A DNA stretch of 64,000 bases, taken from the NCBI RefSeq assembly GCF_024494595.1, contig NZ_JANHDI010000004.1, positions 248,001-312,000 of the forward strand. The letters run 5' to 3'. The notes below the pieces were generated by a model. The model saw only the letters and a program-made list of their open reading frames with translations, did no database searches and was not told the origin of the DNA. Source of the stretch: Halobellus rarus (GTDB lineage Archaea; Halobacteriota; Halobacteria; Halobacteriales; Haloferacaceae). A program made the translations under genes and the position numbers. This document shows positions 1 through 64,000 of the stretch, piece after piece; the first letter of the stretch is position 1, and each line of letters opens with the position of its first letter.

Positions 1-429
1 CGCCGTCAGGTGGAGATAGAAGTGATCGCCGAGCGAGGCGTCGTCGTCGATGGAGTGCGGACTCTCCGATTTGTACAGCTGAACCGAGTACCCGCGCTCC
101 TGGACGGTGACGTTGGTGTGTTCGCCGGTCTCGTCCTGCAGTTCGTCGAGTTCGGGTTTGGCCGCCTGGTAGAGCGCCAGACCGTCACGGCGCTGTCCAC
201 CGGTCTGCAGGAACTCGAAACTGCACCGGTAGGTGTCGTCGTCCTTCACCACGTAGCCCGTGTCGACGAGGGTCGTCAGGTGGATGTGGGCCGTGCTCAC
301 CGCCATCCCGAGGTCGTCGGCCGCCTCCGAGAGCGTCGCACCGTCCTCGCGCCGTAGATATTCAATGATTCCAAAAGACCGCTCGACGCTCTGCAGGCCG
401 CGTGCGCCCGATTCGTCCGGCTTGGTCAT
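1..429 (-). CDS. IclR-family transcriptional regulator (C-terminus cut by window edge)
   Basis: The minus strand reads an open frame from the ATG at 429 to the window edge, giving 143 residues. A winged helix-turn-helix sits at about residues 13-60 (a leucine-rich ERSFGIIEYL helix, then GATLSEAADDLGMAVSTAH as recognition region), and the start of an effector-binding domain follows, as in IclR proteins. A TATA-like CTTAAG lies at 450-458, about 25 nt upstream, so the message is probably leaderless. Such proteins usually control adjacent catabolic genes in response to a small acid or sugar ligand. The neighbours are an RraA-type aldolase and a hydroxyacid dehydrogenase, so this is a candidate local regulator. 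The ligand cannot be read from sequence and the C-terminal domain is missing from view. Confidence 0.88.
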   Translation of the reverse strand, partial: MTKPDESGARGLQSVERSFGIIEYLRREDGATLSEAADDLGMAVSTAHIHLTTLVDTGYVVKDDDTYRCSFEFLQTGGQRRDGLALYQAAKPELDELQDETGEHTNVTVQERGYSVQLYKSESPHSIDDDASLGDHFYLHLTA

Positions 430-513
430 ACGTACTGCTTCGGCCGTATCTCCTTAAGCCCTGCGAGGAATTACAACGATGTTGAACCGGGAGCGAAAGG
501 ACTCGCTCGCACC

Positions 514-1203
514 CTACTGAATCGAGTCCTCGGGGCCGACGACCTCCAAGTTCTCGAAGAGTTCGTCGTAGCCGTTGAGCTCGAAGAGGTAGGTGCCGTC
601 CCGGACCTCTTCTCGCGTGTCGTCCTCGGAGTCGAGTTTCGCGTGAGCGAGGTCGAGGACCCGTTCTGCACCGTCGCCGGGAATGACCGCGAGGCCGTCG
701 TCGTCGCCGACGACGATGTCGCCGGGGTCGACGCTCACGCCGCCGCAGGAGATGGTGGCGTTCACCGAGCCGGGATCCTGTTTGAGCGGCCCCTGCGGGT
801 TCACACCGCGACCGTAGACGGGGAATTCCATCTCGGCGATTTCGCGGCTGTCCCGGTATCCGCCGTCGATGACGAGCCCCGCGAGGTCGTTCGCCTTGCA
901 GGATTCGCACATCAATTCACCGATGTGTCCGGTGTCGGTGTAGCCGTCACAGTCGATCACGAGGACGTCGCCGGGTTCGGCCATCGTGATCGCCTTGTGG
1001 ATGATGAGGTTGTCCCCGGGAGCGGCCTTGACGGTGATCGCGGTCCCGGCCATCTCGATGTCCTCGTAGGCGGGCGTGAGCCCGGCGTCCATCGTGAGGC
1101 CGACGTTGCCGGTCACGTCGGAGACGATCGTGCTCGGAATCGCCTCGAACGCCTCGACGATGTCGCGGTCCGGCCGCTGCACGTCGTGCTCGATCGTGTG
1201 CAT
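514..1203 (-). CDS. RraA-family protein, probable 4-hydroxy-4-methyl-2-oxoglutarate / 2-oxo-4-hydroxyacid aldolase
   Basis: This 229-residue protein is full length for the RraA/HMG-aldolase family. The family signature is visible: a PGDNLIIHKA segment near residues 62-71, GHIGEL near 92-97 with the likely Glu ligand, and VIDGGYRDS near 111-119 carrying the Arg-Asp pair that binds substrate and metal in class II pyruvate aldolases. Family members cleave 4-hydroxy-2-oxo acids to pyruvate and a second oxo-acid, or decarboxylate oxaloacetate; others are RNase E inhibitors, irrelevant in an archaeon. The start at 1203 is chosen because a TTAATG-type TATA element sits about 28 nt upstream (1228-1235). 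It is divergent from the hydroxyacid dehydrogenase at 1292, consistent with joint control. The exact substrate is inferred only. Confidence 0.82.
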   Translation of the reverse strand: MHTIEHDVQRPDRDIVEAFEAIPSTIVSDVTGNVGLTMDAGLTPAYEDIEMAGTAITVKAAPGDNLIIHKAITMAEPGDVLVIDCDGYTDTGHIGELMCESCKANDLAGLVIDGGYRDSREIAEMEFPVYGRGVNPQGPLKQDPGSVNATISCGGVSVDPGDIVVGDDDGLAVIPGDGAERVLDLAHAKLDSEDDTREEVRDGTYLFELNGYDELFENLEVVGPEDSIQ

Positions 1204-1291
1204 ACGTCCGAGGAGACCGATCGGACTCATTAAGCTACTGATCGACGCGCGAGGCCAAACGATATGTCGACGCGACGCGCACGGACAGCTA

Positions 1292-2302
1292 ATGACCGAC
1301 ACGCCGACCGTCTACGTGACCCGGAGAATACCCGAGGTGGGACTGGAACGGCTTCGAGACCGGTACGAGGTCGTCGTCTGGGAGGGGAAACTCCCGCCGG
1401 CGAAAGCGCACATCGCCTCCCGGCTCGAAGAGTTAGACGCGGAAGGGCTCGTCTGCCTGCTCTCCGATACGATCGACGCCGAGGTGCTGGATGGCTCGCC
1501 GGACCTCTCGGTCGTCAGCACCTTCTCGGTCGGCTACGACCACATCGACCTGGAAGCGGCCGCCGAGCGCGGCATCGCCGTCGGCCACACGCCGGGCGTA
1601 CTCACCGAGACGACCGCGGACCTCGCCTGGGCGCTTCTGACGGCCTGTGCGCGTCGGACTGTCGAGGGCCACGCGTACGTCGAGGCCGACGAGTGGGAGA
1701 CTTGGGGACCGACGCTCCTGACGGGGCCGGACATCCACGACGCGGCGCTCGGAATCGTCGGCCTCGGCAACATCGGCACGGCCACCGCCCGGCGTGCCGC
1801 GGGATTCGATATGGACGTGCGCTACAGCGGTCGATCGCGCAAGCCCGACCGGGAGGCCGAACTCGCCGAGGTCGGCGTCGACGCGACCTACGTCGAACGC
1901 GAGGAACTGCTCGCCGAGAGCGATTTCGTCTCTCTGCACGTACCCCTCGTCGAAGCGACCGAGGACCTCATCGGCGAGGAAGAACTCCAGCAGATGTCCG
2001 AGAACGCAGTCCTCATCAACACGAGTCGCGGTGGGGTCGTCGACACAGACGCGCTCGACACCGCGCTCGAACGGGAGTGGATCGCCCGCGCGGGACTGGA
2101 CGTCACCGACCCCGAACCGCTCCCCGGCGACCACCCGATCCTCCGACACGCGCCCGAACGGCTCGTCGTGACGCCGCACATCGGGAGCGCGAGCATCGGG
2201 ACCCGGAACCGGATGGCCGAGATGGCCGCCGCGTGCACCATAGCCGGCATCGAGGGCGAACCGGTGCCACACTCGGCGCTGGGAGACGCCGGCTTGGAGT
2301 GA
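1292..2302 (+). CDS. D-2-hydroxyacid dehydrogenase (glyoxylate/hydroxypyruvate reductase type)
   Basis: The 336-residue protein carries the NAD(P) Rossmann motif GLGNIG at residues 157-162 and the catalytic triad of the D-isomer-specific 2-hydroxyacid dehydrogenases: Arg246 (NTSRGGVVD), Glu275 (DPEPLPGDHP) and His296 (TPHIGSAS). The TFSVGYDHID segment near 78-86 is typical of the glyoxylate/hydroxypyruvate reductase and 2-ketogluconate reductase subgroup. It interconverts a 2-oxo acid and the D-2-hydroxyacid. With glycerate 2-kinase on the other strand just downstream (stop-to-stop spacing 24 nt), hydroxypyruvate or glyoxylate is a sensible substrate, but this is inference from context. The ATG at 1292 follows a weak TATA-like AAACGATA about 30 nt upstream. 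Confidence 0.88.
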   Translation: MTDTPTVYVTRRIPEVGLERLRDRYEVVVWEGKLPPAKAHIASRLEELDAEGLVCLLSDTIDAEVLDGSPDLSVVSTFSVGYDHIDLEAAAERGIAVGHTPGVLTETTADLAWALLTACARRTVEGHAYVEADEWETWGPTLLTGPDIHDAALGIVGLGNIGTATARRAAGFDMDVRYSGRSRKPDREAELAEVGVDATYVEREELLAESDFVSLHVPLVEATEDLIGEEELQQMSENAVLINTSRGGVVDTDALDTALEREWIARAGLDVTDPEPLPGDHPILRHAPERLVVTPHIGSASIGTRNRMAEMAAACTIAGIEGEPVPHSALGDAGLE

Positions 2303-2326
2303 CGAGTCGGGCGACCGCGCGAGCGG

Positions 2327-3646
2327 TCACTCCGCGACGAGCAACACTCGGAGGTCGTTGACGTTGGTGCCCGTCTGGCCGGTGCGCACGAGCGCCCCGC
2401 GCTCGTCGAGGTAGCCGTAGACGTCGTTGTCGGCCAGGAGCGACCGGGCGCGGCGCGGATCCTCGACCGTCCGTTCGTCGACCACCGCCCCGGCGGCGTC
2501 GGTGGGGCCGTCGATACCGTCGGTGTCGACGGCGCACAGGACGGCCGGTTCCCCCAGTTCGAGCGCCGCGCTGAGCGCGAACTCCTGATTCGGTCCGCCG
2601 GTGCCGTCGCCTCGAATCGTGACGGTCGTCTCGCCGCCCGAGAGGACGGCCGCGGGCGGTTCGAGGGGGTTACCGCTCCGTCGGATCTCCTCGGCGACGG
2701 CGGCGTGCGTCTTCGCCGCCTCGCGCGCCTCGCCCCTGACGGACGAGGAGAGCACGAGCGTCTCGAAGCCCGCCTCCCGACAGACCTCGCGCGCGGCCGA
2801 GAGCGCGGTGAAGTTGTTGGCGACGACGTGGACCGACACGGAGTCGAACGCGGAGTCGTCGCCGACGGGCGTCTCCGGTACGTCGCCGTTCGCACCCGCT
2901 CGAAGGTGCGCGAAGACGGACGCGGGCGCGTCGACGTCGTACTCGGTGAGGACGTCCAGCGCGTCCTCGTAGGTGGTCGGGTCGGGCGAGAGCGGCCCGC
3001 TAGCGACGACTGACGGGTCGTCGGAGGCGACGTCGCTGAAGACGAGTCCGACCGTCGTCGCCGGCGCGGCGGCGCGGGCCAGTTGGCCGCCCTTTATCGC
3101 CGAAACGTGCTTTCGGACGGCGTTGATCCGGTCGATCGGTGCGCCCGAGCGGAGCAGCGCCTCGGTGAGTTCCCGGAGGTCCGCGAGCGACACGCCGTCG
3201 ACCGGTGCCGCCAGAAGCGCGCTCCCGCCGCCGGTCACCGGGGCCAAGACGAGCGTGTCCTCGTCGGCCGCGGCGGCGCGCTCGATCAGTCGACGCGCCC
3301 CCTCGACGTTCGCCTCGCTCGGAACGGGGTGGGTACCGGTCACGGTCTCGATCGGTCCCGCGGGAGCGGGGTCGTCGGTGACGACGAGACCGCCGGTGAG
3401 ATGCGTCTCCAGACGATCCGCGAGGTGGCTCGCGACAGTTCCCGCGGCGTTGCCGCCGCCGAGGACGATGACGTCGTCGTAGTCGGCGAGCTCGTAGCGC
3501 CGACCGTCGATCCGGAGCCGATCGCCGTCGATGGTGAGCGCCTCCCGCAACACGGCCTCGGGGTGCGCCGCCTCGATTCCGGCGCGGACGGCATCGCGCG
3601 CGACGTCGGCGGGGGGCGAACCGGATCGATCGTCTGTCTCGGTCAT
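2327..3646 (-). CDS. Glycerate 2-kinase (GckA/TtuD, MOFRL family)
   Basis: The 439-residue product matches the two-domain glycerate 2-kinase architecture. The N-terminal DUF4147-like domain contains the VIVLGGGNAAGTVA nucleotide-binding loop and VTGGGSALLAAP. The C-terminal MOFRL domain contains the LSGGETTVTIRGDGTGGPNQEFAL stretch (conserved GGE..V....GxGGxxQE) and ends with TGTNVNDLRVLL. The enzyme phosphorylates D-glycerate at C2 using ATP, feeding 2-phosphoglycerate into lower glycolysis. Haloarchaea use it in fructose, glycerol and sugar-acid breakdown. A TATA box (TTAATATA, 3669-3676) is centred about 27 nt before the ATG at 3646, so the transcript is probably leaderless. It converges with the hydroxyacid dehydrogenase, which would supply glycerate. 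Confidence 0.9.
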   Translation of the reverse strand: MTETDDRSGSPPADVARDAVRAGIEAAHPEAVLREALTIDGDRLRIDGRRYELADYDDVIVLGGGNAAGTVASHLADRLETHLTGGLVVTDDPAPAGPIETVTGTHPVPSEANVEGARRLIERAAAADEDTLVLAPVTGGGSALLAAPVDGVSLADLRELTEALLRSGAPIDRINAVRKHVSAIKGGQLARAAAPATTVGLVFSDVASDDPSVVASGPLSPDPTTYEDALDVLTEYDVDAPASVFAHLRAGANGDVPETPVGDDSAFDSVSVHVVANNFTALSAAREVCREAGFETLVLSSSVRGEAREAAKTHAAVAEEIRRSGNPLEPPAAVLSGGETTVTIRGDGTGGPNQEFALSAALELGEPAVLCAVDTDGIDGPTDAAGAVVDERTVEDPRRARSLLADNDVYGYLDERGALVRTGQTGTNVNDLRVLLVAE

Positions 3647-3668
3647 AGGCGTTGGTGCGCGAGGGCGC

Positions 3669-3676
3669 TATATTAA
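3669..3676 (-). promoter_or_regulatory. TATA box of the glycerate 2-kinase gene
   Basis: On the minus strand the element reads TTAATATA, centred about 27 nt upstream of the ATG at 3646. That distance matches the archaeal TATA-to-start spacing expected for a leaderless transcript. Confidence 0.6.
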
Positions 3677-3809
3677 CCCTATCGTGATCGGGTCGTACAC
3701 GCTCCGTGGGGAGCGACGCGTCCCGCTCCCTGTGGCGCGCAGCCACGGCGGCAAAACGATACCGTGCGAAAAGGAGTCATCCCGAGTGCAGCGGATATCT
3801 AACACAATC

Positions 3810-3817
3810 TTTATTAT
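3810..3817 (+). promoter_or_regulatory. TATA box of the TRAP dctP gene
   Basis: TTTATTAT is centred about 27 nt upstream of the dctP ATG at 3841. It supports that start over an upstream in-frame ATG, which would place the box inside the gene. Confidence 0.65.
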
Positions 3818-3840
3818 TGATTAGCGAATCGCGTAACAGT

Positions 3841-4965
3841 ATGGCTCGTGATTCGCAGCCAACCACACGGCGGAGTGTACTGAAAACCGGCGGCATCGCC
3901 CTCGGGGTCGGGGTGGGGCTGGCCGGCTGTTCCGGAAACGGCGGCGGAGACGGCGACGGCAGCGGGGACGGCGGCGACGGCGACGGCGGTGACAGCGGAG
4001 ACGGGAACGGCGGCGGGGCCACCACGACCGCGGGGAACGGTGCAGAGGAGGTCGAGATCACCTTCGCGACCACCCAGCCGCCGGAGAATATCTCCGTAGA
4101 GGCGGCCCAAGAGCACTTCATCGACGTGATCGAGGAGGAGACCGACGGTCGCATCTCCGTGGACCTGCAGGCGGCGACGCTCGGCGGAACGGAGGACAAC
4201 CTCGACGCGCTCGAGGCGGGGACTGTCGACATCCTCCACGAGAGCCCGACGGCGCTCTCTCAACGCTTCGCCTCCGAGTACTCCTTCGCGGGCGACCCGT
4301 TCGTCATCGAGGATATGGAGCACTATCACGCCGTGACCGAGGAGTTCCTCAAGCCCGAGGACGGGCTGAACGGCATCCTGCTGGATAACGGGATCAGGCT
4401 CGGTGACGCGTTCTACGTGGGCAACCGCTGTTACACCAGCAACTCGGCGGTCACGAGTCCCGAGGACGTCCAGGAGATGAAGCTCCGCCTCCCGCAGTAC
4501 GAGACGTGGACCGCGGTGTGGGACGAGATCGGTGCCGAGGTCACCCCCGTCGCCTACGACGAACTCTACTCGGCGCTGCAGACCGGCGTCGTCGACGCCT
4601 CGGAGGGACCGATCTCGCAGTTCCTGGCGGTGAGCCTCTACGAGGTTCAGACGCACTTCAGCGTCACGAACCACCTGCTGGACACGAAGCACTTCCTGTA
4701 CAACGACGAGTTCTATCAGGGTCTGAGCGACGACGACCGCGAACTCATCACCTCGACCGCCGCCGACGCGGTCGAGGGAATGACGAGCGACATCAAGTCC
4801 CGCGAGGAGGAGCTCTACGACCAGGCGCGCGACGAGGGGACGACCGTCGTTACCGCCGACGAGGTCGACCGCGACGCCTTCGTCGAAGCCGCACAGCCGG
4901 CGCTGGAGTCGCTATCGGAGAGCACCTGGGCGGTCGACATCGGCGACGTCCAGGATCTGGCGTAA
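3841..4965 (+). CDS. dctP: TRAP transporter substrate-binding lipoprotein (DctP family)
   Basis: This 374-residue secreted protein starts with a Tat signal: Arg10-Arg11 in TTRRSVLKTGG, a hydrophobic stretch, and a lipobox LAGC with Cys30, followed by a long Gly/Asp linker typical of haloarchaeal lipoproteins. The mature part is DctP-like (EITFATTQPPENISVEAAQ at its start, the conserved RLPQYETW segment, and a PVAYDELYSALQTGVVDASEGP block that binds the carboxylate and shapes the cleft). It would capture an organic acid outside the cell and deliver it to DctQM. The permease genes lie about 1.8 kb away on the opposite strand with a stress-protein and an AEC permease gene between, an unusual split for TRAP loci. 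A pyrimidine-rich tract after the stop (about 4975-5035) may help termination. Confidence 0.92.
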   Translation: MARDSQPTTRRSVLKTGGIALGVGVGLAGCSGNGGGDGDGSGDGGDGDGGDSGDGNGGGATTTAGNGAEEVEITFATTQPPENISVEAAQEHFIDVIEEETDGRISVDLQAATLGGTEDNLDALEAGTVDILHESPTALSQRFASEYSFAGDPFVIEDMEHYHAVTEEFLKPEDGLNGILLDNGIRLGDAFYVGNRCYTSNSAVTSPEDVQEMKLRLPQYETWTAVWDEIGAEVTPVAYDELYSALQTGVVDASEGPISQFLAVSLYEVQTHFSVTNHLLDTKHFLYNDEFYQGLSDDDRELITSTAADAVEGMTSDIKSREEELYDQARDEGTTVVTADEVDRDAFVEAAQPALESLSESTWAVDIGDVQDLA

Positions 4966-5162
4966 GCCCGTCTCCACTTCGTTCCGTTCTGCCTCCGTCT
5001 CCGCCTCTTTCCGTTCCGTCTCTCCCCCGTCCGCACTTCGGCCGTAACGATCGATCGGTCGATCGAGCCGGTCCGTTCGGAAGCCGTGCGACGGACGGGC
5101 AGCGCGATACCGCACTGGACGACGAACGGCCGGCGAAGCGGCTCCGTTCGTGCCCGACCGAC

Positions 5163-5606
5163 CTATTCGAAGTCCCGAGCACGCAGCGAGACCACCGGGC
5201 AGTCAGCCTCCAAGAGGACGGACTGCGCGACGCTCCCGAAGAGGATCTTACCGGTCTGGCTCCGCTGCTGTGGACTGACGACGATGTATCGAGCGTCCTG
5301 TTCCTCGGCGTAGGAGACGATCTCGGCCGCCGGATCGCCGATACGCCCGACGGCGACCGTCTCGGCGTCCGGGGGATGCGCCTCCATCAGCTCTGCCGCG
5401 ACGGCTGCTGCCCGGTCTCGGAGATCGTCGACGGGGACGGCCTCGTCGGTTCGACTGACGCTCTCCTCCTCGGTCTGAATCGCCTCCGATCGGCTCATCA
5501 CGTGGAGCGCGTGGATCGGTTCTTCGAACCGCCCTGCCAGCGTGTCGGCCTCGTCGAGGACAGCCCGGGCCTGGTCTGATCGATCTACCGCTGCTACGAT
5601 AACCAT
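5163..5606 (-). CDS. Universal stress protein (UspA domain)
   Basis: A 147-residue single UspA domain. It opens with the beta strand MVIVAAVDRSDQA and ends with the usual C-terminal strand CPVVSLRA. The ATP-binding region near residues 108-130 (SPQQRSQTGKILFGSVAQSV) is a variant of the G-x2-G-x9-G-S motif in which the first glycines are replaced, so nucleotide binding may be weakened. A strong TATA (AATTATAA, 5631-5638) is centred 28 nt upstream of the ATG, indicating a leaderless message. In haloarchaea Usp genes are often interspersed among transporter genes. Here it lies between dctP and an AEC permease. Its specific role is unknown. Confidence 0.85.
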   Translation of the reverse strand: MVIVAAVDRSDQARAVLDEADTLAGRFEEPIHALHVMSRSEAIQTEEESVSRTDEAVPVDDLRDRAAAVAAELMEAHPPDAETVAVGRIGDPAAEIVSYAEEQDARYIVVSPQQRSQTGKILFGSVAQSVLLEADCPVVSLRARDFE

Positions 5607-5630
5607 ACCGACCCTTCTGTCTCACTCGTC

Positions 5631-5638
5631 TTATAATT
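5631..5638 (-). promoter_or_regulatory. TATA box of the universal stress protein gene
   Basis: AATTATAA on the minus strand is centred about 28 nt from the start codon at 5606. It is one of the most AT-rich promoter elements in this part of the window. Confidence 0.6.
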
Positions 5639-5721
5639 TTATCGTGGCCTCGTCGCGAGAGCGCTGTGGAACGCTGGAGGCGGGACACGGGGACGACCCC
5701 ACTATCGTCGCAACGGCAGCA

Positions 5722-5729
5722 TTTTTATT
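5722..5729 (+). promoter_or_regulatory. TATA box of the AEC permease gene
   Basis: TTTTTATT is centred about 27 nt upstream of the ATG at 5752. It decides for this start rather than the in-frame codons further upstream. Confidence 0.55.
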
Positions 5730-5751
5730 CGCGGTTCCGGAAGGCGCGTGT

Positions 5752-6711
5752 ATGGCATCTGCATTGGGGATCATCGTGTCCTCCATCCTCCCGATCTTTC
5801 TGATACTCACCGTCGGGTTCCTGCTAAATCGAACGAAAGAGATCGATCCGGGGCCGCTCAACACGCTCTCGCTGTTCGTGTTGACTCCCGCGCTCGTGAT
5901 TCACAGCATCGCGCTCACCGACCTGGGCGCCGACGCGCTGTTGCGAATCTCCGCCGGCGTCGGCGTGTTCGTCGGCGGTCTGCTCGCGGTGAGTTGGCTC
6001 TACGGGAAGGCCGTCGGCAAGGAGGACGCGGTGCTGAACACCTTCCTACTCGTTTCCGTCTTCGGGAACACCGGCGCGCTCGGGATCCCGCTGGCCGACT
6101 TCGCGTACGGGGACATCGGCCGGCAGACGGCGGTCCTCTTCGCCGCCGTCCACGGTGCGCTGGTGTTCACCCTCGGGCTGTTCATCGCGCTGAACTCCGG
6201 CGACGAGGCTGGATCCGTCGTCGCGAAGCGCGTGTTCCGGTATCCACTGGTCTACGCGGTCGTGCTGGCGGTCCTCGCACGCACCGCCGGCGTCGTCCCG
6301 GACGCCGGGTCGCCGCTGATGGAGACGCTCGGACTCGTCGGCGAGGCGTCGATTCCGATTATGCTCCTGATCCTCGGCGTGCAGCTCTCGGAGACGGAGT
6401 ACCGCGGGGCGCTCTCGATGACGGCGATGCCGACGCTGTTCCGGTTCGGCGTCTCCCCGCTCGTCGGAGTGGTCGTCGCGACGGCACTTGGGTTTCAGAA
6501 TCCGGCAGTTGCGCAGGTGTTCGTCCTCCTCACCGCGATGCCGGTGGCCGTGGCTCCGGTCATCTTCGTCGTCGAGTTCGCGAGCGACACCACGGTGGGG
6601 GGCGTGACCCTCCCGGAGTTCGTCTCCGCGAACGTCTTCGTGACGACTCTCGTGTCGATTCCGATTCTCACCGTCGTTATCACGATTCTCAAGTCCGGAC
6701 TCGTCGTCTGA
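5752..6711 (+). CDS. AEC family transporter (auxin efflux carrier / malonate-type permease)
   Basis: The 319-residue protein is hydrophobic throughout, with about ten predicted membrane spans, the normal size and layout of the AEC/MdcF-type permeases. Family features are the N-terminal LPIFLILTVGFLLNR helix, FVLTPALVIHSIA in helix 2, the GNTGALGIPLADFAYG segment near residue 106, and EASIPIMLLILGVQL near 203-217, with the conserved P-I-M-L-L-L-G-x-Q/A-L pattern. AEC members export or import organic anions such as malonate or malate. A TATA box lies 27 nt upstream of the start. Located between dctP and dctM, it probably handles a related carboxylate. Direction of transport and substrate are unknown. 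Confidence 0.88.
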   Translation: MASALGIIVSSILPIFLILTVGFLLNRTKEIDPGPLNTLSLFVLTPALVIHSIALTDLGADALLRISAGVGVFVGGLLAVSWLYGKAVGKEDAVLNTFLLVSVFGNTGALGIPLADFAYGDIGRQTAVLFAAVHGALVFTLGLFIALNSGDEAGSVVAKRVFRYPLVYAVVLAVLARTAGVVPDAGSPLMETLGLVGEASIPIMLLILGVQLSETEYRGALSMTAMPTLFRFGVSPLVGVVVATALGFQNPAVAQVFVLLTAMPVAVAPVIFVVEFASDTTVGGVTLPEFVSANVFVTTLVSIPILTVVITILKSGLVV

Positions 6712-6790
6712 TTAGCGAGCGAACGAGATACGGGGGTTCGATCGAAACGGGTGAAAAACACGGCGACGGACAGATCGACCGCGTCGCCGG

Positions 6791-8089
6791 TCAGAGCAGG
6801 CCGAATGCCTCGGGGAGAGCCAGCGAGAGCTCGGGGAACAGGATGATGAGAACGAGTACCACGAGCAGCGGGAGGTAGTACGGCAGCATCGAGCGCATCA
6901 CCTTGTCGAGGGACTCGTTGGTCACCCGTTCGAGGACGAACAGGATGAGCCCGAACGGCGGCGTGATGAGACCGTACATCAGCGTGACGACCATCACGAT
7001 ACCGAAGTGGACCGGGTCGATGCCCAGTTCCGGATACAGCGGGACCAGCATCGGGACCATGATGAGGAGCACCGCCATCCCCTCCATAAACGTCCCCAGA
7101 ACCAACAGCACGAGGGCCAACAGCAGCATCGTGACCAACGTGCTCGCGCCAATTCCGGTGACGATGTCGCCGATCAGACTGGGGATGCCGGCGAGCGTCA
7201 ACCAGTACGCGTAGAGGTTCGCGAACCCGAAGATGACCACGATGCTGGCGGTGTCCTCGAACGTCTCCTTGCTCACCTCGTAGAGGTCCTTCAGCGTGAT
7301 CGAGCGGTAGTAGAAGAACCCCAGCAGAATCGCGTACACCACCGCGACGAGCGCGGCCTCGGTGGCGGTGAACACGCCGAAGAGGATCCCCCCGATGATG
7401 ATGAGCGGCGCGATCAGCCCCGGGAGCGCTTTGAGGAACGACTCGAACAGAGCGGAGAGATCGTACGCCCCCGAACTCGGCCAGTCGTGCTTTCGAGCCA
7501 GATAGAACACTGTCCCTCCCATCGCGAGCGCCATGAGTAGTCCGGGAACGACGCCGGCGATAAACAGGGTCCCGATGGACTCCTGAGCGAGGACCGCGTA
7601 GACGACGATCGGAATGCTGGGTGGGATGATCGGTCCGATGATCGAAGAGGCCCCCGTGATCCCGACCGCGTCTTCGCCCTCGTAGCCGTTCGTCGTCATC
7701 GCCTCGTACTCGACACTACCGATACCCGCGGCGTCGGCGACCGCAGAGCCGCTCATCCCCGAGAAGATCAGACTCACGACGACGTTCACCTGCGCCAGTC
7801 CGCCCCGGACGGGGCCGACGAGTTCGGTAGCGAAGTTGAACATATCGTCGGTGATCCCGGTGATGTTCATAATCCGACCCGCCATGAGGAAGAACGGAAC
7901 CGCCAACAGCACCCAGGAGTTCATCCCCGACCAGAACCGCTGGGTGACCACGATGAAGTTCAACTCGGGGCCGATCGGGAGGAACATAATGAGAAGTACC
8001 GTCATCGCCAGCGAGTAAGCGGCCGGTACGCCGATCCCGTACAGCAAGAACAGGATCCCGAGGAACGCGACGAGGAGTATTTCAGACAT
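6791..8089 (-). CDS. dctM: TRAP transporter large permease subunit (DctM)
   Basis: The 432-residue membrane protein matches DctM, the 12-span, sodium-coupled large permease of TRAP transporters. Recognisable parts are the first helix LLVAFLGILFLLYGIGVPAAYSL, the FFLMAGRIMNITGI loop, GMSGSAVADAAGIG near residue 110-124 (the conserved S-G-S-A-x-A-D motif), a PIIPPSIPIVVYA segment, and the C-terminal TPPFGLILF motif near residue 380. The ATG at 8089 is preferred to an upstream GTG (8098); either way it overlaps the end of dctQ, so the two are translationally coupled. It imports the acid bound by DctP, driven by a sodium gradient, which suits a halophile. Confidence 0.93.
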   Translation of the reverse strand: MSEILLVAFLGILFLLYGIGVPAAYSLAMTVLLIMFLPIGPELNFIVVTQRFWSGMNSWVLLAVPFFLMAGRIMNITGITDDMFNFATELVGPVRGGLAQVNVVVSLIFSGMSGSAVADAAGIGSVEYEAMTTNGYEGEDAVGITGASSIIGPIIPPSIPIVVYAVLAQESIGTLFIAGVVPGLLMALAMGGTVFYLARKHDWPSSGAYDLSALFESFLKALPGLIAPLIIIGGILFGVFTATEAALVAVVYAILLGFFYYRSITLKDLYEVSKETFEDTASIVVIFGFANLYAYWLTLAGIPSLIGDIVTGIGASTLVTMLLLALVLLVLGTFMEGMAVLLIMVPMLVPLYPELGIDPVHFGIVMVVTLMYGLITPPFGLILFVLERVTNESLDKVMRSMLPYYLPLLVVLVLIILFPELSLALPEAFGLL

Positions 8090-8561
8090 CAGACCCACCT
8101 CGGATCTCGTCGACCCGGCGTTTCGTGTCTCCGATCACGACGACGAAGAGGACCGCAGCGGCCGCGCCGAAGAGGAGGTAGCCCCAGCCCACCTTGAACC
8201 AACTGATCGTCGGGAGTCCGGTGTCCCCGGCCGTGCCGTACGCGAGGTATGCGGACCAGACGAAGATCACCGACAGCGCGCCCATCAGGACGTTCCTGAC
8301 GAGCAGGAACTGATTGGTCCGCGACGTGACCCGTCGAAGGACGGGGAGAAACGAGATGTCCGCGTCGTTTCTGAAGAGATACGGGATGGCGATGATCGTC
8401 ATCAGCGCGAGGGTCGTCCTCGCAACCTCGTAGGTCCAGTAGAGTTCGATCGAGACGTCGACGTATCGGTTCAGTACCTGGATGATTCCCACCACCAACA
8501 TAACGTTCAACATAATCACGCCGATTGCGACGGTGACCTTGTCGAACCAGTCGCTTCCCAT
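8082..8561 (-). CDS. dctQ: TRAP transporter small permease subunit (DctQ)
   Basis: The protein has 159 residues and four predicted membrane helices. It has the layout of DctQ, including the NRYVDVSIELYWTYEVART segment near residues 32-50 that contains the conserved N-R-Y and W-x-x-E residues, and a YLFRNDADISF loop. The ATG at 8561 was chosen because a perfect TATA (TTTATAAT, 8584-8591) is centred 26-27 nt upstream; the earlier ATG at 8606 would lie upstream of the promoter. It heads a two-gene dctQM operon. The partner dctP is encoded about 3.1 kb away on the opposite strand. Confidence 0.88.
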   Translation of the reverse strand: MGSDWFDKVTVAIGVIMLNVMLVVGIIQVLNRYVDVSIELYWTYEVARTTLALMTIIAIPYLFRNDADISFLPVLRRVTSRTNQFLLVRNVLMGALSVIFVWSAYLAYGTAGDTGLPTISWFKVGWGYLLFGAAAAVLFVVVIGDTKRRVDEIRGGSDV

Positions 8562-8583
8562 ACCGACCAAACGATCACCAACG

Positions 8584-8591
8584 ATTATAAA
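8584..8591 (-). promoter_or_regulatory. TATA box of the dctQM operon
   Basis: TTTATAAT on the minus strand is centred 26-27 nt before the ATG at 8561. It predicts a leaderless dctQM transcript and fixes the DctQ start. Confidence 0.7.
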
Positions 8592-8716
8592 GCCTTGTGG
8601 TATCAATTCCGAGAGCGCTTAGCGCCCGCGATCAGCGGAAACGACGATCCGTGTGACGATCACCGCCGATCGCTGGGGAGTGAAGTGCCAGCGAGCCTCG
8701 AACGTTTCGGCGCTAG

Positions 8717-9475
8717 TCACGGTTGTATCAAGAACCCTCCCTCGACCGGGAGCGTGACGCCCGTGATGCGCGAGGACAGATCGGATCCCAGAAAGAGGAC
8801 CGCGTTCGCGAGTTCCTCGGGAGTGGCCCGTCCGGGCATCGCCTCCGAGATCTCGTAGCGATCGGTCGAATCCGGCCGCTGGACGGCGACGCGGTCCTGC
8901 ATCGACGTGTTCACGATGCCCGGCAGGATCGCGTTCACTCTGATTTCATCGGTCGCGTACTCCATCGCCGCCGCCCTCGTCATCCCGTTGATACCCGCTT
9001 TCGAGGCGCTGTAACCCGCTCGTCCCATAATTCCAGTCACGCTCGCGACCGAGGACGTGTTGACGATCGAGCCGCCGCCGTCGGCCAGCATCGCCTGGAT
9101 GCCGTACTTCATTCCGTAGAACGCCCCTCGGAGGTTGACCGCGACGACCCGATCGAAGTCGGCCGAGTCGTACTCGGCGAACTCGGCCAGGGCCCCCTCG
9201 GTGCCCGCGTTGTTGAACACGACGTCCAGACCGCCGTACGTGTCCACCGCGGTCTCGATGAGTCGCTTCACGTCCGCCTCCTCGGCGACGTCCGTCGGCA
9301 CGAACGTCGCCTCGCCGCCGTCGGCGACGATCGACGCGACCGCCTCCTCGCCGCCCTCCTCGTCTACGTCTCCCACGACGACGCTGGCCCCGTGCTCGCA
9401 GTACTGTTTGGCCGTCGCCTCGCCGATGCCGGAGGCACCGCCGGTGACGACCGCCACTTTGTCGTTTACGACCAT
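8717..9475 (-). CDS. Short-chain dehydrogenase/reductase (SDR) family oxidoreductase
   Basis: The 252-residue classical SDR has the cofactor motif TGGASGIG at residues 11-18, Asp36 after the second strand (favouring NAD), NNAG at 88-91, the catalytic Ser near 141-142 (VNTSSVAS), and Tyr155/Lys159 in YSASK. The C-terminal LGSDLSSRITGVTLPVEGGF is also typical. It would oxidise or reduce an alcohol or sugar acid. A weak TATA (CTTTACTC, about 9501-9508) lies 30 nt upstream of the ATG. It is divergent from the zinc MDR dehydrogenase at 9642, and the shared 166-bp gap holds a pair of 17-bp direct repeats, so the two are probably co-regulated. Substrate unknown. Confidence 0.92.
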   Translation of the reverse strand: MVVNDKVAVVTGGASGIGEATAKQYCEHGASVVVGDVDEEGGEEAVASIVADGGEATFVPTDVAEEADVKRLIETAVDTYGGLDVVFNNAGTEGALAEFAEYDSADFDRVVAVNLRGAFYGMKYGIQAMLADGGGSIVNTSSVASVTGIMGRAGYSASKAGINGMTRAAAMEYATDEIRVNAILPGIVNTSMQDRVAVQRPDSTDRYEISEAMPGRATPEELANAVLFLGSDLSSRITGVTLPVEGGFLIQP

Positions 9476-9537
9476 TGCACCCGCCGATTCGGCGACCAGC
9501 GAGTAAAGTGTTCGTGAGCCCCCGGCGGCGGGCATAT

Positions 9538-9580
9538 GAGACCGTCGGTGACACCCCACCTCGGAGACCGTCGGTGACAC
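9538..9580. repeat. Pair of exact 17-bp direct repeats between divergent SDR and MDR genes
   Basis: GAGACCGTCGGTGACAC occurs at 9538-9554 and again at 9564-9580, a 26-bp period. Each copy holds the near-palindrome ACCGTCGGT. The repeats sit between the SDR promoter (about 9501-9508, minus strand) and the MDR TATA box (9613-9620, plus strand), which is the expected place for an operator controlling both genes. Confidence 0.7.
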
Positions 9581-9612
9581 TCCAGCCCGGCCGACAGGAG
9601 CGCTCCGAAAGG

Positions 9613-9620
9613 TTATAATA
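9613..9620 (+). promoter_or_regulatory. TATA box of the zinc MDR dehydrogenase gene
   Basis: TTATAATA is centred about 26 nt upstream of the ATG at 9642 and predicts a leaderless transcript. Confidence 0.65.
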
Positions 9621-9641
9621 CGATAATCCTCACTGTCACGT

Positions 9642-10685
9642 ATGCGCGGCCTGGCTAAAACCACCCGAGCGTCCGGTGGGATGGAACTTCTGGATCTCGA
9701 TCGACCGACACCCGCCGCCGACGAGGTGCTCGTCGAAGTCGACTACGCCGGACTCTGCGGCAGCGACGCGGGAATCTACGAGTACAAATCGGCGTTCGAG
9801 CGGATGGACCCGCCGACGGTGATCGGACACGAGTACACGGGGCGAGTCGTCGAGCGCGGCGAGGACGTCACGTCGTTCGCCGTCGGAGAGCGCGTCGTCG
9901 AGCGACCGATCCGCGGGTGCGGCGAGTGCTATCAGTGTCAGAGCGGTATGGAGAACATCTGCCGGAACATCGAACTCACCGGCATCGATCACGACGGCGC
10001 GTACGCCGGGTACGTCGCCGTGCCCGCCGATTCGATCCAGTCAGTGCCCGCCGGGGTCGATCCGCGTCACGCCGCCCTGGCGGAACCGACGGCCGTCTGC
10101 ACCCGCGCCGTCATCGAGAACTCACGCGTCGGTGCCGGCGACCGGGTGCTCGTCGCCGGACCGGGGCCCATCGGACTGCTGACCGCCCAGGTCGCCGACG
10201 CGCAGGGCGCGAACGTGACCGTCGCCGGCGTCGGCCCCGACACCGCCTATCGGCTTCCGCTCGCGGAGGAACTCGGGTTCCCGGCGATCAACATCGAGGA
10301 GACGGATCTGGAGACGTATCGCGAGGAGTTCACCGACGGGATCGGCTACGACGTGGTGTTCGACACGACCGGTCATCCCTCCGGGCTTCCGATGGCCACC
10401 GAGGAAGTCCGCAAGGGCGGACAGATCGTCCTCGTCGGACAGGCCGGCGAGACGTCGATCCCCACGACCCCCATCGTCCGCGCGGAGGTCGACATCCAGT
10501 GTTCCTACAGCGCGATGTTCCGCGACTTCGATCGCGCGTTCAGGCTGATGGCCTCCGGCGACCTCGATCACGAGACGTTCCTCGACGACCGGTTCAGTCT
10601 CCTCGACGCCGAGGCGGCGTTCGAGTCGTTCTTGGCCGGCGAGACGTGCAAACCGGTCTTCGACGTCTCCGTCCTCCGCGAGTAG
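9642..10685 (+). CDS. Zinc-dependent medium-chain alcohol/polyol dehydrogenase
   Basis: The 347-residue MDR enzyme retains both zinc sites. Catalytic zinc ligands are Cys39 (GLCGSD), His63-Glu64 (IGHEYTG) and a later Glu149 (ALAEPT); structural zinc ligands are Cys93, Cys96, Cys99 and Cys107. The nucleotide-binding loop GPGPIG is at 173-178. The pattern is that of sorbitol, threonine, galactitol or glucose-type dehydrogenases, which oxidise a secondary alcohol with NAD(P). Its leaderless promoter lies just beyond a repeat pair shared with the divergent SDR gene. Together they could perform successive oxidations of a polyol or hydroxy acid imported by the nearby TRAP system. The substrate is not determinable here. 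Confidence 0.92.
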   Translation: MRGLAKTTRASGGMELLDLDRPTPAADEVLVEVDYAGLCGSDAGIYEYKSAFERMDPPTVIGHEYTGRVVERGEDVTSFAVGERVVERPIRGCGECYQCQSGMENICRNIELTGIDHDGAYAGYVAVPADSIQSVPAGVDPRHAALAEPTAVCTRAVIENSRVGAGDRVLVAGPGPIGLLTAQVADAQGANVTVAGVGPDTAYRLPLAEELGFPAINIEETDLETYREEFTDGIGYDVVFDTTGHPSGLPMATEEVRKGGQIVLVGQAGETSIPTTPIVRAEVDIQCSYSAMFRDFDRAFRLMASGDLDHETFLDDRFSLLDAEAAFESFLAGETCKPVFDVSVLRE

Positions 10686-10781
10686 GTCCCGGGGTTTCAC
10701 CACCGCCGCCGGACGCCACTGGAAACCGACGACCGACGGCGCCTCCCGACGTCGCAAGCGTCCAAGAAAGATACCGAGAAG

Positions 10782-11456
10782 TCAGTCGTTCCGCGGGTCC
10801 CACTCGTTCCACTCGCGCTCGACGAGGAAGTCGTCGAGTTTCCCCTTCGGATCCTCGAAGACGTGCGAGCCGTGGAAGACGAGCAGCGTGTCGAAGTCGT
10901 GGCCGAGCAGGTTATACAGGTTGAGTTCAGCGTCCTCGTGGTTGGCGTTGAAGAGCGCCGGCGGCGGGAGCAAATAACCGGCCGGAAGCCCGCCGCGGTC
11001 GGAGCCGTCCAGGGTGTCGCCGGAGATGAGGATGTCCCGGTCTTCCAAGAGGAGCGCCGAGGTCGCTTCGGTGTGGCCCGGGACCTGGATAACCCGGATG
11101 TTTCCGTCGAGTACGTCACCGTCCTCGTACGCGACGTCGGGCTCGATGTCGAGGCCGGCCTCCTCGAGGTGCTCGTACAGCTTCGATTCGTCGGCAGGCA
11201 TCGCGAGTTCGGGATCGAACGCCTCGACCACGTGGGCGAGGCCGCCGTGGTGGCCGTGGTCGCCGTGGGTCAGGATGACCCGGTCGACGCGGCCGTACTC
11301 CGCTCGGAGTGTCTCGACGAGTTCCTCGCCGTTCTCGTCGAACGCGGTGTCGACGAGCGTAATTTCTCCCTCTTCAGGCATATCTTTGAGAACGAACACG
11401 CGCACGTGCTCGAACTGGATCTGGTCGATACCCTCGACAACGTTGCTGACGCTCAT
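10782..11456 (-). CDS. Metallo-beta-lactamase-fold hydrolase with altered HxHxDH motif
   Basis: This 224-residue protein has the MBL fold: the first strand ends in VDTAFD, and later ligands are present (PGHTEATSA with His128, SGDTLDG with Asp147, FHGSHVF with a C-terminal His). The signature loop near residues 63-72 reads THGDHGHHGG. Compared with THxHxDHxGG, the second His is Asp and the key Asp is Gly, so the second metal site is probably changed. MBL enzymes hydrolyse thioesters, lactones or phosphoesters. In this context a lactonase for the product of the adjacent dehydrogenase is conceivable. A TATA-like TATATAAT lies near 11483-11490 upstream. The function remains open. Confidence 0.75.
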   Translation of the reverse strand: MSVSNVVEGIDQIQFEHVRVFVLKDMPEEGEITLVDTAFDENGEELVETLRAEYGRVDRVILTHGDHGHHGGLAHVVEAFDPELAMPADESKLYEHLEEAGLDIEPDVAYEDGDVLDGNIRVIQVPGHTEATSALLLEDRDILISGDTLDGSDRGGLPAGYLLPPPALFNANHEDAELNLYNLLGHDFDTLLVFHGSHVFEDPKGKLDDFLVEREWNEWDPRND

Positions 11457-11631
11457 ACGTGTTTCCGACTGCGATCTTATCCTATATAATTTTGTTGGAG
11501 ACCGGCACTGGATTTCTCGGAATCCTCGCGTAGTACCAGCGGTGTCGGTTATCCGAACGGACTCCGATGGCCGACAATCTGTTTCAATGATGTCGAAAAT
11601 TTATGGCCGCGTGAAGGCCTAAATTATAATC

Positions 11632-11655
11632 AGTAACATACGTACGTCTGTTACT
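11632..11655. repeat. 24-bp near-perfect palindrome
   Basis: The half-sites AGTAACA (11632) and TGTTACT (ending 11655) flank the self-complementary core ACGTACGT (11640-11647); all share the centre at 11643.5, with one mismatch pair. A TATA-like AATTATAA lies immediately to the left (about 11622-11629). This arrangement resembles an operator overlapping a transcription start. No downstream intact gene is obvious. Confidence 0.6.
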
Positions 11656-11701
11656 TAACAGCCGATCCGAGGGTGAGGTTTCAACATTAGTAAAAATATT
11701 C

Positions 11702-12223
11702 ATCGGTTACATCGGCTCAGAACCCGAGCGGGAACGATCAGCCGAAGGGTCCAGATTCGAGCGACAGCACTCGCCCCCGTTCGAGAGACCCCCGATCGAC
11801 GAGGGCCGATGGGTTCCAGAGGATCCGTCGCACGTCCGTCCCGACTTCAGCCCCGAGACCGACCACGCCTCCGTGCCCGTGAAGCAGTCAGACTTCTCGT
11901 AGCGCCGGGATTCACCCACAGTCACAGCGGCGGGCGAGCGTTCGTTCGATCGATCGCGCGGCTCCGTACGAATGGAGGCGCACTCAGTCACAACCGCCAC
12001 GAGGTTTCGGCAAAATGAAAATCGGGTGGCGAATTCGGACGGCGAGCACGGCGAATCCGATCTGGCGATGTCAGTCGACGTCCCCGTCGACAGCACCGAC
12101 CTCGTCCTGGTGAGTCCCGGCTGTCACGTTACCGGCAACCCCCTGGCGACGCTCGCCCATTGGCTCCGCAACCGGGACCGAACGCGCACCGCCGATCGAC
12201 GGTGGGCGTGCGGACCGCTCTAG
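11702..12223 (+). pseudogene. Possible decayed coding region
   Basis: One plus-strand frame (second codon position set by 11708) reads an acidic, protein-like stretch including IDEGRWVPEDPSHVRPDFS, hits TAG at 11900-11902, and then continues open to TAG at 12221-12223 through segments such as SVDVPVDSTDLVLVSPG. Asp/Glu/Val-rich composition is what real haloarchaeal genes show, whereas the competing frames are Arg/Ser-rich. I recognise no family, no good start codon is visible for the first part, and the region could be random sequence. Confidence 0.25.
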
Positions 12224-12400
12224 GAAATTTATGCCGAAATAGATTTATTATATTATATATTTCATAAAATAAACTATGATAGTATAGTTCTCATATACAC
12301 CGGGTATTTTAGAGTTTTATAGTTACTTCTACTATCGTATTTATTAGTAAATACGCTTATAGTAGTATTATTGTTATATAGGATACTAGATAAATAGGTG
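12224..12400. other. AT-rich island with repeated ATAGT/ACTAT motifs
   Basis: About 175 bp are strongly AT-rich in an otherwise GC-rich chromosome. It holds inverted repeats AACTAT-N6-ATAGTT (12272-12289) and ATAGT-N7-ACTAT (12319-12335) and further ATAGTA copies near 12359-12367. No ORF is present. It precedes the aroD promoter. It may be a multi-site regulatory region or a relic of inserted DNA. Confidence 0.55.
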
Positions 12401-12436
12401 TCGAGTCTCTCGCGGCGATCGTACTCCCGATGGGCA

Positions 12437-12444
12437 AATTTATA
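12437..12444 (+). promoter_or_regulatory. TATA box of aroD
   Basis: AATTTATA is centred about 29 nt upstream of the ATG at 12470, consistent with a nearly leaderless aroD transcript. Confidence 0.6.
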
Positions 12445-12469
12445 TGGCAAAGGATGCTATCGAGTGTCA

Positions 12470-13213
12470 ATGAAAATTGACGGCTTCACTCTCGCGGCTA
12501 CAACAAACGATCTCACACGGGAGGAGGAAGCCCGAGAGAAGGCGGACGTCATCGAGTTCCGGATGGACCAGGCGGAGGACCCGATCGCACAGCTCGAAGC
12601 GTACGACGGCGAACTACCGATCGTCGCGACGAACCGCAATCAGTGGTTCGGCGGAAAGGCCCGCGACACCGGACGTCTGGACACGCTCTTCGCGGCGTCT
12701 CGATTCGACGCTGTCACGTACGTCGACATCGAACTGGAGACGGCACGGGCGAAGGAGTGGATTCTCGAGGAGTTCCGCGACAACGACGTCGGCCTCATCA
12801 TCTCGCATCACGACTTCGACTCGACACCGGACAAGGAGGTTCTCACGGCGATCATCGACCAGTGTGCGGGCTACGGCGACGTGGCGAAAGTCGCGGTCTA
12901 CCCCGAGGACCTCTCGGACACGCTGACGCTTCTGACGGCGCTACACGAAGCCACCCAGGCCGGCATCGATGCCGCCGGTATCGCGATGGGCGAAACCGGG
13001 AGTCACACCCGCGTAGTCGGTCACATATACGGTTCCAAGCTCGGATACGCACCCCTCCTCGACGACGACAGCGAGTACGCACCCGGCCAGATTCCCCTCG
13101 GCAAGCTCAGGGCGCTCGTCGAATCGACCAGGATCGACGGCACGCAACTGGAACGCATCGAAGCTATCGAGGGCGACGTCTCCGTCCCCTCCGAACTGAC
13201 GCTGCCGAACTGA
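12470..13213 (+). CDS. aroD: 3-dehydroquinate dehydratase, type I
   Basis: The 247-residue enzyme converts 3-dehydroquinate to 3-dehydroshikimate through a Schiff base. Type I landmarks are present: EFRMD at residues 29-33 (substrate-binding Glu, Arg, Asp), the catalytic His in ISHHDFD (112-114), and the Schiff-base Lys in VAKVAVY (Lys140). A C-terminal MGETGSHTRVVGHIYGSKLGYAP block and a GQIPLGKLR segment complete the family pattern. It is isolated from other shikimate genes, behind an AT-rich island, and upstream of a LigM-like demethylase gene. It may therefore serve quinate/shikimate catabolism, or simply be the biosynthetic enzyme; the sequence does not decide. Confidence 0.93.
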   Translation: MKIDGFTLAATTNDLTREEEAREKADVIEFRMDQAEDPIAQLEAYDGELPIVATNRNQWFGGKARDTGRLDTLFAASRFDAVTYVDIELETARAKEWILEEFRDNDVGLIISHHDFDSTPDKEVLTAIIDQCAGYGDVAKVAVYPEDLSDTLTLLTALHEATQAGIDAAGIAMGETGSHTRVVGHIYGSKLGYAPLLDDDSEYAPGQIPLGKLRALVESTRIDGTQLERIEAIEGDVSVPSELTLPN

Positions 13214-13237
13214 GTAGCGAAGCGAGAGCGAGGCCCG

Positions 13238-13771
13238 TTACGCCCCCGCCGCGCCCGTGAGCGGTTCGACGACTCGCAGGTCTTTCTCCGCGGCGACGTC
13301 TCTGATCTTCTCGAGCACTACCTCGGTAGCGCCGCGTTCGGCCGCGATGTCGATACGGGCACTCGAGACGTTCGACGTCCCCTCCGGTGCCGCGACCGAC
13401 AGGTCCGTCACGGTCGCGTTCGCAGACTCCTGAATCCGCGAGAGCGTATCCGAGAGGTCGGTATCGATGACGTGACCCGAGAGGATGACCGTCAGGCCCT
13501 CGCTGTAGCGCTCGGTGCCGGCCTGAATGACGTTGATCCCGGCGTCGCGGAGGCCGTCGATGATATTCTCGAAGCGGGCCGGCGTGGCCTCGACGTCGAC
13601 TTCGACGGGGATGTGTCCGCGGGGCGTGACGTTGCCCCGCTCGTGGAAGATCGACAGGAGGTTCCCGCCGTTGTCCGCGATCGGGCGGAGCGACCGGAGG
13701 AGTTCGCCCGGCTCGTCGACCAACTCGAGGCGGAGCGTGTACGCGCGGACGTCCGTCTGGACGTCACTCAT
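13238..13771 (-). CDS. ACT-domain amino-acid-binding regulatory protein
   Basis: The 177-residue protein starts with an ACT domain (about residues 8-80): TLRLELVDEPGELLRSLRPIAD..GGNLLSIFHER, with the strand-Gly-Leu pattern that binds amino acids at domain interfaces. A second, looser alpha/beta half follows. In many haloarchaea a similar protein is encoded next to homoserine dehydrogenase, where it may sense threonine-family amino acids; here that partner is absent. Transcription is convergent with aroD. A TATA-like TTTATTTC lies about 55 nt upstream of the chosen ATG, implying a short leader. An in-frame ATG at 13813 is too close to that TATA to be the start. Confidence 0.75.
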   Translation of the reverse strand: MSDVQTDVRAYTLRLELVDEPGELLRSLRPIADNGGNLLSIFHERGNVTPRGHIPVEVDVEATPARFENIIDGLRDAGINVIQAGTERYSEGLTVILSGHVIDTDLSDTLSRIQESANATVTDLSVAAPEGTSNVSSARIDIAAERGATEVVLEKIRDVAAEKDLRVVEPLTGAAGA

Positions 13772-13966
13772 CGATGGATCGACCTCGGTTCGTCCGGTGC
13801 ATACCCGACTCATCCCTCGGAAGCGAAATAAACGTACTGTCGGTCAGCAGATGAGTCGTCGCCGAGCGACAGAACGGGAACTCGAGTAGCGAGGCCCGAA
13901 TCGCGTGGACGCGTTCGACGAACGAAACGCCTCAGTCCGGATTCCACCCCTCGGCGAGCGGGTCCA

Positions 13967-13976
13967 TTTATATAAA
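13967..13976 (+). promoter_or_regulatory. TATA box of the LigM-like gene
   Basis: TTTATATAAA is a perfect palindromic TATA. Transcription would begin near 14000, leaving a leader of about 15-20 nt before the ATG at 14016. Confidence 0.65.
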
Positions 13977-14015
13977 AGGTTATGTTCACTTCCCCCGAGT
14001 ATCACAGGTACACAT

Positions 14016-15353
14016 ATGTCAGACCGAACCCTTCAGGACGCACTCGACTCGGCGGCGAGCCCCGTCGACCTCCTCCGCGACCTCGGACTCGCGAGGTTCA
14101 CCGACCTCCCGGACGAGTTCACCCACTGGATCGAAGAACAGCGAGCGTGGGCCGAAAGCGTCGCGTTCGCGGATCAGTCGTATCACATGACCGATCTGCG
14201 AATCGACGGCGTCGAGGCGATCGATCTCTACGCCAAGTACGCCGTCAACAACTTCGAGCAGTTCGACGTCGGGCAGGCGAAACAGCTCGTCGTCGCCAAC
14301 CCCGACGGCTACCTCGTCGGCGACGCCATCCTCTTCCGGGAGGCCGAGGACTCGTTCCTGAGCGTGGGTGCCGCCGCGGCCCACAACTGGCTGATTTACC
14401 AGGCGGAAACGGGAGACTACGACGTCGAGACCGAGTATCAGCCCCGCCCCGTCGGAACGGGAGACGACCCCAACAACTTCCGGTATCAGGTACAGGGCCC
14501 CGACGCGGTCGCCGTGATGGAGGAAGCCATCGACGGCTCGATCCCGGACCTGGGCTTCTTCCGGTTCGAGGAGGTCTCGATAGATGGCAGCGACGCGTAC
14601 CTCCTGCGACACGGAATGGCCGGCGAGGCCGGCTTCGAGTTCTGGGGCGACTGGGACGACGCCGACGCCGTCAGAGAAGCGATCCTCGACGCGGGCGAGG
14701 CGTACGACGTCCGTCGGCTCGGCTCGAAGAGCTACCAGAGCGCGAACACCGTCCTGGGCTGGCTCCCCCTCCCGGTCCCGGCGATCTACACCGGCGAGGA
14801 GATGAAGGACTTCAGAGAGTGGCTCTCCCTGCGGCGCGGCCTCATCTCGATCGGCGGGAGCTACGACTCCGACGACATCGAGGACTACTACGTCACGCCG
14901 ATCGAGGTCGGCTACGATCACATCGTCGACTTCGATCACGACTTCGTCGGGCGGGAGGCCCTGGAAGCCGAAATCGACGATCCCGAGCGGAAGAAGGTGA
15001 CGCTCGTCTGGAACGACGAGGACGTCGTCGACGTCTACGCCTCGCTGTTCCGCGAGGGCGAGACGAGCAAGTTTATGGATATGCCGGTCCCGCGCTCCTC
15101 GGCGTGTCACTACGACGAGGTGAAGAAAGACGGCGAGCTCGTCGGCGTCTCCAAGTGGATGAGCTACCTCTACAACCACCGGAAGATGCTGTCGCTCGCG
15201 CTCGTCGACACCGAGTACGCCGAACCCGGCACGGAGGTCACCCTCACCTGGGGCGAGGCCGACGGCAGCGAAAACAAGAGCGTCGAGCGCCACGAGCAGA
15301 CCGAGATCCGGGCGACCGTCGCACCGGCACCGTACAAGCAGGATCGACGGTAA
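14016..15353 (+). CDS. GcvT-fold aminomethyltransferase family protein, LigM/DesA-like O-demethylase homologue
   Basis: The 445-residue protein belongs to the GcvT/DmdA/LigM fold that moves a methyl or aminomethyl group to tetrahydrofolate. Segments such as ADQSYHMTDLRIDG near residue 50, LRHGMAGEAGFEFWG near 200, the PAIYTGEEMKDFREWL block near 255, and IEDYYVTPIEVGYDHIVDFDHDF near 290 follow the pattern and length (about 450-470 aa) of LigM (3-O-methylgallate/vanillate) and DesA (syringate) O-demethylases as I remember them, rather than the shorter GcvT of about 370 aa. It would take a methyl group from a methoxylated compound. It stands alone with its own promoter, next to AroD. No ring-cleavage enzyme is visible. 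Substrate assignment is inference. Confidence 0.72.
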   Translation: MSDRTLQDALDSAASPVDLLRDLGLARFTDLPDEFTHWIEEQRAWAESVAFADQSYHMTDLRIDGVEAIDLYAKYAVNNFEQFDVGQAKQLVVANPDGYLVGDAILFREAEDSFLSVGAAAAHNWLIYQAETGDYDVETEYQPRPVGTGDDPNNFRYQVQGPDAVAVMEEAIDGSIPDLGFFRFEEVSIDGSDAYLLRHGMAGEAGFEFWGDWDDADAVREAILDAGEAYDVRRLGSKSYQSANTVLGWLPLPVPAIYTGEEMKDFREWLSLRRGLISIGGSYDSDDIEDYYVTPIEVGYDHIVDFDHDFVGREALEAEIDDPERKKVTLVWNDEDVVDVYASLFREGETSKFMDMPVPRSSACHYDEVKKDGELVGVSKWMSYLYNHRKMLSLALVDTEYAEPGTEVTLTWGEADGSENKSVERHEQTEIRATVAPAPYKQDRR

Positions 15354-15404
15354 CCCACGTCGAACAGTCGGTAGCGCGTGGTCTCCCATCGACGCATTTC
15401 GGGG

Positions 15405-16604
15405 CTAGTAGTCCGGTAGCGGTGCCGGGCCGCCGCGTTCCCGATACGCGATCTCGTCGGCCAGCTCACGCATAAACGGGTGGACGGTGTTGGCCATAAG
15501 CATCACCGGCTGCTCGGTGGCGAGCAGCCGGTCGAGAACGTCGCTCGCTGCCGTCTCGTCCGTGTCGTGTTCCGTAGCCGGGGCGTCCACTCGGCGGGCG
15601 AACACGCCGGTGTACGCGCCGCCGACGTGGACCCGATCGATGAGCCCCCGATCGGCGAGGATGTTCACGTACTGGACGAACGAGGCGGTTCTGCCGCGGC
15701 GGTCCCGACGGAGGAAGACGAACGGACAGACCAGTTCCGCGTTCTCACCCGATCCGACCAGCTGTCGGCGAAAGAGCTCCGTGCTCTCGATCTCGTTGAC
15801 CTTCGCCGCGTTGAACACGCGGCCGCCGGGCAGCTCGGTCCACTCGGGTTGAATCGCGTCGAGCATCGATTCGAGTTCGGACTCCGGAAGCGGCGGTTCG
15901 TCGAGGTATCCGAGCACGTGGTTCAGCGCGTAGACCGTCTCCGACCCGATGAGGTCGCGGTGTCGCTCGGGCACGTCGACCTGTTCGATCGTCCCGCCCC
16001 GTGCGGTGATCTCCGATTCGAGGTAGTCGTGAATGACGCCGTGTTGTTCGCCGCTGATGACGTGACACCCCTCGGGGACCGATCGGGCGAACGAGCGAGC
16101 GATCGTCTGGCGGCGCTTTCCGAGCGTGTCGTTGTGGTCCTGCCGGACGTTGCAGAACAACAGTAGATCCGGTCTGAGGAACTGTTCGTTCACCATCCGC
16201 ATCGTGTACTCGGTGATCGCTTGATTCTCCATCACGACGGCGTCGTCGTGACTCGTGATCGCCAGTTGCGGGAGGAACTCGCGGACGAGGTTGAGATTCT
16301 CGTACAGCGTCACGCGGGGACCCCGCCGCTGAATCGGGATCTTGCGCCCGTTGTGGTAGGAGGTCGGGTGGTCCCCCGTGATCTTCGTGTACGTGTCGTA
16401 GCCGCGGTCGGCGAGGATGGCTCCGAGTTGCTTCGCCGTCGAAGATTTCCCGCGAATCCCCGAGACGCTGATCCGAACGTCGGCATCTTCGAGCAGTTCG
16501 CGGTGTTCCGATCCCCGTCCGAAGAACGACTCCAGGCGGTCGCGAACCGTCGAGCCGCGAAGCAGTTGGCCGCCGTACGAGAGGGATCGGTCGAACAGGT
16601 CCAT
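15405..16604 (-). CDS. capB: Mur-ligase-like poly-gamma-glutamate synthase subunit (PgsB/CapB)
   Basis: The 399-residue protein matches CapB/PgsB in size and motifs. The ATP-binding P-loop is SGIRGKSST at residues 48-56, and CNVRQDHNDTLGK at 151-163 corresponds to the Mur-ligase/CapB motif with Asp-His. CapB, with CapC and usually CapA, polymerises glutamate into gamma-linked chains exported to the cell surface; some haloarchaea make such polymers. The start codon overlaps the stop of capC by 1 nt (TGATG at 16602-16606), so the pair is translationally coupled. No CapA or CapE gene is visible in the window. The substrate could also be another amino acid polymer. Confidence 0.85.
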   Translation of the reverse strand: MDLFDRSLSYGGQLLRGSTVRDRLESFFGRGSEHRELLEDADVRISVSGIRGKSSTAKQLGAILADRGYDTYTKITGDHPTSYHNGRKIPIQRRGPRVTLYENLNLVREFLPQLAITSHDDAVVMENQAITEYTMRMVNEQFLRPDLLLFCNVRQDHNDTLGKRRQTIARSFARSVPEGCHVISGEQHGVIHDYLESEITARGGTIEQVDVPERHRDLIGSETVYALNHVLGYLDEPPLPESELESMLDAIQPEWTELPGGRVFNAAKVNEIESTELFRRQLVGSGENAELVCPFVFLRRDRRGRTASFVQYVNILADRGLIDRVHVGGAYTGVFARRVDAPATEHDTDETAASDVLDRLLATEQPVMLMANTVHPFMRELADEIAYRERGGPAPLPDY

Positions 16605-17776
16605 CAGCCCTCACCTCCGGAGAGGACCGACGCCGAGAGGACGTCTTCGTCGTCCGGTTTCGGGATTCGGAGTCGATAGGCGATCGCGAGGCAAAGCAGA
16701 ACGACGATCCCCCCGACGACGACGTGGATCACCGTGAATTCCTGGAGCAACCCCCGCCTGAAGGGATCGACGACCGTCCGAATAAATAGCAGCATCCCGA
16801 GAAACGTCCCGAGCGCGAGGAACGGCTGCTGGCGGCGCTCAAGCGGCGGCGTCGTGTGGACCGCATACGCCATCACGCCCGCGATGACGCCGACGAAGAG
16901 CGCGGAGAAGCCGCGGATAATCGGCAGTTCCAGCGCGAGGAGCAGCGCCGCGACGGAACCCACACCACAGCCGAGACTCAACAACACGCGTCCGTACAGC
17001 AGGGTTCTGAGGTGGATCAGCCAGACGGCGACGACGGAGACGGCGAACGACAGGACGAACAGAGCCAACAGCCAGCGGCTGACCAGCGAAAACAGCGCGA
17101 GTAACGCCATCGAGATGATCCCGATTCGGATCCCGAACTCCCGGCGGACGAGTTCGGAGAGCGCCATCCCGACGACGAAGAACAGCACGATCGTCGAGCG
17201 GACGTCGATGTTCGGTGCCAGGTATCCGTCGACTACGGCCCCTCTGAGGGCGGCGATGTCGGAGGTCTCCGCGAACAGAACGAGCGGAGTCAAATCACCG
17301 AGCAGGCGGGCCGTCGAGGGGGCGATCAGCACGCCGCCCAACAGCACGAGTCCGACGATGAGACCGGCCGTGTAAAGCAGGTCCTGCCGCTGGTACTCCG
17401 GTTTCGTCTGGGCGACGTTATAAGCGGCCAGTCCGGGGAGGATGCTCCCGACGAAGACGAGCGGATTCACCTCGAGGAAGGCGGGCCGGAACGTCGCGAG
17501 CGCGAAGTAGCCGAGCATCGGCACGAGCGCCCCGCCCGCGAGCGCGACGAGGAACTCGTCGCGGCCGTAGACGAGGGTCCGTTCTTTCGCCTGCCACAGG
17601 ATGAAGTAGGCGACGCCAGTGCTCAGAACGAACACCGGGAGGGTGGTGAAATCCTTGAGCGCGTACACCACGAGCGTCGGAACGAGGATGGCACCGCCGA
17701 GTCGCAGTCCTTTGGTTTGTGTCACAGCTGCGGTCAAAAAGAACCCGAGGATGGAGAGAATGCTCGCGACGATCAC
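16604..17776 (-). CDS. capC: PgsC/CapC-like poly-gamma-glutamate biosynthesis membrane protein, apparently duplicated
   Basis: The 390-residue integral membrane protein has about ten to twelve hydrophobic spans. Bacterial CapC is about 150 residues; this protein appears to hold two CapC-like halves. The first has RLGGAILVPTLVVYAL, then ERTLVYGRDEFLVAL, then a GSILPGLAAYNVAQTKP segment. The second has IRIGIISMALLALFSLVS, then LRTLLYGRVLLSLG, then VGVIAGVMAYAVHTTP at matching spacing. It precedes capB with a 1-nt overlap, which supports the assignment. A TATA-like TTTATTTT near 17803 lies upstream. It would form the membrane part of the polymer synthase/exporter. Confidence 0.78.
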   Translation of the reverse strand: MIVASILSILGFFLTAAVTQTKGLRLGGAILVPTLVVYALKDFTTLPVFVLSTGVAYFILWQAKERTLVYGRDEFLVALAGGALVPMLGYFALATFRPAFLEVNPLVFVGSILPGLAAYNVAQTKPEYQRQDLLYTAGLIVGLVLLGGVLIAPSTARLLGDLTPLVLFAETSDIAALRGAVVDGYLAPNIDVRSTIVLFFVVGMALSELVRREFGIRIGIISMALLALFSLVSRWLLALFVLSFAVSVVAVWLIHLRTLLYGRVLLSLGCGVGSVAALLLALELPIIRGFSALFVGVIAGVMAYAVHTTPPLERRQQPFLALGTFLGMLLFIRTVVDPFRRGLLQEFTVIHVVVGGIVVLLCLAIAYRLRIPKPDDEDVLSASVLSGGEG

Positions 17777-17953
17777 TGGTTGAACTATCCGTTAGCTCAC
17801 GGGAAAATAAAGACTTGTGTAGACACGTCCCGATCGTCGCGTCCGAAGTCGTCCGTGACCGTTTCGGCCATAATCGGTGGAGAAAGTACCCTTCCCTAGT
17901 GCGTCAGAGAACGAACCCCGCGGGGCCGGGTCACCCCAACCGTTCCGGTGGGT

Positions 17954-18520
17954 TCAATCGGAGATGAACTTGTTGTCGCGCCAGTTCACGCCGCCCGAAC
18001 CGTTGTCGTTCTTCGAGGGGTTCTCGACGACCTCGATGCTCGCCGGGCGCTCCTCGCCCTCGACGATTCGGTGGGCGGTGAGTTCGCCGTCGAGTTCGGT
18101 GATCGCGGTGAGTGTCCCCTTCTCCGCGAGCAGCGCGATCTCGCGCAGGACCAGGAACATCGGGTACTGCAGCGCGGTGTTCTGTAAGACGGTCTCGCGG
18201 TCGCCCTTGAAGCAGGCGAACTCGACGAGTTCGGAGGGGATTTCCTCCTCTTCTTCCTCCCAGCGGGGCGCGCCCGCTCGGGGCGGTTCCTCTTCGTAGA
18301 CGCGGTTCTCCGTGATACTGGCTTTCAATTGCGCCGTCGGAGTGTACTTGCTCAGATTGTCCTCGGCCGCGACGGCCTTCAGGATGAGCGTGTTGTTCCG
18401 ACGGGTCACCTCGACGTCCGTGACCTCGGGCGGCAGGTCCGGGTCACCGTTCAGGTACTCTTCGACCTCTTCGAGGGGCAATTCCAGTGTCGAGTGAAGT
18501 CGGTATACGCGGCCTGACAT
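17954..18520 (-). CDS. Conserved haloarchaeal protein of unknown function
   Basis: This 188-residue soluble acidic protein starts MSGRVYRLHSTLELPLEEV and contains an acidic run WEEEEEEIP near residue 88. The N-terminal half has alternating beta/alpha pattern (VTDVEVTRRNNTLILKAVA). The second half is helical (ETVLQNTALQYPMFLVLREIALLAEKG). I have the impression of a widespread haloarchaeal family (possibly DUF7110) but cannot assign a function. A TATA-like CCTATAAGG lies near 18597-18604, implying a leader of about 50 nt. It stands alone between capC and a glutaredoxin gene. Confidence 0.7.
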   Translation of the reverse strand: MSGRVYRLHSTLELPLEEVEEYLNGDPDLPPEVTDVEVTRRNNTLILKAVAAEDNLSKYTPTAQLKASITENRVYEEEPPRAGAPRWEEEEEEIPSELVEFACFKGDRETVLQNTALQYPMFLVLREIALLAEKGTLTAITELDGELTAHRIVEGEERPASIEVVENPSKNDNGSGGVNWRDNKFISD

Positions 18521-18727
18521 AGTTACTTTTTGAGTGGTACCCGTACGAGACGGACGCGACGCGACGTCGGTACCTGCGTAGTGGTAGGCACCGGGGCCTT
18601 ATAGGGTCTACTCTTCGACTCTCGGAGCCGACCCGCACGCGAACCGAGCAGTCGAACGGTCGGCCGCGACGAGGCCCACCAGTCGCGTCCGTGGATCGTC
18701 GTTCCGGGCGGTCGTCGTTCGGTCCGC

Positions 18728-19069
18728 TTACGCCTGGAGCGTTTCGTCCAGTTCGTCTCGTTCGTCGAGTTCCGCCAGGATGTCGCTGCCGCCGACGAAC
18801 TCGCCGTCGACGAACGTCTGCGGGATCGTCTCCCACCCGCTGTGGGATTCGAGCGCGCTCCGGTACCCATCGAGCGCGGGCAGGACGTCGACCGTCTCGA
18901 ACTCCTCGACGTACTGGGAGATGAGGTTCACCGCGCGCTGGGAGTAGCCGCACTGCGGCATCAGCCGGTTCCCCTTCATAAACAGGACGACGTCGTTCGA
19001 CTCGATGGCCTCGTCGACGCGCGCCTGCACTTCCTCCTCGCTCAGATCCGTACCGGGCTGGAACGTCAT
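18728..19069 (-). CDS. Monothiol-type glutaredoxin (CGYS)
   Basis: The 113-residue protein has the thioredoxin fold of the Grx4/Grx5 class: DVVLFMKGNRLMPQCGYSQRAV with the single active cysteine Cys40. MKG before the loop, the IPQTFVDGEFVGGSD block with the cis-Pro, and the GG-S-D glutathione-binding residues are all conserved. The usual CGFS is CGYS here. Class members bind and transfer [2Fe-2S] clusters and can reduce mixed disulfides. In haloarchaea the low-molecular-weight thiol is gamma-glutamylcysteine rather than glutathione. No operon partner is evident. Confidence 0.9.
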   Translation of the reverse strand: MTFQPGTDLSEEEVQARVDEAIESNDVVLFMKGNRLMPQCGYSQRAVNLISQYVEEFETVDVLPALDGYRSALESHSGWETIPQTFVDGEFVGGSDILAELDERDELDETLQA

Positions 19070-19192
19070 ACTGCTCCGTAGGCGTCCGTCGGTGAAAGGG
19101 ATTGCGTCGGATCGCGCCGACGCCGATCGCCCGATCGGTCCGCGTCAGGGCGTCACGGACGACGCCCACTCGACCTCCTCTCGCCGCCCGAA

Positions 19193-19846
19193 TCAGTCGC
19201 TTCCGACGCGGACGACGTCGATGAGCGAGTACACCGGCACGCCCTCGATCTCGTCGACACCCTGTTTGTCGACGATGACGACGCAGGCGACGGGGTCGCC
19301 GCCCTCCTCGCGGATCGATCCGATCGTCTCCCGCATCGTCGTCCCCGAGGTGATGGTGTCGTCGACGACGTAGCACTCTCGATCCCTGATCTGCGCGAAG
19401 TTCCGCGAGAACGACCCACCGAGTTCGTCGATGTCGCCCTCTTCCCACTGGTGCTTCGCGGGCGCATACGAGCCGAGATCCGTATCCAACTCCATCGAGA
19501 CGGTCGTCGCGAGCGGCGCGCCCGCCTTCTCGATACCGATCGTCAGATCGACCTCCTCGCCCTCCTTCACCAGGAGATCGGCCATCGCCCGACCGATGTG
19601 CGTGAGCCGGCTGGAATCGCGTCCGACGGCGCTCCAGTCGACGTGGATGTCGTGCGGACCGCTACTGTCGTCGCCCTTGCGACCGGTCGGCTCGGGGTCG
19701 CTCTCGTAGCTGTTCGATCCGCTGCGCTCGACGAGCCAACTCGCCGTCTCTCTGGAGACGTTCAGTTCGTCCGCAATCTCGCCCTTCGATAGCCCGCGCT
19801 CGGCGAGTTCCGAGGCGCTCGCGATGAGATCATCGACGTTCTTCAT
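19193..19846 (-). CDS. gfcR: Transcriptional regulator GfcR (HTH + PRTase-like)
   Basis: The 217-residue protein combines an N-terminal helix-turn-helix (GLSKGEIADELNVSRETASWLVE, residues about 19-41) with a C-terminal phosphoribosyltransferase-type domain that includes the PRPP loop ECYVVDDTITSGTTM. This is the architecture of GfcR, which in Haloferax activates genes of the semi-phosphorylative Entner-Doudoroff route and lower glycolysis on glucose, fructose or galactose. Its start lies 17 nt inside the end of gdh, so the two genes form an overlapping operon; a gdh-gfcR arrangement is also known in Haloferax volcanii. The PRTase fold probably senses a pathway intermediate rather than catalysing orotate transfer. 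Confidence 0.93.
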   Translation of the reverse strand: MKNVDDLIASASELAERGLSKGEIADELNVSRETASWLVERSGSNSYESDPEPTGRKGDDSSGPHDIHVDWSAVGRDSSRLTHIGRAMADLLVKEGEEVDLTIGIEKAGAPLATTVSMELDTDLGSYAPAKHQWEEGDIDELGGSFSRNFAQIRDRECYVVDDTITSGTTMRETIGSIREEGGDPVACVVIVDKQGVDEIEGVPVYSLIDVVRVGSD

Positions 19847-20909
19847 ACGCGCTGAATTGGACGGCGGTTTTTATAGTGGTGTCGTCGTCGTCGAACGCCG
19901 CCGCGAACTCCTCGAGGTCGTACACGCCGGTGACCAGCGAGTCGAAGAACCACCCGGGGAGATCCGCGAGCGTCTCCGCGGCCGCCTCGAAGTGCCGCAC
20001 GTTCGAGTTGACGCTGCCGACGAGCGCCTTGTTGTGTAACACGAACTCCTTGTGAAGCGCGCCGCCGTCGATGTCGAACTCCCACGGCTCCGGAACCCCG
20101 AGGAGCGCTCCGACGCCGTTCGGCGCGAGCGCCTCGATCGTCTCGAAGGCGTGCTTCGCATACCCCGTCGCCTCGAAGACGAAGTCCATCGGCTCGTGTT
20201 CGGCGGCGACCTCGGAGACGGGCGTCTCTCGGGAATCGACGTACGTCGCGCCGAGGTCCTCGATGATCTCGATCGTCGGATCCGGGCGGTCGCGGCGGCC
20301 GAGACAGTAGAGGCGGTCGAACTCCGAACGCTCCCGGAGCATCGCGAGCGTCAGCAGGCCGAGGCTCCCGTTCCCCAGGACGAGCGCGGATTCTGGCTCC
20401 CACGTGAACGACGAACGGGAGGCGGTCGCGAGTTCCATCGCCTTCTCGGCGACGGAGAGCGGTTCGACGAGAAATCCGATCTCGGCGATCGACTCGGGGA
20501 TCGACACCAGATGCTCCTCGGGACTCGTGAAATACTCGGCCATGAATCCGTGCTTGCCGACGATCCCGCGCTCGTGGTACTCGCCCTCGGGGGCCATATC
20601 GGGTTCGCCACGCGCGAAGTACTCGTTTTCGCCGTTCGGCGGCCTTCGAACCGTCGGGACGACGATGTCGCCGGGAGAAAACCGCGTGCCGCCGGGGTCT
20701 TCGACGACGCCGACGGCCTCGTGACCGAGGACGAGGTGGTCGTCGCCCTCGGGTGGGCCGCCGTGGCTGCCGCCGACCACCTCGTGGTCGGTCCCGTCGA
20801 CGCCCACGCGGAGCGTCCGGACGAGCGCCTCGCCGGTGGCGGGTTCGGGCCGCTCGGTTTCCACGACGACCGGCCGGTTCTCCCCGCGCTCGACTGCGAT
20901 GGCTTGCAT
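19830..20909 (-). CDS. gdh: Glucose 1-dehydrogenase (MDR, zinc-dependent)
   Basis: The 359-residue enzyme oxidises glucose to gluconolactone with NAD(P), the first step of the semi-phosphorylative Entner-Doudoroff pathway. Family features are Asp38 (VGVDGTDHEVV) in place of the usual zinc Cys, as in the Haloferax enzyme, His63-Glu64 (GHEAVG), the VPTVRRPP segment, GNGSLGLL nucleotide loop near residue 179, and a C-terminal NSNVRHFEAA motif. A TATA (GTTTTATC, 20932-20939) is centred about 27 nt from the ATG, predicting a leaderless gdh-gfcR transcript. The downstream gene encodes the pathway regulator GfcR. Confidence 0.92.
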   Translation of the reverse strand: MQAIAVERGENRPVVVETERPEPATGEALVRTLRVGVDGTDHEVVGGSHGGPPEGDDHLVLGHEAVGVVEDPGGTRFSPGDIVVPTVRRPPNGENEYFARGEPDMAPEGEYHERGIVGKHGFMAEYFTSPEEHLVSIPESIAEIGFLVEPLSVAEKAMELATASRSSFTWEPESALVLGNGSLGLLTLAMLRERSEFDRLYCLGRRDRPDPTIEIIEDLGATYVDSRETPVSEVAAEHEPMDFVFEATGYAKHAFETIEALAPNGVGALLGVPEPWEFDIDGGALHKEFVLHNKALVGSVNSNVRHFEAAAETLADLPGWFFDSLVTGVYDLEEFAAAFDDDDTTIKTAVQFSAYEERR

Positions 20910-20931
20910 ACGCTCCCGTAGCCGGCCACGG

Positions 20932-20939
20932 GATAAAAC
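20932..20939 (-). promoter_or_regulatory. TATA box of the gdh-gfcR operon
   Basis: GTTTTATC on the minus strand is centred about 27 nt from the gdh ATG at 20909. The flanking AT-rich DNA (20938-20970) between gdh and the end of purB is the place for a GfcR or other operator. Confidence 0.55.
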
Positions 20940-20972
20940 ATTTATTTTATTCCGAGTTAATATTGATCGGGT

Positions 20973-22364
20973 CTACTCGCCGAGTTCGTCGACAAGTTCG
21001 TCGCCGACGCCGACGTACGTCTCGGGCGAGAGCGAGCGGAGCTCTTCTCTCACTGACTCGTCGACGTCGAGGTCGTCGAAGAGGTCGTAGAAATCGTCGA
21101 GCGTCACGTCGCGACCGCGCGTGAGCGCCTTGACCCGCTCGTAGGCCTCGGTGTCGCCCTCGCGCCGGAGAATCGTCTGGACGGCCTCGCCGATGAGTTC
21201 GGGGCGGGCTTCGAGTTCCTCCCGCATCACGACCTCGTTGGGGACGACCTTGCCCAGTCCGGTCTCCGTCTTGCCGTACCCGATCAGGCAGTGGGCGAAC
21301 GCCGCACCGATGTTGCGCTTCACCGTCGAGTCCGAGAGGTCCCGCTGGAGTCGCGAGGTGGTGACGTAGTCCGCGAGGAACGTCAGATCCGAGTTGGCCT
21401 TCGAGAGGTTTCCCTCGCTGTTCTCGAAGTCGATCGGGTTCACCTTGTGCGGCATCGTCGAGGAGCCGGTCTCGCCCGCTTCGGCCTCCTGGCCGAGGTA
21501 GCGATCCGAGACGTAGAGCCAGACGTCGCGGTCGAGGTCGAGGAGGACGTTGTTGACGCCGCGGAGCGCGTCGAACAGCGCCGCGAGGTCGTCACAGGGG
21601 TTCACTTGGGTCGAGAGCGCGGTGTGTTCGAGGCCGAGATCGGAGACGAACGAGCGGGAGAACGCGCGCCAGTCCACCTCGGGATACGCCGCGGCGTGTG
21701 CCGCGTACGTCCCGGAGGCGCCGGCGAGTTTCCCCGAGAGGTCCTCGGCGGCGTCGACGACGCGGCCCATCGCGGTCCCGAGCCGTGCGGCGTAGACGGC
21801 CATCTCCTTGCCGAACGTCGTCGGCGTCGCGGGCTGCCCGTGCGTCCGAGCGAGCATCGGGGTGGACCGGTAGTCGTGGGCGAGATCGACGAGTTCGTCG
21901 CGAACGGCGGCGAGTGCCGGCACCAGCACGTCCTCGACTGCGGGCTTCACGAGGAGTCGGTGCGCGAGGTTGTTCACGTCCTCGGAGGTGAGACCGAAGT
22001 GGATCCACGGGTGGACGCGCTCGTCGGTCTCGGTCCGCAGGAAGTACTCGACGGCCTTCACGTCGTGGTTGGTCGCGCTGAAGCCTTCGGCTCCCTGCGT
22101 CTCCAGTCGCTTGATGAGCCGGGCGTCGTCGCCGTCGAAGTCCTCGACGACCGCGCGGAGGTCGTCGCGTTCGGTCTCCGAGAGCGACAGGGACACGGCG
22201 TCGAGGTCCGAAAGCGCGAGCAGATACTCCACCTCGACGCGGAGTCGCGCCCGCATCAGCGCCGCCTCGCTGGCGTACGGCACGAGGGGTTCAGTGCGAC
22301 CGGCGTACCGGCCGTCGAGCGGCGAGACCGCCGCGAGCGGATCGGAACGGGAGAGGTCGTCCAT
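20973..22364 (-). CDS. purB: Adenylosuccinate lyase
   Basis: The 463-residue enzyme acts twice in purine synthesis: SAICAR to AICAR plus fumarate, and adenylosuccinate to AMP plus fumarate. The N-terminal SPLDGRY is near residue 14, the TSEDVNN motif near 126-132, THGQPATPTTFGKE with the catalytic His near 174, and the fumarase/lyase superfamily signature GSSTMPHKVNPI at 300-311. A TATA-like CTTTTTTAGC lies about 25 nt upstream of the ATG. It is divergent from the purN-purH fusion gene at 22542, so the two purine genes share a 177-bp intergenic region. Confidence 0.95.
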   Translation of the reverse strand: MDDLSRSDPLAAVSPLDGRYAGRTEPLVPYASEAALMRARLRVEVEYLLALSDLDAVSLSLSETERDDLRAVVEDFDGDDARLIKRLETQGAEGFSATNHDVKAVEYFLRTETDERVHPWIHFGLTSEDVNNLAHRLLVKPAVEDVLVPALAAVRDELVDLAHDYRSTPMLARTHGQPATPTTFGKEMAVYAARLGTAMGRVVDAAEDLSGKLAGASGTYAAHAAAYPEVDWRAFSRSFVSDLGLEHTALSTQVNPCDDLAALFDALRGVNNVLLDLDRDVWLYVSDRYLGQEAEAGETGSSTMPHKVNPIDFENSEGNLSKANSDLTFLADYVTTSRLQRDLSDSTVKRNIGAAFAHCLIGYGKTETGLGKVVPNEVVMREELEARPELIGEAVQTILRREGDTEAYERVKALTRGRDVTLDDFYDLFDDLDVDESVREELRSLSPETYVGVGDELVDELGE

Positions 22365-22541
22365 ACGCGGACTCTCCGCTGTGCGCTAAAAAAGCGTGTC
22401 GATGGTCGGAGCCGGCGAACACACTCCCGTGCATATTTCGGGGGTATCCGAGGGCACATTTTCGCGAAGATATCCGCAATAGTGCATATCTCCGTCGGGG
22501 AGACCGCAACTGACTTACTGCCTGCGCGAGGGCCCACGAGT

Positions 22542-24143
22542 ATGACCAAGGTTGCCGGCCTGGCGAGCAATCGCGGACGGAATCTCCGACACATCGACGA
22601 CAGACGCCCCGGCGGCGCGGAACTCGCGGTCGTCCTCTCGAACCACGAGGGGGCTCCGATTCTCGACGCTGCGACGGAGCGCGGGATCCCGACCGAGGTC
22701 GTCGCGCGAGAGGAGGGCGAATCCCGCGAGTCACACGAGCGGCGGATCCTCGACGCGCTGTCGAGTTACGACTTCGACCTCGTCTGTCTGGACGGTTATA
22801 TGCGGATCCTCACGGAGACGTTTCTGGACGCGACGCCGACGACGCTGAACGTCCATCCCTCCTTGCTCCCCGCGTTCCCCGGCGACGACGCCCACGAGCA
22901 GGTGCTCGACGCCGGCGTCAGCGTCACCGGCTGTACCGTCCACCTCGTCACCGAAGAAGTCGACGCAGGTCCGATCGTCACCCAGGAGTCGGTCCCGGTC
23001 TACGCCGACGACGACGGCGATTCGCTGAAGCGCCGCGTCCTTCACGACGCCGAGTTCACCGCGTATCCGCGTGCCGTCCGGTGGTTCGCTCAAGACCGAC
23101 TCCACGTCGACGAGCGCGAGGCCGACGACGGCACGGAACTGACGGTCGCGGTCGACGGCGACGACGGCGGCGACTTCCCGGAGCGACGCGTCATCTCCGA
23201 CGACCGATACGCGACGCTTCGCTACGGCGAGAACCCGCATCAGGACGCAGCCGTCTACGCCGACGCGGCGGCCGAGGAGGCGAGCGTCGTCGACGCGCCG
23301 CAGCTGAACGAGGGTGCGAAAGGGCTGTCGTACAACAACTACAACGACGCGGACGCCGCGCTGAACCTCATCAAGGAGTTCGACGAACCGGCCGCGGCGG
23401 TGATCAAGCACACCAACCCGGCCGGCTGTGCGACGGCCGACACGCTCGCGACCGCCTACGCCGACGCGCTCGCGACCGACCCGATGAGCGCCTTCGGCGG
23501 CATCGTCGCGCTGAACCGCGAGTGCGACGCCGCCACGGCCGAGGGGATTGTCGACTCGTTCAAGGAGGTCGTCGTCGCGCCGGGCTACACCGACGCCGCG
23601 CTCGACGTCCTCCGTGAGAAAGACGACTTGCGCGTCCTCGACGTCGGCAGCCTCGACGAACGGACGGATCGACTGACTGAGAAGCCGCTCGTCGGGGGAC
23701 GACTCGTCCAAGAGCGCGACCTCTGGGCTCCGACCCGCGACGACGTCGAGGTCGTCACCGACACCGGACCGACCGACGAACAGCTGGAGACGATGCTGTT
23801 CGCCTGGAAGGTGCTGAAACACGTCAAGTCGAACGGCATCGTGTTCGCAGACGGTACCGAGACCGTCGGCGTCGGGATGGGTCAGGTCTCCAGGGTCGAC
23901 GCGGTCAAGCTGGCCGCGATGAAGGCCGAATCAGACGCCGAGGGCAAGAGCGCGGCGGGGGCCGTGATGGCGTCTGATGCCTTCTTCCCGTTCCCCGACG
24001 CCGTCGAGGAGGCCGCCGACGCCGGCGTCGAGGCGGTCATCCAACCCGGTGGCTCGGTGAACGACGAGGACGTCATCGCCGCCTGCGACGAGCGCGGGAT
24101 CCCGATGGTGTTCACTGGGCGGCGGTGCTTCAGACACGATTGA
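22542..24143 (+). CDS. purH: PurN-PurH fusion: GAR transformylase + AICAR transformylase (no IMP cyclohydrolase domain)
   Basis: The 533-residue protein joins two folate-dependent formyltransferases. Residues about 1-195 are Pur[14 protein letters not shown] at 102-114 with catalytic Asn103/His105, and [10 protein letters not shown] near 137-146 with the catalytic Asp. Residues about 215-533 are the AICAR transformylase domain of Pur[31 protein letters not shown] and the C-terminal [20 protein letters not shown]. The N-terminal MGS/IMP cyclohydrolase domain of bacterial PurH is absent; archaea use PurO or another enzyme for that step. The fusion is known in haloarchaea. The ATG at 22542 follows a TATA-like ACTTACTG about 27 nt upstream. 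Confidence 0.93.
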
Positions 24144-24298
24144 GCGGAGTGAAATCTGTCTGAAGCTCGTGACGAGCAGTGCGAGTCTCACGCGACTTTA
24201 GACACGACTGAACGGAGCGAAGGAGTGTCTAAAGCTCACGGCAGAGCGGAGCGCGACGCCGAACGGTCACACGACTGAGCGAGGGGAGGAGTCGGCAC
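24132..24298. repeat. Imperfect repeats at the 3' end of purN-purH
   Basis: About 37 nt beginning AGACACGATTGAGCGGAG at 24132, overlapping the end of the gene, recur as AGACACGACTGAACGGAG at 24200-24237, both ending in AAGCTC after a CTGTCTGA/GTGTCTAA block. A third partial copy (CACACGACTGAGCGAG) begins near 24270. The repeats may be a duplicated gene end or a recurring haloarchaeal intergenic element. Confidence 0.55.
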
Positions 24299-24515
24299 CT
24301 AGGTCGTTGCGGCCGCGACGCTATTGACCGGCGAAAGGGCGAACAGTCGGCACACCGCCGGCGACGACATCCTCACAGCGCCGTCGCCCGTATCCCGCGT
24401 CGACGCGCCGAACGACCGCAGCCCGACGCGGGGCGATTCTCAGATCACGCCGGGCCTGGTCCCGTAATCGGATATAAACCCACGTCGAGGGGAGAATGCG
24501 AACAGCCGGGCCCCG
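24144..24515. other. Intergenic gap with no gene
   Basis: Apart from the imperfect repeats at its left end, nothing recognisable is seen between the purN-purH stop and the stop of the universal stress protein gene, which converge on this gap. Confidence 0.6.
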
Positions 24516-24953
24516 TTACTCGCCAGTCATCCGGACGACCATAATCGGCGTGTCGGTGTTTTCGACGACGCGCTCGGTGACGCTGCCGAGATTCGCGAGT
24601 TTGTCGCGGCCGGAACGACCGTGCGTTCCCATCACGATCAGATCCATCCCGCTTTCGTCGGCGTAATCGAGGATGGCCCGATAGGGGATCCCATCGCGAA
24701 CTGTCGTCGTGCACTCGACGCCGGCCTCTGCCGCCGCGTCGGCGACGCGCTCGACCGCCGTCTGCGCGTCCGCCTGCATCGTCTCTTTGAGTTCCTCCTT
24801 CTGGTCCTCGCCCGCGGCCAGGTAGAGTCGCCTGTCGACGACCGAGAGCGCGTGAATCGTCGCGTCCCGCGTCGACGCGATATCGAGGGCGTGTTCGAGC
24901 GCCTGCATCGTGCCGTCGCTGCCGTCGGTGGGAACGAGTACGTGCTCGTACAT
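24516..24953 (-). CDS. Universal stress protein (UspA domain, ATP-binding type)
   Basis: The 145-residue single UspA domain starts MYEHVLVPTDGSDGTMQALEHAL and has a complete nucleotide-binding motif near residue 110: GTHGRSGRDKLANLGSVTERV, followed by the terminal strand TPIMVVRM. That makes it the ATP-binding subtype, unlike the variant protein at 5163-5606. The start at 24953 was chosen for this conserved N-terminus. The upstream element at the TATA distance is weak (TTCAAGAG). Role unknown beyond general stress or regulatory functions of the family. Confidence 0.9.
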   Translation of the reverse strand: MYEHVLVPTDGSDGTMQALEHALDIASTRDATIHALSVVDRRLYLAAGEDQKEELKETMQADAQTAVERVADAAAEAGVECTTTVRDGIPYRAILDYADESGMDLIVMGTHGRSGRDKLANLGSVTERVVENTDTPIMVVRMTGE

Positions 24954-25048
24954 CTCGACTCGCCTTTCGTTCGGCACCCTCTTGAACGGTCCCCCGATTC
25001 CCGCCCGGCGAGTTCTCCCAGCCGCACCCCGCTCGCCGCCAGCCGAGA

Positions 25049-25056
25049 GTATATTT
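25049..25056 (+). promoter_or_regulatory. TATA box of the NRDE protein gene
   Basis: GTATATTT is centred about 27 nt upstream of the GTG at 25080. It decides for the GTG start. Confidence 0.6.
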
Positions 25057-25079
25057 CGCCGCCGGTTCAAGAGAGACCC

Positions 25080-25892
25080 GTGTGCACACTGACACTCGCC
25101 TGGTGCGTGTTCGAGGACGCGCCGGTCGTCGTCGCGGCCAACCGCGACGAACTGCTGGATCGGGAGTCGGAACCGCCCGCAGTCCGAGCGGGCGACCCGT
25201 CGTTCGTCGCGCCGCGCGACGCCGCGGCCGGGGGCACGTGGATCGGCTACAACGAGGCCGGCGTCTTCGCGGGGATCACGAACCGCTGGGTCGACGTCCC
25301 CGACGGCGGCGAGCGCTCACGAGGGCTGTTGGTCCGCGACGCGCTCGGAGCCCAGAGCGCCGACGAAGCACGCGAACTGGTCGAAGACGCCGTCGCCGCG
25401 GACACGTACGACGGATTCAATCTCGTCGTCGCCGAGCGGACGGGCCGCGAGCGGAGGAAGTCGACGTCGTCGCCGGCCTCGGCCGCCGCGTCGGCTCCGA
25501 TCTCGCCGACCGCGTACCTCTTCGAGTGGGACGGCGACCTCCGCGTTCGCGAGCTCGACCCGGGCGTCCACGTCGTCGTCAACGTCGGTCTCGACGGCGA
25601 GTCCCTCGATTCGCCGTATCCCGAGCGGGGGGCTGAACAGGCGCGCGACGCCGAGCGGGTTCGCGAGGCGCTGTCGCCGCGCCCGGACGAATCGGCGTCG
25701 GAGTGGCGCGACCGCGCCGCCGCCGTCCTCGGAGACCACGAGTACGGCGTCTGCGTCCACGAGCCCGACCGGGGGTTCGGCACGCGATCGTCGTCGCTAC
25801 TGACGCTGTTCAGAAGCGGCGACGCCGACTTCCGGTTCGCCGACGGCCCACCGTGTGAGACCGCGTTCCGGCCGGTCGAAGGCCAAATTTAA
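25080..25892 (+). CDS. NRDE family protein (TANGO2-like)
   Basis: The 270-residue protein begins with GTG so that Cys is residue 2 (M-CTLTLAW), as in the NRDE/TANGO2 family, whose N-terminal Cys resembles Ntn-hydrolase nucleophiles. The diagnostic AANRDELLDRESEPP is at residues 17-31, followed by GGTWIGYNEAGVFAGITNRW. It ends with GFGTRSSSLL, another family motif. TANGO2 proteins are linked to heme or lipid handling in eukaryotes; the archaeal role is unknown. The TATA box of the next gene overlaps its stop codon region, so the downstream HTH gene has its own promoter. Confidence 0.88.
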   Translation: MCTLTLAWCVFEDAPVVVAANRDELLDRESEPPAVRAGDPSFVAPRDAAAGGTWIGYNEAGVFAGITNRWVDVPDGGERSRGLLVRDALGAQSADEARELVEDAVAADTYDGFNLVVAERTGRERRKSTSSPASAAASAPISPTAYLFEWDGDLRVRELDPGVHVVVNVGLDGESLDSPYPERGAEQARDAERVREALSPRPDESASEWRDRAAAVLGDHEYGVCVHEPDRGFGTRSSSLLTLFRSGDADFRFADGPPCETAFRPVEGQI

Positions 25893-25917
25893 ACGAGTCG
25901 CGGGCCTCGTGAGGAGT

Positions 25918-26268
25918 ATGAGCGCAGGCGCTGCCGAAGCAGACCTCTCGGGGGACGAACTCGAAGCACTGGAACTCATCCGAGAGACGGGTGGCATCCA
26001 CCAGAGCGACTTCTGGAAGGAACTCGACATCTCCTCGCGAAAGGGGAGTCGAATCGCCGAGAAACTCGCGGACCTCGGCCTCATCGAACGCGAGGAGACG
26101 GTCTACGACGGCCACAACACCTACCACCTCGAACCCGCGCCGCGCGATCTGGACTTCTCGCTTTTGATGGCGGGCGATATGCTGTCGCCGTTCATCGGCG
26201 AGGAGGAGGTCAACCACAACAGCGACGCGTTCTCCCAGTGGCTGATGAACCTCGCATACGAGGAGTAG
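25918..26268 (+). CDS. Winged-helix DNA-binding protein (MarR/TrmB-like HTH)
   Basis: The 116-residue protein consists of a single winged helix: LEALELIRETGGIHQSDFWKELDISSRKGSRIAEKLADLGLIERE spans helices 1-3 and the recognition helix (about residues 16-60), and a beta wing with YDGHNTYHLEP follows. A helical C-terminal tail (FSQWLMNLAYEE) may dimerise. A TATA (AATTTAAA, 25885-25892) precedes the ATG by 29 nt. It is conserved-looking and small, like archaeal HTH regulators; the target is unknown. Confidence 0.82.
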   Translation: MSAGAAEADLSGDELEALELIRETGGIHQSDFWKELDISSRKGSRIAEKLADLGLIEREETVYDGHNTYHLEPAPRDLDFSLLMAGDMLSPFIGEEEVNHNSDAFSQWLMNLAYEE

Positions 26269-26387
26269 TAGACACTCTCGCCTCCGGGGACTGACGCGGC
26301 ATCCGGAACCGGTTCGACGACGGCCTCCGGACGATCGCCTCGGCTTCGAGCGGTTGATCGCGTGGTCGAACACCGAGTCCGACAGCC

Positions 26388-26430
26388 GTAGCCGACGCGA
26401 CGGCTCTACCTTCGTAGCCGACGCGACGGC
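26388..26430. repeat. Pair of exact 17-bp direct repeats between HTH gene and psmA
   Basis: GTAGCCGACGCGACGGC occurs at 26388-26404 and 26414-26430, a 26-bp period. The gap separates two convergent genes, so an operator role is less likely; duplication or a structural element is possible. Confidence 0.6.
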
Positions 26431-26438
26431 CGCGAACG

Positions 26439-26471
26439 GGGCGGTCGACCGCCCTCGAAACAAAAACCGAG
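26439..26471 (-). terminator. Probable terminator of the rnp3-psmA operon
   Basis: Read on the minus strand after the psmA stop, the sequence has a T-rich run GGTTTTTGTTT (about 26458-26468) flanked by CTCG/CGAG arms, then a perfect 16-nt palindrome GGGCGGTCGACCGCCC (26439-26454). Archaeal transcription ends at T-rich tracts, so this is a plausible stop. Confidence 0.4.
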
Positions 26472-26517
26472 AGCCAAACTGTGCCGGAAGCCGAGTTCGG
26501 GACGAAGCCGCCCTGCG

Positions 26518-27294
26518 TTATTCGTCGCCTTCGGGCTCGTCGCCGTCGTCTTCGTCCTCCTCGGACGGTTCGAGGTCGTTGTCGGCGATGTAGGTCGCGA
26601 TCTCGTCGTTCGTGAGTTCGACGAACGCCTCGGATTCGGTGGTGATCGTCGCGACGTCGACGCCGTCGGCGGAGAGTTCGTCGTCGTTCGCCGAGGCGAT
26701 GGCCCGGAGGGCCAGCTCGACGCCCTCGTCGAGCGTCAGATCGTCCTCGTAGTTCTCTTCGAGGTGTTCTTGGAGGTCGCTGCGATCCGCGCCGATCGAG
26801 ACGGCCTTCCACTCGTAGGGCGTCCCCGAGGGGTCGGTCTCGTAGAGGCGCGGTTCGCCGTTCTCGATGCCGCCGATGAGCAGCGCGACGCCGAACGGCC
26901 GCGCGCCGCCGACCTGCGTGTACTGCTGGATGTGGTCGGTGACGTTCTTCGTCAGCGTCTCGATGCCGACCGCCTCGCCGTAGCGGAGCCGGTTGACCTG
27001 CGCCTGCCGCCGCGCGAAGTCGATGAGCTGTCGCGCGTCGGCGACGTGGCCCGCCGAGGCGATACCGGCGTGGTCGTCTGCCTTGTGGATCTTCTCGACG
27101 CTCGTCGGCTCCATAAGCGGGGAGCGCGAACGCTTGTCGGCCGCGAGGACGACTCCCTCGGCTGTTCGGACCCCGACGCTCGCGGTCCCTCGCTTGACGG
27201 CCTCCCGGGCGTACTCCACCTGGTAGAGGCGACCGTCCGGCGAGAAGATCGTGATTCCACGGTCGTATGCCTGCTGTTGGGCTTGTCCCTGCAT
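26518..27294 (-). CDS. psmA: 20S proteasome alpha subunit
   Basis: The 258-residue protein is the outer-ring alpha subunit of the archaeal proteasome. It has the alpha-type N-terminus AYDRGITIFSPDGRLYQVEYAREAV, which gates the entry pore, then GVVLAADKRS, the conserved SAGHVADARQLIDFAR helix region, and GVALLIGG. The C-terminus ends in an acidic tail (EEDEDDGDEPEGDE) common in haloarchaea. It is the last gene of the rnp3-methyltransferase-rnp2-psmA operon and starts 4 nt after the rnp2 stop, an arrangement kept in many archaea. Confidence 0.96.
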   Translation of the reverse strand: MQGQAQQQAYDRGITIFSPDGRLYQVEYAREAVKRGTASVGVRTAEGVVLAADKRSRSPLMEPTSVEKIHKADDHAGIASAGHVADARQLIDFARRQAQVNRLRYGEAVGIETLTKNVTDHIQQYTQVGGARPFGVALLIGGIENGEPRLYETDPSGTPYEWKAVSIGADRSDLQEHLEENYEDDLTLDEGVELALRAIASANDDELSADGVDVATITTESEAFVELTNDEIATYIADNDLEPSEEDEDDGDEPEGDE

Positions 27295-27298
27295 AGTA

Positions 27299-27778
27299 TC
27301 ACTCGAAATCGAGCCGCGTCGCGCCCGCGAACCCGTCTGCCCCCTCGACGTCGACCCGCGCGTCGCGGACGACGGCGGGACGGGATTCGTTCTCGAACAC
27401 GACGTCTCTCTGTTCTCCACGTCCGGTCCGACCGTTCAAATACCTTTCCTCACAGGCGCGAACGGTGCCCGAAATCCCGCGGATCCGGAGGCCGACCGGA
27501 TCGCCGTCGACCCGGTCGAGAGCGGCGACGGCGGCCCGCGCCCGATCCTCCGTACCGCGGTGCGCACGAACGATCGTCTCGCCGTCGCCGTCGGCGAAGT
27601 GAAACGCCAGCACCGTCAGATCGGCCTCGGCGCTCCCGGTGTCGCCGTAGAGGTTCTGCGCCGCGTACCACAGGTCGCGCTGGAACGCGCCGCGGTCGAA
27701 GTCGGCGTCGGGCCAGGCCTCGATCCCGACTGCCAGATACCGCCACCGTGGCTGGAGGTGTTTGGGGAGGTGCTTCAC
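27299..27778 (-). CDS. rnp2: RNase P protein component 2 (Pop5 homologue)
   Basis: The 159-residue protein resembles archaeal Pop5: MKHLPKHLQPRWRYLAVGIE at the N-terminus, FQRDLWYAAQNLYGDTGSAEADL in the middle, and IRGISGTVRACEERYL near the C-terminus, followed by a longer acidic tail. It pairs with Rpp30 to activate the catalytic domain of RNase P RNA in tRNA 5' maturation. The start is a GTG at 27778. It lies 6 nt after the methyltransferase gene and 4 nt before psmA. The Rpp30 partner is two genes upstream in the same operon. Confidence 0.92.
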   Translation of the reverse strand: MKHLPKHLQPRWRYLAVGIEAWPDADFDRGAFQRDLWYAAQNLYGDTGSAEADLTVLAFHFADGDGETIVRAHRGTEDRARAAVAALDRVDGDPVGLRIRGISGTVRACEERYLNGRTGRGEQRDVVFENESRPAVVRDARVDVEGADGFAGATRLDFE

Positions 27779-27784
27779 GTGCGC

Positions 27785-28462
27785 TCACTCCTCGCGGGTC
27801 GCGTTCGACTGCTCTCCCCTCCGTTTCGGCGTGACGCCCACCCGCTCGCTCGACGCCCCGAAGCGCTCGGCGACGAGGACGCCCACCTGATCGTGGACGC
27901 GCTCGACGGCGGTGAGCACGAACCCCTCGTCCGTCAGCGCGTCGACGAGCGTGCCGACCGTCGCCGGATCGTCCACCTCCGGACTGTAGAACGGCTCCTC
28001 GGCGTCGGGCGTCCCGAAGAACATCACGTCGCCGAGGACGAACCGCCGCGGGTTCAGGTCGGCGACGACGCGGATCGCTTCGCGCTTCTCCGTATCCGAG
28101 AGGTGATGCATCGCGAAGTTGGAAGTGACAATATCGACGGGTCCGTCGAAGTCGGGCTCGCGGAACCGTCCCACCCCGAACTCGACGTTCTCGATTCCCG
28201 CCTCCTCGGCCTTCGTCCGGGCCTCCTCGAGCATCCCCTCGCTGATGTCCCGCCCGATCACGCGCTCGGCGTGCGGAGCGAGCGCGAGGGCGATCACACC
28301 GGTTCCGGTTCCGAGGTCGAGAACGACGTCGTCGGGTCCGGGGGCGGCGTGCTCGACGACCAGATCCGCACACGCGAGGTACTCCGTCGAATCCTGCTCG
28401 TCGTCGTAGGAGGACGCCACCGCGGAGAACCGCTCGGCGTGTTCGTCAATCGTCTTCTTCAT
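27785..28462 (-). CDS. Class I SAM-dependent methyltransferase in the RNase P operon
   Basis: The 225-residue protein has motif I VVLDLGTGTGVIALALA near residues 50-66, an acidic residue ending strand 2 (VIGRDIS), and motif IV-like FDGPVDIVTSNFAMHHL. It overlaps the end of rnp3 by 17 nt, starting at the ATG at 28462. Its conserved position among RNase P and proteasome genes suggests an RNA- or protein-modifying role, but the substrate is unknown; motif IV (SNFAMHH) resembles small-molecule and quinone methyltransferases more than tRNA enzymes. Confidence 0.88.
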   Translation of the reverse strand: MKKTIDEHAERFSAVASSYDDEQDSTEYLACADLVVEHAAPGPDDVVLDLGTGTGVIALALAPHAERVIGRDISEGMLEEARTKAEEAGIENVEFGVGRFREPDFDGPVDIVTSNFAMHHLSDTEKREAIRVVADLNPRRFVLGDVMFFGTPDAEEPFYSPEVDDPATVGTLVDALTDEGFVLTAVERVHDQVGVLVAERFGASSERVGVTPKRRGEQSNATREE

Positions 28463-29183
28463 ACCGACCGCGTTCGACGCCCGGGGCAATGAACGACTCG
28501 GAGCGCCGCTCGCGGTTTTGGGCGACGAGCCGGCCCCACTCGTCGAGCCCCTCTCGAATCCACTCGTCGCCGAGGCCGATCTCGTCGCCGACAGCGGCCA
28601 GTTCCCTGGGCGCTCGAAGTTGGAGGTGTGAGGTGGGGTTCACGGACACGACGTACGGCGCGTCGTAGTGGTCGAGGAGTCGCTTGAGCTGCCGGAGTTT
28701 CGAGAGGTGACGGACCCGGTGTCCCCCGCGCGTTCGGAGCGCGGGGCCGAGGTTCACCTCGATTCGGACGTCGTTCTCGCTGGCGGCCTTCGCGAGCACG
28801 TGGTTGACCTCGCCGTCGCCGCGGTTGTCGTTCTCGTCGGCGCTCGTCGCGGCGACCGCACCCTCGAACGGCCGCGCGAGGACGTCGACGCGCGCCTGCT
28901 CCACGGCGAAGCGGTTCAGCGCGTTCGTCCCACCGCTGACGATCACGACGGTGTGTTTCGTCCGCGCGTTGCCGACCGCGCCGCTGGCGCGCTGCGGATC
29001 CGGCGCGACGATCTCGGCCGCGTCGACGACGTCGACCGCACAGGCCTCGCGGAGACGGTCGTAGTGGGGGTCGGCGTCGTCCGCTCGGACGACCACACCG
29101 TCGTAGCCGTACCGCTCGGCGGTCCTCGCGAATCGCGAGGCCGTGCTCCGTCCGTCGGGGTGAGCGTGGACCGCCTCGTACAT
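28446..29183 (-). CDS. rnp3: RNase P protein component 3 (Rpp30 homologue)
   Basis: The 245-residue protein has the TIM-barrel-like Rpp30 pattern: an N-terminal AVHAHPDG, YDGVVVRADD, HTVVIVSGGTNALNRFAVEQARVDVLARP, then KAASENDVRIEVNLGPAL and YDAPYVVSVNPTSHLQLRAPREL. It pairs with Pop5 in archaeal RNase P. It heads the operon with the methyltransferase, rnp2 and psmA. A TATA-like CATACG lies near 29206-29212, 26 nt from the ATG, beside an imperfect 23-nt direct repeat (29216-29274). Confidence 0.92.
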   Translation of the reverse strand: MYEAVHAHPDGRSTASRFARTAERYGYDGVVVRADDADPHYDRLREACAVDVVDAAEIVAPDPQRASGAVGNARTKHTVVIVSGGTNALNRFAVEQARVDVLARPFEGAVAATSADENDNRGDGEVNHVLAKAASENDVRIEVNLGPALRTRGGHRVRHLSKLRQLKRLLDHYDAPYVVSVNPTSHLQLRAPRELAAVGDEIGLGDEWIREGLDEWGRLVAQNRERRSESFIAPGVERGRYEEDD

Positions 29184-29215
29184 AGCCGAGAGGACAGCGC
29201 GGGTGCGTATGGCAG

Positions 29216-29274
29216 TTACGGTCGGGCGGCGGTTCCGGCGGTTCCGGGTTCTTACGGTCGGGCGACAGTCCCGG
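29216..29274. repeat. Imperfect 23-nt direct repeat upstream of rnp3
   Basis: A block beginning TTACGGTCGGGCGGCGG at 29216-29238 recurs as TTACGGTCGGGCGACAG at 29252-29274 (period 36 nt, about three mismatches). It lies just upstream of the rnp3 TATA on the minus strand and ends 10 nt before the dapE stop. Confidence 0.55.
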
Positions 29275-29283
29275 TGATTGGGT

Positions 29284-30540
29284 TCAGTCGTCGACCCCGA
29301 CGAGACGCCGCGTCGCGTCCGTCAGTGCCGCCGCCGCGCGGCGCACGTCCGCGACGTCGACGTACTCGCGCTCGGCGTGGGCGACGGCCCCCTCGTCGTC
29401 GGCGAGGACGCCCGGCCCGAAGACGACGACCGGCGCGGGCGCGAAGTACGACGCCTCCGTCGCGGCGGTGAACGGGCGGACGGTTCCGGACCCGCCGGCC
29501 CGCTCGGACGCGGCCGCGAGCGTCCGCACGAGCTCGTGGGACTCGTCGGTCGCGAAGGCCTCCAGAAACGGCGTCGGCCGGTCGGTGAGTTCGAACGCGA
29601 CGCCGACGTCGTCGGGGACGGCCTCCCTGATCGCCGTCTCCAGTTCCGATCGGAACCCCGCCGCCGTCTCCGGGGGGACGCTCCGTCGGTCGAGTACGAG
29701 TTCGCAGCGCGCGGGTACCTGGTTGGTCGAGTCGCCGCCGGAGACGACCGTCGGCGTCAGCGTCGCTCGGCCGAGTTGGGGGTGCGGCTCGCGCTCGGCG
29801 TCGAACGTCCGGACCGCCGCGAGCGCGTCTTCGAGGCCCGCGATGGCGTTGATCCCGGAGTCCGGTTCGGCGGCGTGTGCGGCCGATCCTGCGAGCGTCA
29901 GCGTCCCCTGGAACCGACCCTTCGCGGCGGTGCAGACGTCTAATCCGGTCGGCTCGCCCACGACGTAGCAGTCCGCGTCGAGATCGAGGGCGGCCGCACC
30001 GGTCGAGAGGACCTCCTCGTCGGGCGTCACCGCGAGCGTCACGCGGGTGTCCTCGCGGGGCTCGACCGCGAAGAACGCCGCGAGGATCGCCGCCAGCGGT
30101 CCCTTCGCGTCGCAGGAGCCGCGGCCGTGGATCCGAACGAGCCGGCCGTCGACCCGCTCGCGCTCGAACGGCACGTGCGGCGAGACCGTGTCGATGTGGG
30201 TGTTGAAGACGAGGTGCGTCCCGGTGTCACCGGCCGCGTCGGAGTCGGCGGCGTCCCCCGGACGGCCTCCAGCCCCCCTCGACGCGATGGTGTTGCCCGC
30301 GTCGTCGACGCGGGCGTCGATCCCCTGCGATTCGATCGTCTTCACCAATAGCTCGCGCATCTCCGCGACATCCTCGGCCGAGTCGATCGGAACCGCGGAT
30401 TCGAGGAACGCGACCGGGTCGAACGCCGTGGATTCGGCGGCGGCGTTCGAGACGGAGCCGTCGGCAGTGGTCGGGGCCGAGCCGTCGATATTCGAGACCG
30501 GGTCGTCGGCGACTCCGGGGACCGAATCGTCGTCCGCCAT
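29284..30540 (-). CDS. dapE: M20-family amidohydrolase, succinyl-diaminopimelate desuccinylase
   Basis: The 418-residue metalloenzyme removes succinate from N-succinyl-LL-diaminopimelate. M20 motifs are present: NTHIDTVSPH (His-x-Asp), HGRGSCDAKGPLAA (metal Asp), TPDEEVLSTG (catalytic Glu and ligand Glu), VGEPTGLDV, and a C-terminal HAEREYV (ligand His). A Ser/Ala/Asp-rich N-terminal extension of about 40 residues, and an insert AGDTG near residue 108, look like haloarchaeal linkers. The gene abuts dapF directly (start at 30540, dapF stop codon 30541-30543) and ends the dap operon, which supports this function over other M20 activities. Confidence 0.9.
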   Translation of the reverse strand: MADDDSVPGVADDPVSNIDGSAPTTADGSVSNAAAESTAFDPVAFLESAVPIDSAEDVAEMRELLVKTIESQGIDARVDDAGNTIASRGAGGRPGDAADSDAAGDTGTHLVFNTHIDTVSPHVPFERERVDGRLVRIHGRGSCDAKGPLAAILAAFFAVEPREDTRVTLAVTPDEEVLSTGAAALDLDADCYVVGEPTGLDVCTAAKGRFQGTLTLAGSAAHAAEPDSGINAIAGLEDALAAVRTFDAEREPHPQLGRATLTPTVVSGGDSTNQVPARCELVLDRRSVPPETAAGFRSELETAIREAVPDDVGVAFELTDRPTPFLEAFATDESHELVRTLAAASERAGGSGTVRPFTAATEASYFAPAPVVVFGPGVLADDEGAVAHAEREYVDVADVRRAAAALTDATRRLVGVDD

Positions 30541-31455
30541 CTACGTCGATCGGACCACGGTGTCGAGTTCGTCGGAGAACTCCCGCTCCGCGGGCCCCGC
30601 GAGCGTCGCCGAGTCGCCGTCCGGGACGGTGATCCGGAGGTCGCCGCCCGGCGGGCTGACGGTGACGGTCTCGTCGCCGTCGATGAGGCCGAGTCGCTTG
30701 GCGACGGCCGCGACGGCGACCGCGCCGGTGCCGCAGGAGCGCGTCTCCCCCTCGACGCCGCGCTCGTAGGTCCGCTGGCGGAAGTGGGGCCCGGCGTCGG
30801 ATTCGTCGGCCGCCCTGACGTCGGATTCACCATCCGCGTCGACCCGGGAGGCGAGCGTGACGTTCGCGCCCTCGGGGAAGACGTCCGCGTGCCGAACCGC
30901 GGGCGCGACGGATTCGAGATCCACGTCGTCGACGTCGTCGACGACCGCGACGGCGTGCGGAACGCCCGTGTTCACCGCGGTGACGGTGAGCCCCTCGACG
31001 TCCTCCTCGATCAGTTCGGTTTCCCGGGCCAACGGGACGTCCCGCGGCGCGAAGGACGGTATCCCCATCTCGATAGTGACGTCGTCGCCGTCGACGACGG
31101 CTCTTCGCGTGCCCGCGGGCGTGTCGATCATCAGTTCGTCCGCTCCGGTCCGTTCGGCCGCCCACGCGGCGGCGACGCGAGCGCCGTTGCCGCACATCGC
31201 GGCCACGGAGCCGTCCGGCTGGACGAGCGTCATCACGACGCGCGGCGGGGAGTACATCGACTCCAGCGCCAGAAAGAGGACGCCGTCGGCTCCAGTTCGC
31301 GGGGATTCCTCGTGGTCGACGCCGGTCTCGCGGTCGCAGTAGGTCGTCGCGAACGCGGGTCGGTCGGGGATCGATTCGACGGCGTCGACGACGATGAAGT
31401 CGTTGCCGGTGCCGTGGTACTTCTCGACTGTTACTCTGCCGTGCTGTACGCTCAT
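30541..31455 (-). CDS. dapF: Diaminopimelate epimerase
   Basis: The 304-residue PLP-independent racemase converts LL- to meso-diaminopimelate. The N-terminal EKYHGTGNDFIVVDAV motif is at residues 11-26. The two catalytic cysteines lie in MCGNGARVAA (near residue 92) and RSCGTGAVAVAA (near 240). The family length is about 275; an acidic insert (DADGESDVRAADESDAG) before the second cysteine explains the surplus. It overlaps lysA by 4 nt (ATGA), consistent with coupled translation. Confidence 0.95.
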   Translation of the reverse strand: MSVQHGRVTVEKYHGTGNDFIVVDAVESIPDRPAFATTYCDRETGVDHEESPRTGADGVLFLALESMYSPPRVVMTLVQPDGSVAAMCGNGARVAAAWAAERTGADELMIDTPAGTRRAVVDGDDVTIEMGIPSFAPRDVPLARETELIEEDVEGLTVTAVNTGVPHAVAVVDDVDDVDLESVAPAVRHADVFPEGANVTLASRVDADGESDVRAADESDAGPHFRQRTYERGVEGETRSCGTGAVAVAAVAKRLGLIDGDETVTVSPPGGDLRITVPDGDSATLAGPAEREFSDELDTVVRST

Positions 31456-32744
31456 TGTTCCAGGCTGGTCAGGTCTGTCAGGGACTCGCGCCGCCGGGCG
31501 AGCCGAACGGTCGTGCCGGCTAGGGCGACCTCCGCCGGTCGCGGCCGGGAGTTGTAGGTGCTCGACATCTCGTATCCGTACGCGCCCGCGTTCCCGACGG
31601 CGAGGACGTCCCCCCGTTCGGGTCGCGAGAGCGGTCTGTGCTCACACAGTACGTCCGCCGACTCACATATAGGTCCCGCTACGGTCGCGTCGATTTCCTC
31701 GGTGTCCGCAGCGGCTGAGAGGTTCGCGATCGCGTGGTAGGCGTCGTACATCGCCGGCCGGAGTAACGTCGTCATTCCGGCGTCGACGCCGACGACGGTG
31801 GCGTCTCTCGCCTCCTTGACGGTGTTGACGGTAGTCAGAAGGACGCCGGCGTCGGCGACGACGTACCGTCCGGGTTCGATCGCGAGCGTCGCGCCGATGT
31901 CGTCGGACGCGGTCCGACGGTCCGCTGAGCCTCGCTCGTCGACCGCACCGAGCGCCTCGCGGGTCGCTTCAGCGACCGCCTGCAGGTCCAGCGGCGGCTC
32001 GTCCTCGCGGTACGGCACGCCGAAGCCGCCGCCGACGTCGACGAACTCCAGCGGCCCCACCCGGGATTCGATCTCCCGAGTGAGATCGCCCATCCGATTC
32101 ACCAACTCCCGGTGCGCCGAGAGGTCCTCGCCGGAGATGCCGCTGCCGGCGTGGGCGTGGACGCCCACGAGGTCGAACTCGTCAGCCCACCGGGTGGCAA
32201 GATCGGCGACCCGTTCGATCGGGATCCCGAACTTCGCGTTCGCGCCGGTACTGACCTTCTCGTGGTGGCCCGCGCCGACGCCGGGGTTCGCGCGGACGCA
32301 GAGCCGCCCGTCGAAGCCTCGCTCGCGGAGTCTGTCGACCGTGTCTTCCGCGCCGACGGTGACCGTCAGTCCCGGGTGCTCCCGCCAGCGTTCAACCACG
32401 AGGTCCAGGTCGCGGGCGGGCGGGTTCACCGCCGTGTACTGGACTCGATCGCCGGGGAAGCCCACCGCCAGCGCGCGCTCGACCTCGCCCGCCGACGCGC
32501 ACTCGACGCCGAGGCCGGCCTCGCGAACCGTTCGCAACACGTCCCGGCCGGTGTGCGCCTTCGCGGCGTAGCGGACGTCCGCGTCGGGGAACGCCTCTCG
32601 GAGCCGAACGCAGTTCTCCTCGACCCGATCGAGGTCGACGACGTAGAGCGGGGTCTCGTACTCCTCGGCGAGCGCGACGAGGTCCTCCTCGTCCCACTCG
32701 GCGAGTCGGCGGACCGCCGGCCCGCCGTCGCCGACCTCGCTCAT
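31452..32744 (-). CDS. lysA: Diaminopimelate decarboxylase
   Basis: The 430-residue PLP enzyme makes lysine from meso-diaminopimelate, the last step. It has the fold-type III pattern: YETPLYVVDLDRVEENC, RYAAKAHTGRDVLR with the Schiff-base Lys, a Gly-rich FVDVGGGFGVPY, IEPGRYVVADAG and the C-terminal ICESADVLCEHR with the active-site Cys-Glu-Ser. It overlaps dapD and dapF by 4 nt each (ATGA), so it is in the middle of a translationally coupled operon. Confidence 0.96.
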   Translation of the reverse strand: MSEVGDGGPAVRRLAEWDEEDLVALAEEYETPLYVVDLDRVEENCVRLREAFPDADVRYAAKAHTGRDVLRTVREAGLGVECASAGEVERALAVGFPGDRVQYTAVNPPARDLDLVVERWREHPGLTVTVGAEDTVDRLRERGFDGRLCVRANPGVGAGHHEKVSTGANAKFGIPIERVADLATRWADEFDLVGVHAHAGSGISGEDLSAHRELVNRMGDLTREIESRVGPLEFVDVGGGFGVPYREDEPPLDLQAVAEATREALGAVDERGSADRRTASDDIGATLAIEPGRYVVADAGVLLTTVNTVKEARDATVVGVDAGMTTLLRPAMYDAYHAIANLSAAADTEEIDATVAGPICESADVLCEHRPLSRPERGDVLAVGNAGAYGYEMSSTYNSRPRPAEVALAGTTVRLARRRESLTDLTSLEQ

Positions 32745-33586
32745 TCCCGCAGCGCCTCCTCGCGCCGGGTCTTATCGAGCGTGTCGTCCTCGATGTCGAG
32801 GGCGACGACCGCCGGCTTGTACGCGCCCGACTCGAAGAGGTCGTGATCGCCGAGCGATGATTCGACGTAGCGGGTGAACGCGCGGCGGTCGGACGGAAGG
32901 TGGCCGTAGATGACCTCCTCCTCGACGAGGTCGTAGACGGGAATCCGGGGGCTGAGGAGCGTGTTCTCGCCGACGACCGTGTTCTCGCCGACGTGGAACC
33001 CGGAGGTGACGCGACAGCCCGCGCCCAGGGAGACGCCGTCCTCGACGATCACGGGCGCGTCCTCGACGGGTTCGAGGACGCCGCCGATCAGCGTGTTCGC
33101 GCCGAGCTTGACGTTCTCGCCCAACTGGGCGCAGGAGCCGACGGTGTCGCAGGAGTCGACGAGCGTGCCGTCGCCGACGTGCGCGCCGACGTTGACGAAC
33201 GACGGCGACATCATGATGCAGTCGGCGCCGAGGTACGCGCCGCGGCGGATGGCGGTGCCGTCCGGCGTGTTGCGCGTGCCGCGGCCGCCGAGGTCGGTCG
33301 TCGACCGGAGCGGGAGGACGTCGTAGTAGGTGACGTCGCCGTACTCGCGCGGGAGCGTCTCGCGCAGGCCGAAGTTCAGCAAGATGCCGCGCTTGACCCA
33401 CTCGTTGACGACCCAGCCGTCGGGGCCGCTTTCCCCCACCTGCTCGGCCGCCCGCACGTCGCCCGTCTCGAGGGCGTCGAGGAACGCGTCGAGGGTCGAG
33501 CGCGCCGCCGACCCCGCGCTCGCGGCGGAGACGTCGTCGTCCTGGTAGCGCTGCCACAGGTCTTCTACGTCGGATTCGAGGCTCAT
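32741..33586 (-). CDS. dapD: 2,3,4,5-tetrahydropyridine-2,6-dicarboxylate N-succinyltransferase
   Basis: The 281-residue acyltransferase adds succinate from succinyl-CoA to tetrahydrodipicolinate, committing the pathway to the succinylase branch. An N-terminal helical part is followed by a left-handed beta-helix of hexapeptide repeats (YLGADCIMMSPSFVNVGAHVGDG, then VDSCDTVGSCAQLGENVKLGANT, then GCRVTSGFHVGENTVVGENT). The length fits bacterial DapD. It overlaps dapB and lysA by 4 nt each. Confidence 0.94.
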   Translation of the reverse strand: MSLESDVEDLWQRYQDDDVSAASAGSAARSTLDAFLDALETGDVRAAEQVGESGPDGWVVNEWVKRGILLNFGLRETLPREYGDVTYYDVLPLRSTTDLGGRGTRNTPDGTAIRRGAYLGADCIMMSPSFVNVGAHVGDGTLVDSCDTVGSCAQLGENVKLGANTLIGGVLEPVEDAPVIVEDGVSLGAGCRVTSGFHVGENTVVGENTLLSPRIPVYDLVEEEVIYGHLPSDRRAFTRYVESSLGDHDLFESGAYKPAVVALDIEDDTLDKTRREEALRE

Positions 33587-34437
33587 CGTGAATCAGTGTC
33601 CGTGTCGTCATCGCCGGCGTCCAAGACTTCGTCGAAATCGTACCGCCCCGGGTCGCGGCCGGCCAGCCAGACCGCGGCGTCGAGCGCGCCCGCGGCGAAG
33701 ATGCCGCGCGAACCGGCGCGGTGGGTCAGTTCGAGCACCTCCTCGTTGCCGGCGAGCAGGACCTCGTGCTCGCCGGTCACGTCGCCCGCGCGGCGGGCGT
33801 GGACGCCGATCTCGTCGCCCTCGCGCGGCTGTTCGCCGACGCGCCCGTGGACGCGTTCGGCGGTTTCAGTATTTCCTTCGTCGCTCGTGTCGCCCCCCGA
33901 TCCCCGCGCGTCGTCGATGTCGTCGAGGATCGTCAACGCGGTACCCGAGGGCGCGTCGCGCTTGCCGTTGTGGTGGGTCTCCGTCACCTCGATGTCGTAG
34001 CCGGGGAGCGCGGCGACGGCCTCGCGGACCGCCCGCCGGAGCGCGCCGACGCCCCGAGAGAAGTTCGACGCGCGCAGGAACGGCACGTCCCGGGCGACGG
34101 CGTCGAGCGTTTCCGCTCCCGCCTCGTCGTAGCCGGTGGTCCCGACGACGACGGCGACGCCGCGGTCGGCCGCCGCGCGGAGGTACTCCACGCTGGCGTC
34201 GGGGACGGTGAAGTCGACGAGGACGTCGACGGCGTGCTCGTCGAGCGCGGTTCCGAGGGCCGAGTCCTCGACGACCGCGTCCGGCGCGCCGGGCGCGTCG
34301 CCGCTCGGGACGTTCCCCGGCGTTCGACTCGCCGCGAGCACGTACCCGACGTCCCCGTGGTCGGCCGCGGCAGTGAGCAGTTCGCCGCCCATCCGACCGC
34401 TCGCGCCGGTGATCGCGACGGTGAGGTCGCCGCCCAT
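33583..34437 (-). CDS. dapB: 4-hydroxy-tetrahydrodipicolinate reductase
   Basis: The 284-residue enzyme reduces hydroxytetrahydrodipicolinate with NAD(P)H. VAITGASGRMGGELL is the nucleotide-binding loop at residues 5-19. VVGTTGYDE is near residue 98, and the catalytic motif ETHHNGKRDAPSGTAL (His and Lys) is near residue 152. The C-terminal GSRGIFAAGALDAAVWLAGRDPGRYDF is also typical. The ATG at 34437 overlaps the dapA stop by 1 nt (TGATG); a GTG at 34440 is possible. The middle insert after SGTAL (DDARGSGGDTSDEGNTET) is an acidic haloarchaeal addition. Confidence 0.94.
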   Translation of the reverse strand: MGGDLTVAITGASGRMGGELLTAAADHGDVGYVLAASRTPGNVPSGDAPGAPDAVVEDSALGTALDEHAVDVLVDFTVPDASVEYLRAAADRGVAVVVGTTGYDEAGAETLDAVARDVPFLRASNFSRGVGALRRAVREAVAALPGYDIEVTETHHNGKRDAPSGTALTILDDIDDARGSGGDTSDEGNTETAERVHGRVGEQPREGDEIGVHARRAGDVTGEHEVLLAGNEEVLELTHRAGSRGIFAAGALDAAVWLAGRDPGRYDFDEVLDAGDDDTDTDSR

Positions 34438-35354
34438 CACACCGCCTCCGTCTGCTCTCGCTGCGTGTCCTCGTCGTCGAGGTCGGCGAGGATCCGTTCG
34501 AGGTCAGCGCGGTTTTCCGGCTCTATCTCTGTCAGCGGCGGGCGGAGCGCGCCGGAGTTGTGCCCGCGGATCGCCATCGCGGCCTTCACCGGGATGGGGT
34601 TGGTCTCGACGAAGAGCTGTCGGAACAGCGGCGAGAGCTCGAAGTGGAGCTCGCGTGCGCGTTCGAGGTCGCCGTCGATCGCGGCGTCGACGAGTTCGAC
34701 GGTCCGCTCGGGTTCGACGTTGCCCGCGACGGAGATGACGCCGCGGCCGCCGAGCGAGCAGACCGGCAGCGTGAGCGCGTCGTCGCCGGAGAGCACCGCG
34801 AGATCCTCCTCGCGGGTGTATTCGATCACTTCGGAGATCTGTGCGACGTCGCCGCTTGCGGCCTTGTACGCCCGGACGTTCTCGTGGGTCGCGAGGTCCG
34901 CGACCGTCTCGGGTTCGACGTTCTGGCCCGTTCGACTCGGGACGTTGTAGACGATCTGCGGGAGGTCGACCTCGTCGGCGATCGTCCGGAAGTGTTCGTA
35001 GAGGCCCGCCTGTTCGGGCTTGTTGTAGTACGGTGAGATCAGAAGCAGCGCGTCCGCGCCGGCGTCGGCCGCGCGGCGGGAGAGGTTCAGCGCCTCGCGG
35101 GTCGAGTTCGATCCCGACCCCGCGACGACGGGGACGTCGTCGACGGCCTCGACGACCGTCTCGACGACCTCGATGTGTTCGTCGTGGGTCAGCGTCGCGC
35201 TCTCGCCGGTCGAGCCGGCCGGAACGAGTCCGGCGACGCCGGCGGCTTCGAGCCGTCGGGCGTCGGCTGCGAGCGTTTCGTGGTCGATTTCGCCATCCTG
35301 GTCGAACGGCGTGGTCATCGCGGGGAACACGCCGGTGAAGTCGATCTGTGTCAT
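34437..35354 (-). CDS. dapA: 4-hydroxy-tetrahydrodipicolinate synthase
   Basis: The 305-residue aldolase condenses pyruvate with aspartate semialdehyde, the first committed step to lysine. Features are FPAMTTPFDQDGEIDHETL, GLVPAGSTGESATLTHDEH, the LISPYYNKPEQAGLYEHFR block with the proton-relay Tyr, and the Schiff-base Lys in VRAYKAASGD near residue 162. It heads the dapA-dapB-dapD-lysA-dapF-dapE operon. No strong TATA is visible close to the ATG; a duplicated TGTAGGGTGT (35358-35367 and 35382-35391) lies in the leader or promoter zone and may have a regulatory role. Confidence 0.96.
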   Translation of the reverse strand: MTQIDFTGVFPAMTTPFDQDGEIDHETLAADARRLEAAGVAGLVPAGSTGESATLTHDEHIEVVETVVEAVDDVPVVAGSGSNSTREALNLSRRAADAGADALLLISPYYNKPEQAGLYEHFRTIADEVDLPQIVYNVPSRTGQNVEPETVADLATHENVRAYKAASGDVAQISEVIEYTREEDLAVLSGDDALTLPVCSLGGRGVISVAGNVEPERTVELVDAAIDGDLERARELHFELSPLFRQLFVETNPIPVKAAMAIRGHNSGALRPPLTEIEPENRADLERILADLDDEDTQREQTEAV

Positions 35355-35710
35355 CGTTGTAGGGTGTACTGTCGTCTACCGTGTAGGGTGTGTCGGTTGT
35401 TCGTCGCCGATCCGTGGGTTTCGACGTCGGTCGACGGTCGAACGTCGGTGCGCGCCCGGCCGGAGGCCGCCAGGGACGGGGATGCCACTCCCGCCCAGAG
35501 CGTCAGGGCGCGCGTTTTTTACTGGTGAAAAGGGAGCCACGCGTCGCTGACTGACGGGGCGAGTCCGTCGAAGTCGACGTGGCACGCGTCACACTGGGCA
35601 GTGGACGCTCCGGAATAATATACGTTTCGTCGTCGAACGCCGATGACGGCAAATCGGAGGTCCCACCGCAGGACCGGACATTCATGTACTATGACGCCCC
35701 CAGGGACAGT
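35355..35710. other. Intergenic region between divergent dapA and NYN gene
   Basis: No gene is evident. It holds a 10-bp direct repeat TGTAGGGTGT (35358-35367, 35382-35391, period 24) beside the dapA start, a T-run preceded by GCGCGCG on the plus strand near 35508-35520, and a TATA-like AATAATATA (about 35615-35623) pointing toward the NYN gene. I see no lysine riboswitch fold, but cannot exclude a structured leader. Confidence 0.5.
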
Positions 35711-36208
35711 ATGACCGAGATTCACCCGAGTCAGCGGGTGGCGATGCTCGCGGACGCACAGAACCTCTATCACACCGCCCAGAGTCTCTACTCGCGGAAC
35801 ATCGACTACTCCGCGCTCTTGGAGAAGGGCGTCGCGGGGCGGGAACTCACCCGCGCCATCGCGTACGTCGTCCGCGCGGACTCGCCCGACGAGGAGAGCT
35901 TCTTCGAGGCGCTCGCCGACATCGGCTTCGAGCCGAAGATCAAGGAGATCAAGACGTTCGGCGACGGGTCGAAGAAGGCCGACTGGGACGTCGGGATGAG
36001 CCTCGACGCCGTCACGCTCGCGAACCACGTCGACACGGTCGTCCTCTGTACGGGCGACGGCGACTTTTCCAGGCTGTGTTCGCATCTCCGACACGAGGGC
36101 GTCCGCGTCGAGGTGATGGCGTTCAAGGAATCGACCGCCGAGGAACTGATCGAGGCGACGGACGCGTTCATCGACCTCTCCGAACGCCAAGACACGTTCC
36201 TGCTCTAG
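35711..36208 (+). CDS. NYN/LabA-like PIN-fold nuclease domain protein
   Basis: The 165-residue protein has the NYN (PIN-like) domain: RVAMLADAQNLYHTAQ with the first catalytic Asp near residue 13, KKADWDVGMSLDAVTLA with the central Asp pair, and VVLCTGDGDFSRLCSHLR with the Gly-Asp-Gly-Asp motif. Such proteins are typically metal-dependent ribonucleases of unknown RNA targets. The ATG at 35711 gives the best-conserved N-terminus. Alternative in-frame ATG at 35684 adds nine residues. A TATA near 35615 would then leave a leader of roughly 60 nt. Confidence 0.87.
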   Translation: MTEIHPSQRVAMLADAQNLYHTAQSLYSRNIDYSALLEKGVAGRELTRAIAYVVRADSPDEESFFEALADIGFEPKIKEIKTFGDGSKKADWDVGMSLDAVTLANHVDTVVLCTGDGDFSRLCSHLRHEGVRVEVMAFKESTAEELIEATDAFIDLSERQDTFLL

Positions 36209-36267
36209 AAACCGTCCCGCCGACCACGACGGCTCCCCGACCGAGGGTGCGAGCCCGGGCCCCAGAC

Positions 36268-36444
36268 TCAGGCGGCGCGGGCGTCGGACCCGCCGGCTCT
36301 GAGCGCCGCGAGCGCCGTGCCGACCACGGCGACGCCGGCGATAGTTCCGGCGAGATAGCCGCTGACGCCCGCCTCGAAGAAGAGGCCGCTGCTCGCGAAG
36401 AGCAGCAGCGCACCGAACCCGACCAACCGGACGTCGACTGTCAT
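36268..36444 (-). CDS. Small membrane protein (58 aa)
   Basis: The 58-residue protein has two hydrophobic helices (LVGFGALLLFASSGLFF and GYLAGTIAGVAVVGTALAAL) joined by a short loop, with a positively charged tail. A good TATA (TATATA near 36469-36475) is centred 28 nt upstream of the ATG at 36444, which gives real support to this small gene. It lies convergent to the NYN gene and divergent from the PUA protein gene. No function can be assigned. Confidence 0.65.
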   Translation of the reverse strand: MTVDVRLVGFGALLLFASSGLFFEAGVSGYLAGTIAGVAVVGTALAALRAGGSDARAA

Positions 36445-36608
36445 ACTCGACTCGGAGAACGCGTCGGTATATATGAGTTTCCGAGTCGCGAGAGTGTGCG
36501 AACACGGCGCATAGGTCGTCGGAGGCACCCACTCGACCGCCTCGGGTGAGGGGTTGGAACGCCCCCGCGGACCGCGAACGTCTTGCCGCTCCGCGGTGAA
36601 GCGGGGTT

Positions 36609-37103
36609 ATGAGCGACGCAGACGGCGATGGGGAGACGATGCCGGAGTTGCGAACCATCGCCGACTACCAGTTCGGACCGGGCGCGGGCGAGGCGCTGTT
36701 TCCGAGCGACGACGACGAGTCGCTGACGGTGCACCGGTCGACGAGCGGTCGCCCCCGACAGATCGTCGCGACCGAGGGTCGGATCGTCTCCTACGGGACC
36801 GACGGTCGGTTTACGCTCGGCGTCGCCGGCGGCCGCCGACTGGTCGACGCCTTAGAACAGCCGACGGCCCGCGTCGTCGTCGGCGAGGAGAGCGAGCCGT
36901 TCGTCCGCGACGGCAAGAACGCCTTCGCGAAGTTCGTCCGGGAGGTCGACCCCGACGTCAGACCCGGCGACGAGGTCGCGGTCGTCCTCGACGACGACAC
37001 CGTCATCGCGGTCGGGCGCGCGGAGCTCTCGGCCGACGCGATGGCGGACTTCGAGACGGGGATGGCGGTCCACGTTCGCGACGGGGCCGACGGCGACGTG
37101 TAG
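36609..37103 (+). CDS. PUA-domain RNA-binding protein
   Basis: The 164-residue protein has an N-terminal part rich in Asp and a C-terminal PUA domain (about residues 88-160): ARVVVGEESEPFVRDGKNAFAKFV, then VRPGDEVAVVLDDDTVIAVGRAELS and MAVHVRDG. This PUA type is found in archaeosine transglycosylase partners and stand-alone archaeal RNA-binding proteins. It probably binds tRNA or rRNA. No catalytic domain is present, so it may be an accessory subunit. Confidence 0.85.
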   Translation: MSDADGDGETMPELRTIADYQFGPGAGEALFPSDDDESLTVHRSTSGRPRQIVATEGRIVSYGTDGRFTLGVAGGRRLVDALEQPTARVVVGEESEPFVRDGKNAFAKFVREVDPDVRPGDEVAVVLDDDTVIAVGRAELSADAMADFETGMAVHVRDGADGDV

Positions 37104-37121
37104 TCCGGGCGATAGCGACTC

Positions 37122-38171
37122 TCAGAGCCCGAGCGCGGTGAGGATCGGAACGCCGCTGGCGAGCGCGCCGACGAGGTAGCCGCCGATCGCGCCGCCGTTC
37201 AGGAGCGGGAGCCCGGCGTGAGCGCGTCCCTTCAGGACCATCCAGAGGAGGACGAACAGGCCGGCGAACGTCCCGAGCATCGCCGTCAGCGCGGGGAACG
37301 TCAGCGCCGGGAGCCACCCGATTCCGAGCGAGGGCGTCAGCGACGCCGGGAGGAAGAACGCCGCGCTGGCGATCATCACCGTCGGCATCACGGCGTCGCC
37401 GAGGCCGATGAAGAACGCGTCGCGGACGTCGTCGGCGTCTTCGACAGGGTCATCATCGACGTCGGCCGCAACGTCACCACCGCCCGCGACGTCGCGGTCG
37501 TCGCCGTCATCGCCCGCGACGTCCACGTGATCGTCGCCGCCCGCGGCGTCCGCGTCGTCGTCGCCGCCCGCCTCTGCCACCGTTTCAGCGGCGTCGGTGT
37601 CACGAAGGGAGTACGACAGCGTCGTGGGCACGACGAGCACCACCGGGAGTTTCAGATCCATCACGCCGGAGGCCAGATCGAGCATGTGTTCGGTGCCGTA
37701 GACGCTGATCGCGTCGTAGACGGCAAGCACCGAGAGGAGCAGGATGGCGGGCAAGAGCCCGAAGCTGATTCCGAACAGCCCCGCGGCCCCCGCGCCCATC
37801 AGGACGCCCGCGGCGTCGATGACGTACCACTCGGGGTGAACCACGAGCAGCGCCGCCAGGAGGACCGACGCGCCGATCGCCGCGAGCGGCGGGAGCAGGA
37901 CGGAGAAGACGTACCACGCGATCGAGGCGGCCGCGAGGACGACGAACGCGCGGACGACCCAGTCGAGGTCGAACTTGAACGCCGCGAGCATCGCCGCCGT
38001 CGCGACGAGGATCGCGACGATGTAGACGAGGCTGTTCGTGGGATCGGACGGGTCCTCGACGGTCTGATAGCCCGACTCGTAGAACGTCGGCACGAGCGCC
38101 AGCGCGCCGAGTTGGACGAGGAGGAACAACAGCGCGGCGAACCCGACGCCGGCGGCGACGCGTCTTCGCAT
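37122..38171 (-). CDS. Presenilin-family intramembrane aspartyl protease (PSH)
   Basis: The 349-residue membrane protein has nine predicted spans in two blocks. The catalytic aspartates are Asp153 in AVYDAISVYGT and Asp259 in FFIGLGDAVMP, the YD and GxGD motifs of presenilins and signal peptide peptidases. The PAL motif position reads AGLPLLNGGAIGG near residue 322, a variant of the usual PALP. Between the blocks is a roughly 55-residue Asp/Gly/Ala linker (residues about 192-248) of low complexity. It should cleave membrane-embedded peptides, perhaps signal-peptide remnants. It stands alone, convergent with the PUA gene. Confidence 0.9.
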   Translation of the reverse strand: MRRRVAAGVGFAALLFLLVQLGALALVPTFYESGYQTVEDPSDPTNSLVYIVAILVATAAMLAAFKFDLDWVVRAFVVLAAASIAWYVFSVLLPPLAAIGASVLLAALLVVHPEWYVIDAAGVLMGAGAAGLFGISFGLLPAILLLSVLAVYDAISVYGTEHMLDLASGVMDLKLPVVLVVPTTLSYSLRDTDAAETVAEAGGDDDADAAGGDDHVDVAGDDGDDRDVAGGGDVAADVDDDPVEDADDVRDAFFIGLGDAVMPTVMIASAAFFLPASLTPSLGIGWLPALTFPALTAMLGTFAGLFVLLWMVLKGRAHAGLPLLNGGAIGGYLVGALASGVPILTALGL

Positions 38172-38299
38172 ACGCCAGCGTTGCGACCGACCCACTATGG
38201 GGATTGTGTTTCGGGCTGCCGGCGGTCGGTCACGAACGTCGACCGCTCGCGACGGCCACGCCCGAAACATCCGTTAGGCGGCTCCCCGTACGCGGTGGT

Positions 38300-39241
38300 A
38301 TGCGCCTCGATACGCTCGGCGTCGACCGCTCCGTCTCGGTGTTGTTCCCACCGGAGGTACTCCTCGAAACGCTGGGGGACCTCCCGGTCGAGACGGTCCT
38401 GATCGACGGCGACTCGAACACGGACTCGAATACGACAGAGCGCTGTGACGGCGTCGTCACGTTCGAGTACCGACCGTCCCTCCTCGACGCCTCGTGGGTG
38501 CACTCCGTGCAGGCCGGCGTCGATCGGTTCCCGCAGGAGCGGTTCCGCGAGGCGAACGTGCGCCTCACGAACAGCACCGGCCTCCACGGCGACGCGATCG
38601 GCGAGACCGTCGCGGGGTATATGCTCGCGTTCGCCCGCCGCCTGCACACGCACGTCGCGAACCAACGGGAGAAACGCTGGTCGCGGCCGGAGTGGGACGA
38701 ACCCTGGACGATCGCCGGAGAGCGGGCGTGCGTCGTCGGTCTCGGGAGCCTCGGACGCGGCGTCGTCGACCGCGCGACCGGACTCGGCCTGGACGTCGAC
38801 GGCGTCAGACGGACGCCCGTTCCCGAGCCGGGTGTCCATCGGATGTACACGCCCGACGCCCTCGAAACGGCGATTTCCGACGCGCGGTTCGTCGTGCTCA
38901 CGGTCCCGCTCACGCCGGAGACGGAGGGGATGGTCGACGCCGACGTCTTCGCGGCGATGCGCGAGGACGCGTACCTAATCAACGTCGCGCGTGGCCCCGT
39001 CGTCGACCAGCGGGCGCTCGTCCGGGCGCTGGAAGACGGCGGGATCGCGGGTGCGGCGCTCGACGTGTTCGAGACCGAACCCCTCCCGGAGTCCTCGCCG
39101 CTCTGGGAGATGGACGAGGTAATCGTCACGCCCCACGCCGGATCGGCAACCCGGCAGTACGGCGACCACGTCGCCTCGATCGTCGCCGAGAGCGTCCGGC
39201 GTATCCGCGCCGGCGAGGATCCGGTCAACCGCGTCTGCTGA
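38300..39241 (+). CDS. D-isomer-specific 2-hydroxyacid dehydrogenase
   Basis: The 313-residue protein is a second member of the family seen at 1292-2302, with only modest similarity. The Rossmann loop GLGSLG is at residues 147-152, with catalytic Arg in INVARGPVVD (near 230), Glu in FETEPLPESSP (near 260) and His in TPHAGSAT (near 283). The N-terminal substrate domain is short and starts MRLDTLGVDRSVSVLFPPEVL. A TATA-like CGTTAGG lies 26 nt upstream. It is not near other metabolism genes, so substrate cannot be suggested. Confidence 0.88.
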   Translation: MRLDTLGVDRSVSVLFPPEVLLETLGDLPVETVLIDGDSNTDSNTTERCDGVVTFEYRPSLLDASWVHSVQAGVDRFPQERFREANVRLTNSTGLHGDAIGETVAGYMLAFARRLHTHVANQREKRWSRPEWDEPWTIAGERACVVGLGSLGRGVVDRATGLGLDVDGVRRTPVPEPGVHRMYTPDALETAISDARFVVLTVPLTPETEGMVDADVFAAMREDAYLINVARGPVVDQRALVRALEDGGIAGAALDVFETEPLPESSPLWEMDEVIVTPHAGSATRQYGDHVASIVAESVRRIRAGEDPVNRVC

Positions 39242-39315
39242 GGGCTCCGCTCGCTGGCGTCCGTTGCGGTCGAAAAGAAATCCACCGCGCGTCCGGCGAA
39301 GTCGAGCGCTCTTCG

Positions 39316-39543
39316 TTACCGCGCGTAGAGCCGTTTCCCGACGAGGGACGCCGGCCGAACGTCGCCCGCGGGCGTGACGGCGACGTAGGGACGGGAAACC
39401 GGCCCGAAGACGTCGACGACGCGGCCGACCGCCGACAGCGACTCGTCGACGGCCTGCGCGCCGATGTCGGGGTGGTCGGCGTCGTCACAGCGGACGATGA
39501 GGAGGTTCTGCGCCGTTCGCGAGACGGTTCCGAGGCGCTGCAT
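39316..39543 (-). CDS. gar1: H/ACA ribonucleoprotein component Gar1
   Basis: The 75-residue beta-barrel protein matches archaeal Gar1: RLGTVSRTAQNLLIVRC, GAQAVDESLSAVGRVVDVFGPVSRPYVAV and LVGKRLYAR. It regulates Cbf5 in H/ACA-guided pseudouridylation. It starts 2 nt after the srp19 stop and belongs to the srp19-gar1 operon, a pairing of RNP proteins seen in many haloarchaea. Confidence 0.9.
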   Translation of the reverse strand: MQRLGTVSRTAQNLLIVRCDDADHPDIGAQAVDESLSAVGRVVDVFGPVSRPYVAVTPAGDVRPASLVGKRLYAR

Positions 39544-39545
39544 CG

Positions 39546-39827
39546 TCAGTCCCGGAGGATCCCGACGTAGGCGGCGACCGCCTGCACGAGGTCGTTCTTC
39601 GTCGAGTCCTCAGCGCCCTTCACGAGCACGCGACCGCGGGCGTCCCACTCGCGGGGATGCGTCACGTCGCGTTCGATCACGGCGTCGTAGCCGATCTGCT
39701 GGACGGCCTGCGCGATCTCGTCGACCGTCGGCTCCTCGACGGCGTCGTCGAGCGGGACCCGACGGCCGTCCTCGCGGGAGACCGACGCGTCGAGGTAGCG
39801 CGGCCAGATGACGTTCTCGACAGCCAT
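39546..39827 (-). CDS. srp19: Signal recognition particle protein SRP19
   Basis: The 93-residue protein binds helices 6 and 8 of SRP RNA and promotes SRP54 binding. Features are the N-terminal [20 protein letters not shown], and a C-terminal [21 protein letters not shown] with the basic/glycine loop. A TATA-like CGTATTAC lies about 27 nt upstream of the ATG. The SRP RNA it would bind is encoded about 20 kb away in this window (59628-59938). Confidence 0.94.
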
Positions 39828-39957
39828 AGTCCAACGACCGCGACGCGCCCGTAATACGGTTGTGGTCCCGCCCGCGACCGGCCGACCCGCACAGGAGTAG
39901 AGCGATCGCCACCGCCCGAGTCGACATTCTTTATCCGCCCGCCCGCGACCATCGCGT

Positions 39958-41142
39958 ATGGACCCGGACCTTTCGCCGCTCGACGACTACCTCGACGAGG
40001 CGGGCCTAGACGGCTACCTCGTCGACGCCGACAGTTCGGACTCGACCCAGCGATACCTCTCGGGCTTCGACGCGCCGGACCCGTTCGTGACGCTCTACAC
40101 GCCCGAGACGACCGCGCTTCTCGTCTCCGCGTTGGAGTACGGCCGCGCGAACAGACAGAGCCGCGCGGACGAGGTGTCGCGACTGGCAGACTACGACTAC
40201 CGGTCGCTGGCCGGAGAACACGGTCCCAAGGCGGCGAAGGCCCGCGTCGTCGCGGCGTGGCTCGACGACCGGGGCGTCGACGACGTGGCGACGCCGGAGC
40301 GCTTCCCGCTCGGCCCCGCGGACCGACTCCGCGAGCGGGACGTCTCCGTCGCGCACGAAACCGAGGACGTCGTGACAGAAGTGCGCGCGCGGAAGACCGA
40401 CGAGGAGATCGAGCACATTCGCGCGGCACAGCGCGCCAACGAGGCCGCGATGGACGCCGCGGCCGACCTGCTTCGTGACGCCGAGATCAGCGGGCAGGAT
40501 GGGAAACGGGTGCTCGCCGTCGACGGCGACGCCCTGACCAGCGAGCGCGTCCGCGAGGAGATCGAGGTCACGCTGCTCCGTCACGGCTGCGCGCTCGACG
40601 AGACGATCGTCGCCTGCGGAGCCGACGCCGCCGACCCCCACGACCGGGGGAGCGGGCCGCTCAGGCCCGACGAGCCGATCATCGTCGACATCTTCCCGCG
40701 CTCGAAGGAGACCAAGTACCACGCGGACATGACGCGGACCTTCGTGAAGGGCGAGCCGACGGACACCCTCCGCGAGTGGTTCGACCTGACCCACGAGGCG
40801 CTCGCCGCCGCGCGCGACGCCATCGAACCGGGCGTGACCGGCGCGGCCGTCCACGATATCGTCTGTGATGTCTACGAAGACGCCGGCCTCCCGACCCTCC
40901 GCTCGGACCCGAAGAGCGAGACCGGGTTCATCCACTCGACCGGCCACGGAGTCGGACTCGACGTCCACGAACTACCGCGGCTGTCCCCCGACGGCGACGA
41001 ACTGCGACCGGGCCACGTCGTCACGGTCGAACCGGGGCTGTACGACCCGGAGGTCGGCGGCGTGCGCATCGAGGACCTGGTGGTCGTCACCGAAGGCGGC
41101 TCGGAGAACCTGACCCGACAACCGATCGAACTGCAGATCTGA
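39958..41142 (+). CDS. M24-family aminopeptidase (Xaa-Pro dipeptidase-like)
   Basis: The 394-residue protein has an N-terminal creatinase-like domain (about 1-150) and a C-terminal pita-bread domain. All metal ligands are present: Asp in [10 protein letters not shown], Asp in YHADMTRTF, His in [15 protein letters not shown], Glu in [12 protein letters not shown] and Glu in VRIEDLVVV. It would cut Xaa-Pro peptides with Mn/Co ions. A TATA (CTTTATCC, about 39929-39936) is centred 26 nt upstream of the ATG. The divergent gene is srp19. Confidence 0.92.
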
Positions 41143-41236
41143 CCGCGATTAAGCCGTGCTTAGCGCGAAGCGGGCCGAGAAACAGTATGCCGGTCGCGGT
41201 CCGCGGACGGCAGTCGCCGGGAGAGCGGCTGCCGCC

Positions 41237-41740
41237 TCAGACGGACGATTCGCCCGCGTTTTCGGAGCTGTTCGAATGTCGGTTCTTCGCGTCTCGGTAG
41301 TCTTCGAGCAGCGACTCCAGCGCCTCACCCGTCTCGGGGGTGAGAACGCCCGCGGCCTGACGGACCACGTGGTCGTCCTCGACGAGGAACGCGTAGATCG
41401 TCTGTTCGCCGAGGAGGCCGAGTTGACGCTGGAACCTCTGTTTGTTGACCGACAGCAGGATCGTGTTGTCGTGAACGCGCTGTCTGGCGTTGGTCGGCGA
41501 CATCCCGCCCGTGGAGGTCGGCGGGAGCATCCCCCCCTGACTGCCGACGACGAGTTCGTAGTACGCGAAGTGATCGAAGCGGTCGCACAGTTCGGTGGCG
41601 AACTGCCGCCACGATCCGACGAGCGACCGTTGGCGGAGGTGAAAACTAACGACGAGGAGCGTTTGCTCTCCGTCGAGGTCGTCGGGCAGGGTCACCCGAC
41701 GCCCTTGCGTGTCTCTCCCGGAGACCGTGGGAAATTTCAT
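41237..41740 (-). CDS. Thioredoxin-like-fold protein of unknown function, lacking redox cysteines
   Basis: The 167-residue protein looks like a redoxin/peroxiredoxin-fold domain: PTVSGRDTQGRRVTLPDDLDGEQTLLVVSFHLRQRSLVGSW places a strand and helix where peroxiredoxins carry the active Cys, but the segment has no Cys. The only Cys is in TELCDRF. IYAFLVEDDHVVRQAAGVLTPETGEAL resembles the C-terminal strand-helix of redoxins. It is probably not an active thiol enzyme. TATA-like TATAAC near 41767-41772, 30 nt upstream of the ATG. Confidence 0.6.
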   Translation of the reverse strand: MKFPTVSGRDTQGRRVTLPDDLDGEQTLLVVSFHLRQRSLVGSWRQFATELCDRFDHFAYYELVVGSQGGMLPPTSTGGMSPTNARQRVHDNTILLSVNKQRFQRQLGLLGEQTIYAFLVEDDHVVRQAAGVLTPETGEALESLLEDYRDAKNRHSNSSENAGESSV

Positions 41741-42038
41741 CAGTAACTGCTGTCCTTACGTGCGTATTGTTATACGGCGGTTAAGCGTGCATTCGCCTCC
41801 TGCGTGGCCGGATTCCGGTGTCCGCGCGTCAGCGGAAGCCACTTTCGACTCGATCGACCGGGCAGTGTCTCGGTGTCGCAGATTCCTTTCCCCCAGCGGT
41901 CTTCTAGCGACCGGACCAATAAACGTACGCGCCCAGGTATCAAAGTCGATAACAACGAACTGGGTTCGGAGGCCGCGCGGACGGAGCCGACCCCGTCATC
42001 GAACTCCTTTTGATTGCGGCGGCGCGTAGTCGGCGGCA

Positions 42039-42869
42039 ATGGAGGTACTCGTCGTCGGAGCCGGCGCGATGGGTCGCTGGGCCGGCGAAACGCTCGAAAC
42101 GGAGTTCAGCGTCGCGTTCGCCGATCGGGATCCGGACGCCGCGAGCGCCGCTGCGGACGCGGTAGGAGGACGTGCGGTCGCACTCGAAACGACGGCGACG
42201 TTCGACGCGGTCTGCATCGCCGTGCCGATCACCGCCGCGCGTGCCGCCATCGAGGCGCACGCCGACCGGGCCTCGCGAGCGATGCTCGACGTCACCGGAG
42301 TGATGGCCGGCCCGGTGGCGGCGATGCGGGAACACCTGCCCGAGCGCGAGCGCGTGAGTCTCCACCCGCTCTTCGCGCCGGAGAACGCGCCGGGAAACGT
42401 CGCGGCCGTGGTCGACGCCACGGGACCGGTGACCGACACGGCGCTCGACGCTATCGCCGAGGCCGGGAACCGCGTCTTCGAGACGGACCCCGAGGAGCAC
42501 GACTCGGCGATGGAGACGGTCCAGGCGGGAGCCCACACCGCGATCCTCGCGTACGCCCTGGCCGCCGAGGACGTCCGCGAGGAGTTCGCAACGCCCGTTT
42601 CGCGCGCGCTCTCGGACCTCGTCGGGACCGTGACCGAGGGGACCCCACGGGTCTACCGCGAGATTCAAGAGTCGTTCGAGGGGGCCGACGCCGTCGCGGC
42701 CGCCGCGAACCGGATCGCCGAGGCGGACGGCGAGGCGTTCGATCGACTGTACGAGGAGGCGAGAGAGAAACGACGCCGACGGGTCGAGGACGCGGGCACC
42801 GCCGACGACTCGGTAGACGGCGACGCGACTGCGCGAGACGACGACTCGACGCGAGGCGACGGACAGTGA
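42039..42869 (+). CDS. tyrA: Prephenate dehydrogenase-like protein (TyrA family)
   Basis: The 276-residue protein has a dinucleotide-binding loop VVGAGAMGRW at residues 5-14 and the TyrA layout: CIAVPITAARAAIEAHAD, LDVTGVMAGPVAAMREHLP, RVSLHPLFAPENAPG with the catalytic His, and a helical dimerisation C-domain ending in an acidic low-complexity tail. It would oxidise prephenate or arogenate toward tyrosine. Its stop overlaps the GTG start of the Rsm22-like gene (GTGA at 42866-42869). The coupling of an aromatic amino acid enzyme and an RNA-methyltransferase-like gene has no obvious functional logic. Confidence 0.88.
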   Translation: MEVLVVGAGAMGRWAGETLETEFSVAFADRDPDAASAAADAVGGRAVALETTATFDAVCIAVPITAARAAIEAHADRASRAMLDVTGVMAGPVAAMREHLPERERVSLHPLFAPENAPGNVAAVVDATGPVTDTALDAIAEAGNRVFETDPEEHDSAMETVQAGAHTAILAYALAAEDVREEFATPVSRALSDLVGTVTEGTPRVYREIQESFEGADAVAAAANRIAEADGEAFDRLYEEAREKRRRRVEDAGTADDSVDGDATARDDDSTRGDGQ

Positions 42870-44329
42870 TCGACCGCGAGGCCGTCCGGTCGAACGCGAA
42901 GTATCTCCGCAACGTGCGTCCGATCGATCCCGAGGAGATCCACGAGTACGTCGAGGGGACGCCGCACCCGGCGGTCGTCCGGGAGACGCTCCGGGAGGAA
43001 GCGTACGACCTGCGCCTGCGTGAACGCGAGGACGGCACGTTCGTCCCGGTGAGCGACGACCCCGCGCCGCGGCCGGGATGGGCCCCCGACACGTTCCCCG
43101 AGGGGTACGCCTTCGCCGTCGAGGACCTGCTCGTCGAACGCTACGGCGCGAACTGGCACCGCGGCGAGAGCGGCGACCGACTCAGGGGAGCGATCCGACG
43201 GCTCAAGGAGGATTACTACCGGCAGAACCCCGTCGAGTACGACGAGGAGGCCGCGCTCGGATACGCGATCTACCACCTCCCGGACTACTACGCCGCGATC
43301 GGGTACGTGCTCGACGACCTCGCGGAGCGGGACCTGCTTCCCAGAACGCTCCGCGTGCTCGACGTCGGCGCGGGCGCGGGCGGACCGGCGCTCGGCCTCC
43401 ACGACTACCTCCCCGACGACGCCGTCGTCGACTACCACGCCGTGGAACCGTCGGCCGCGGCCGACGTGCTCGAACGGATGCTGACGGAGACCGGTCGGAA
43501 CTTCCGGACGACGATCCACCGCGAGACCGCCGAGGCGTTCGACCCTCAGTCGATCGGCGACGACGACAGCGGAATCGACCTCGTCGTCTTCGCCAACGTG
43601 TTGAGCGAACTCGACGACTCCGAGGACGTCGCCGCGCGGTATCTGGACGCGGTCGCCGACGACGGATCGTTCCTCGCGCTCGCGCCCGCGGATCGAAACA
43701 CCAGCACCGGGCTCCGGGAGATCGAACGCGCGCTCGCACCCGCCGATTCCACCGTCTCCGTCTACGCGCCGACGCTCCGACTGTGGCCCGGCGAGGCCCC
43801 CTCGGACCGCGGCTGGTCGTTCGACCGCCGCCCCGACGTCGCCGCGCCTCCGTTCCAGCGCCGCCTCGACGAGGCGGGGGAGTCGGACGAACCGCCGGAG
43901 GGGAGCGGCGCGTCCGGTCGCACGCCCGGCGACGGCACGTTCAGAAACGAGACGGTGCAGTTCTCCTACTTCGTCCTCCGCCCGGACGGCGCGCGTCGGA
44001 CCGACGTCCGTGCCGACCCGAGTCGCCACGCGAAGATGGCAGAGATGGAGCGTCACGTCACGAACCGGATCGATCTCCTCGCCGTCAAACTGAGCCGGGA
44101 TCTGACCGACGACGCCGACGCCAATCCGCTGTTCAAGGTCGGCGACGGGAGCGAGGCGGTCGAACACTACGCCGTCTCGACCGTCCGCGACCCGCTGAAC
44201 GAGGCCGTGTTCCTCGGGGACTACGGTGAAATTCTCGCGTTCGAGAACGTCCTCTGTCTGTGGAACGACGACGAGGGCGCGTACAACCTCGTCGTCGACG
44301 GCGAGACGGTCGTCGAGCGGGTCGCGTGA
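42866..44329 (+). CDS. Rsm22-like SAM-dependent methyltransferase
   Basis: The 487-residue protein begins with a GTG that overlaps the tyrA stop by 4 nt. RGAIRRLKEDYYRQNPVEY, GYAIYHLPDYYAAIGYVLDDL and LRVLDVGAGAGGPALGL (SAM motif I near residue 170) match the Rsm22/Mrs family of ribosomal small-subunit methyltransferases or assembly factors. DIVFANVLSEL provides the motif IV region. The C-terminal third contains FSYFVLRPDGARR. The iron-sulfur cysteines of some Rsm22 proteins are not seen. Its rRNA target is inferred only. Confidence 0.78.
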   Translation: MIDREAVRSNAKYLRNVRPIDPEEIHEYVEGTPHPAVVRETLREEAYDLRLREREDGTFVPVSDDPAPRPGWAPDTFPEGYAFAVEDLLVERYGANWHRGESGDRLRGAIRRLKEDYYRQNPVEYDEEAALGYAIYHLPDYYAAIGYVLDDLAERDLLPRTLRVLDVGAGAGGPALGLHDYLPDDAVVDYHAVEPSAAADVLERMLTETGRNFRTTIHRETAEAFDPQSIGDDDSGIDLVVFANVLSELDDSEDVAARYLDAVADDGSFLALAPADRNTSTGLREIERALAPADSTVSVYAPTLRLWPGEAPSDRGWSFDRRPDVAAPPFQRRLDEAGESDEPPEGSGASGRTPGDGTFRNETVQFSYFVLRPDGARRTDVRADPSRHAKMAEMERHVTNRIDLLAVKLSRDLTDDADANPLFKVGDGSEAVEHYAVSTVRDPLNEAVFLGDYGEILAFENVLCLWNDDEGAYNLVVDGETVVERVA

Positions 44330-44392
44330 GCGAACTGTCACCCGAAACCGTCTGAGCGGTACACATTTCCGCCGTCCGACGAAGAGACCGGT

Positions 44393-45196
44393 ATGAGCGA
44401 ATCGCTCTCCGTCCTCCTGACCAACGACGACGGCATCGACGCCGTCGGGTTCCGCGCGCTGTACGAAGGGCTCTCGGAGTTCGCGGACGTGACCGCCGTC
44501 GCGCCCGCGGACGACCAGAGCGCGGTCGGTCGGCAACTCTCCGCCGACGTCAGCGTCCGCGAGCACGAATTCGGATACTCGGTCGAGGGTACTCCCGCAG
44601 ACTGCGTCGTCGCCGGCCTCGAATCGCTCTGCCCCGACGTCGACGCCGTCGTCTCGGGGTGTAACAAGGGCGCGAACCTCGGCGCGTACGTGCTCGGTCG
44701 GTCGGGGACCGTGAGTGCGGCCGTCGAGGCGGCCTTCTTCGACGTACCGGCGATCGCCGCATCGTTGTACGTTCCGGGCGGCGGCGACACGCCGTGGCAC
44801 GAGCAGGCGACCGAGACCGAGGACTTCCGCGAGGCGACCCGCGCGACGACGTACCTGCTCCGGCACGCGCTCGGCGCGGGCGTCTTCGAGCAGGCCGAGT
44901 ACCTCAACGTCAACGCCCCACTCTTGGAGGAGAGCGCCGATCCCGCGCCGATCGATATCACGACGCCCTCGAAGCTATACGAGATGACGGCCGAACACGA
45001 CGGCAACGGAACAGTCACCCTCCACGATGGGATCTGGGAGCGGATGCGCGGCGACGACCTCCCGGACCCGGCTGGGACCGATCGCCGCGCCGTCGTCGAG
45101 GGGCGGGTGTCGGTCTCGCCGCTGACCGCGCCGCACACGACCGAACACCACGAGGCGCTCGATGCGCTCGCGGAGACGTACCTCGACGCGGTGTAG
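44393..45196 (+). CDS. surE: 5'/3'-nucleotidase SurE
   Basis: The 267-residue phosphatase opens with the SurE metal motif LLTNDDGIDAVGFRAL (Asp12 and Asp13) and has APADDQSAVGRQLS, then SGCNKGANLGAYVLGRSGTVSAA with the metal Asn and the conserved Ser/Thr pair. The C-terminus ends with SVSPLTAPHTTEHHEALDAL as in archaeal members. It removes phosphate from nucleoside monophosphates. A TATA-like TACACATT lies about 28 nt upstream. Confidence 0.95.
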   Translation: MSESLSVLLTNDDGIDAVGFRALYEGLSEFADVTAVAPADDQSAVGRQLSADVSVREHEFGYSVEGTPADCVVAGLESLCPDVDAVVSGCNKGANLGAYVLGRSGTVSAAVEAAFFDVPAIAASLYVPGGGDTPWHEQATETEDFREATRATTYLLRHALGAGVFEQAEYLNVNAPLLEESADPAPIDITTPSKLYEMTAEHDGNGTVTLHDGIWERMRGDDLPDPAGTDRRAVVEGRVSVSPLTAPHTTEHHEALDALAETYLDAV

Positions 45197-45237
45197 CGGC
45201 GGCCCGTGAGAAGAGACGCTCCACGAAGAGAGCGTTC

Positions 45238-46056
45238 CTACTCCAGCACCGCGGCGAATCTGAGTCGGCGGTAGTCGGCAGTCCACACGCCGTCGTCGTA
45301 CAGTTCCCCGCGGAGTCGATCCTCGACGGCGGCGACGACGTCGGATCGCTCGCCGTCCGGGACCGGCCCCAGGAGCCGATCGCCGAACATCTCGAGCCAG
45401 TTGGCCATCCCCTCATCGCCGTCTTCGAGTTCGGTCGGGCGATCGAACAGCCTCGCGTAGCGGACCTCGAAGCCGTGCGCTTCGAGCGTCGTGGCGTGTT
45501 CACCGATCGTGGGGAAGTACCAGGGATGGGTCGGGGGTTCGTAGCCGCGCGCGTCCAGTTCCGCCCGGACGGCGTCGGCGATAGCGGCGACGTTGCCCGA
45601 ACCGCCCAGCTCGACGACGAAGCGCCCGCCGGGACGGAGCGCGTCCGCGACCGAGTCGAGGACGGCGTCCTGGTCGTCGATCCAGTGCAGGACCGCGTTC
45701 GAGAACACGGCGTCGAAGGGTTCTTCGGGGTCGAACAGCTCTTCGACGTCGAAGTCGCGGGCGTCGGCCCGCCGGAAGTCCCGCTCGGGGTACGTCTCTC
45801 TGGCCGTCTCGACCATCTCCGCGGACTGATCGATCCCGACGACGTCGGCCCCGGCGTCGGCGATGCGCTCGGTCAGGTGGCCGGTGCCGCAGCCCAGATC
45901 CAGGACCCGCTCGCCCGGTCCCGGGTCGAGGAGGTCGAGGACGTCGGCACCGTACTCGTAGACGAAGGCGTGCGAGCCGTCGTAGGCGTCGGAGTCCCAG
46001 TCCGATTCCGGGTCTGTTTCGGCTCCGTCCCCCGGGTCCTCGTTCGGCGCAGTCAT
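45238..46056 (-). CDS. Class I SAM-dependent methyltransferase (trans-aconitate/Tam-like)
   Basis: The 272-residue protein has an acidic N-terminus (about 20 residues), then YEYGADVLDLLDPGPGERVLDLGCGTGHLTERIADAG with motif I near residue 50, VVGIDQSAEMV (motif II), and FDAVFSNAVLHWIDDQDAVL (motif IV), typical of Tam/UbiE-type small-molecule methyltransferases. The latter half, with GYEPPTHPWYFPTIGEHATTLEAHGF, resembles trans-aconitate methyltransferase. A TATA (TTATAACC near 46079-46087) lies 28 nt upstream. It converges with surE. Confidence 0.88.
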   Translation of the reverse strand: MTAPNEDPGDGAETDPESDWDSDAYDGSHAFVYEYGADVLDLLDPGPGERVLDLGCGTGHLTERIADAGADVVGIDQSAEMVETARETYPERDFRRADARDFDVEELFDPEEPFDAVFSNAVLHWIDDQDAVLDSVADALRPGGRFVVELGGSGNVAAIADAVRAELDARGYEPPTHPWYFPTIGEHATTLEAHGFEVRYARLFDRPTELEDGDEGMANWLEMFGDRLLGPVPDGERSDVVAAVEDRLRGELYDDGVWTADYRRLRFAAVLE

Positions 46057-46169
46057 CGACTGGGGTTGTGAGCCCGGCGGGTTATAAGATGGCGGTCGCC
46101 GTCGAGCGGCGACGACCTCCGAGACCAGAAGGGAAACGCTCTTTTCGGGTACGGACGGATATGAGGCAT

Positions 46170-47504
46170 ATGAGCGACGGGGACGACGAGACGGCCGCTG
46201 ATTCCGACGCGGCGGCGTCCGAAGACGAACTTGACGTGACGCCAGACACCCTGAACGAACGCCTCGACGACGTCGAGTCCGCCCTGGAGGACGCGGCGAC
46301 CGAGTCGGACCTCGACGGCGTCGAAGCCGACCTCGACGGCGTCGAGGCGGACCTCGAGTCCGCCGACCTGCCGGAACCCGACGAGGACGACGAGGACGCC
46401 GAGGACCCGCGCGAGGAGCTCGAATCGCGGGTCGCAGAACTCCGCGACGACCTCGAATCCCAGCGGGGCCCCTACGCCAGCGACGTCGTCGACGACGTCG
46501 AAAGCGCCCGCGCGAAGGTGACCGACACGCGCTGGACCGAACAGGGCGCGACGGAGATCGTCGACGTCGTCGTCGCGTTCGCCGACGCCGTGAACGACAC
46601 GCTCGACGCGGACGTCGCAGTCGACGAGGACGAAAGCGGCGAGGCGCAGGAGGAGGCGCTCGCCGCTGCCCTCGACGACGCGAAAGCGGCCGTCGAGGAC
46701 GCCGGCCTCGACGCCGACGAGGACGCCGAGACCATCGCGGCGCTCCTGGAGGCGACCGACGAACTCGAATCCGGTCTCGAAGACGCCCAAGAGTGGGACG
46801 ACTTAGAGACCAACGAACAGCTGATGGCGGAGGGGTTCTACGACGTCCTCGGGCACTACAAGGACTACCCGCCGGAGCTGTCGGCGCTGAAGGAGTGGGA
46901 GAAGCGCGGCCGCGTCGATATGATCCTGCTCGCGAAGGACAGCCTTCAGTCCGAATTTATGGAGGAGCACTGTATGGACGCTCTCGTGCGGATGGCCAAC
47001 CCCGAGGCGTTCGAGGAGATGCACCAGCTGGCCCAGCGCCGCGATAAGACCGCGATCAAGGCGCTCGGTCGGATGGGCGACGGCGCCGAAGAGGCGGTCG
47101 AGACGCTCCTCGAGTACGTCGACGCCGACTCCGATCCGGGTCTCCAGAAGGTGACGCTCCGCGCGCTGGGAGAGATCGGCTCGACAGAGGCGACGCAAGC
47201 CATCGCCGACAAACTCGAAATGGACAACGACAACGTGCGACCGTACGTCGCCCGCGCGCTGGGACTCATCGGCGACACCCGCGCCGTCGAGCCGCTCTCG
47301 GACACCCTCGCGGAGGACGACAGCGACACCGTCCGCGCGGCCGCCGCGTGGGCACTGCGACAGATCGGTACCGAGGACGCGCTCGAGACAGTCGCCGAGT
47401 ACACCCACGAGCGCTCCTACCTCGTCCAGCACGAGGCCGACCTCGCCGCGGCGGCGCTCGGAGACGGCGACGCCGACGCCGACGCGGAAGCGCCGGCCGC
47501 GTAA
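46170..47504 (+). CDS. HEAT-repeat protein with acidic coiled-coil N-terminus
   Basis: The 444-residue protein has a very acidic, helical N-terminal half (residues about 1-215) with heptad-like runs such as LNERLDDVESALEDAATES and duplicated DLDGVEADL, followed by a C-terminal half made of HEAT/PBS-lyase-type repeats: KTAIKALGRMGDGAEEAVETLLEYV, LQKVTLRALGEIGSTEATQAIADKL, VRPYVARALGLIGDTRAVEPLSDTL and VRAAAAWALRQIGTEDALETVAEY. Such repeats bind protein partners. Two ATGs, 46161 and 46170, are possible. A TATA-like CTCTTTTC lies 31 nt upstream. Function unknown. Confidence 0.87.
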   Translation: MSDGDDETAADSDAAASEDELDVTPDTLNERLDDVESALEDAATESDLDGVEADLDGVEADLESADLPEPDEDDEDAEDPREELESRVAELRDDLESQRGPYASDVVDDVESARAKVTDTRWTEQGATEIVDVVVAFADAVNDTLDADVAVDEDESGEAQEEALAAALDDAKAAVEDAGLDADEDAETIAALLEATDELESGLEDAQEWDDLETNEQLMAEGFYDVLGHYKDYPPELSALKEWEKRGRVDMILLAKDSLQSEFMEEHCMDALVRMANPEAFEEMHQLAQRRDKTAIKALGRMGDGAEEAVETLLEYVDADSDPGLQKVTLRALGEIGSTEATQAIADKLEMDNDNVRPYVARALGLIGDTRAVEPLSDTLAEDDSDTVRAAAAWALRQIGTEDALETVAEYTHERSYLVQHEADLAAAALGDGDADADAEAPAA

Positions 47505-47581
47505 GCGCCGGCCGCGGACGCACAGCGGACGGCTTCTCCCCGTGACGTAAGTTCAAGTAGGGGCGGGCGGCCAGAGGCCCC

Positions 47582-49291
47582 GTGCCACCCGCCCGACGGA
47601 TCGATCGCATCCGCGCCCGAGAGACGCGGGACCGTGCCGCCTCCCCGCGGGGCCACCGCGTCGCCGTTCTCGCGTGTCTCGTTCTGGTCGTGAGCGTCAC
47701 GGCACTTGCAGGGATTCCGGTGGCTGATGCCGTCGAGGGAGACGGCTTGGAGATCGGAACGACGGCGTCGACAGCGAACGCCTCCACTCCCGGCCCTCGG
47801 ATCGTCGCCGCGTTCCCGGACCCAGTCGCCGACGACGACGTCGGCGAGTACGTCGTCGTCGACGCCGCCGGCACGGCGAACCTGACGCTCTCGGACGGGG
47901 AATCGACGGTCTCCGTTCCGCCCGCCGGCGTCGTCGCTCTGTCCGCGCACCCGAACGCGACCCGCTCTCTCGTCGACGCGCCGGTCGTCGATGCCGGCCT
48001 CTATCTGTCGAACGGGGGCGAGGAACTGATCCTCCGGCGCGACGACCGCGTCGTCGACCGACTCGCGTACGACCGCGCGGAGGAGGGCGAGCGGCTGAAC
48101 GCGACGACCGGTCGGTGGACGCCGCGAGGGCTGACGCCGCGTCCGGTCGTCCCGACCGGGCCGGCCAACGCGACGGCGTTCGTGCTCCCCGACGCCTCCG
48201 ACGTCCCGACGGAGACGCTCGAAGAAGCGGACGAGCGAATCCTCCTCGCCGGGTACACCTTCTCTTCCTCGCGCGTCGCCGACGCGCTTCTCGCCGCTAG
48301 AGAACGGGGCGTCCGGGTGCGGATCCTCTTGGAGGGCGGCCCGGTCGGCGGGATGACGACTGATCAGCGCGAGCAACTCGACCGGCTCGTCGCCGGCGGC
48401 GTCGAAGTCCGCGTGATCGGCGGCCCGCACGCGCGGTTCGCGTTCCACCACCCCAAGTACGCCGTCGCCGACGACGCGGCGCTCGTGATGACGGAGAACT
48501 GGAAGCCCTCGGGGACGGGCGGCCGGGACAGTCGCGGCTGGGGCGTGCGCGTCCGCTCCGCGCGGACGGCCGACGAACTCGCCGCCGTCTTCGCGCACGA
48601 CGCCGACGGTCTCGACGCTATTCCGTGGCGGCGACATCGCGAGAACGCGTCGTTCGTCGAGGAGTCGCCGGCGACGGGGTCGTTCGATTCACGAGTCGAC
48701 CCGAGGCAGGTCGCCGTCGACGACGTGCGGGTCCTGACGGCACCGGGGAACGCCGGGACAGCGGTCAGGAGGTCGATCGGAGGCGCGGATGAGCGCGTCG
48801 ACGTGCTCTCGCCGCGACTCGACGTCGAAGGGAGGTACTTCGCGGCGCTCGTCGCCGCCGCCGAGCGCGGCGTTCAGGTTCGAATATTGCTCTCGAACGC
48901 GTGGTACGACGAGGAGTCGAACCGGGCGGTCGTCGAGCGGACGGCCGAACTCCGCGAGCGAGGCCTCCCGATCGAGGCGCGGATCGCCCGGCCCGGGGGT
49001 CGCTTCGGGAAGGTCCACGCGAAGGGGGCCGTGATCGACGGGGAGACGGTCATCCTCGGGAGTCTCAACTGGAACGCGCACGCGACGACGGAGAACAGGG
49101 AGGTCGTCCTCGCCCTCGACGGGACGGAACCGGCGGCCTACTACGCGGGGACGTTCGCGGCCGACTGGGAGCGGTCGGCCGGCGGGAGCGAAGAGACGGG
49201 CTGGAAGACGAAAACGACGCTGGCGCTCGGCGCGCTCTCAGCGGTCGCGCTCGCCGGGGTGGCGCTCCGACGGACGGTGGAGTTCGAATGA
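47582..49291 (+). CDS. Secreted/membrane phospholipase D-like protein with lamin-tail domain
   Basis: The 569-residue protein starts with GTG and has a hydrophobic N-terminal signal (VAVLACLVLVVSVTALAGIPVADA). Residues about 70-170 are a lamin-tail (LTD)-like beta domain (VGEYVVVDAAGTANLTL, VDAGLYLSNGGEELIL). Two HKD motifs follow: HHPKYAVADD near residue 295 and VHAKGAVIDGETVILGSLNW near residue 480, as in PLD-superfamily endonucleases and phosphatidyltransferases. The C-terminus has a membrane helix (TTLALGALSAVALAGVALRR) and a short charged tail. It is probably an extracellular, membrane-anchored nuclease or phospholipase; the LTD-PLD pairing occurs in other archaeal extracellular proteins. 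Confidence 0.82.
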   Translation: MPPARRIDRIRARETRDRAASPRGHRVAVLACLVLVVSVTALAGIPVADAVEGDGLEIGTTASTANASTPGPRIVAAFPDPVADDDVGEYVVVDAAGTANLTLSDGESTVSVPPAGVVALSAHPNATRSLVDAPVVDAGLYLSNGGEELILRRDDRVVDRLAYDRAEEGERLNATTGRWTPRGLTPRPVVPTGPANATAFVLPDASDVPTETLEEADERILLAGYTFSSSRVADALLAARERGVRVRILLEGGPVGGMTTDQREQLDRLVAGGVEVRVIGGPHARFAFHHPKYAVADDAALVMTENWKPSGTGGRDSRGWGVRVRSARTADELAAVFAHDADGLDAIPWRRHRENASFVEESPATGSFDSRVDPRQVAVDDVRVLTAPGNAGTAVRRSIGGADERVDVLSPRLDVEGRYFAALVAAAERGVQVRILLSNAWYDEESNRAVVERTAELRERGLPIEARIARPGGRFGKVHAKGAVIDGETVILGSLNWNAHATTENREVVLALDGTEPAAYYAGTFAADWERSAGGSEETGWKTKTTLALGALSAVALAGVALRRTVEFE

Positions 49292-49340
49292 GTCGGAACC
49301 GTTCGCGGCTCGCCGTCGTGGATCACCCCGATCGCCCCGC

Positions 49341-51266
49341 TCAGATCTCGGTGTCGACGATCGCCTGCGAGGAGAGCTCCTCGTCGAGCTCGGCGTCGGC
49401 CATCTTCTCGACGAGGCTGTCGATGACGGACTCGCGCATCCCCTTGACGAACTTGATCGAGCCGACGACGAGGTGGCCGCCGCCGGAGACGCCGCCGCCG
49501 ACGACCTCCTCGTTCAGCTCTTCGACCATCCGCGGGATGTCGAGGCGGACGCCGTCGGAGCGGAGCACGGCGAAGTCGGGACCGTACCCGATCGTGATGA
49601 CCGGTTCGCCGTGTTCTTTCACCTTCCGGTCGTGGAGTTTGCCGGTCGTCTTCCCCGGCGCGGGGTAGGTGAAGCGGTGGGCCCACTCGTCGAGGTCGGC
49701 GGTGTAGAGGTGCGCGTCCGACTCCAGCCGCTCGTGTTCGAGATGGGAGGCGGCGGCGTCCATCTGCTGTTCGATGTCGCGCTCGGCGCGGGTCGCGAGG
49801 AACTCGACGAGCTCGCGGTGGCGCTCCTCGTCGTCGCAGCCGACGTTCAGGACGTCGTTGACGAGCGACTGGCCGTCGTTGTAGCGCAGCCAGTGGGCCG
49901 CGTAGTCGAGGGCTTCGCCGACGTCGAGGAGGCGTTTGCGGTCGTAGCCCTCCTCTTCGGCCAGCGAGATGAACTCCTCCATCGCGTCGGCCTTCGAGCG
50001 GTCCGCGAGTCCGGCGACAGCGGGAACGTGCCGCAGTTCGTCGGTCAGGTCGGGGTCGATCATCCGCGCGAGTTCGACGCACATCATCCCGGTCGTGATC
50101 CGGTAGTCCTCGTCGTAGAGGTACGGGTTGACGTGGGCGTCGAGGAGGTCCTCGACGGCCTCGGGATCGGGGTGGTGGTGGTCGACGACCGCGATCGGCA
50201 TATCGTAGTGCGCGAGGTTCTCGTAGGCGGGAACGTCCTCCTCGGTCGAACCGTTGTCGAGCATCAGGAGCAGCGGGAGGCGCTGTCCGTGCCGGGCGCG
50301 GCCCTCGAGCGCGAAGTTGAGGTCGCGCGTGACGTCCTCCATCTCGTAGAACGGCGCTTTCGAGGGGAGACGCTTGATGAGATGCCGTGGGGCGTCGGCG
50401 TCGTCGTGGACGGACTCGATGAAGTTCTCTAAGGCCAACTGGACCGGCACCGACGCGCACATCCCGTCGCCGTCGGCGTGGTGTCGAACGCGGATCGGGC
50501 GACCCTCCAGCACCGTCCGGCGCAGCAGTCGGGCGACGTCGCGGAGGTCCCCTCTGAGCTTCTCGAACGCCGGCCAGTCGACGAGCGGATCGACGTCCGC
50601 GGGGGCCGCGCGGTCCTCGAAAGCGGCGTCGAGGCGCTCGCGCGCCGCCGCCGCCGCGTCGCCGTCGAGTCGGGTCAGCGAGTCGACCTCGATCTGAACC
50701 GATCCGTCGTGCGATTCGACGTCGCCGCCGACCCGGACGACGTCGTCGAGTTCGACCGCGGGGAACGCGCGGACGCCCGCTTCGCGGAACGCCGCCGCGG
50801 AGACGATGCCCGTCTCGTCGGCGATCCGGAACAGCGTCGGCCCGCCGGTCTGTTTGATCTGGGCGACCTGCCCCTCGACGTGGACGGAGTCGCCGGCTTC
50901 CAGCCCCGCGATGGGCGTGAGATCCGGTTCGTGATCGACGACGACCGTCTGGTACGTCGACCCCCGGAAGACGTCGAAGGCGAGGTCACCGTTCTCTTTG
51001 ATCTCTTCGAGCGTCACCGTCAGACGGTCGCCGACCTCGTAAGAACGGTCGAGGTTCGACTCGTGGACCAGACCCGAGACCTCGTCGGAGACGTCGACGA
51101 AGATGCCGTACTCGACGACGCCGTTGACGACGGCGTGGTAGTTGGCGTCCGCTTCGACGTCCTCGGACGTGCAGTTCGGTGCGAGATCGTAGACGATCGG
51201 TCGCGAGTCGCCCTCCGAATTCGGAGCGGACCCGCCGCCGGAATCCCCGGCGTTGTCGGCGGTCAT
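49341..51266 (-). CDS. DHH-family phosphoesterase / RecJ-like protein with S1 and OB domains
   Basis: The 641-residue protein opens with an acidic leader, then an S1 RNA-binding domain (NYHAVVNGVVEYGIFVDVSDEVSGLVHESN, residues about 42-95) and a second OB fold (GDSVHVEGQVAQIKQTGGPTLFRIADETG). The catalytic part has HHADGDGMCASVPVQLAL, LLLMLDNGS, IAVVDHHHPDPE (DHH) and a DHHA1 C-domain with VVGGGVSGGGH. It resembles archaeal RecJ-like single-strand exonucleases and GAN-type partners of CMG. A TATA-like TCTTAACC lies 27 nt upstream of the ATG. Substrate (DNA or RNA) is uncertain. Confidence 0.85.
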   Translation of the reverse strand: MTADNAGDSGGGSAPNSEGDSRPIVYDLAPNCTSEDVEADANYHAVVNGVVEYGIFVDVSDEVSGLVHESNLDRSYEVGDRLTVTLEEIKENGDLAFDVFRGSTYQTVVVDHEPDLTPIAGLEAGDSVHVEGQVAQIKQTGGPTLFRIADETGIVSAAAFREAGVRAFPAVELDDVVRVGGDVESHDGSVQIEVDSLTRLDGDAAAAARERLDAAFEDRAAPADVDPLVDWPAFEKLRGDLRDVARLLRRTVLEGRPIRVRHHADGDGMCASVPVQLALENFIESVHDDADAPRHLIKRLPSKAPFYEMEDVTRDLNFALEGRARHGQRLPLLLMLDNGSTEEDVPAYENLAHYDMPIAVVDHHHPDPEAVEDLLDAHVNPYLYDEDYRITTGMMCVELARMIDPDLTDELRHVPAVAGLADRSKADAMEEFISLAEEEGYDRKRLLDVGEALDYAAHWLRYNDGQSLVNDVLNVGCDDEERHRELVEFLATRAERDIEQQMDAAASHLEHERLESDAHLYTADLDEWAHRFTYPAPGKTTGKLHDRKVKEHGEPVITIGYGPDFAVLRSDGVRLDIPRMVEELNEEVVGGGVSGGGHLVVGSIKFVKGMRESVIDSLVEKMADAELDEELSSQAIVDTEI

Positions 51267-51448
51267 ACTGCCGAACAGTGCTGCGTCGCGGTTAAGACTT
51301 TACAATCGCTGCCGACGCCGCTCCAGCGGACAGCGACCGTCTGCCGGTCGGTCTCGAACGGCGTGCGTCGCGATCGATCCACGGTCGGCGAGACGGCTAC
51401 TGCTACGATCCTCGAAACCTTTAGAAGGCGACGAACCCGACTCCGAGT

Positions 51449-51964
51449 ATGCGACTCTTCCGGTCGAGTGAGGTGCTCGGCATCGCGGCCGACGCGCTCG
51501 ATTTCGCACGGGAGGCCTCCCAGGAGACGCACCCCGACGAGTACATGGGATTCCTCCGCGGCGAGGACGCCCGCAACTTCGACCTCGACCGATCGGGAAC
51601 CGTGATCACCGAGGTGATGATCATCCCCGGCACGCGCTCGAATCCGACCAGCGCCACCGTCGACAACAATATGATCCCGAACGACCGTCGGGCGGTCGGG
51701 TCGATCCACTCGCACCCGAACGGCGTCCTCCGTCCCAGCGACGCCGACCTCGACACGTTCGGACAGGGCGAGGTCCACATCATCCTCGGGCACCCCTACG
51801 GACCGACCGACTGGAAGGCGTTCGACCAGAGCGGCGACGTCCGCGATCTGGACGTGCTGGACGTCGAGCTCCCCGATCCCGAGGAGTTCTTCGACTTCAC
51901 CGAAGCTGATCTCGACATCGACTACACAGAGGGACACCGCGAATCCGGAGGGCGGCGACGGTGA
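51449..51964 (+). CDS. JAMM/MPN+ metalloprotease (desampylase-like)
   Basis: The 171-residue protein has the JAMM zinc motif: Glu31 in DEYMGFLRG, and [19 protein letters not shown] with His87, His89, Ser97 and Asp100 (H-x-H-x7-S-x2-D). In Haloferax, JAMM proteases remove SAMP ubiquitin-like modifiers. Length fits the short archaeal type. A TATA-like CTTTAGAA lies 27 nt upstream. It overlaps the next gene by 4 nt (GTGA), so it is co-translated with the nucleotidyltransferase. Confidence 0.9.
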
Positions 51965-52419
51965 CCCGCCGGATCGTCGCACAGGGAACCTTCGACATCA
52001 TCCACCCGGGCCACGTCCACTATCTCTCGGAAGCGGCGTCGATGGGCGACGAACTGCACGTCATCGTCGCCCGCCGGGAGAACGTCACGCACAAGGAGCC
52101 GCCGGTGCTGCCGGACCGGCAGCGTCGGGACGTCATCGACGCGCTCGAAGTCGTGACCGAGGCCCACCTCGGTCATTCCGAAGACATCTTCGTCCCGATC
52201 GAGCGCATCGGCCCCGACGTGATCGTTCTCGGCCACGACCAACACCACGACGCGGACGCCATCCGCGAGGCGCTCTCGGGGCGCGGCATCGACTGCGAAG
52301 TGGCGCGGGCCTCCGGCAGGGAACCGCGCTACGAGGGCGAACTGCTCTCGACCGGGCGGATCGTCGACCGGATCGTCGAAGCGCGGGCGTCCGAGACCGA
52401 CGACGCCGACGCGGTGTAG
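51961..52419 (+). CDS. ribL: Archaeal FAD synthase (RibL)-like nucleotidyltransferase
   Basis: The 152-residue protein begins with GTG overlapping the JAMM gene stop. It belongs to the HxGH cytidylyltransferase family: [19 protein letters not shown] at residues 7-25, [33 protein letters not shown], and a C-terminal [10 protein letters not shown] corresponding to the ISSTxI-like motif. Archaeal members of this size and pattern (RibL) transfer AMP from ATP to FMN to make FAD. A lipid precursor nucleotidyltransferase is the alternative. Confidence 0.85.
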
Positions 52420-52603
52420 TTCGAGGTCGCAGCACGTTCGAGGGGCAAATCGACGCGGCCACGCAGCCGCCGCTGGACGTCCGGATCTCGGTGAGTCGGG
52501 GTGCGGAGAATCAGGCCACAGTGATTCGGGGCGGTGACGTAGATCGCGGTCGCGAAGGAACGAGTCGGGGCCGTCAGAGAATCGAGAGGAGAGACGCCGG
52601 TCG

Positions 52604-53314
52604 CTATTCGCTGCTCTGCTGTTCGTCCAGCCAGTCCTGATACTCGTCCTGAGAGACCACCTCGATGGTGAAGTACATCTGCGAGTGGGCGACGCCGCAG
52701 TACTCGGTACAGTACCCCTGGTAGGTGCCCTCCTCGTACGGGACGGTCTTGACCGTGTTCACCTGACCGGGCATCGCGTCGACCTTGAGCGCCATATCGG
52801 GGACGTGGAACCCGTGTATCACGTCCCGCGAGGTGACCTCTATGACGACGGGCCGGTCCTTCGGGACGACGATTTCGGTCCCGGTGGTGAAGTTACCGTC
52901 CTCTGGGTACGACATCTCCCAGCCCCACTGGTAGGCCTCGGCGTGGACGACGACCGGATCGCCGGCCGCGTCCTCGACCTGCGGCTGAGGCGTGACGTTG
53001 TCGTCGGCGAGGACGCCGTAGGAGGCGACGCCGACGAAGAGCAGGATGATCGCCGTGGCGATCGTCCAGGTGATCTCCAGCCGACGGTTCTCCTTCGTCG
53101 GCGATGGATCGTCGTTGTTTCGGAACGTTACGATCGTGTAAATGAGGATGCCCTCAACGAGGAGCGTGATCGGGATCGCGATGTACAGCAGTTTATTGTT
53201 CAGCCCGTTGATGAGCTCCGCGCTGGCGGACGACTGCGCGGCGACCGGGTCCGCGAAGAGGCCCGCCACCAGGACCGTGAGCAGTGAAACGAGTGCCAAA
53301 CGCGTCTTTCGCAT
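52604..53314 (-). CDS. coxB: Cytochrome c oxidase subunit II (CuA)
   Basis: The 236-residue protein has a signal peptide (residues about 1-26), two membrane helices (LLYIAIPITLLVEGILIYTI and ITWTIATAIILLFVGVA) and a CuA cupredoxin domain. CuA ligands are all present: His167 (DVIHGFHVPD), Cys202, Glu204, Cys206, His210 and Met213 (YCTEYCGVAHSQM). It accepts electrons for a terminal heme-copper oxidase. The ATG at 53314 was preferred to 53338 because the TATA (CTATTTAC, 53339-53346) would be inside or next to the latter. Subunit I is not in the window; ctaB lies divergent. Confidence 0.93.
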   Translation of the reverse strand: MRKTRLALVSLLTVLVAGLFADPVAAQSSASAELINGLNNKLLYIAIPITLLVEGILIYTIVTFRNNDDPSPTKENRRLEITWTIATAIILLFVGVASYGVLADDNVTPQPQVEDAAGDPVVVHAEAYQWGWEMSYPEDGNFTTGTEIVVPKDRPVVIEVTSRDVIHGFHVPDMALKVDAMPGQVNTVKTVPYEEGTYQGYCTEYCGVAHSQMYFTIEVVSQDEYQDWLDEQQSSE

Positions 53315-53338
53315 CGATCTGAGGTTAGGAAGAGTCAC

Positions 53339-53346
53339 GTAAATAG
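53339..53346 (-). promoter_or_regulatory. TATA box of coxB
   Basis: CTATTTAC on the minus strand is centred 28 nt from the ATG at 53314. It directly abuts the upstream in-frame codon at 53338, ruling that codon out as a start. Confidence 0.55.
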
Positions 53347-53472
53347 TTGCTGACTTTCGCTACTCGAGCGCCCCGACCAAAGAGGCTGCGGGCCGCGACC
53401 ACGGCCACGACCCCGGGGTCGAAAGCGGGGCTCCTAAGTACGCTGATTTCTAACGTCGCGTAGGTGTAACTC

Positions 53473-54879
53473 GTGTCGTCGACCGCAACTCACAACCGGT
53501 TTCACGGCCTGCTCGCTGCGACGGCCATCGGCGTCTATCTCCTCCTCTTGGTCGGAGCGACGACGGCACTGACCGACGCGGCGGCGTCGTGTGCCGCCTG
53601 GCCGGCCTGCGGAGACGGGTGGACGACGCCGACCTCGACCGGCGGGTGGCTCGCCCTCGGACACCGTCTCGCGGCGGTCGCCGTCGGCGCTCTCGGTGTC
53701 GCGACGCTCTTCGTCGGCGTTCGCGCCGGGATCGAGCGGCGCGTTCTCGGCGCGATGGTGTTCGCCGGCGTCCTCTACCCGATCCAGGCCGCCCTCGGGG
53801 CGTTCGTCGCGATCGGCGGCGCCGACGCGACCCTCTCTGCCGTCCACCTGACGGCCGGGATGGGGATCTTCCTCTCGCTTGTCGCCGCCCTCGCGTGGAC
53901 GCTCGAAACCGAGACGGGCAATCCGGACGAGGAGTCGGTCGACAGCGTCGATCTCGATCCGCCGCTGGAGACGACGTACGAACCGGACATCCCGAGCAAT
54001 CGCCGAGAGCGACTCGTCGCCACGGCGAAGGCCTATCTCCGTCTGACCAAACCGCGACTGATGTGGCTGCTCTGTCTCGTCGCCGCCGCCGGGATGGCGC
54101 TGGCGGCGACGACGACCGGCGGCCTGACGATCGGCGTCGTGCTCGCGACGCTGGGCGGGGGCGTGCTCTCGATCGGCGCGTCGGGGACGTTCAACCACGT
54201 CTTCGAGCGCGACATAGATAGGAGAATGCAGCGGACCAGCGACCGGCCGCTGGCGACCGACCTCGTCCCGGTCCGCAACGCGCTCGCGTTCGGCCTGCTC
54301 TTGGCCGCCGGGTCGATCGCGCTGTTCGCCTGGGTGAACGCCCTCGCGGCCGTCCTCGGCGTCGCCGCGATCGTCTTCTACAGCGTCGTCTACACGCTCC
54401 TCCTGAAGCCGAACACCGTACAGAACACGGTCATCGGCGGCGCGGCCGGCGCGCTGCCGGCGCTCATCGGCTGGGTCGCCGTCGCCGGCGAGGTCGGGCT
54501 CGGCGGGCTCGCGCTCGCGGCGATCATCTTCCTGTGGACGCCGGCGCACTTCTACAACCTCGCGCTGGCCTACAAGGACGACTACGAGCGCGGCGGCTTC
54601 CCGATGATGCCGGTGGTGCGCGGCGAGACCGAGACGCGAAAGCACGTCCTCTGGTACCTCGCCGCGACGCTCGTCGCCGCGGGCGCGCTGGCGTCGATGG
54701 AGGCGCTGGGGCTGGTGTACGCGCTCACGAGCGTGGTCTTCGGCGGCCTGTTCCTCTACTTCGCCGTCCGCCTCCACTACGAGCAGACCGAGTCCGCGGC
54801 GTTCCGCTCGTTCCACGCCTCGAACGCGTACCTCGGCGCGCTGCTCCTCGCGGTCGTCGTCGACGCGCTGGTGGTGTGA
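53473..54879 (+). CDS. ctaB: Heme o synthase CtaB fused to an N-terminal CtaA-like half
   Basis: The 468-residue membrane protein has two parts. Residues about 8-150 form four helices resembling one half of CtaA/COX15 heme a synthase: WPACGDGW with two Cys, LGHRLAAVAVGALGV with a heme-ligand-type His, and AVHLTAGMGIFLSLVAAL with another. Residues about 170-468 are the UbiA-type protoheme IX farnesyltransferase: NHVFERDIDRRMQRTSDRPL with the first Asp-rich motif and AYKDDYERGGFPMMPV with the second. It starts with GTG at 53473. This fused layout is known in haloarchaea. It would farnesylate heme b to heme o for the oxidase whose CuA subunit lies next door. Confidence 0.9.
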   Translation: MSSTATHNRFHGLLAATAIGVYLLLLVGATTALTDAAASCAAWPACGDGWTTPTSTGGWLALGHRLAAVAVGALGVATLFVGVRAGIERRVLGAMVFAGVLYPIQAALGAFVAIGGADATLSAVHLTAGMGIFLSLVAALAWTLETETGNPDEESVDSVDLDPPLETTYEPDIPSNRRERLVATAKAYLRLTKPRLMWLLCLVAAAGMALAATTTGGLTIGVVLATLGGGVLSIGASGTFNHVFERDIDRRMQRTSDRPLATDLVPVRNALAFGLLLAAGSIALFAWVNALAAVLGVAAIVFYSVVYTLLLKPNTVQNTVIGGAAGALPALIGWVAVAGEVGLGGLALAAIIFLWTPAHFYNLALAYKDDYERGGFPMMPVVRGETETRKHVLWYLAATLVAAGALASMEALGLVYALTSVVFGGLFLYFAVRLHYEQTESAAFRSFHASNAYLGALLLAVVVDALVV

Positions 54880-54881
54880 CG

Positions 54882-55565
54882 ATGTCCGTCACGAGAACCG
54901 CGTCGCGGCTGGGAGCGCGGGACCTCCTCTACGGTGCGCTCGTCGGCAACACCCTCGGCGCGCTCGCACTCGCGTACCTGCTGCTCGCGGGAATCTCGAT
55001 CACGCAACCGCGCTACGCGTTTTACGGCCTCCTCTGGGTCTTCGTCGGCGTGCTCGTGCTGTGGAAGACGAAGCCGGCGCCGGCGGACGATTCCACGCGG
55101 CGACGCGCGGCCGCGGTCGCCCTCGTCTACTTCGTCGCGCTCGCGGTCGCCGGCGGCGTCGTCGTCACCGCGATGCGCCCCGGCGCGGGCGAGTTCGGGG
55201 TCCGCCTGGCGACGCTCGCACCCGGGTGGGGACCCGCGCCGGTCTTCTCGTCGCCGTGGGCCGCGCTCGTCCTGATGCCCGCTCGCGTGGTCGGCTACGC
55301 CGCGCTCGCGTACCTCGTGTACGCCACCGTGATCGACGCGTCGGGCGCGGCCGTCTCGGGCGTCGTCGGACTCCTCTCCTGTGTCTCCTGCTCGTGGCCG
55401 ATCCTCGCGTCGTTGCTGTCGGGAGTCGCCGGCGGCGGCTCGGTGCTCGTCGCGGCGACGTTCGACTTCTCCTACGACATCTCGACGGCCGTGTTTCTCC
55501 TCACCGTCGCGCTGCTGTACTGGCGGCCGTTCGTCGGCAGCCGCCTCGTCGGTCCGAAAGAATAA
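54882..55565 (+). CDS. Haloarchaeal multispan membrane protein of unknown function
   Basis: The 227-residue protein starts 2 nt after the ctaB stop, so it is likely co-transcribed with it. It has six or seven hydrophobic spans and a cysteine pair in LLSCVSCSWPILASLL near residue 165, which could bind a metal or form a disulfide. The position next to heme o synthase suggests a role in oxidase assembly, but I recognise no known assembly factor. It may belong to a haloarchaea-only family (possibly DUF7546). Confidence 0.78.
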   Translation: MSVTRTASRLGARDLLYGALVGNTLGALALAYLLLAGISITQPRYAFYGLLWVFVGVLVLWKTKPAPADDSTRRRAAAVALVYFVALAVAGGVVVTAMRPGAGEFGVRLATLAPGWGPAPVFSSPWAALVLMPARVVGYAALAYLVYATVIDASGAAVSGVVGLLSCVSCSWPILASLLSGVAGGGSVLVAATFDFSYDISTAVFLLTVALLYWRPFVGSRLVGPKE

Positions 55566-55589
55566 CGGCCGCAGAACCGCGACGGCCGC

Positions 55590-55796
55590 TCAGGCGAACC
55601 CGACGGGCTCGGGTCGATCCGCGTTCTCCGGAGCGTCCGGACGGTGCTCCTCGGTCGGTTCCTCCTGCGCTGGTAGCTCGGGGTCGTCCGCTCGACCGCC
55701 CGACCCGTCGTCGGCTCTCTCGTCGTCCGCTCCGCGCGCGCCAGTCTCGTGTTCCAACTCCGCCAGCGCCTCGCGCCGCTGGGCGTGGTAACACAT
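55590..55796 (-). CDS. Small hypothetical protein (68 aa)
   Basis: The 68-residue protein starts MCYHAQRREALAELEHETG and continues as an acidic, Pro/Glu/Ala-rich, probably unfolded tail. A TATA-like TTTTTATT (about 55823-55831) lies 31 nt upstream of the ATG, which favours a real gene. The N-terminal Cys-x-His could bind metal. It is convergent with the preceding membrane protein gene. Function unknown. Confidence 0.5.
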   Translation of the reverse strand: MCYHAQRREALAELEHETGARGADDERADDGSGGRADDPELPAQEEPTEEHRPDAPENADRPEPVGFA

Positions 55797-55906
55797 ACCA
55801 ATATAAGTGTTAACAGTCAGAGAATAAAAAGCTACCTCCGGCGCGACTCGATCGCCGGCGACGCGCACAACGCGCTTATTCGACCGCGGATGCAAATGCG
55901 AAGGCG

Positions 55907-56137
55907 ATGTCAACCATCGAAATCGAGTACTGCGTCCCCTGCGGCTTTCTGGACCGCGCCGAGGAGATCCAGCACGCGCTGCTCGAACAGTTCGGCGACC
56001 GCCTGGACCGCGTCGCGCTGGTGACCGGCGATCACGGCGTCCTCACGGTCGCCGTCGACGGCGACGTCGTCTGGGACAAATCCGAGGACGACTACGACGT
56101 CGACGCGATCACGCGGCGCGTCCGAGAGGGTATCTGA
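55907..56137 (+). CDS. SelT/SelW/SelH (Rdx) family redox protein
   Basis: The 76-residue protein has a thioredoxin-like Rdx domain with the redox motif CVPCGF (Cys-x2-Cys at residues 9 and 12), then DRAEEIQHALLEQFGDRL and a VDGDVVWDKSEDDYDVD block with the conserved Gly-Trp-like turn. Eukaryotic homologues carry selenocysteine in place of a Cys. A TATA-like CTTATTCG lies 28 nt upstream. Role in redox sensing is assumed. Confidence 0.87.
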   Translation: MSTIEIEYCVPCGFLDRAEEIQHALLEQFGDRLDRVALVTGDHGVLTVAVDGDVVWDKSEDDYDVDAITRRVREGI

Positions 56138-56197
56138 GAGGTTGTCGTCCCGTGCTGGTGATCGCGGCGGCGAGACCACAGCGGCGCGAAAAGCGCG

Positions 56198-57226
56198 TCA
56201 GTTCGGATGGCCCCAGCGACGGCCCTCCTCGTCGTAGCGGGCCTCGAAGATCCGGTCCCACTGAGAATCGGAGAGGTCCACGTCGGCCGCGTCGAGGTTC
56301 TCGTCGAGTTGCTCGACCGTCCGCGCGCCGACGATGGGGACGACCGTCGCGTCGGGGTAGTCCATCAGCCACCGCAGCGCGACCTGCGCGGGCGAGGCGT
56401 CCTCCTCCGCGGCGACGTCCCTGACCGCGTCGAGGACGTGCCAGCCGCGCTCGGAGAGGTAATACTCGTCGAACTGGTCGTCCATCGACCCTCGGGAGCC
56501 GTCGGGCGCGATCACCTGCGTCGGGTCGTCCGGATCGGCGCGCTCGTACTTGCCCGTGAGGAAGCCGCCGGCCAGCGGCGAGTAGGGACAGACCGCCAGG
56601 TCCTGATCGCCGCAGACGTCCAGGTACTCGCTCACGTCCTCGTAGTAGCCGGCGTGGAACAGCGGCTGGGTGACCTCGAAGCGCTCCCAGTCGTGGACGT
56701 CGGACGTCCACAGCGCCTTCGTGAGCTGCCAGGCCGCCATCGTCGACGCGCCGAGGTAGTTCACTTTCCCCTCCTCGACGAGGCGATCGAGCGTCGCGAG
56801 CGTCTCCTCGATCGGCGTCTCCTCGTCCCAGCGGTGGATGTAGTAGAGGTCGAGGTAGTCGGTGCCGAGGCGGTCGAGCGTGCCCTCGATCTGGTTCCGG
56901 ATGTGCGTGCGAGAGAGGCCGGAACCGTTCGGGTTGTCGGGGTCGAAGCCGAAGTACACCTTCGAGGCGAGGACGACGTCCGAGCGGTCGTAGTCGGCGA
57001 GCCAGTCGCCGATCCACGACTCGCTGCGCCCGTTCGGATCGCCGTAGACGTTCGCGGTGTCGATGAAGTTCCCGCCGCGGTCGACGAACGCGTCGAGCAG
57101 TTCGTGGGCTTCGCCCTTCGTCGTCTCGACGACGCCGTCGGTCTCGCGACCGAAGCGCCACGTGCCGAAGCAGAGTTCGGAGACCTTCGTGCCGGTCGAG
57201 CCGAGTCGTCGGTAGTCGAGGCTCAT
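56198..57226 (-). CDS. Aldo/keto reductase
   Basis: The 342-residue TIM-barrel oxidoreductase shows the catalytic tetrad: Asp in NFIDTANVYG, Tyr in that segment, Lys in VLASKVYFG and His in LYYIHRWDE. The NADPH-binding end GARTVEQLDENLDAADV is typical of the YdhF/YajO-type subgroup. ATG at 57226 is preceded by a TATA-like CTTTTGCA at 25 nt. Substrate unknown. The 188 bp separating it from the OB-domain gene contains a remnant of an antitoxin-like sequence. Confidence 0.92.
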   Translation of the reverse strand: MSLDYRRLGSTGTKVSELCFGTWRFGRETDGVVETTKGEAHELLDAFVDRGGNFIDTANVYGDPNGRSESWIGDWLADYDRSDVVLASKVYFGFDPDNPNGSGLSRTHIRNQIEGTLDRLGTDYLDLYYIHRWDEETPIEETLATLDRLVEEGKVNYLGASTMAAWQLTKALWTSDVHDWERFEVTQPLFHAGYYEDVSEYLDVCGDQDLAVCPYSPLAGGFLTGKYERADPDDPTQVIAPDGSRGSMDDQFDEYYLSERGWHVLDAVRDVAAEEDASPAQVALRWLMDYPDATVVPIVGARTVEQLDENLDAADVDLSDSQWDRIFEARYDEEGRRWGHPN

Positions 57227-57246
57227 ACCGGAGAGAGACGCGGCGG

Positions 57247-57414
57247 GTGCAAAAGCGTGGGTGGCCGGCGGGCGAATCCTCCAACGATGTCCTCGACCGG
57301 TTGCTCGGCGACACCGCCGAGAGCGACTTCGACGACGGGTTCGGGAGCCCCGCCGACGGACAGGCCGAGTGGATCCGGGAGAACCGCGCCGGACAACCCC
57401 GGAATCGGCTCCGC
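57247..57414 (+). pseudogene. Possible remnant of a VapB-like antitoxin gene
   Basis: The plus strand between the aldo/keto reductase and OB-domain genes reads AGESSNDVLDRLLGDTAES followed by DFDDGFG, then a QAEWIRENRAG stretch. This resembles the C-terminal part of haloarchaeal VapB-type antitoxins, which contain GES-x-DVLDRLLG, then D-F-x-x-GFG, then an Arg/Glu-rich tail. The N-terminal half and the rest of the tail are missing, and the frame runs on into the antisense of the OB gene. I see no toxin gene. The assignment rests on recalled family patterns and is tentative. Confidence 0.35.
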
Positions 57415-57816
57415 CTACTCGACCGGCTCGAACCGGAAGCCGTCCCACTCCTGGCTCTCGGCCTCGCGGATGCCCGCGTCGGGATCGCGGAGTTCCTCGC
57501 AGTAGACCGGCCGAACCTCGTCGCCGATCTCGACGCCGTCGGTCGTCACCTGGCCGATCGCGCGCACGGGTTCGCCGTCGACGTCGAACTCGACGATTGC
57601 GACGGTGTTCGGCTGTCGGACGCCCGGCGGCGTCGCGGTCGACGTCGTCCAGGTGACCACCTCCGCGACGTGGTCGCTCAGGTCGACGGTGCCCGTCGGC
57701 TCCTGCCCGCCGGGACCGAGCGGGTGGCCCGGGTACGTGATGCTGCCGTCGGGGTAGCGGTACGCCTCCATCTCGTGTCCGTCCGTCGCGTCGTGTGCGG
57801 TGGATTCGTCGCTCAT
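57415..57816 (-). CDS. OB-domain (DUF35-type) acyl-CoA-associated protein
   Basis: The 133-residue protein has the OB fold of DUF35 proteins that accompany thiolases and HMG-CoA synthase in archaea (GEPVRAIGQVTTDGVEIGDEVRPVYCEEL). DUF35 usually has an N-terminal zinc ribbon with four cysteines; none of those are visible here, only one Cys near the C-terminus, so this version lacks the metal finger. It overlaps the thiolase gene by 4 nt (ATGA), so the two are almost certainly partners in one complex. Confidence 0.85.
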   Translation of the reverse strand: MSDESTAHDATDGHEMEAYRYPDGSITYPGHPLGPGGQEPTGTVDLSDHVAEVVTWTTSTATPPGVRQPNTVAIVEFDVDGEPVRAIGQVTTDGVEIGDEVRPVYCEELRDPDAGIREAESQEWDGFRFEPVE

Positions 57817-58967
57817 AGCTGACCCTCCAGGATCGTCGTCGTCACGCAGTTTCCGAACCCGCCGACGTTGCAGGCGAGCGCCGTCTCGGCGTCGACCTGG
57901 CGCGGGCCGGCGTCGCCGACGACCTGTTTGTAGCTCTCGTACACCTGTGCCACGCCGGAGGCCCCGAGGGGGTGTCCCTTCGACTTGAGTCCCCCTGACG
58001 TGTTGATCGGCAGTTCGCCGTCGCGGTCGGTGACGCCCTCCTCGACGGCCTTCCAGCCCTCGCCCTTCTCGAAGAAGCCGAGGTCCTCCGACTGGAGGAA
58101 CTCCAGGATCGTGAACATATCGTGGAGTTCCGCGACGTCGACGTCCTCGGGCCCGATGTCGGCCATCTCGTAGGCCTGCTCCGAGGAGTTGACGACGCCG
58201 CCCATCGTCGTCGGGTCCGCGCGCTCGTGGACGACGTGGGTGTCGGTCGCGCCACCGATGCCGGAGATCACCGCGTACTCGTCGGTGTACTCGCGGGCGA
58301 CCGACTCCGGACAGAGCAGCAGCGCCGCCGACCCGTCGGTGATCGGACAGAAGTCGTAGAGCCTGAGGGGGTCGGCCACGATCGGCGACTCCAGGACGGT
58401 GTCGAGGTCGACCTCCTTCTGAAACTGGGCGTGCGGGTTGTCGACGCCGTTTCTGTGGTTCTTGACTGCGACTTTCCCCAGCGATTCGCGCGGGGCGTCG
58501 TATTTATCGAGATAGTGACGTGCGGTGAGCCCCGCGAACGACGGGAGGGTGAGCCCGTGTTTGTACTCCACCGGGTGCGTCAGCGAGGCGATGACGTCTG
58601 TCGCCTCCGCGGTCGTCCGGTGGGTCATCTTCTCGCCGCCGACCAGAAGCGTCATCTCCGAGGCCCCCGAGGCGATCGACTGCCAGGCGGCGTACACGCC
58701 CGCGCCGCCCGACGAGGACGTCTGGTCGATCCGGGCGGTGTAGGCGGGGACCGCCGAGAGGTCGTGAGCGAGGGCGTTCGGGACGCCGGTCTGGCCCTCG
58801 AACTCGCCGCTGGCCATATTCGAGACGTACAGGTGTTCGACCGCGTCGGGCGAGACGCCAGCGTCGTCGAGGCAGGCGATTCCGGCCTCCGCGAGCAGGT
58901 CGCGGATCCACTCCTCGCGCTGCCCGAACTGGGTCATCGACGCGCCGATGATCGCTACGCGCTCCAT
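57813..58967 (-). CDS. Thiolase-family protein (SCP2-like), nucleophilic Cys replaced
   Basis: The 384-residue protein has the thiolase fold: an N-terminal MERVAIIGASMTQFG, LPINTSGGLKSKGHPLGASG with the catalytic His, and a C-terminal CNVGGFGNCVTT with the second Cys. At the position of the nucleophilic Cys (usual C-x-S-G-G) the sequence reads QTSSSGGAG, near residues 82-90, with Ser instead. Such Cys-less thiolase homologues occur in archaea as partners of HMG-CoA synthase or in substrate handling. The ATG at 58967 follows a TATA-like element about 26 nt upstream. An OB partner gene overlaps. Confidence 0.85.
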   Translation of the reverse strand: MERVAIIGASMTQFGQREEWIRDLLAEAGIACLDDAGVSPDAVEHLYVSNMASGEFEGQTGVPNALAHDLSAVPAYTARIDQTSSSGGAGVYAAWQSIASGASEMTLLVGGEKMTHRTTAEATDVIASLTHPVEYKHGLTLPSFAGLTARHYLDKYDAPRESLGKVAVKNHRNGVDNPHAQFQKEVDLDTVLESPIVADPLRLYDFCPITDGSAALLLCPESVAREYTDEYAVISGIGGATDTHVVHERADPTTMGGVVNSSEQAYEMADIGPEDVDVAELHDMFTILEFLQSEDLGFFEKGEGWKAVEEGVTDRDGELPINTSGGLKSKGHPLGASGVAQVYESYKQVVGDAGPRQVDAETALACNVGGFGNCVTTTILEGQL

Positions 58968-59094
58968 AGTCGACAACGAGAGGGCGGTGGCTTACCGGTT
59001 TCCCTTTTCAGAGACGGGCGGCACTGGGTGGTCGATGGAAGCTTCGTCGCCCCTTCTCGAAGCGCTTACACGTTCCCCGCATCGAGGACTCGAT

Positions 59095-59517
59095 ATGAAC
59101 GTGGATGCCGATTCCGTCGCTCCGAGGTTGGGTGCGATCGCCTGTCTGCTACTCGCGGGGGTCGTGTTCGCGCCGGCGCTGCTGATCTCCGTGCCCGGCG
59201 CGGGCGTCGCCGACTACTACGCCGCCGGGCCGATCGGGGTCTCGATCGTCGGCGTGCTCGCCCTGCTCGACGTCGTCGTCTTCCTCGCGGCCGCACAGGA
59301 GCGGTCCGACCCCGTGACGCTCGCCGGCGTCGCCCTCGTGTCCGCACTGGCGATGGTCCTGTTTTCGCTCCTGTGGGCGCTGTCGCTCGATCAGACGCTG
59401 CTCTTCAGCTTCCCCGCGGAGTACGCCTGGATCGAGAACCACCGCTGGATCGTCGTCACCGGATCGGCAGTCGTCGCGATCGCGGCGGGGAGTTTCGCGA
59501 GAGCGCGGCTGACCTAG
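59095..59517 (+). CDS. Small four-span membrane protein of unknown function
   Basis: The 140-residue protein has about four hydrophobic segments (LGAIACLLLAGVVFAPALL, VSIVGVLALLDVVVFLAA, VTLAGVALVSALAMVLFSLL, WIVVTGSAVVAIAAGSFA). The ATG at 59095 is supported by a TATA-like CGCTTACAC at 28 nt. Probably a haloarchaea-specific family (possibly DUF7548). No functional clue from neighbours. Confidence 0.72.
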   Translation: MNVDADSVAPRLGAIACLLLAGVVFAPALLISVPGAGVADYYAAGPIGVSIVGVLALLDVVVFLAAAQERSDPVTLAGVALVSALAMVLFSLLWALSLDQTLLFSFPAEYAWIENHRWIVVTGSAVVAIAAGSFARARLT

Positions 59518-59603
59518 CGCCGCGAGAGTCGCGAAAGTCCGGTCTTCGGCCCCACGACCCGAACGGTGTCCGGCGATCGTGGGGGTCTGTGAGTCGAAAG
59601 CCC

Positions 59604-59611
59604 CTTATGTG
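59604..59611 (+). promoter_or_regulatory. TATA box of SRP RNA
   Basis: CTTATGTG is centred about 20-26 nt upstream of the predicted SRP RNA 5' end (59628-59634), the expected archaeal distance. Confidence 0.5.
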
Positions 59612-59627
59612 GCCCCGGTGTACCTGT

Positions 59628-59938
59628 TGATGGACTAGGTCGGGCAGCTAGGCCCTGCTCTCCACCCGCATCTTTGGCCTTCAGCGGGGACCGAACCCGG
59701 GTGCGTCCGGTCAGACCGGCGCGGGCCTCGGAAGCCAACGTAGAAACCTCGTCCTTCGGGGACGGCGGTTCACCGACGCCGGCCGCAGGGTCGGACAGAG
59801 GTGCTTCGTCGCCGGCAACCCGTCAGGCGCGGAAGCGAGCAGCGGACCAGCGAACGTTCGTCGCTCGGAGGATCGCGGGGTGGAGGAGGCGACCGAGATT
59901 CCCCGTGCCGGAACGTCGGGCAATCCCGCTGTCCACCA
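59628..59938 (+). ncRNA. ffs: Signal recognition particle RNA (7S RNA)
   Basis: About 310 nt, the length of haloarchaeal SRP RNA. The SRP54-binding loop of helix 8 is clear: GTCAGG (59822-59827) faces GGAAGCGAGCAGC (59831-59843), the near-universal pattern. The ends pair as helix 1: TGATGGAC (59628) with GTCCACCA (ending 59938), seven of eight pairs. GGTCGGGCAGCTAGGCCC near 59638 fits the 5' Alu-type domain with loops L2 and L1.2. A TATA-like CTTATGTG precedes the start. The exact ends may shift by a few nucleotides. SRP19, its protein partner, is encoded at 39546-39827. Confidence 0.85.
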
Positions 59939-60097
59939 TTCATACCGACTTCACCTCCGAGAGCGACGGCGTCGTCCCGTCGACGCTGTTCGCCCGGGCC
60001 GCCCCGCGGCCGCAGCATATGTGACCCGAGAACACGCCCCTGTGAGCCGCGGGATAGTGTCGTTTAATTCCGTCGGCGGCGGCGTTCCGAACACGGA

Positions 60098-61393
60098 ATG
60101 ACGGGACGCGCCAGCGGTGCGCTCGGGCTCCTTCGGGACCGCGAGTTCGCCGCGCTGTCCGGGGTCGCCTTCGCTCGGAGTCAGGCGTACTCGACGATCC
60201 TCATCGCGCTGGCGCTGTACGCCGACCAGTTCGGAACGACCGGCGTCGTCGAGGGGTTGTTCGGGACGGCCTTCGCCATCGCGCAGTTGCTCGTCGTCCT
60301 GCCGCTCGGACGGAAAGTGGACACCGGCAACGCCAAGCACTTCCTGCTCGCGGGGCTGGCGCTCAACGTCGCGGTCTTCGTCGGGTTCGCGCTCGTCCAG
60401 AACTCGATCCACGTGATCCTCATCCGAGTGCTGCAGGGACTCGGTGCCAGTCTGCTGTGGGTCACCGGGTCGGCGGTGGTCGGCGAGATCAGCCCCGAAG
60501 ACGGCAGCGGCCGCTGGCTCGGCGCGTACAATCAGGTCGGGGCCTTCTCCAGTCTCGCCGGCGACGTCGTGGGTGGGTACCTCCTCTACGCTTACGACTT
60601 CGTCTGGGCGTACGCGGCGCTGACGGCGGTCACGATCCTCGCGTTCGGCCTCGTGTGGCGGCACCTCCGGGACGACCCCGGCGGCCGGAAGGACCCCGAC
60701 GAAGCCACCGGGATGGAGACCATCCGGGCGCTCCTGGCCCGGCCGATGATCCGGTCGCTCGTGATCTTCAGGCTCGGGTTCTCGGTCGGCAAGATGGCGG
60801 TGATCATCTTCCTGCCGATCTTCGCGCGCACTGAGTTCGGGATTAACGCCTTCGCGATCGGGTGGATCCTCGCCGGCGGGAAGCTGACGAAGTCGATCTT
60901 CCAGGGGTACATGGGCGATCTGACCGACCGGATCGGCAGGCGGTACTGGTTCGTCGTCGGCGGCGCGCTGCTGTACGGACTCGGGACGGCGCTCATCCCC
61001 CTTGCGCTCTTTTTCGAGGGGGCGATCCGACCGATCAGCTTCGAGGCGTTCGGCCGAACGCAGGTCCTCGGCGGGGCCTTCTTCGCGCTCTTCGCCGCCT
61101 ACGGAATCCTCGGCATCGCCGACAGCGTCCGTCTGCCAGCGAGTATGGCGCTGTTCGTCGAAGAGGGCGAACGGCTGGACTCCGTCGCGTCCAGTATGTC
61201 GCTCCGCTCGATCGCCTGGAAGGTCGGGCAAGTCACCGGTCCCGTCCTCGTCGGGGGGATCAAAGACGCCGTCTCGACGACGATGGCCTTCCTCACCGCC
61301 GCGGCGTTCATCGCCGTCGCCACGGGCGTCTTCGTCGTGACGTACCTGCGAACGCGGGAGACGCCGGCTACGACGCCCGCGATCGGGGACTGA
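60098..61393 (+). CDS. Major facilitator superfamily transporter
   Basis: The 431-residue protein has twelve hydrophobic spans in two bundles, with LLVVLPLGRKVDTGNAKHFLLAG near residue 65 (a loop 2-3 G-x-x-x-D-R/K-like motif) and FQGYMGDLTDRIGRRYWFVVGG near residue 268 (the symmetric MFS motif A, G-x-L-x-D-R-x-G-R-R). A cytoplasmic linker separates the halves near residue 200. It resembles drug/proton antiporters, but the substrate is unknown. A TATA-like GTTTAATT lies 32 nt upstream. Confidence 0.9.
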   Translation: MTGRASGALGLLRDREFAALSGVAFARSQAYSTILIALALYADQFGTTGVVEGLFGTAFAIAQLLVVLPLGRKVDTGNAKHFLLAGLALNVAVFVGFALVQNSIHVILIRVLQGLGASLLWVTGSAVVGEISPEDGSGRWLGAYNQVGAFSSLAGDVVGGYLLYAYDFVWAYAALTAVTILAFGLVWRHLRDDPGGRKDPDEATGMETIRALLARPMIRSLVIFRLGFSVGKMAVIIFLPIFARTEFGINAFAIGWILAGGKLTKSIFQGYMGDLTDRIGRRYWFVVGGALLYGLGTALIPLALFFEGAIRPISFEAFGRTQVLGGAFFALFAAYGILGIADSVRLPASMALFVEEGERLDSVASSMSLRSIAWKVGQVTGPVLVGGIKDAVSTTMAFLTAAAFIAVATGVFVVTYLRTRETPATTPAIGD

Positions 61394-61455
61394 CGTCGGG
61401 GGAGTGATCCGACTGCGATCGGTGAAGCTCCGTTCCGGGCCGGCTCCGAACCGGG

Positions 61456-62241
61456 TTAGTCCCACGCCCCGAGGCTCGCCTGCAGGTCGCGCGTCGTCGC
61501 CTCCGGGGTCGCCTCGTAGCCGACGAGGTCGCGCAGATCGACGGCGTAGGTGCTTCCCGCGCGGTCGAGGACCAGCAACCGGCCCTTGACGCCGCGGACA
61601 GTCCCGGTGGCGATAGTCTCCGCGACCGGGCGATCCCGGAGATCGAGGCCGTAGTCGAACGTGTAGCGGTCGTCCTCGTCGACGCCGAGATCGGACAGAA
61701 GCGCGTCCCACGCGTCGGCGTCGACGTCGCGGTGGAACCCCGCGCGTTTCTTCGGGATCCGGATCCGGTCGGGGATCTCCGCGGCGATTTCGGCCTCGCG
61801 CTCGCGGGCGATACGACCGTCGGGGACCACGGCGAGGAGCGCGCCGCGGTCCGCGCCCTGCTCGCGAAGCCGCGTCTCCAGTCGCCACTCCTTCGTGACG
61901 CCCACCTTGAACGTGTCCGGCGCGAACGCCGCGAGGTAGATCGCGTGGGGTTCGAGGCAGTCCATCTCGTCCTTGAGACACGTGCCGGTGCACTTCGCAC
62001 AGACCCACGTCGAGCGGTGCTGCGGGCAGTGCGGGGCGGTCGGATTCGAGCAGGGGACGTGTCCGCCATCGGTGATCGTCCCGGCGCAGTGGCGCTCCCC
62101 GAGCGTGTACGCGAGTTCGGTTCCCGGGTCCAGCGGAACGAACTCGACGGTGCCGGGGACGTCGGTGTCGGACGCGTTGTCGCTGGCCGCTCGGCTCACG
62201 TAGAGTCCCGGATCGTCCGTGTCGTAGCCGACGAACTGCAC
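61456..62241 (-). CDS. DUF2797 protein with zinc cluster and GIY-YIG-like core
   Basis: The 261-residue protein starts with GTG. Its middle holds a Cys/His cluster (CAGT..HVPCSNPTAPHCPQH..WVCAKCTGTCLKD, residues about 52-92) probably binding zinc, followed by IYLAAFAPDTFKVGVTKEWRLETRLREQGADRGALLAV, which resembles the K-V-G-x-T...R...Q-G pattern of the GIY-YIG-like DUF2797 family. Such proteins are conserved in archaea and actinobacteria, but their role is unknown; a nucleic-acid-binding function is likely. Confidence 0.85.
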   Translation of the reverse strand: MQFVGYDTDDPGLYVSRAASDNASDTDVPGTVEFVPLDPGTELAYTLGERHCAGTITDGGHVPCSNPTAPHCPQHRSTWVCAKCTGTCLKDEMDCLEPHAIYLAAFAPDTFKVGVTKEWRLETRLREQGADRGALLAVVPDGRIAREREAEIAAEIPDRIRIPKKRAGFHRDVDADAWDALLSDLGVDEDDRYTFDYGLDLRDRPVAETIATGTVRGVKGRLLVLDRAGSTYAVDLRDLVGYEATPEATTRDLQASLGAWD

Positions 62242-62390
62242 GAGTCATCGTAGCGACCGGGGCGTGAAAGCGATGCCGTTCCTCGTGTCTGCCGATGGGG
62301 TCGTCGGGTCCAGCCAGCGGTTCTGTGTCCACCCACCCCGCGGGTCGCCGAAGCGAAGCCCCTTAGCGCCCGCCCCGCCTCGAACCGCGT

Positions 62391-62981
62391 ATGAACGACA
62401 CACCAGAGGTGGCCGTCCTCCGGTACGGCCACCGCCCGGGGCGGGACGACCGGATGACGACGCACGTCGGCCTGACCGCGCGGGCGCTCGGCGCGGACCG
62501 CGTGATCTTCCCCGACAACGCCGGGCAGTCCCAGGAGACCGTCGAGGACATCACGGAGCGGTTCGGCGGTCCCTTCGAGGTGGAACTGACGGGGCAACTG
62601 GACGCGACGATTCGCGAGTGGGAGGGGTCGGTGGTTCACCTGACGATGTACGGCGAGCGGGTGCAGGACGTGACTGGAGACGTCCGCGAGACGCACCGCG
62701 AGGAGGCGCTCCTGATCGTCGTCGGCGGCGAGAAGGTCCCCTTCGAGGTGTACGAGGAGGCCGACTGGAACGTCGGCGTCACGAACCAGCCCCACTCGGA
62801 GGTCGCGGGGCTGGCCGTCTTCCTGGACCGGCTGTTCGAGGGAAGCGAACTCGAACGGGCGTGGAAAGATGCCGACCAGCGCGTGATCCCGCAGGAACGA
62901 GGCAAGCGCGTCGTCGACGGCGGCGACCTCACGGAGGAGCACGGAGCGTCGACGAATGATAGCGGAGTCGACGGCGCGTGA
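62391..62981 (+). CDS. trm56: tRNA (cytidine(56)-2'-O)-methyltransferase
   Basis: The 196-residue SPOUT enzyme methylates C56 in the T-loop of archaeal tRNAs. AVLRYGHRPGRDDRMTTHVGLTARALGADRVIF is near residues 8-40, VVHLTMYGERVQDV near 80, and the knot region LLIVVGGEKVPFEVYEEADWNVGVTNQPHSEVAGLAVFLDRLF near residues 107-150, all typical of aTrm56. A TATA-like CCTTAGCG lies 28 nt upstream. The C-terminus is an acidic tail. Confidence 0.95.
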   Translation: MNDTPEVAVLRYGHRPGRDDRMTTHVGLTARALGADRVIFPDNAGQSQETVEDITERFGGPFEVELTGQLDATIREWEGSVVHLTMYGERVQDVTGDVRETHREEALLIVVGGEKVPFEVYEEADWNVGVTNQPHSEVAGLAVFLDRLFEGSELERAWKDADQRVIPQERGKRVVDGGDLTEEHGASTNDSGVDGA

Positions 62982-63008
62982 ACGCCGCGACCGACCCCGC
63001 TTCCGCAA

Positions 63009-63016
63009 CTTTAAAA
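63009..63016 (+). promoter_or_regulatory. TATA box of tfe
   Basis: CTTTAAAA is centred about 29 nt upstream of the tfe ATG at 63042. Confidence 0.6.
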
Positions 63017-63041
63017 CGACTGAGCGGCGCAACTGAGTACA

Positions 63042-63572
63042 ATGGCTTTTGAGGAGCTGCTGAACGACCCTGTCATCCAGAAGTACCTCCACGAGCTGGT
63101 CGGACCGACGGGGATGCCGGTGGCCGCGGCTCCGCCGGACGGCGAGGTGACCGACGAGGAACTCGCCGAGGAGTTGGGACTCGAACTCAACGACGTCCGA
63201 CGGGCGCTTTTCATCCTCTACGAGAACGACCTGGCGGAGTACCGCCGGGTCCGCGACGAGGACTCCGGATGGCTCACCTATCTCTGGACGTTCCACTACG
63301 AGAACATCCCGGAGAACCTCCAGGAGGAGATGTACCGCCTCCTCGACGCCCTGGAGGAGCGCCTCGAGTACGAGCGGACCCACGAGTTCTACCTCTCGGA
63401 ACCGGCGGGGATCCGCTTCGAGTTCTCCGAGGCGATGGAACAGGGCTTCCAGTGCCCGGAGACGGGTGCGCCGCTGGAACCGATGGAGAACGACGACATG
63501 GTCGAGGCGATGGAGCGTCGAATCGAGGGGCTCCGCGACGAACTCAACGTCGACGTGGGCCGGGACGACTGA
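63042..63572 (+). CDS. tfe: Transcription initiation factor E (TFE alpha) with degenerate zinc ribbon
   Basis: The 176-residue protein has the N-terminal winged helix of TFE (VTDEELAEELGLELNDVRRALFILYENDLAEYRRVRDEDSGWLTYLW, residues about 36-82) and a C-terminal coiled stretch. The usual zinc ribbon at residues about 116-145 has lost its metal site: positions where Cys are normal read YLSEPAG and QCPETGAP, leaving one Cys (Cys138). TFE helps open promoters with TBP, TFB and RNA polymerase. Its stop overlaps the start of the DUF2110 gene by 1 nt (TGATG), a coupling seen in haloarchaea. Confidence 0.95.
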   Translation: MAFEELLNDPVIQKYLHELVGPTGMPVAAAPPDGEVTDEELAEELGLELNDVRRALFILYENDLAEYRRVRDEDSGWLTYLWTFHYENIPENLQEEMYRLLDALEERLEYERTHEFYLSEPAGIRFEFSEAMEQGFQCPETGAPLEPMENDDMVEAMERRIEGLRDELNVDVGRDD

Positions 63573-64000
63573 TGGTCGTTCTCGCAACCAAGTGCTACGT
63601 CGAGGGCGACGCCCGCGAACGCGCACTGGACAGTTTCGACTCGCTCGTCCGCAACGACGTCGGCGACCTCGAAGCGACGTGGACGATCGAGGTCCGAGAG
63701 GACGACTTCGTGAGCGTCGAACTGGACGGCGAGGACGCGACCGTCGCCGCCAACGTCCTCGCCGAGACCTGGGGCGAAGTCACGCCCGAGTTCGAGGACG
63801 GAGAGACGTACGTCGGCACGCTCGATTCCTGGGACGACGACGGCTGGACCCTCGACGCCGGTAACGGCGGGTCGATTCGGATCGCGACGGACGATCTCGG
63901 CCTCGGAACGGGGTCGGCGACGCAGATCCGCGATCGGTTCGGCGTCGTCCAGCACACGCCGCTGCGGTTCGTCGCCGGCGACGATCCCCGTCTCGCGGAC
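63572..64000 (+). CDS. DUF2110 family protein (C-terminus cut by window edge)
   Basis: The first 143 residues are visible, beginning MVVLATKCYVEGDARERALDSF at 63572. Acidic beta/alpha segments (VSVELDGEDATVAANVLAETWG, YVGTLDSWDDDGWTLDAGNGG) match the pattern of DUF2110, a haloarchaeal family encoded just downstream of tfe. A GDDDGWTLDAG-like loop recalls an OB/S1-type fold. The coupling with tfe suggests a transcription-related role, unproven. The end lies outside the window. Confidence 0.8.
   Translation, partial: MVVLATKCYVEGDARERALDSFDSLVRNDVGDLEATWTIEVREDDFVSVELDGEDATVAANVLAETWGEVTPEFEDGETYVGTLDSWDDDGWTLDAGNGGSIRIATDDLGLGTGSATQIRDRFGVVQHTPLRFVAGDDPRLAD

Follow-up and report, generated by a model that had tools for sequence, protein, structure and literature searches.

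The 445-aa protein at the centre of this analysis, encoded in a 64,000-nucleotide stretch of the Halobellus rarus genome (hereafter, the window), is by its sequence a member of the broad LigM/DesA family, but not LigM or DesA proper, and most likely works as these enzymes do, by tetrahydrofolate (THF)-dependent methyl removal. We propose, with a probability of roughly 0.6, that it is a THF-dependent demethylase of methoxylated aromatics, with the methyl group oxidised in trans and the product passed on to meta-cleavage. The proposal is built on family membership, phylogeny, retained catalytic residues, the neighbours of sister copies and purifying selection.

That this locus encodes a full-length LigM/DesA-like protein had been predicted from the DNA letters, and matches to PDB entries, NCBIfam models and folds all bear this out. 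With 445 aa, the protein falls within the ~445-470 aa typical of the family. The best structural match in the PDB is LigM (5tl4/5x1i; residues 5-442, phmmer E 8e-108), compared with 1e-16 for the best GcvT and 3e-7 for sarcosine oxidase; DmdA is likewise a far weaker match than LigM. The protein contains the GCV_T folate domain (Pfam PF01571, 114 bits) and is matched over its full length by the NCBIfam models of DesA (NF047633, 498 bits, the best NCBIfam model) and LigM (NF047885, 439 bits). Both scores lie under the respective equivalog cut-offs (800 and 580 bits), which, together with the loss of the Arg that most bacterial sequences have at LigM position 122, sets the protein apart from LigM and DesA proper. 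The GcvT model PRK00389 covers only the N-terminal half (83.8 bits, cut-off 300), and scores against GcvT- and sarcosine-type models also stay below the cut-offs (TIGR00528, 67.8 vs 236; soxA, 43.8 vs 1164 bits). Sequence identity is ~40% to LigM and ~45% to a Sphingobium DesA that scores 837 bits against the DesA model. A fold search with an AlphaFold2 model returned LigM first (E 2e-44) and GcvT next (5e-25); with a mean pLDDT of 70, a shallow alignment and an rmsd of >11 A to LigM, the model was used at the level of the fold, not of the pocket.

The phylogeny, to which the original prediction had looked for confirmation, agrees with the matches in grouping the protein with LigM/DesA rather than with GcvT or sarcosine/dimethylglycine oxidases. 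In a tree of 122 sequences, with one GcvT on a long branch as outgroup, all haloarchaeal copies form one clade (SH-aLRT 98) and GcvT branches far from the LigM-like sequences. A 47-sequence tree splits bacteria from haloarchaea (support 100/100), with LigM of Sphingobium SYK-6 and the above-cut-off Sphingobium DesA on the bacterial side and the window protein outside the DesA branch; bacterial sampling for both trees was comparatively narrow. The window clade, confined to Halobellus, has clade A1 as its sister group (100/99); A1 includes a copy from the same genome (C20:97368) and sequences from other genera.

LigM-like genes are rare among Halobacteria, with matches at E <= 1e-60 in only 22 of 391 genomes, and can be numerous where they occur. 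The source genome (a draft, 97% complete) carries six paralogues, 50-100% identical to the window protein; in a full count covering 21 of the 22 genomes, the highest numbers were found in Halobellus G289 (15 matches representing 14 genes, one being split by an assembly gap) and H. limi (11), and several copies are plasmid-borne. The window orthologue is present in eight of the 13 Halobellus genomes, the seven other copies occupying the same site and being 82-95% identical, a degree of conservation well in excess of chance. The dN/dS of 0.075-0.23 among seven intact copies shows that purifying selection acts on the window clade. An apparently broken orthologue in G289 was rejected as such, because the break is a 10-N assembly gap and not a frameshift.

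In the family alignment, the equivalents of LigM H60, H206, E215, Y247 and W256, which we take to be catalytic/folate-site residues, show no variation within the window clade or groups A1, A2, B, C, D and E; Y247 aligns with Y240 of the window protein. Position 122 behaves differently: Arg in 36 of the 42 bacterial sequences, it is Ala in all seven window-clade sequences, Gly, Ala or Ser in A1, Pro in A2, Thr in B, Lys in C, Met in D and Tyr in E, so that no haloarchaeal group, including the Lys-bearing C, has Arg there. LigM Y31 is replaced by Phe in the window clade, and Y29 faces a gap in the family alignment and an Ala in the pairwise alignment with LigM. Since a small residue takes the place of R122 in the window clade and A1 (Ala, Gly or Ser), the window copy probably combines LigM chemistry with a substrate other than plain vanillate. 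A pocket lacking the Arg at position 122 as well as Tyr29 and Tyr31 points to a substrate that probably exceeds vanillate in size or is less acidic than it, such as a methoxylated acid of the phenylpropanoid type or the corresponding CoA thioester. The compared pocket positions are nearly identical between the window clade and A1, and the two probably share a substrate type for this reason. A further haloarchaeal LigM-like clade, F, is without the residues at H60, Y247 and W256 (L062:9482-10807, L235:9232-10566, L237:9459-10796 and their kin) and is probably not a LigM-type demethylase.

By analogy with the gene clusters around the sister copies, the substrate of the window copy would be aromatic. 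In several genera, A1/A2 loci comprise a CoA ligase, one or two demethylases, a 2-hydroxyacid dehydrogenase and a thioesterase, and loci of the same type also hold a PcaR-like IclR regulator, a methylenetetrahydrofolate reductase (MTHFR), a catechol-2,3-dioxygenase-like (C23O-like) enzyme, an HpcH aldolase and an ALDH, often along with Liv-type ABC transporters. Some include FolD, PurU (247 bits, above the PRK06027 cut-off of 223), PabA, PabB, a PabC-like class IV aminotransferase, FolC-FolP and FolE2. In one locus, a FolC-FolP fusion (L055:3561-5675) lies inside the demethylase cluster with PabA, PabB and FolD, a set that, judged by its genes, constitutes a dedicated folate supply. The A cluster of the source genome spans ~C20:95.7k to C20:118k, with MTHFR at C20:103725, and MTHFR is found in 21 of the 22 genomes with LigM-like genes vs 102 of 391 overall. 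A bacterial counterpart exists in Rhodococcus opacus, where a LigM-like gene is accompanied by MTHFR, PurU, FolD and PCA-type dioxygenase genes. The clusters around the sister paralogues strongly suggest the methoxy-aromatic metabolism in haloarchaea that the original prediction had raised, and these organisms probably do demethylate methoxylated aromatics.

The family need not be restricted to aromatics, as indicated by type B paralogues (L010:3670-12175; own copy C16:9774), which adjoin a sugar-type ABC transporter, an FGGY carbohydrate kinase and an HAD phosphatase, an arrangement also found in Halobellus genomes without C23O-like genes and one that suggests an O-methylated sugar or polyol as substrate. 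The type D paralogue (C18:2703; L012:2691-8416) has genes for an Amidohydro_2 protein, an ALDH and a TPP enzyme next to it, and this set recurs in other Halobellus.

The search of the genome for ring-cleavage dioxygenases, suggested in the original prediction, had a mixed outcome. The 97%-complete draft yielded five C23O-like genes, none of which reaches the TIGR03211 equivalog cut-off, but neither LigB nor an intradiol dioxygenase was found in it, so that ring cleavage, if any, would be of the VOC extradiol type. One C23O-like gene (C20:114675) is near a demethylase paralogue, another (C20:286565) adjoins paralogue C20:285061, and 20 kb separate a third from C18:2703. Across the 391 Halobacteria, LigM-like and C23O-like genes (the latter counted at E <= 1e-40) occur together in 16 genomes, compared with 1.6 expected (p 4e-16). 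Phylogeny is allowed for in these p-values only through the tests outside Halobellus (8 of 12, p 9e-9) and by genus (7 of 11, p 4e-5), the genus-level value being the fairest, because related genomes are not independent. Within the LigM-positive genomes, 25 of the 43 C23O-like genes lie <=25 kb from a LigM-like gene, with ~4 expected.

The window copy itself stands alone, with no catabolic or folate partner adjoining it, and the evidence for partners comes from the paralogue loci. The gene order aroD-ACT-demethylase-(CapBC)-DUF7110 (Table 1) is common to the window and seven other Halobellus genomes, the CapB/CapC-like pair (poly-gamma-glutamate type) being present at this site only in the window and in H. 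limi. In Halobellus G030, the order is aroD-ACT-DUF7110, with ~110 bp between the ACT and DUF7110 genes and no demethylase, implying that the demethylase was gained at this locus or lost in G030. The aroD gene, kept in Halobellus relatives with and without the demethylase, is the sole PF01487 gene found in the source genome and, by that token, biosynthetic, and the opposite-strand ACT gene interrupts any aroD-demethylase operon. The suggestion that AroD links quinate/shikimate to aromatics is, therefore, not sustained. An RraA-family gene does lie upstream in the window, as had been pointed out, but its proposed connection to protocatechuate 4,5-cleavage fails, since it belongs to a glycerate/TRAP island and no LigB was found in the draft genome. 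This island (window 1-8606), which encodes an IclR regulator, RraA, a 2-hydroxyacid dehydrogenase, an MOFRL glycerate kinase and a TRAP transporter, is devoted to hydroxyacid/glycerate catabolism, and its presence varies among Halobellus. The nearness of AroD and RraA to the demethylase is coincidental. A candidate formyl-THF deformylase at ~22.4 kb, 8 kb downstream, with similarity to PurU was rejected, being on inspection a PurN/PurH-like purine gene and not a clear PurU. The window also contains the archaeal SRP RNA (59628-59938, + strand; RF01857, 184 bits).

Table 1. Genes of the demethylase locus and the upstream RraA-like gene (window positions)
Feature	Position	Strand	Length	Basis or remark
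RraA-like protein	514-1230	-		PF03737, 150 bits
aroD, type I 3-dehydroquinate dehydratase	12470..13213	+		PF01487, 143 bits
ACT-domain regulator-like gene	13238..13771	-		weak ACT-domain models; synteny
LigM/DesA-family (GCV_T fold) putative THF-dependent O-demethylase (W)	14016..15353	+	445 aa	sequence, fold, tree
Ligase-like (CapB/PgsB-like by eye) and CapC-like membrane protein (PF14102)	15405..17776	-		convergent with the demethylase
DUF7110 gene	17954..18520	-		PF23422, 329 bits

The A1 loci, with their folate genes, CoA ligase, extradiol dioxygenase and HpcH aldolase, point to THF-dependent demethylation feeding meta-cleavage. Under the proposed scheme, the window enzyme would convert a methoxylated aromatic into the phenol or catechol and 5-methyl-THF, with the tyrosine Y240, the equivalent of LigM Y247, as the putative catalytic residue. 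An MTHFR whose gene adjoins a paralogue (C20:103725) would oxidise the 5-methyl-THF in trans, presumably working in the oxidative direction, and FolD and PurU would then carry the methyl group through CH2-THF and formyl-THF to formate. The catechol product would enter one of the five C23O-like enzymes, followed by an HpcH/HpaI aldolase. The window copy is a stand-alone paralogue within the core aroD-ACT-DUF7110 locus and functionally unconnected to AroD. More tentatively, Halobellus and some other haloarchaea may hold a separate radiation of THF-dependent demethylases, of up to ~14 copies per genome, that allows them to grow aerobically on methoxylated aromatics by oxidising 5-methyl-THF and cleaving the ring at the meta position, several members having moved to substrates not known for the family, such as O-methyl sugars or polyols.

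The same THF mechanism could also serve a non-aromatic methyl donor, be it an O-methylated sugar or polyol or an osmolyte-like compound. The loss of the position-122 Arg and of Tyr29/Tyr31, the sugar-type transporter, FGGY kinase and HAD phosphatase next to type B paralogues and the radiation of the family to ~14 copies in one genome are all compatible with such a donor; we nevertheless consider it unlikely, because the closest relatives, A1, cluster in several genera with a C23O-like dioxygenase, an HpcH aldolase and a CoA ligase, and the compared pocket positions of the two clades are near-equal. The window gene might, alternatively, be a redundant or decaying duplicate of A1 without a role of its own, as could be imagined for a stand-alone, Halobellus-only sister of that clade. 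The low dN/dS, the retention of all catalytic positions, the presence in eight of 13 Halobellus genomes and the explanation of the G289 break by an assembly gap render this distinctly improbable.

The remaining two explanations fare worse still. An aminomethyltransferase, that is, a GcvT paralogue or a folate domain of the sarcosine/dimethylglycine oxidase type, would share the PF01571 domain with the window protein, but the GcvT match is partial (84 bits vs 498 for DesA; PDB E 1e-16 vs 1e-107), and a separate GcvT, beside GcvH- and GcvP-like proteins identified by eye (L013), branches far away; this placement is already refuted by the matches and the tree, leaving the reading a very poor prospect. 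No more credible is a quinate/shikimate-to-protocatechuate pathway with AroD and an RraA-like aldolase. The genes are physically close, and an H. limi plasmid bearing several LigM-like genes (NZ_CP031313.1) carries two extra type-I 3-dehydroquinate dehydratase genes (L212:768-3398), possibly catabolic; against this stand the single core aroD, the opposite-strand ACT gene, the empty site in G030, the location of RraA in the glycerate/TRAP island and the failure to find LigB or an intradiol dioxygenase in the draft genome. A methoxy-aromatic demethylase acting with partners in trans remains the preferred reading.

If correct, this reading would carry lignin-type aromatic turnover into hypersaline settings, by a folate-dependent LigM-type route coupled to extradiol cleavage, and offer a source of salt-tolerant demethylases. 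It would also mean that a catabolic family of bacterial type diversified in archaea along with extra folate-making genes, and the systematic pocket differences between copies make substrate evolution directly testable. Our search of the open-access literature returned no relevant report joining haloarchaea with LigM or aromatic O-demethylation, and the proposed LigM-type demethylation in haloarchaea is, provisionally, new to that literature; archaeal use of methoxylated aromatics has been described for Methermicoccus, Archaeoglobus and Bathyarchaeia, by way of methyltransferase systems.

Among known systems, LigM of Sphingobium SYK-6, which demethylates vanillate and 3-O-methylgallate (PDB 5tl4, 5x1i-5x1n), resembles the window protein in full length, domain order, ~40% identity and the five conserved residues, but the window protein scores 439 bits against a cut-off of 580, belongs to a separate haloarchaeal clade and differs at R122 (Ala), Y29 (Ala) and Y31 (Phe), and the ring-cleavage enzymes of the Halobellus genome are of another family. 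DesA, the syringate O-demethylase, provides the best NCBIfam model, yet 498 bits fall far short of 800 and the window protein lies off the DesA branch. GcvT, DmdA and the dimethylglycine and sarcosine oxidases have the GCV_T folate fold in common with it, with much weaker, mostly partial matches. The Mto-type methyltransferase system is corrinoid-dependent. The anaerobic archaea Methermicoccus and Archaeoglobus perform Mto-type O-demethylation with a bacteria-like methyltransferase system (PMC8630106, PMC8359953). The likeness consists in archaeal removal of methyl groups from methoxylated aromatics, proposed here from genes, whereas the haloarchaeal family has the GCV_T fold, is of the THF type and has dioxygenases nearby. 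For SYK-6, the coupling of LigM to an MTHFR that works oxidatively has been described (LigM-S6MTHFR; PMC12585457), a partnership that is paralleled in the haloarchaeal sister clusters.
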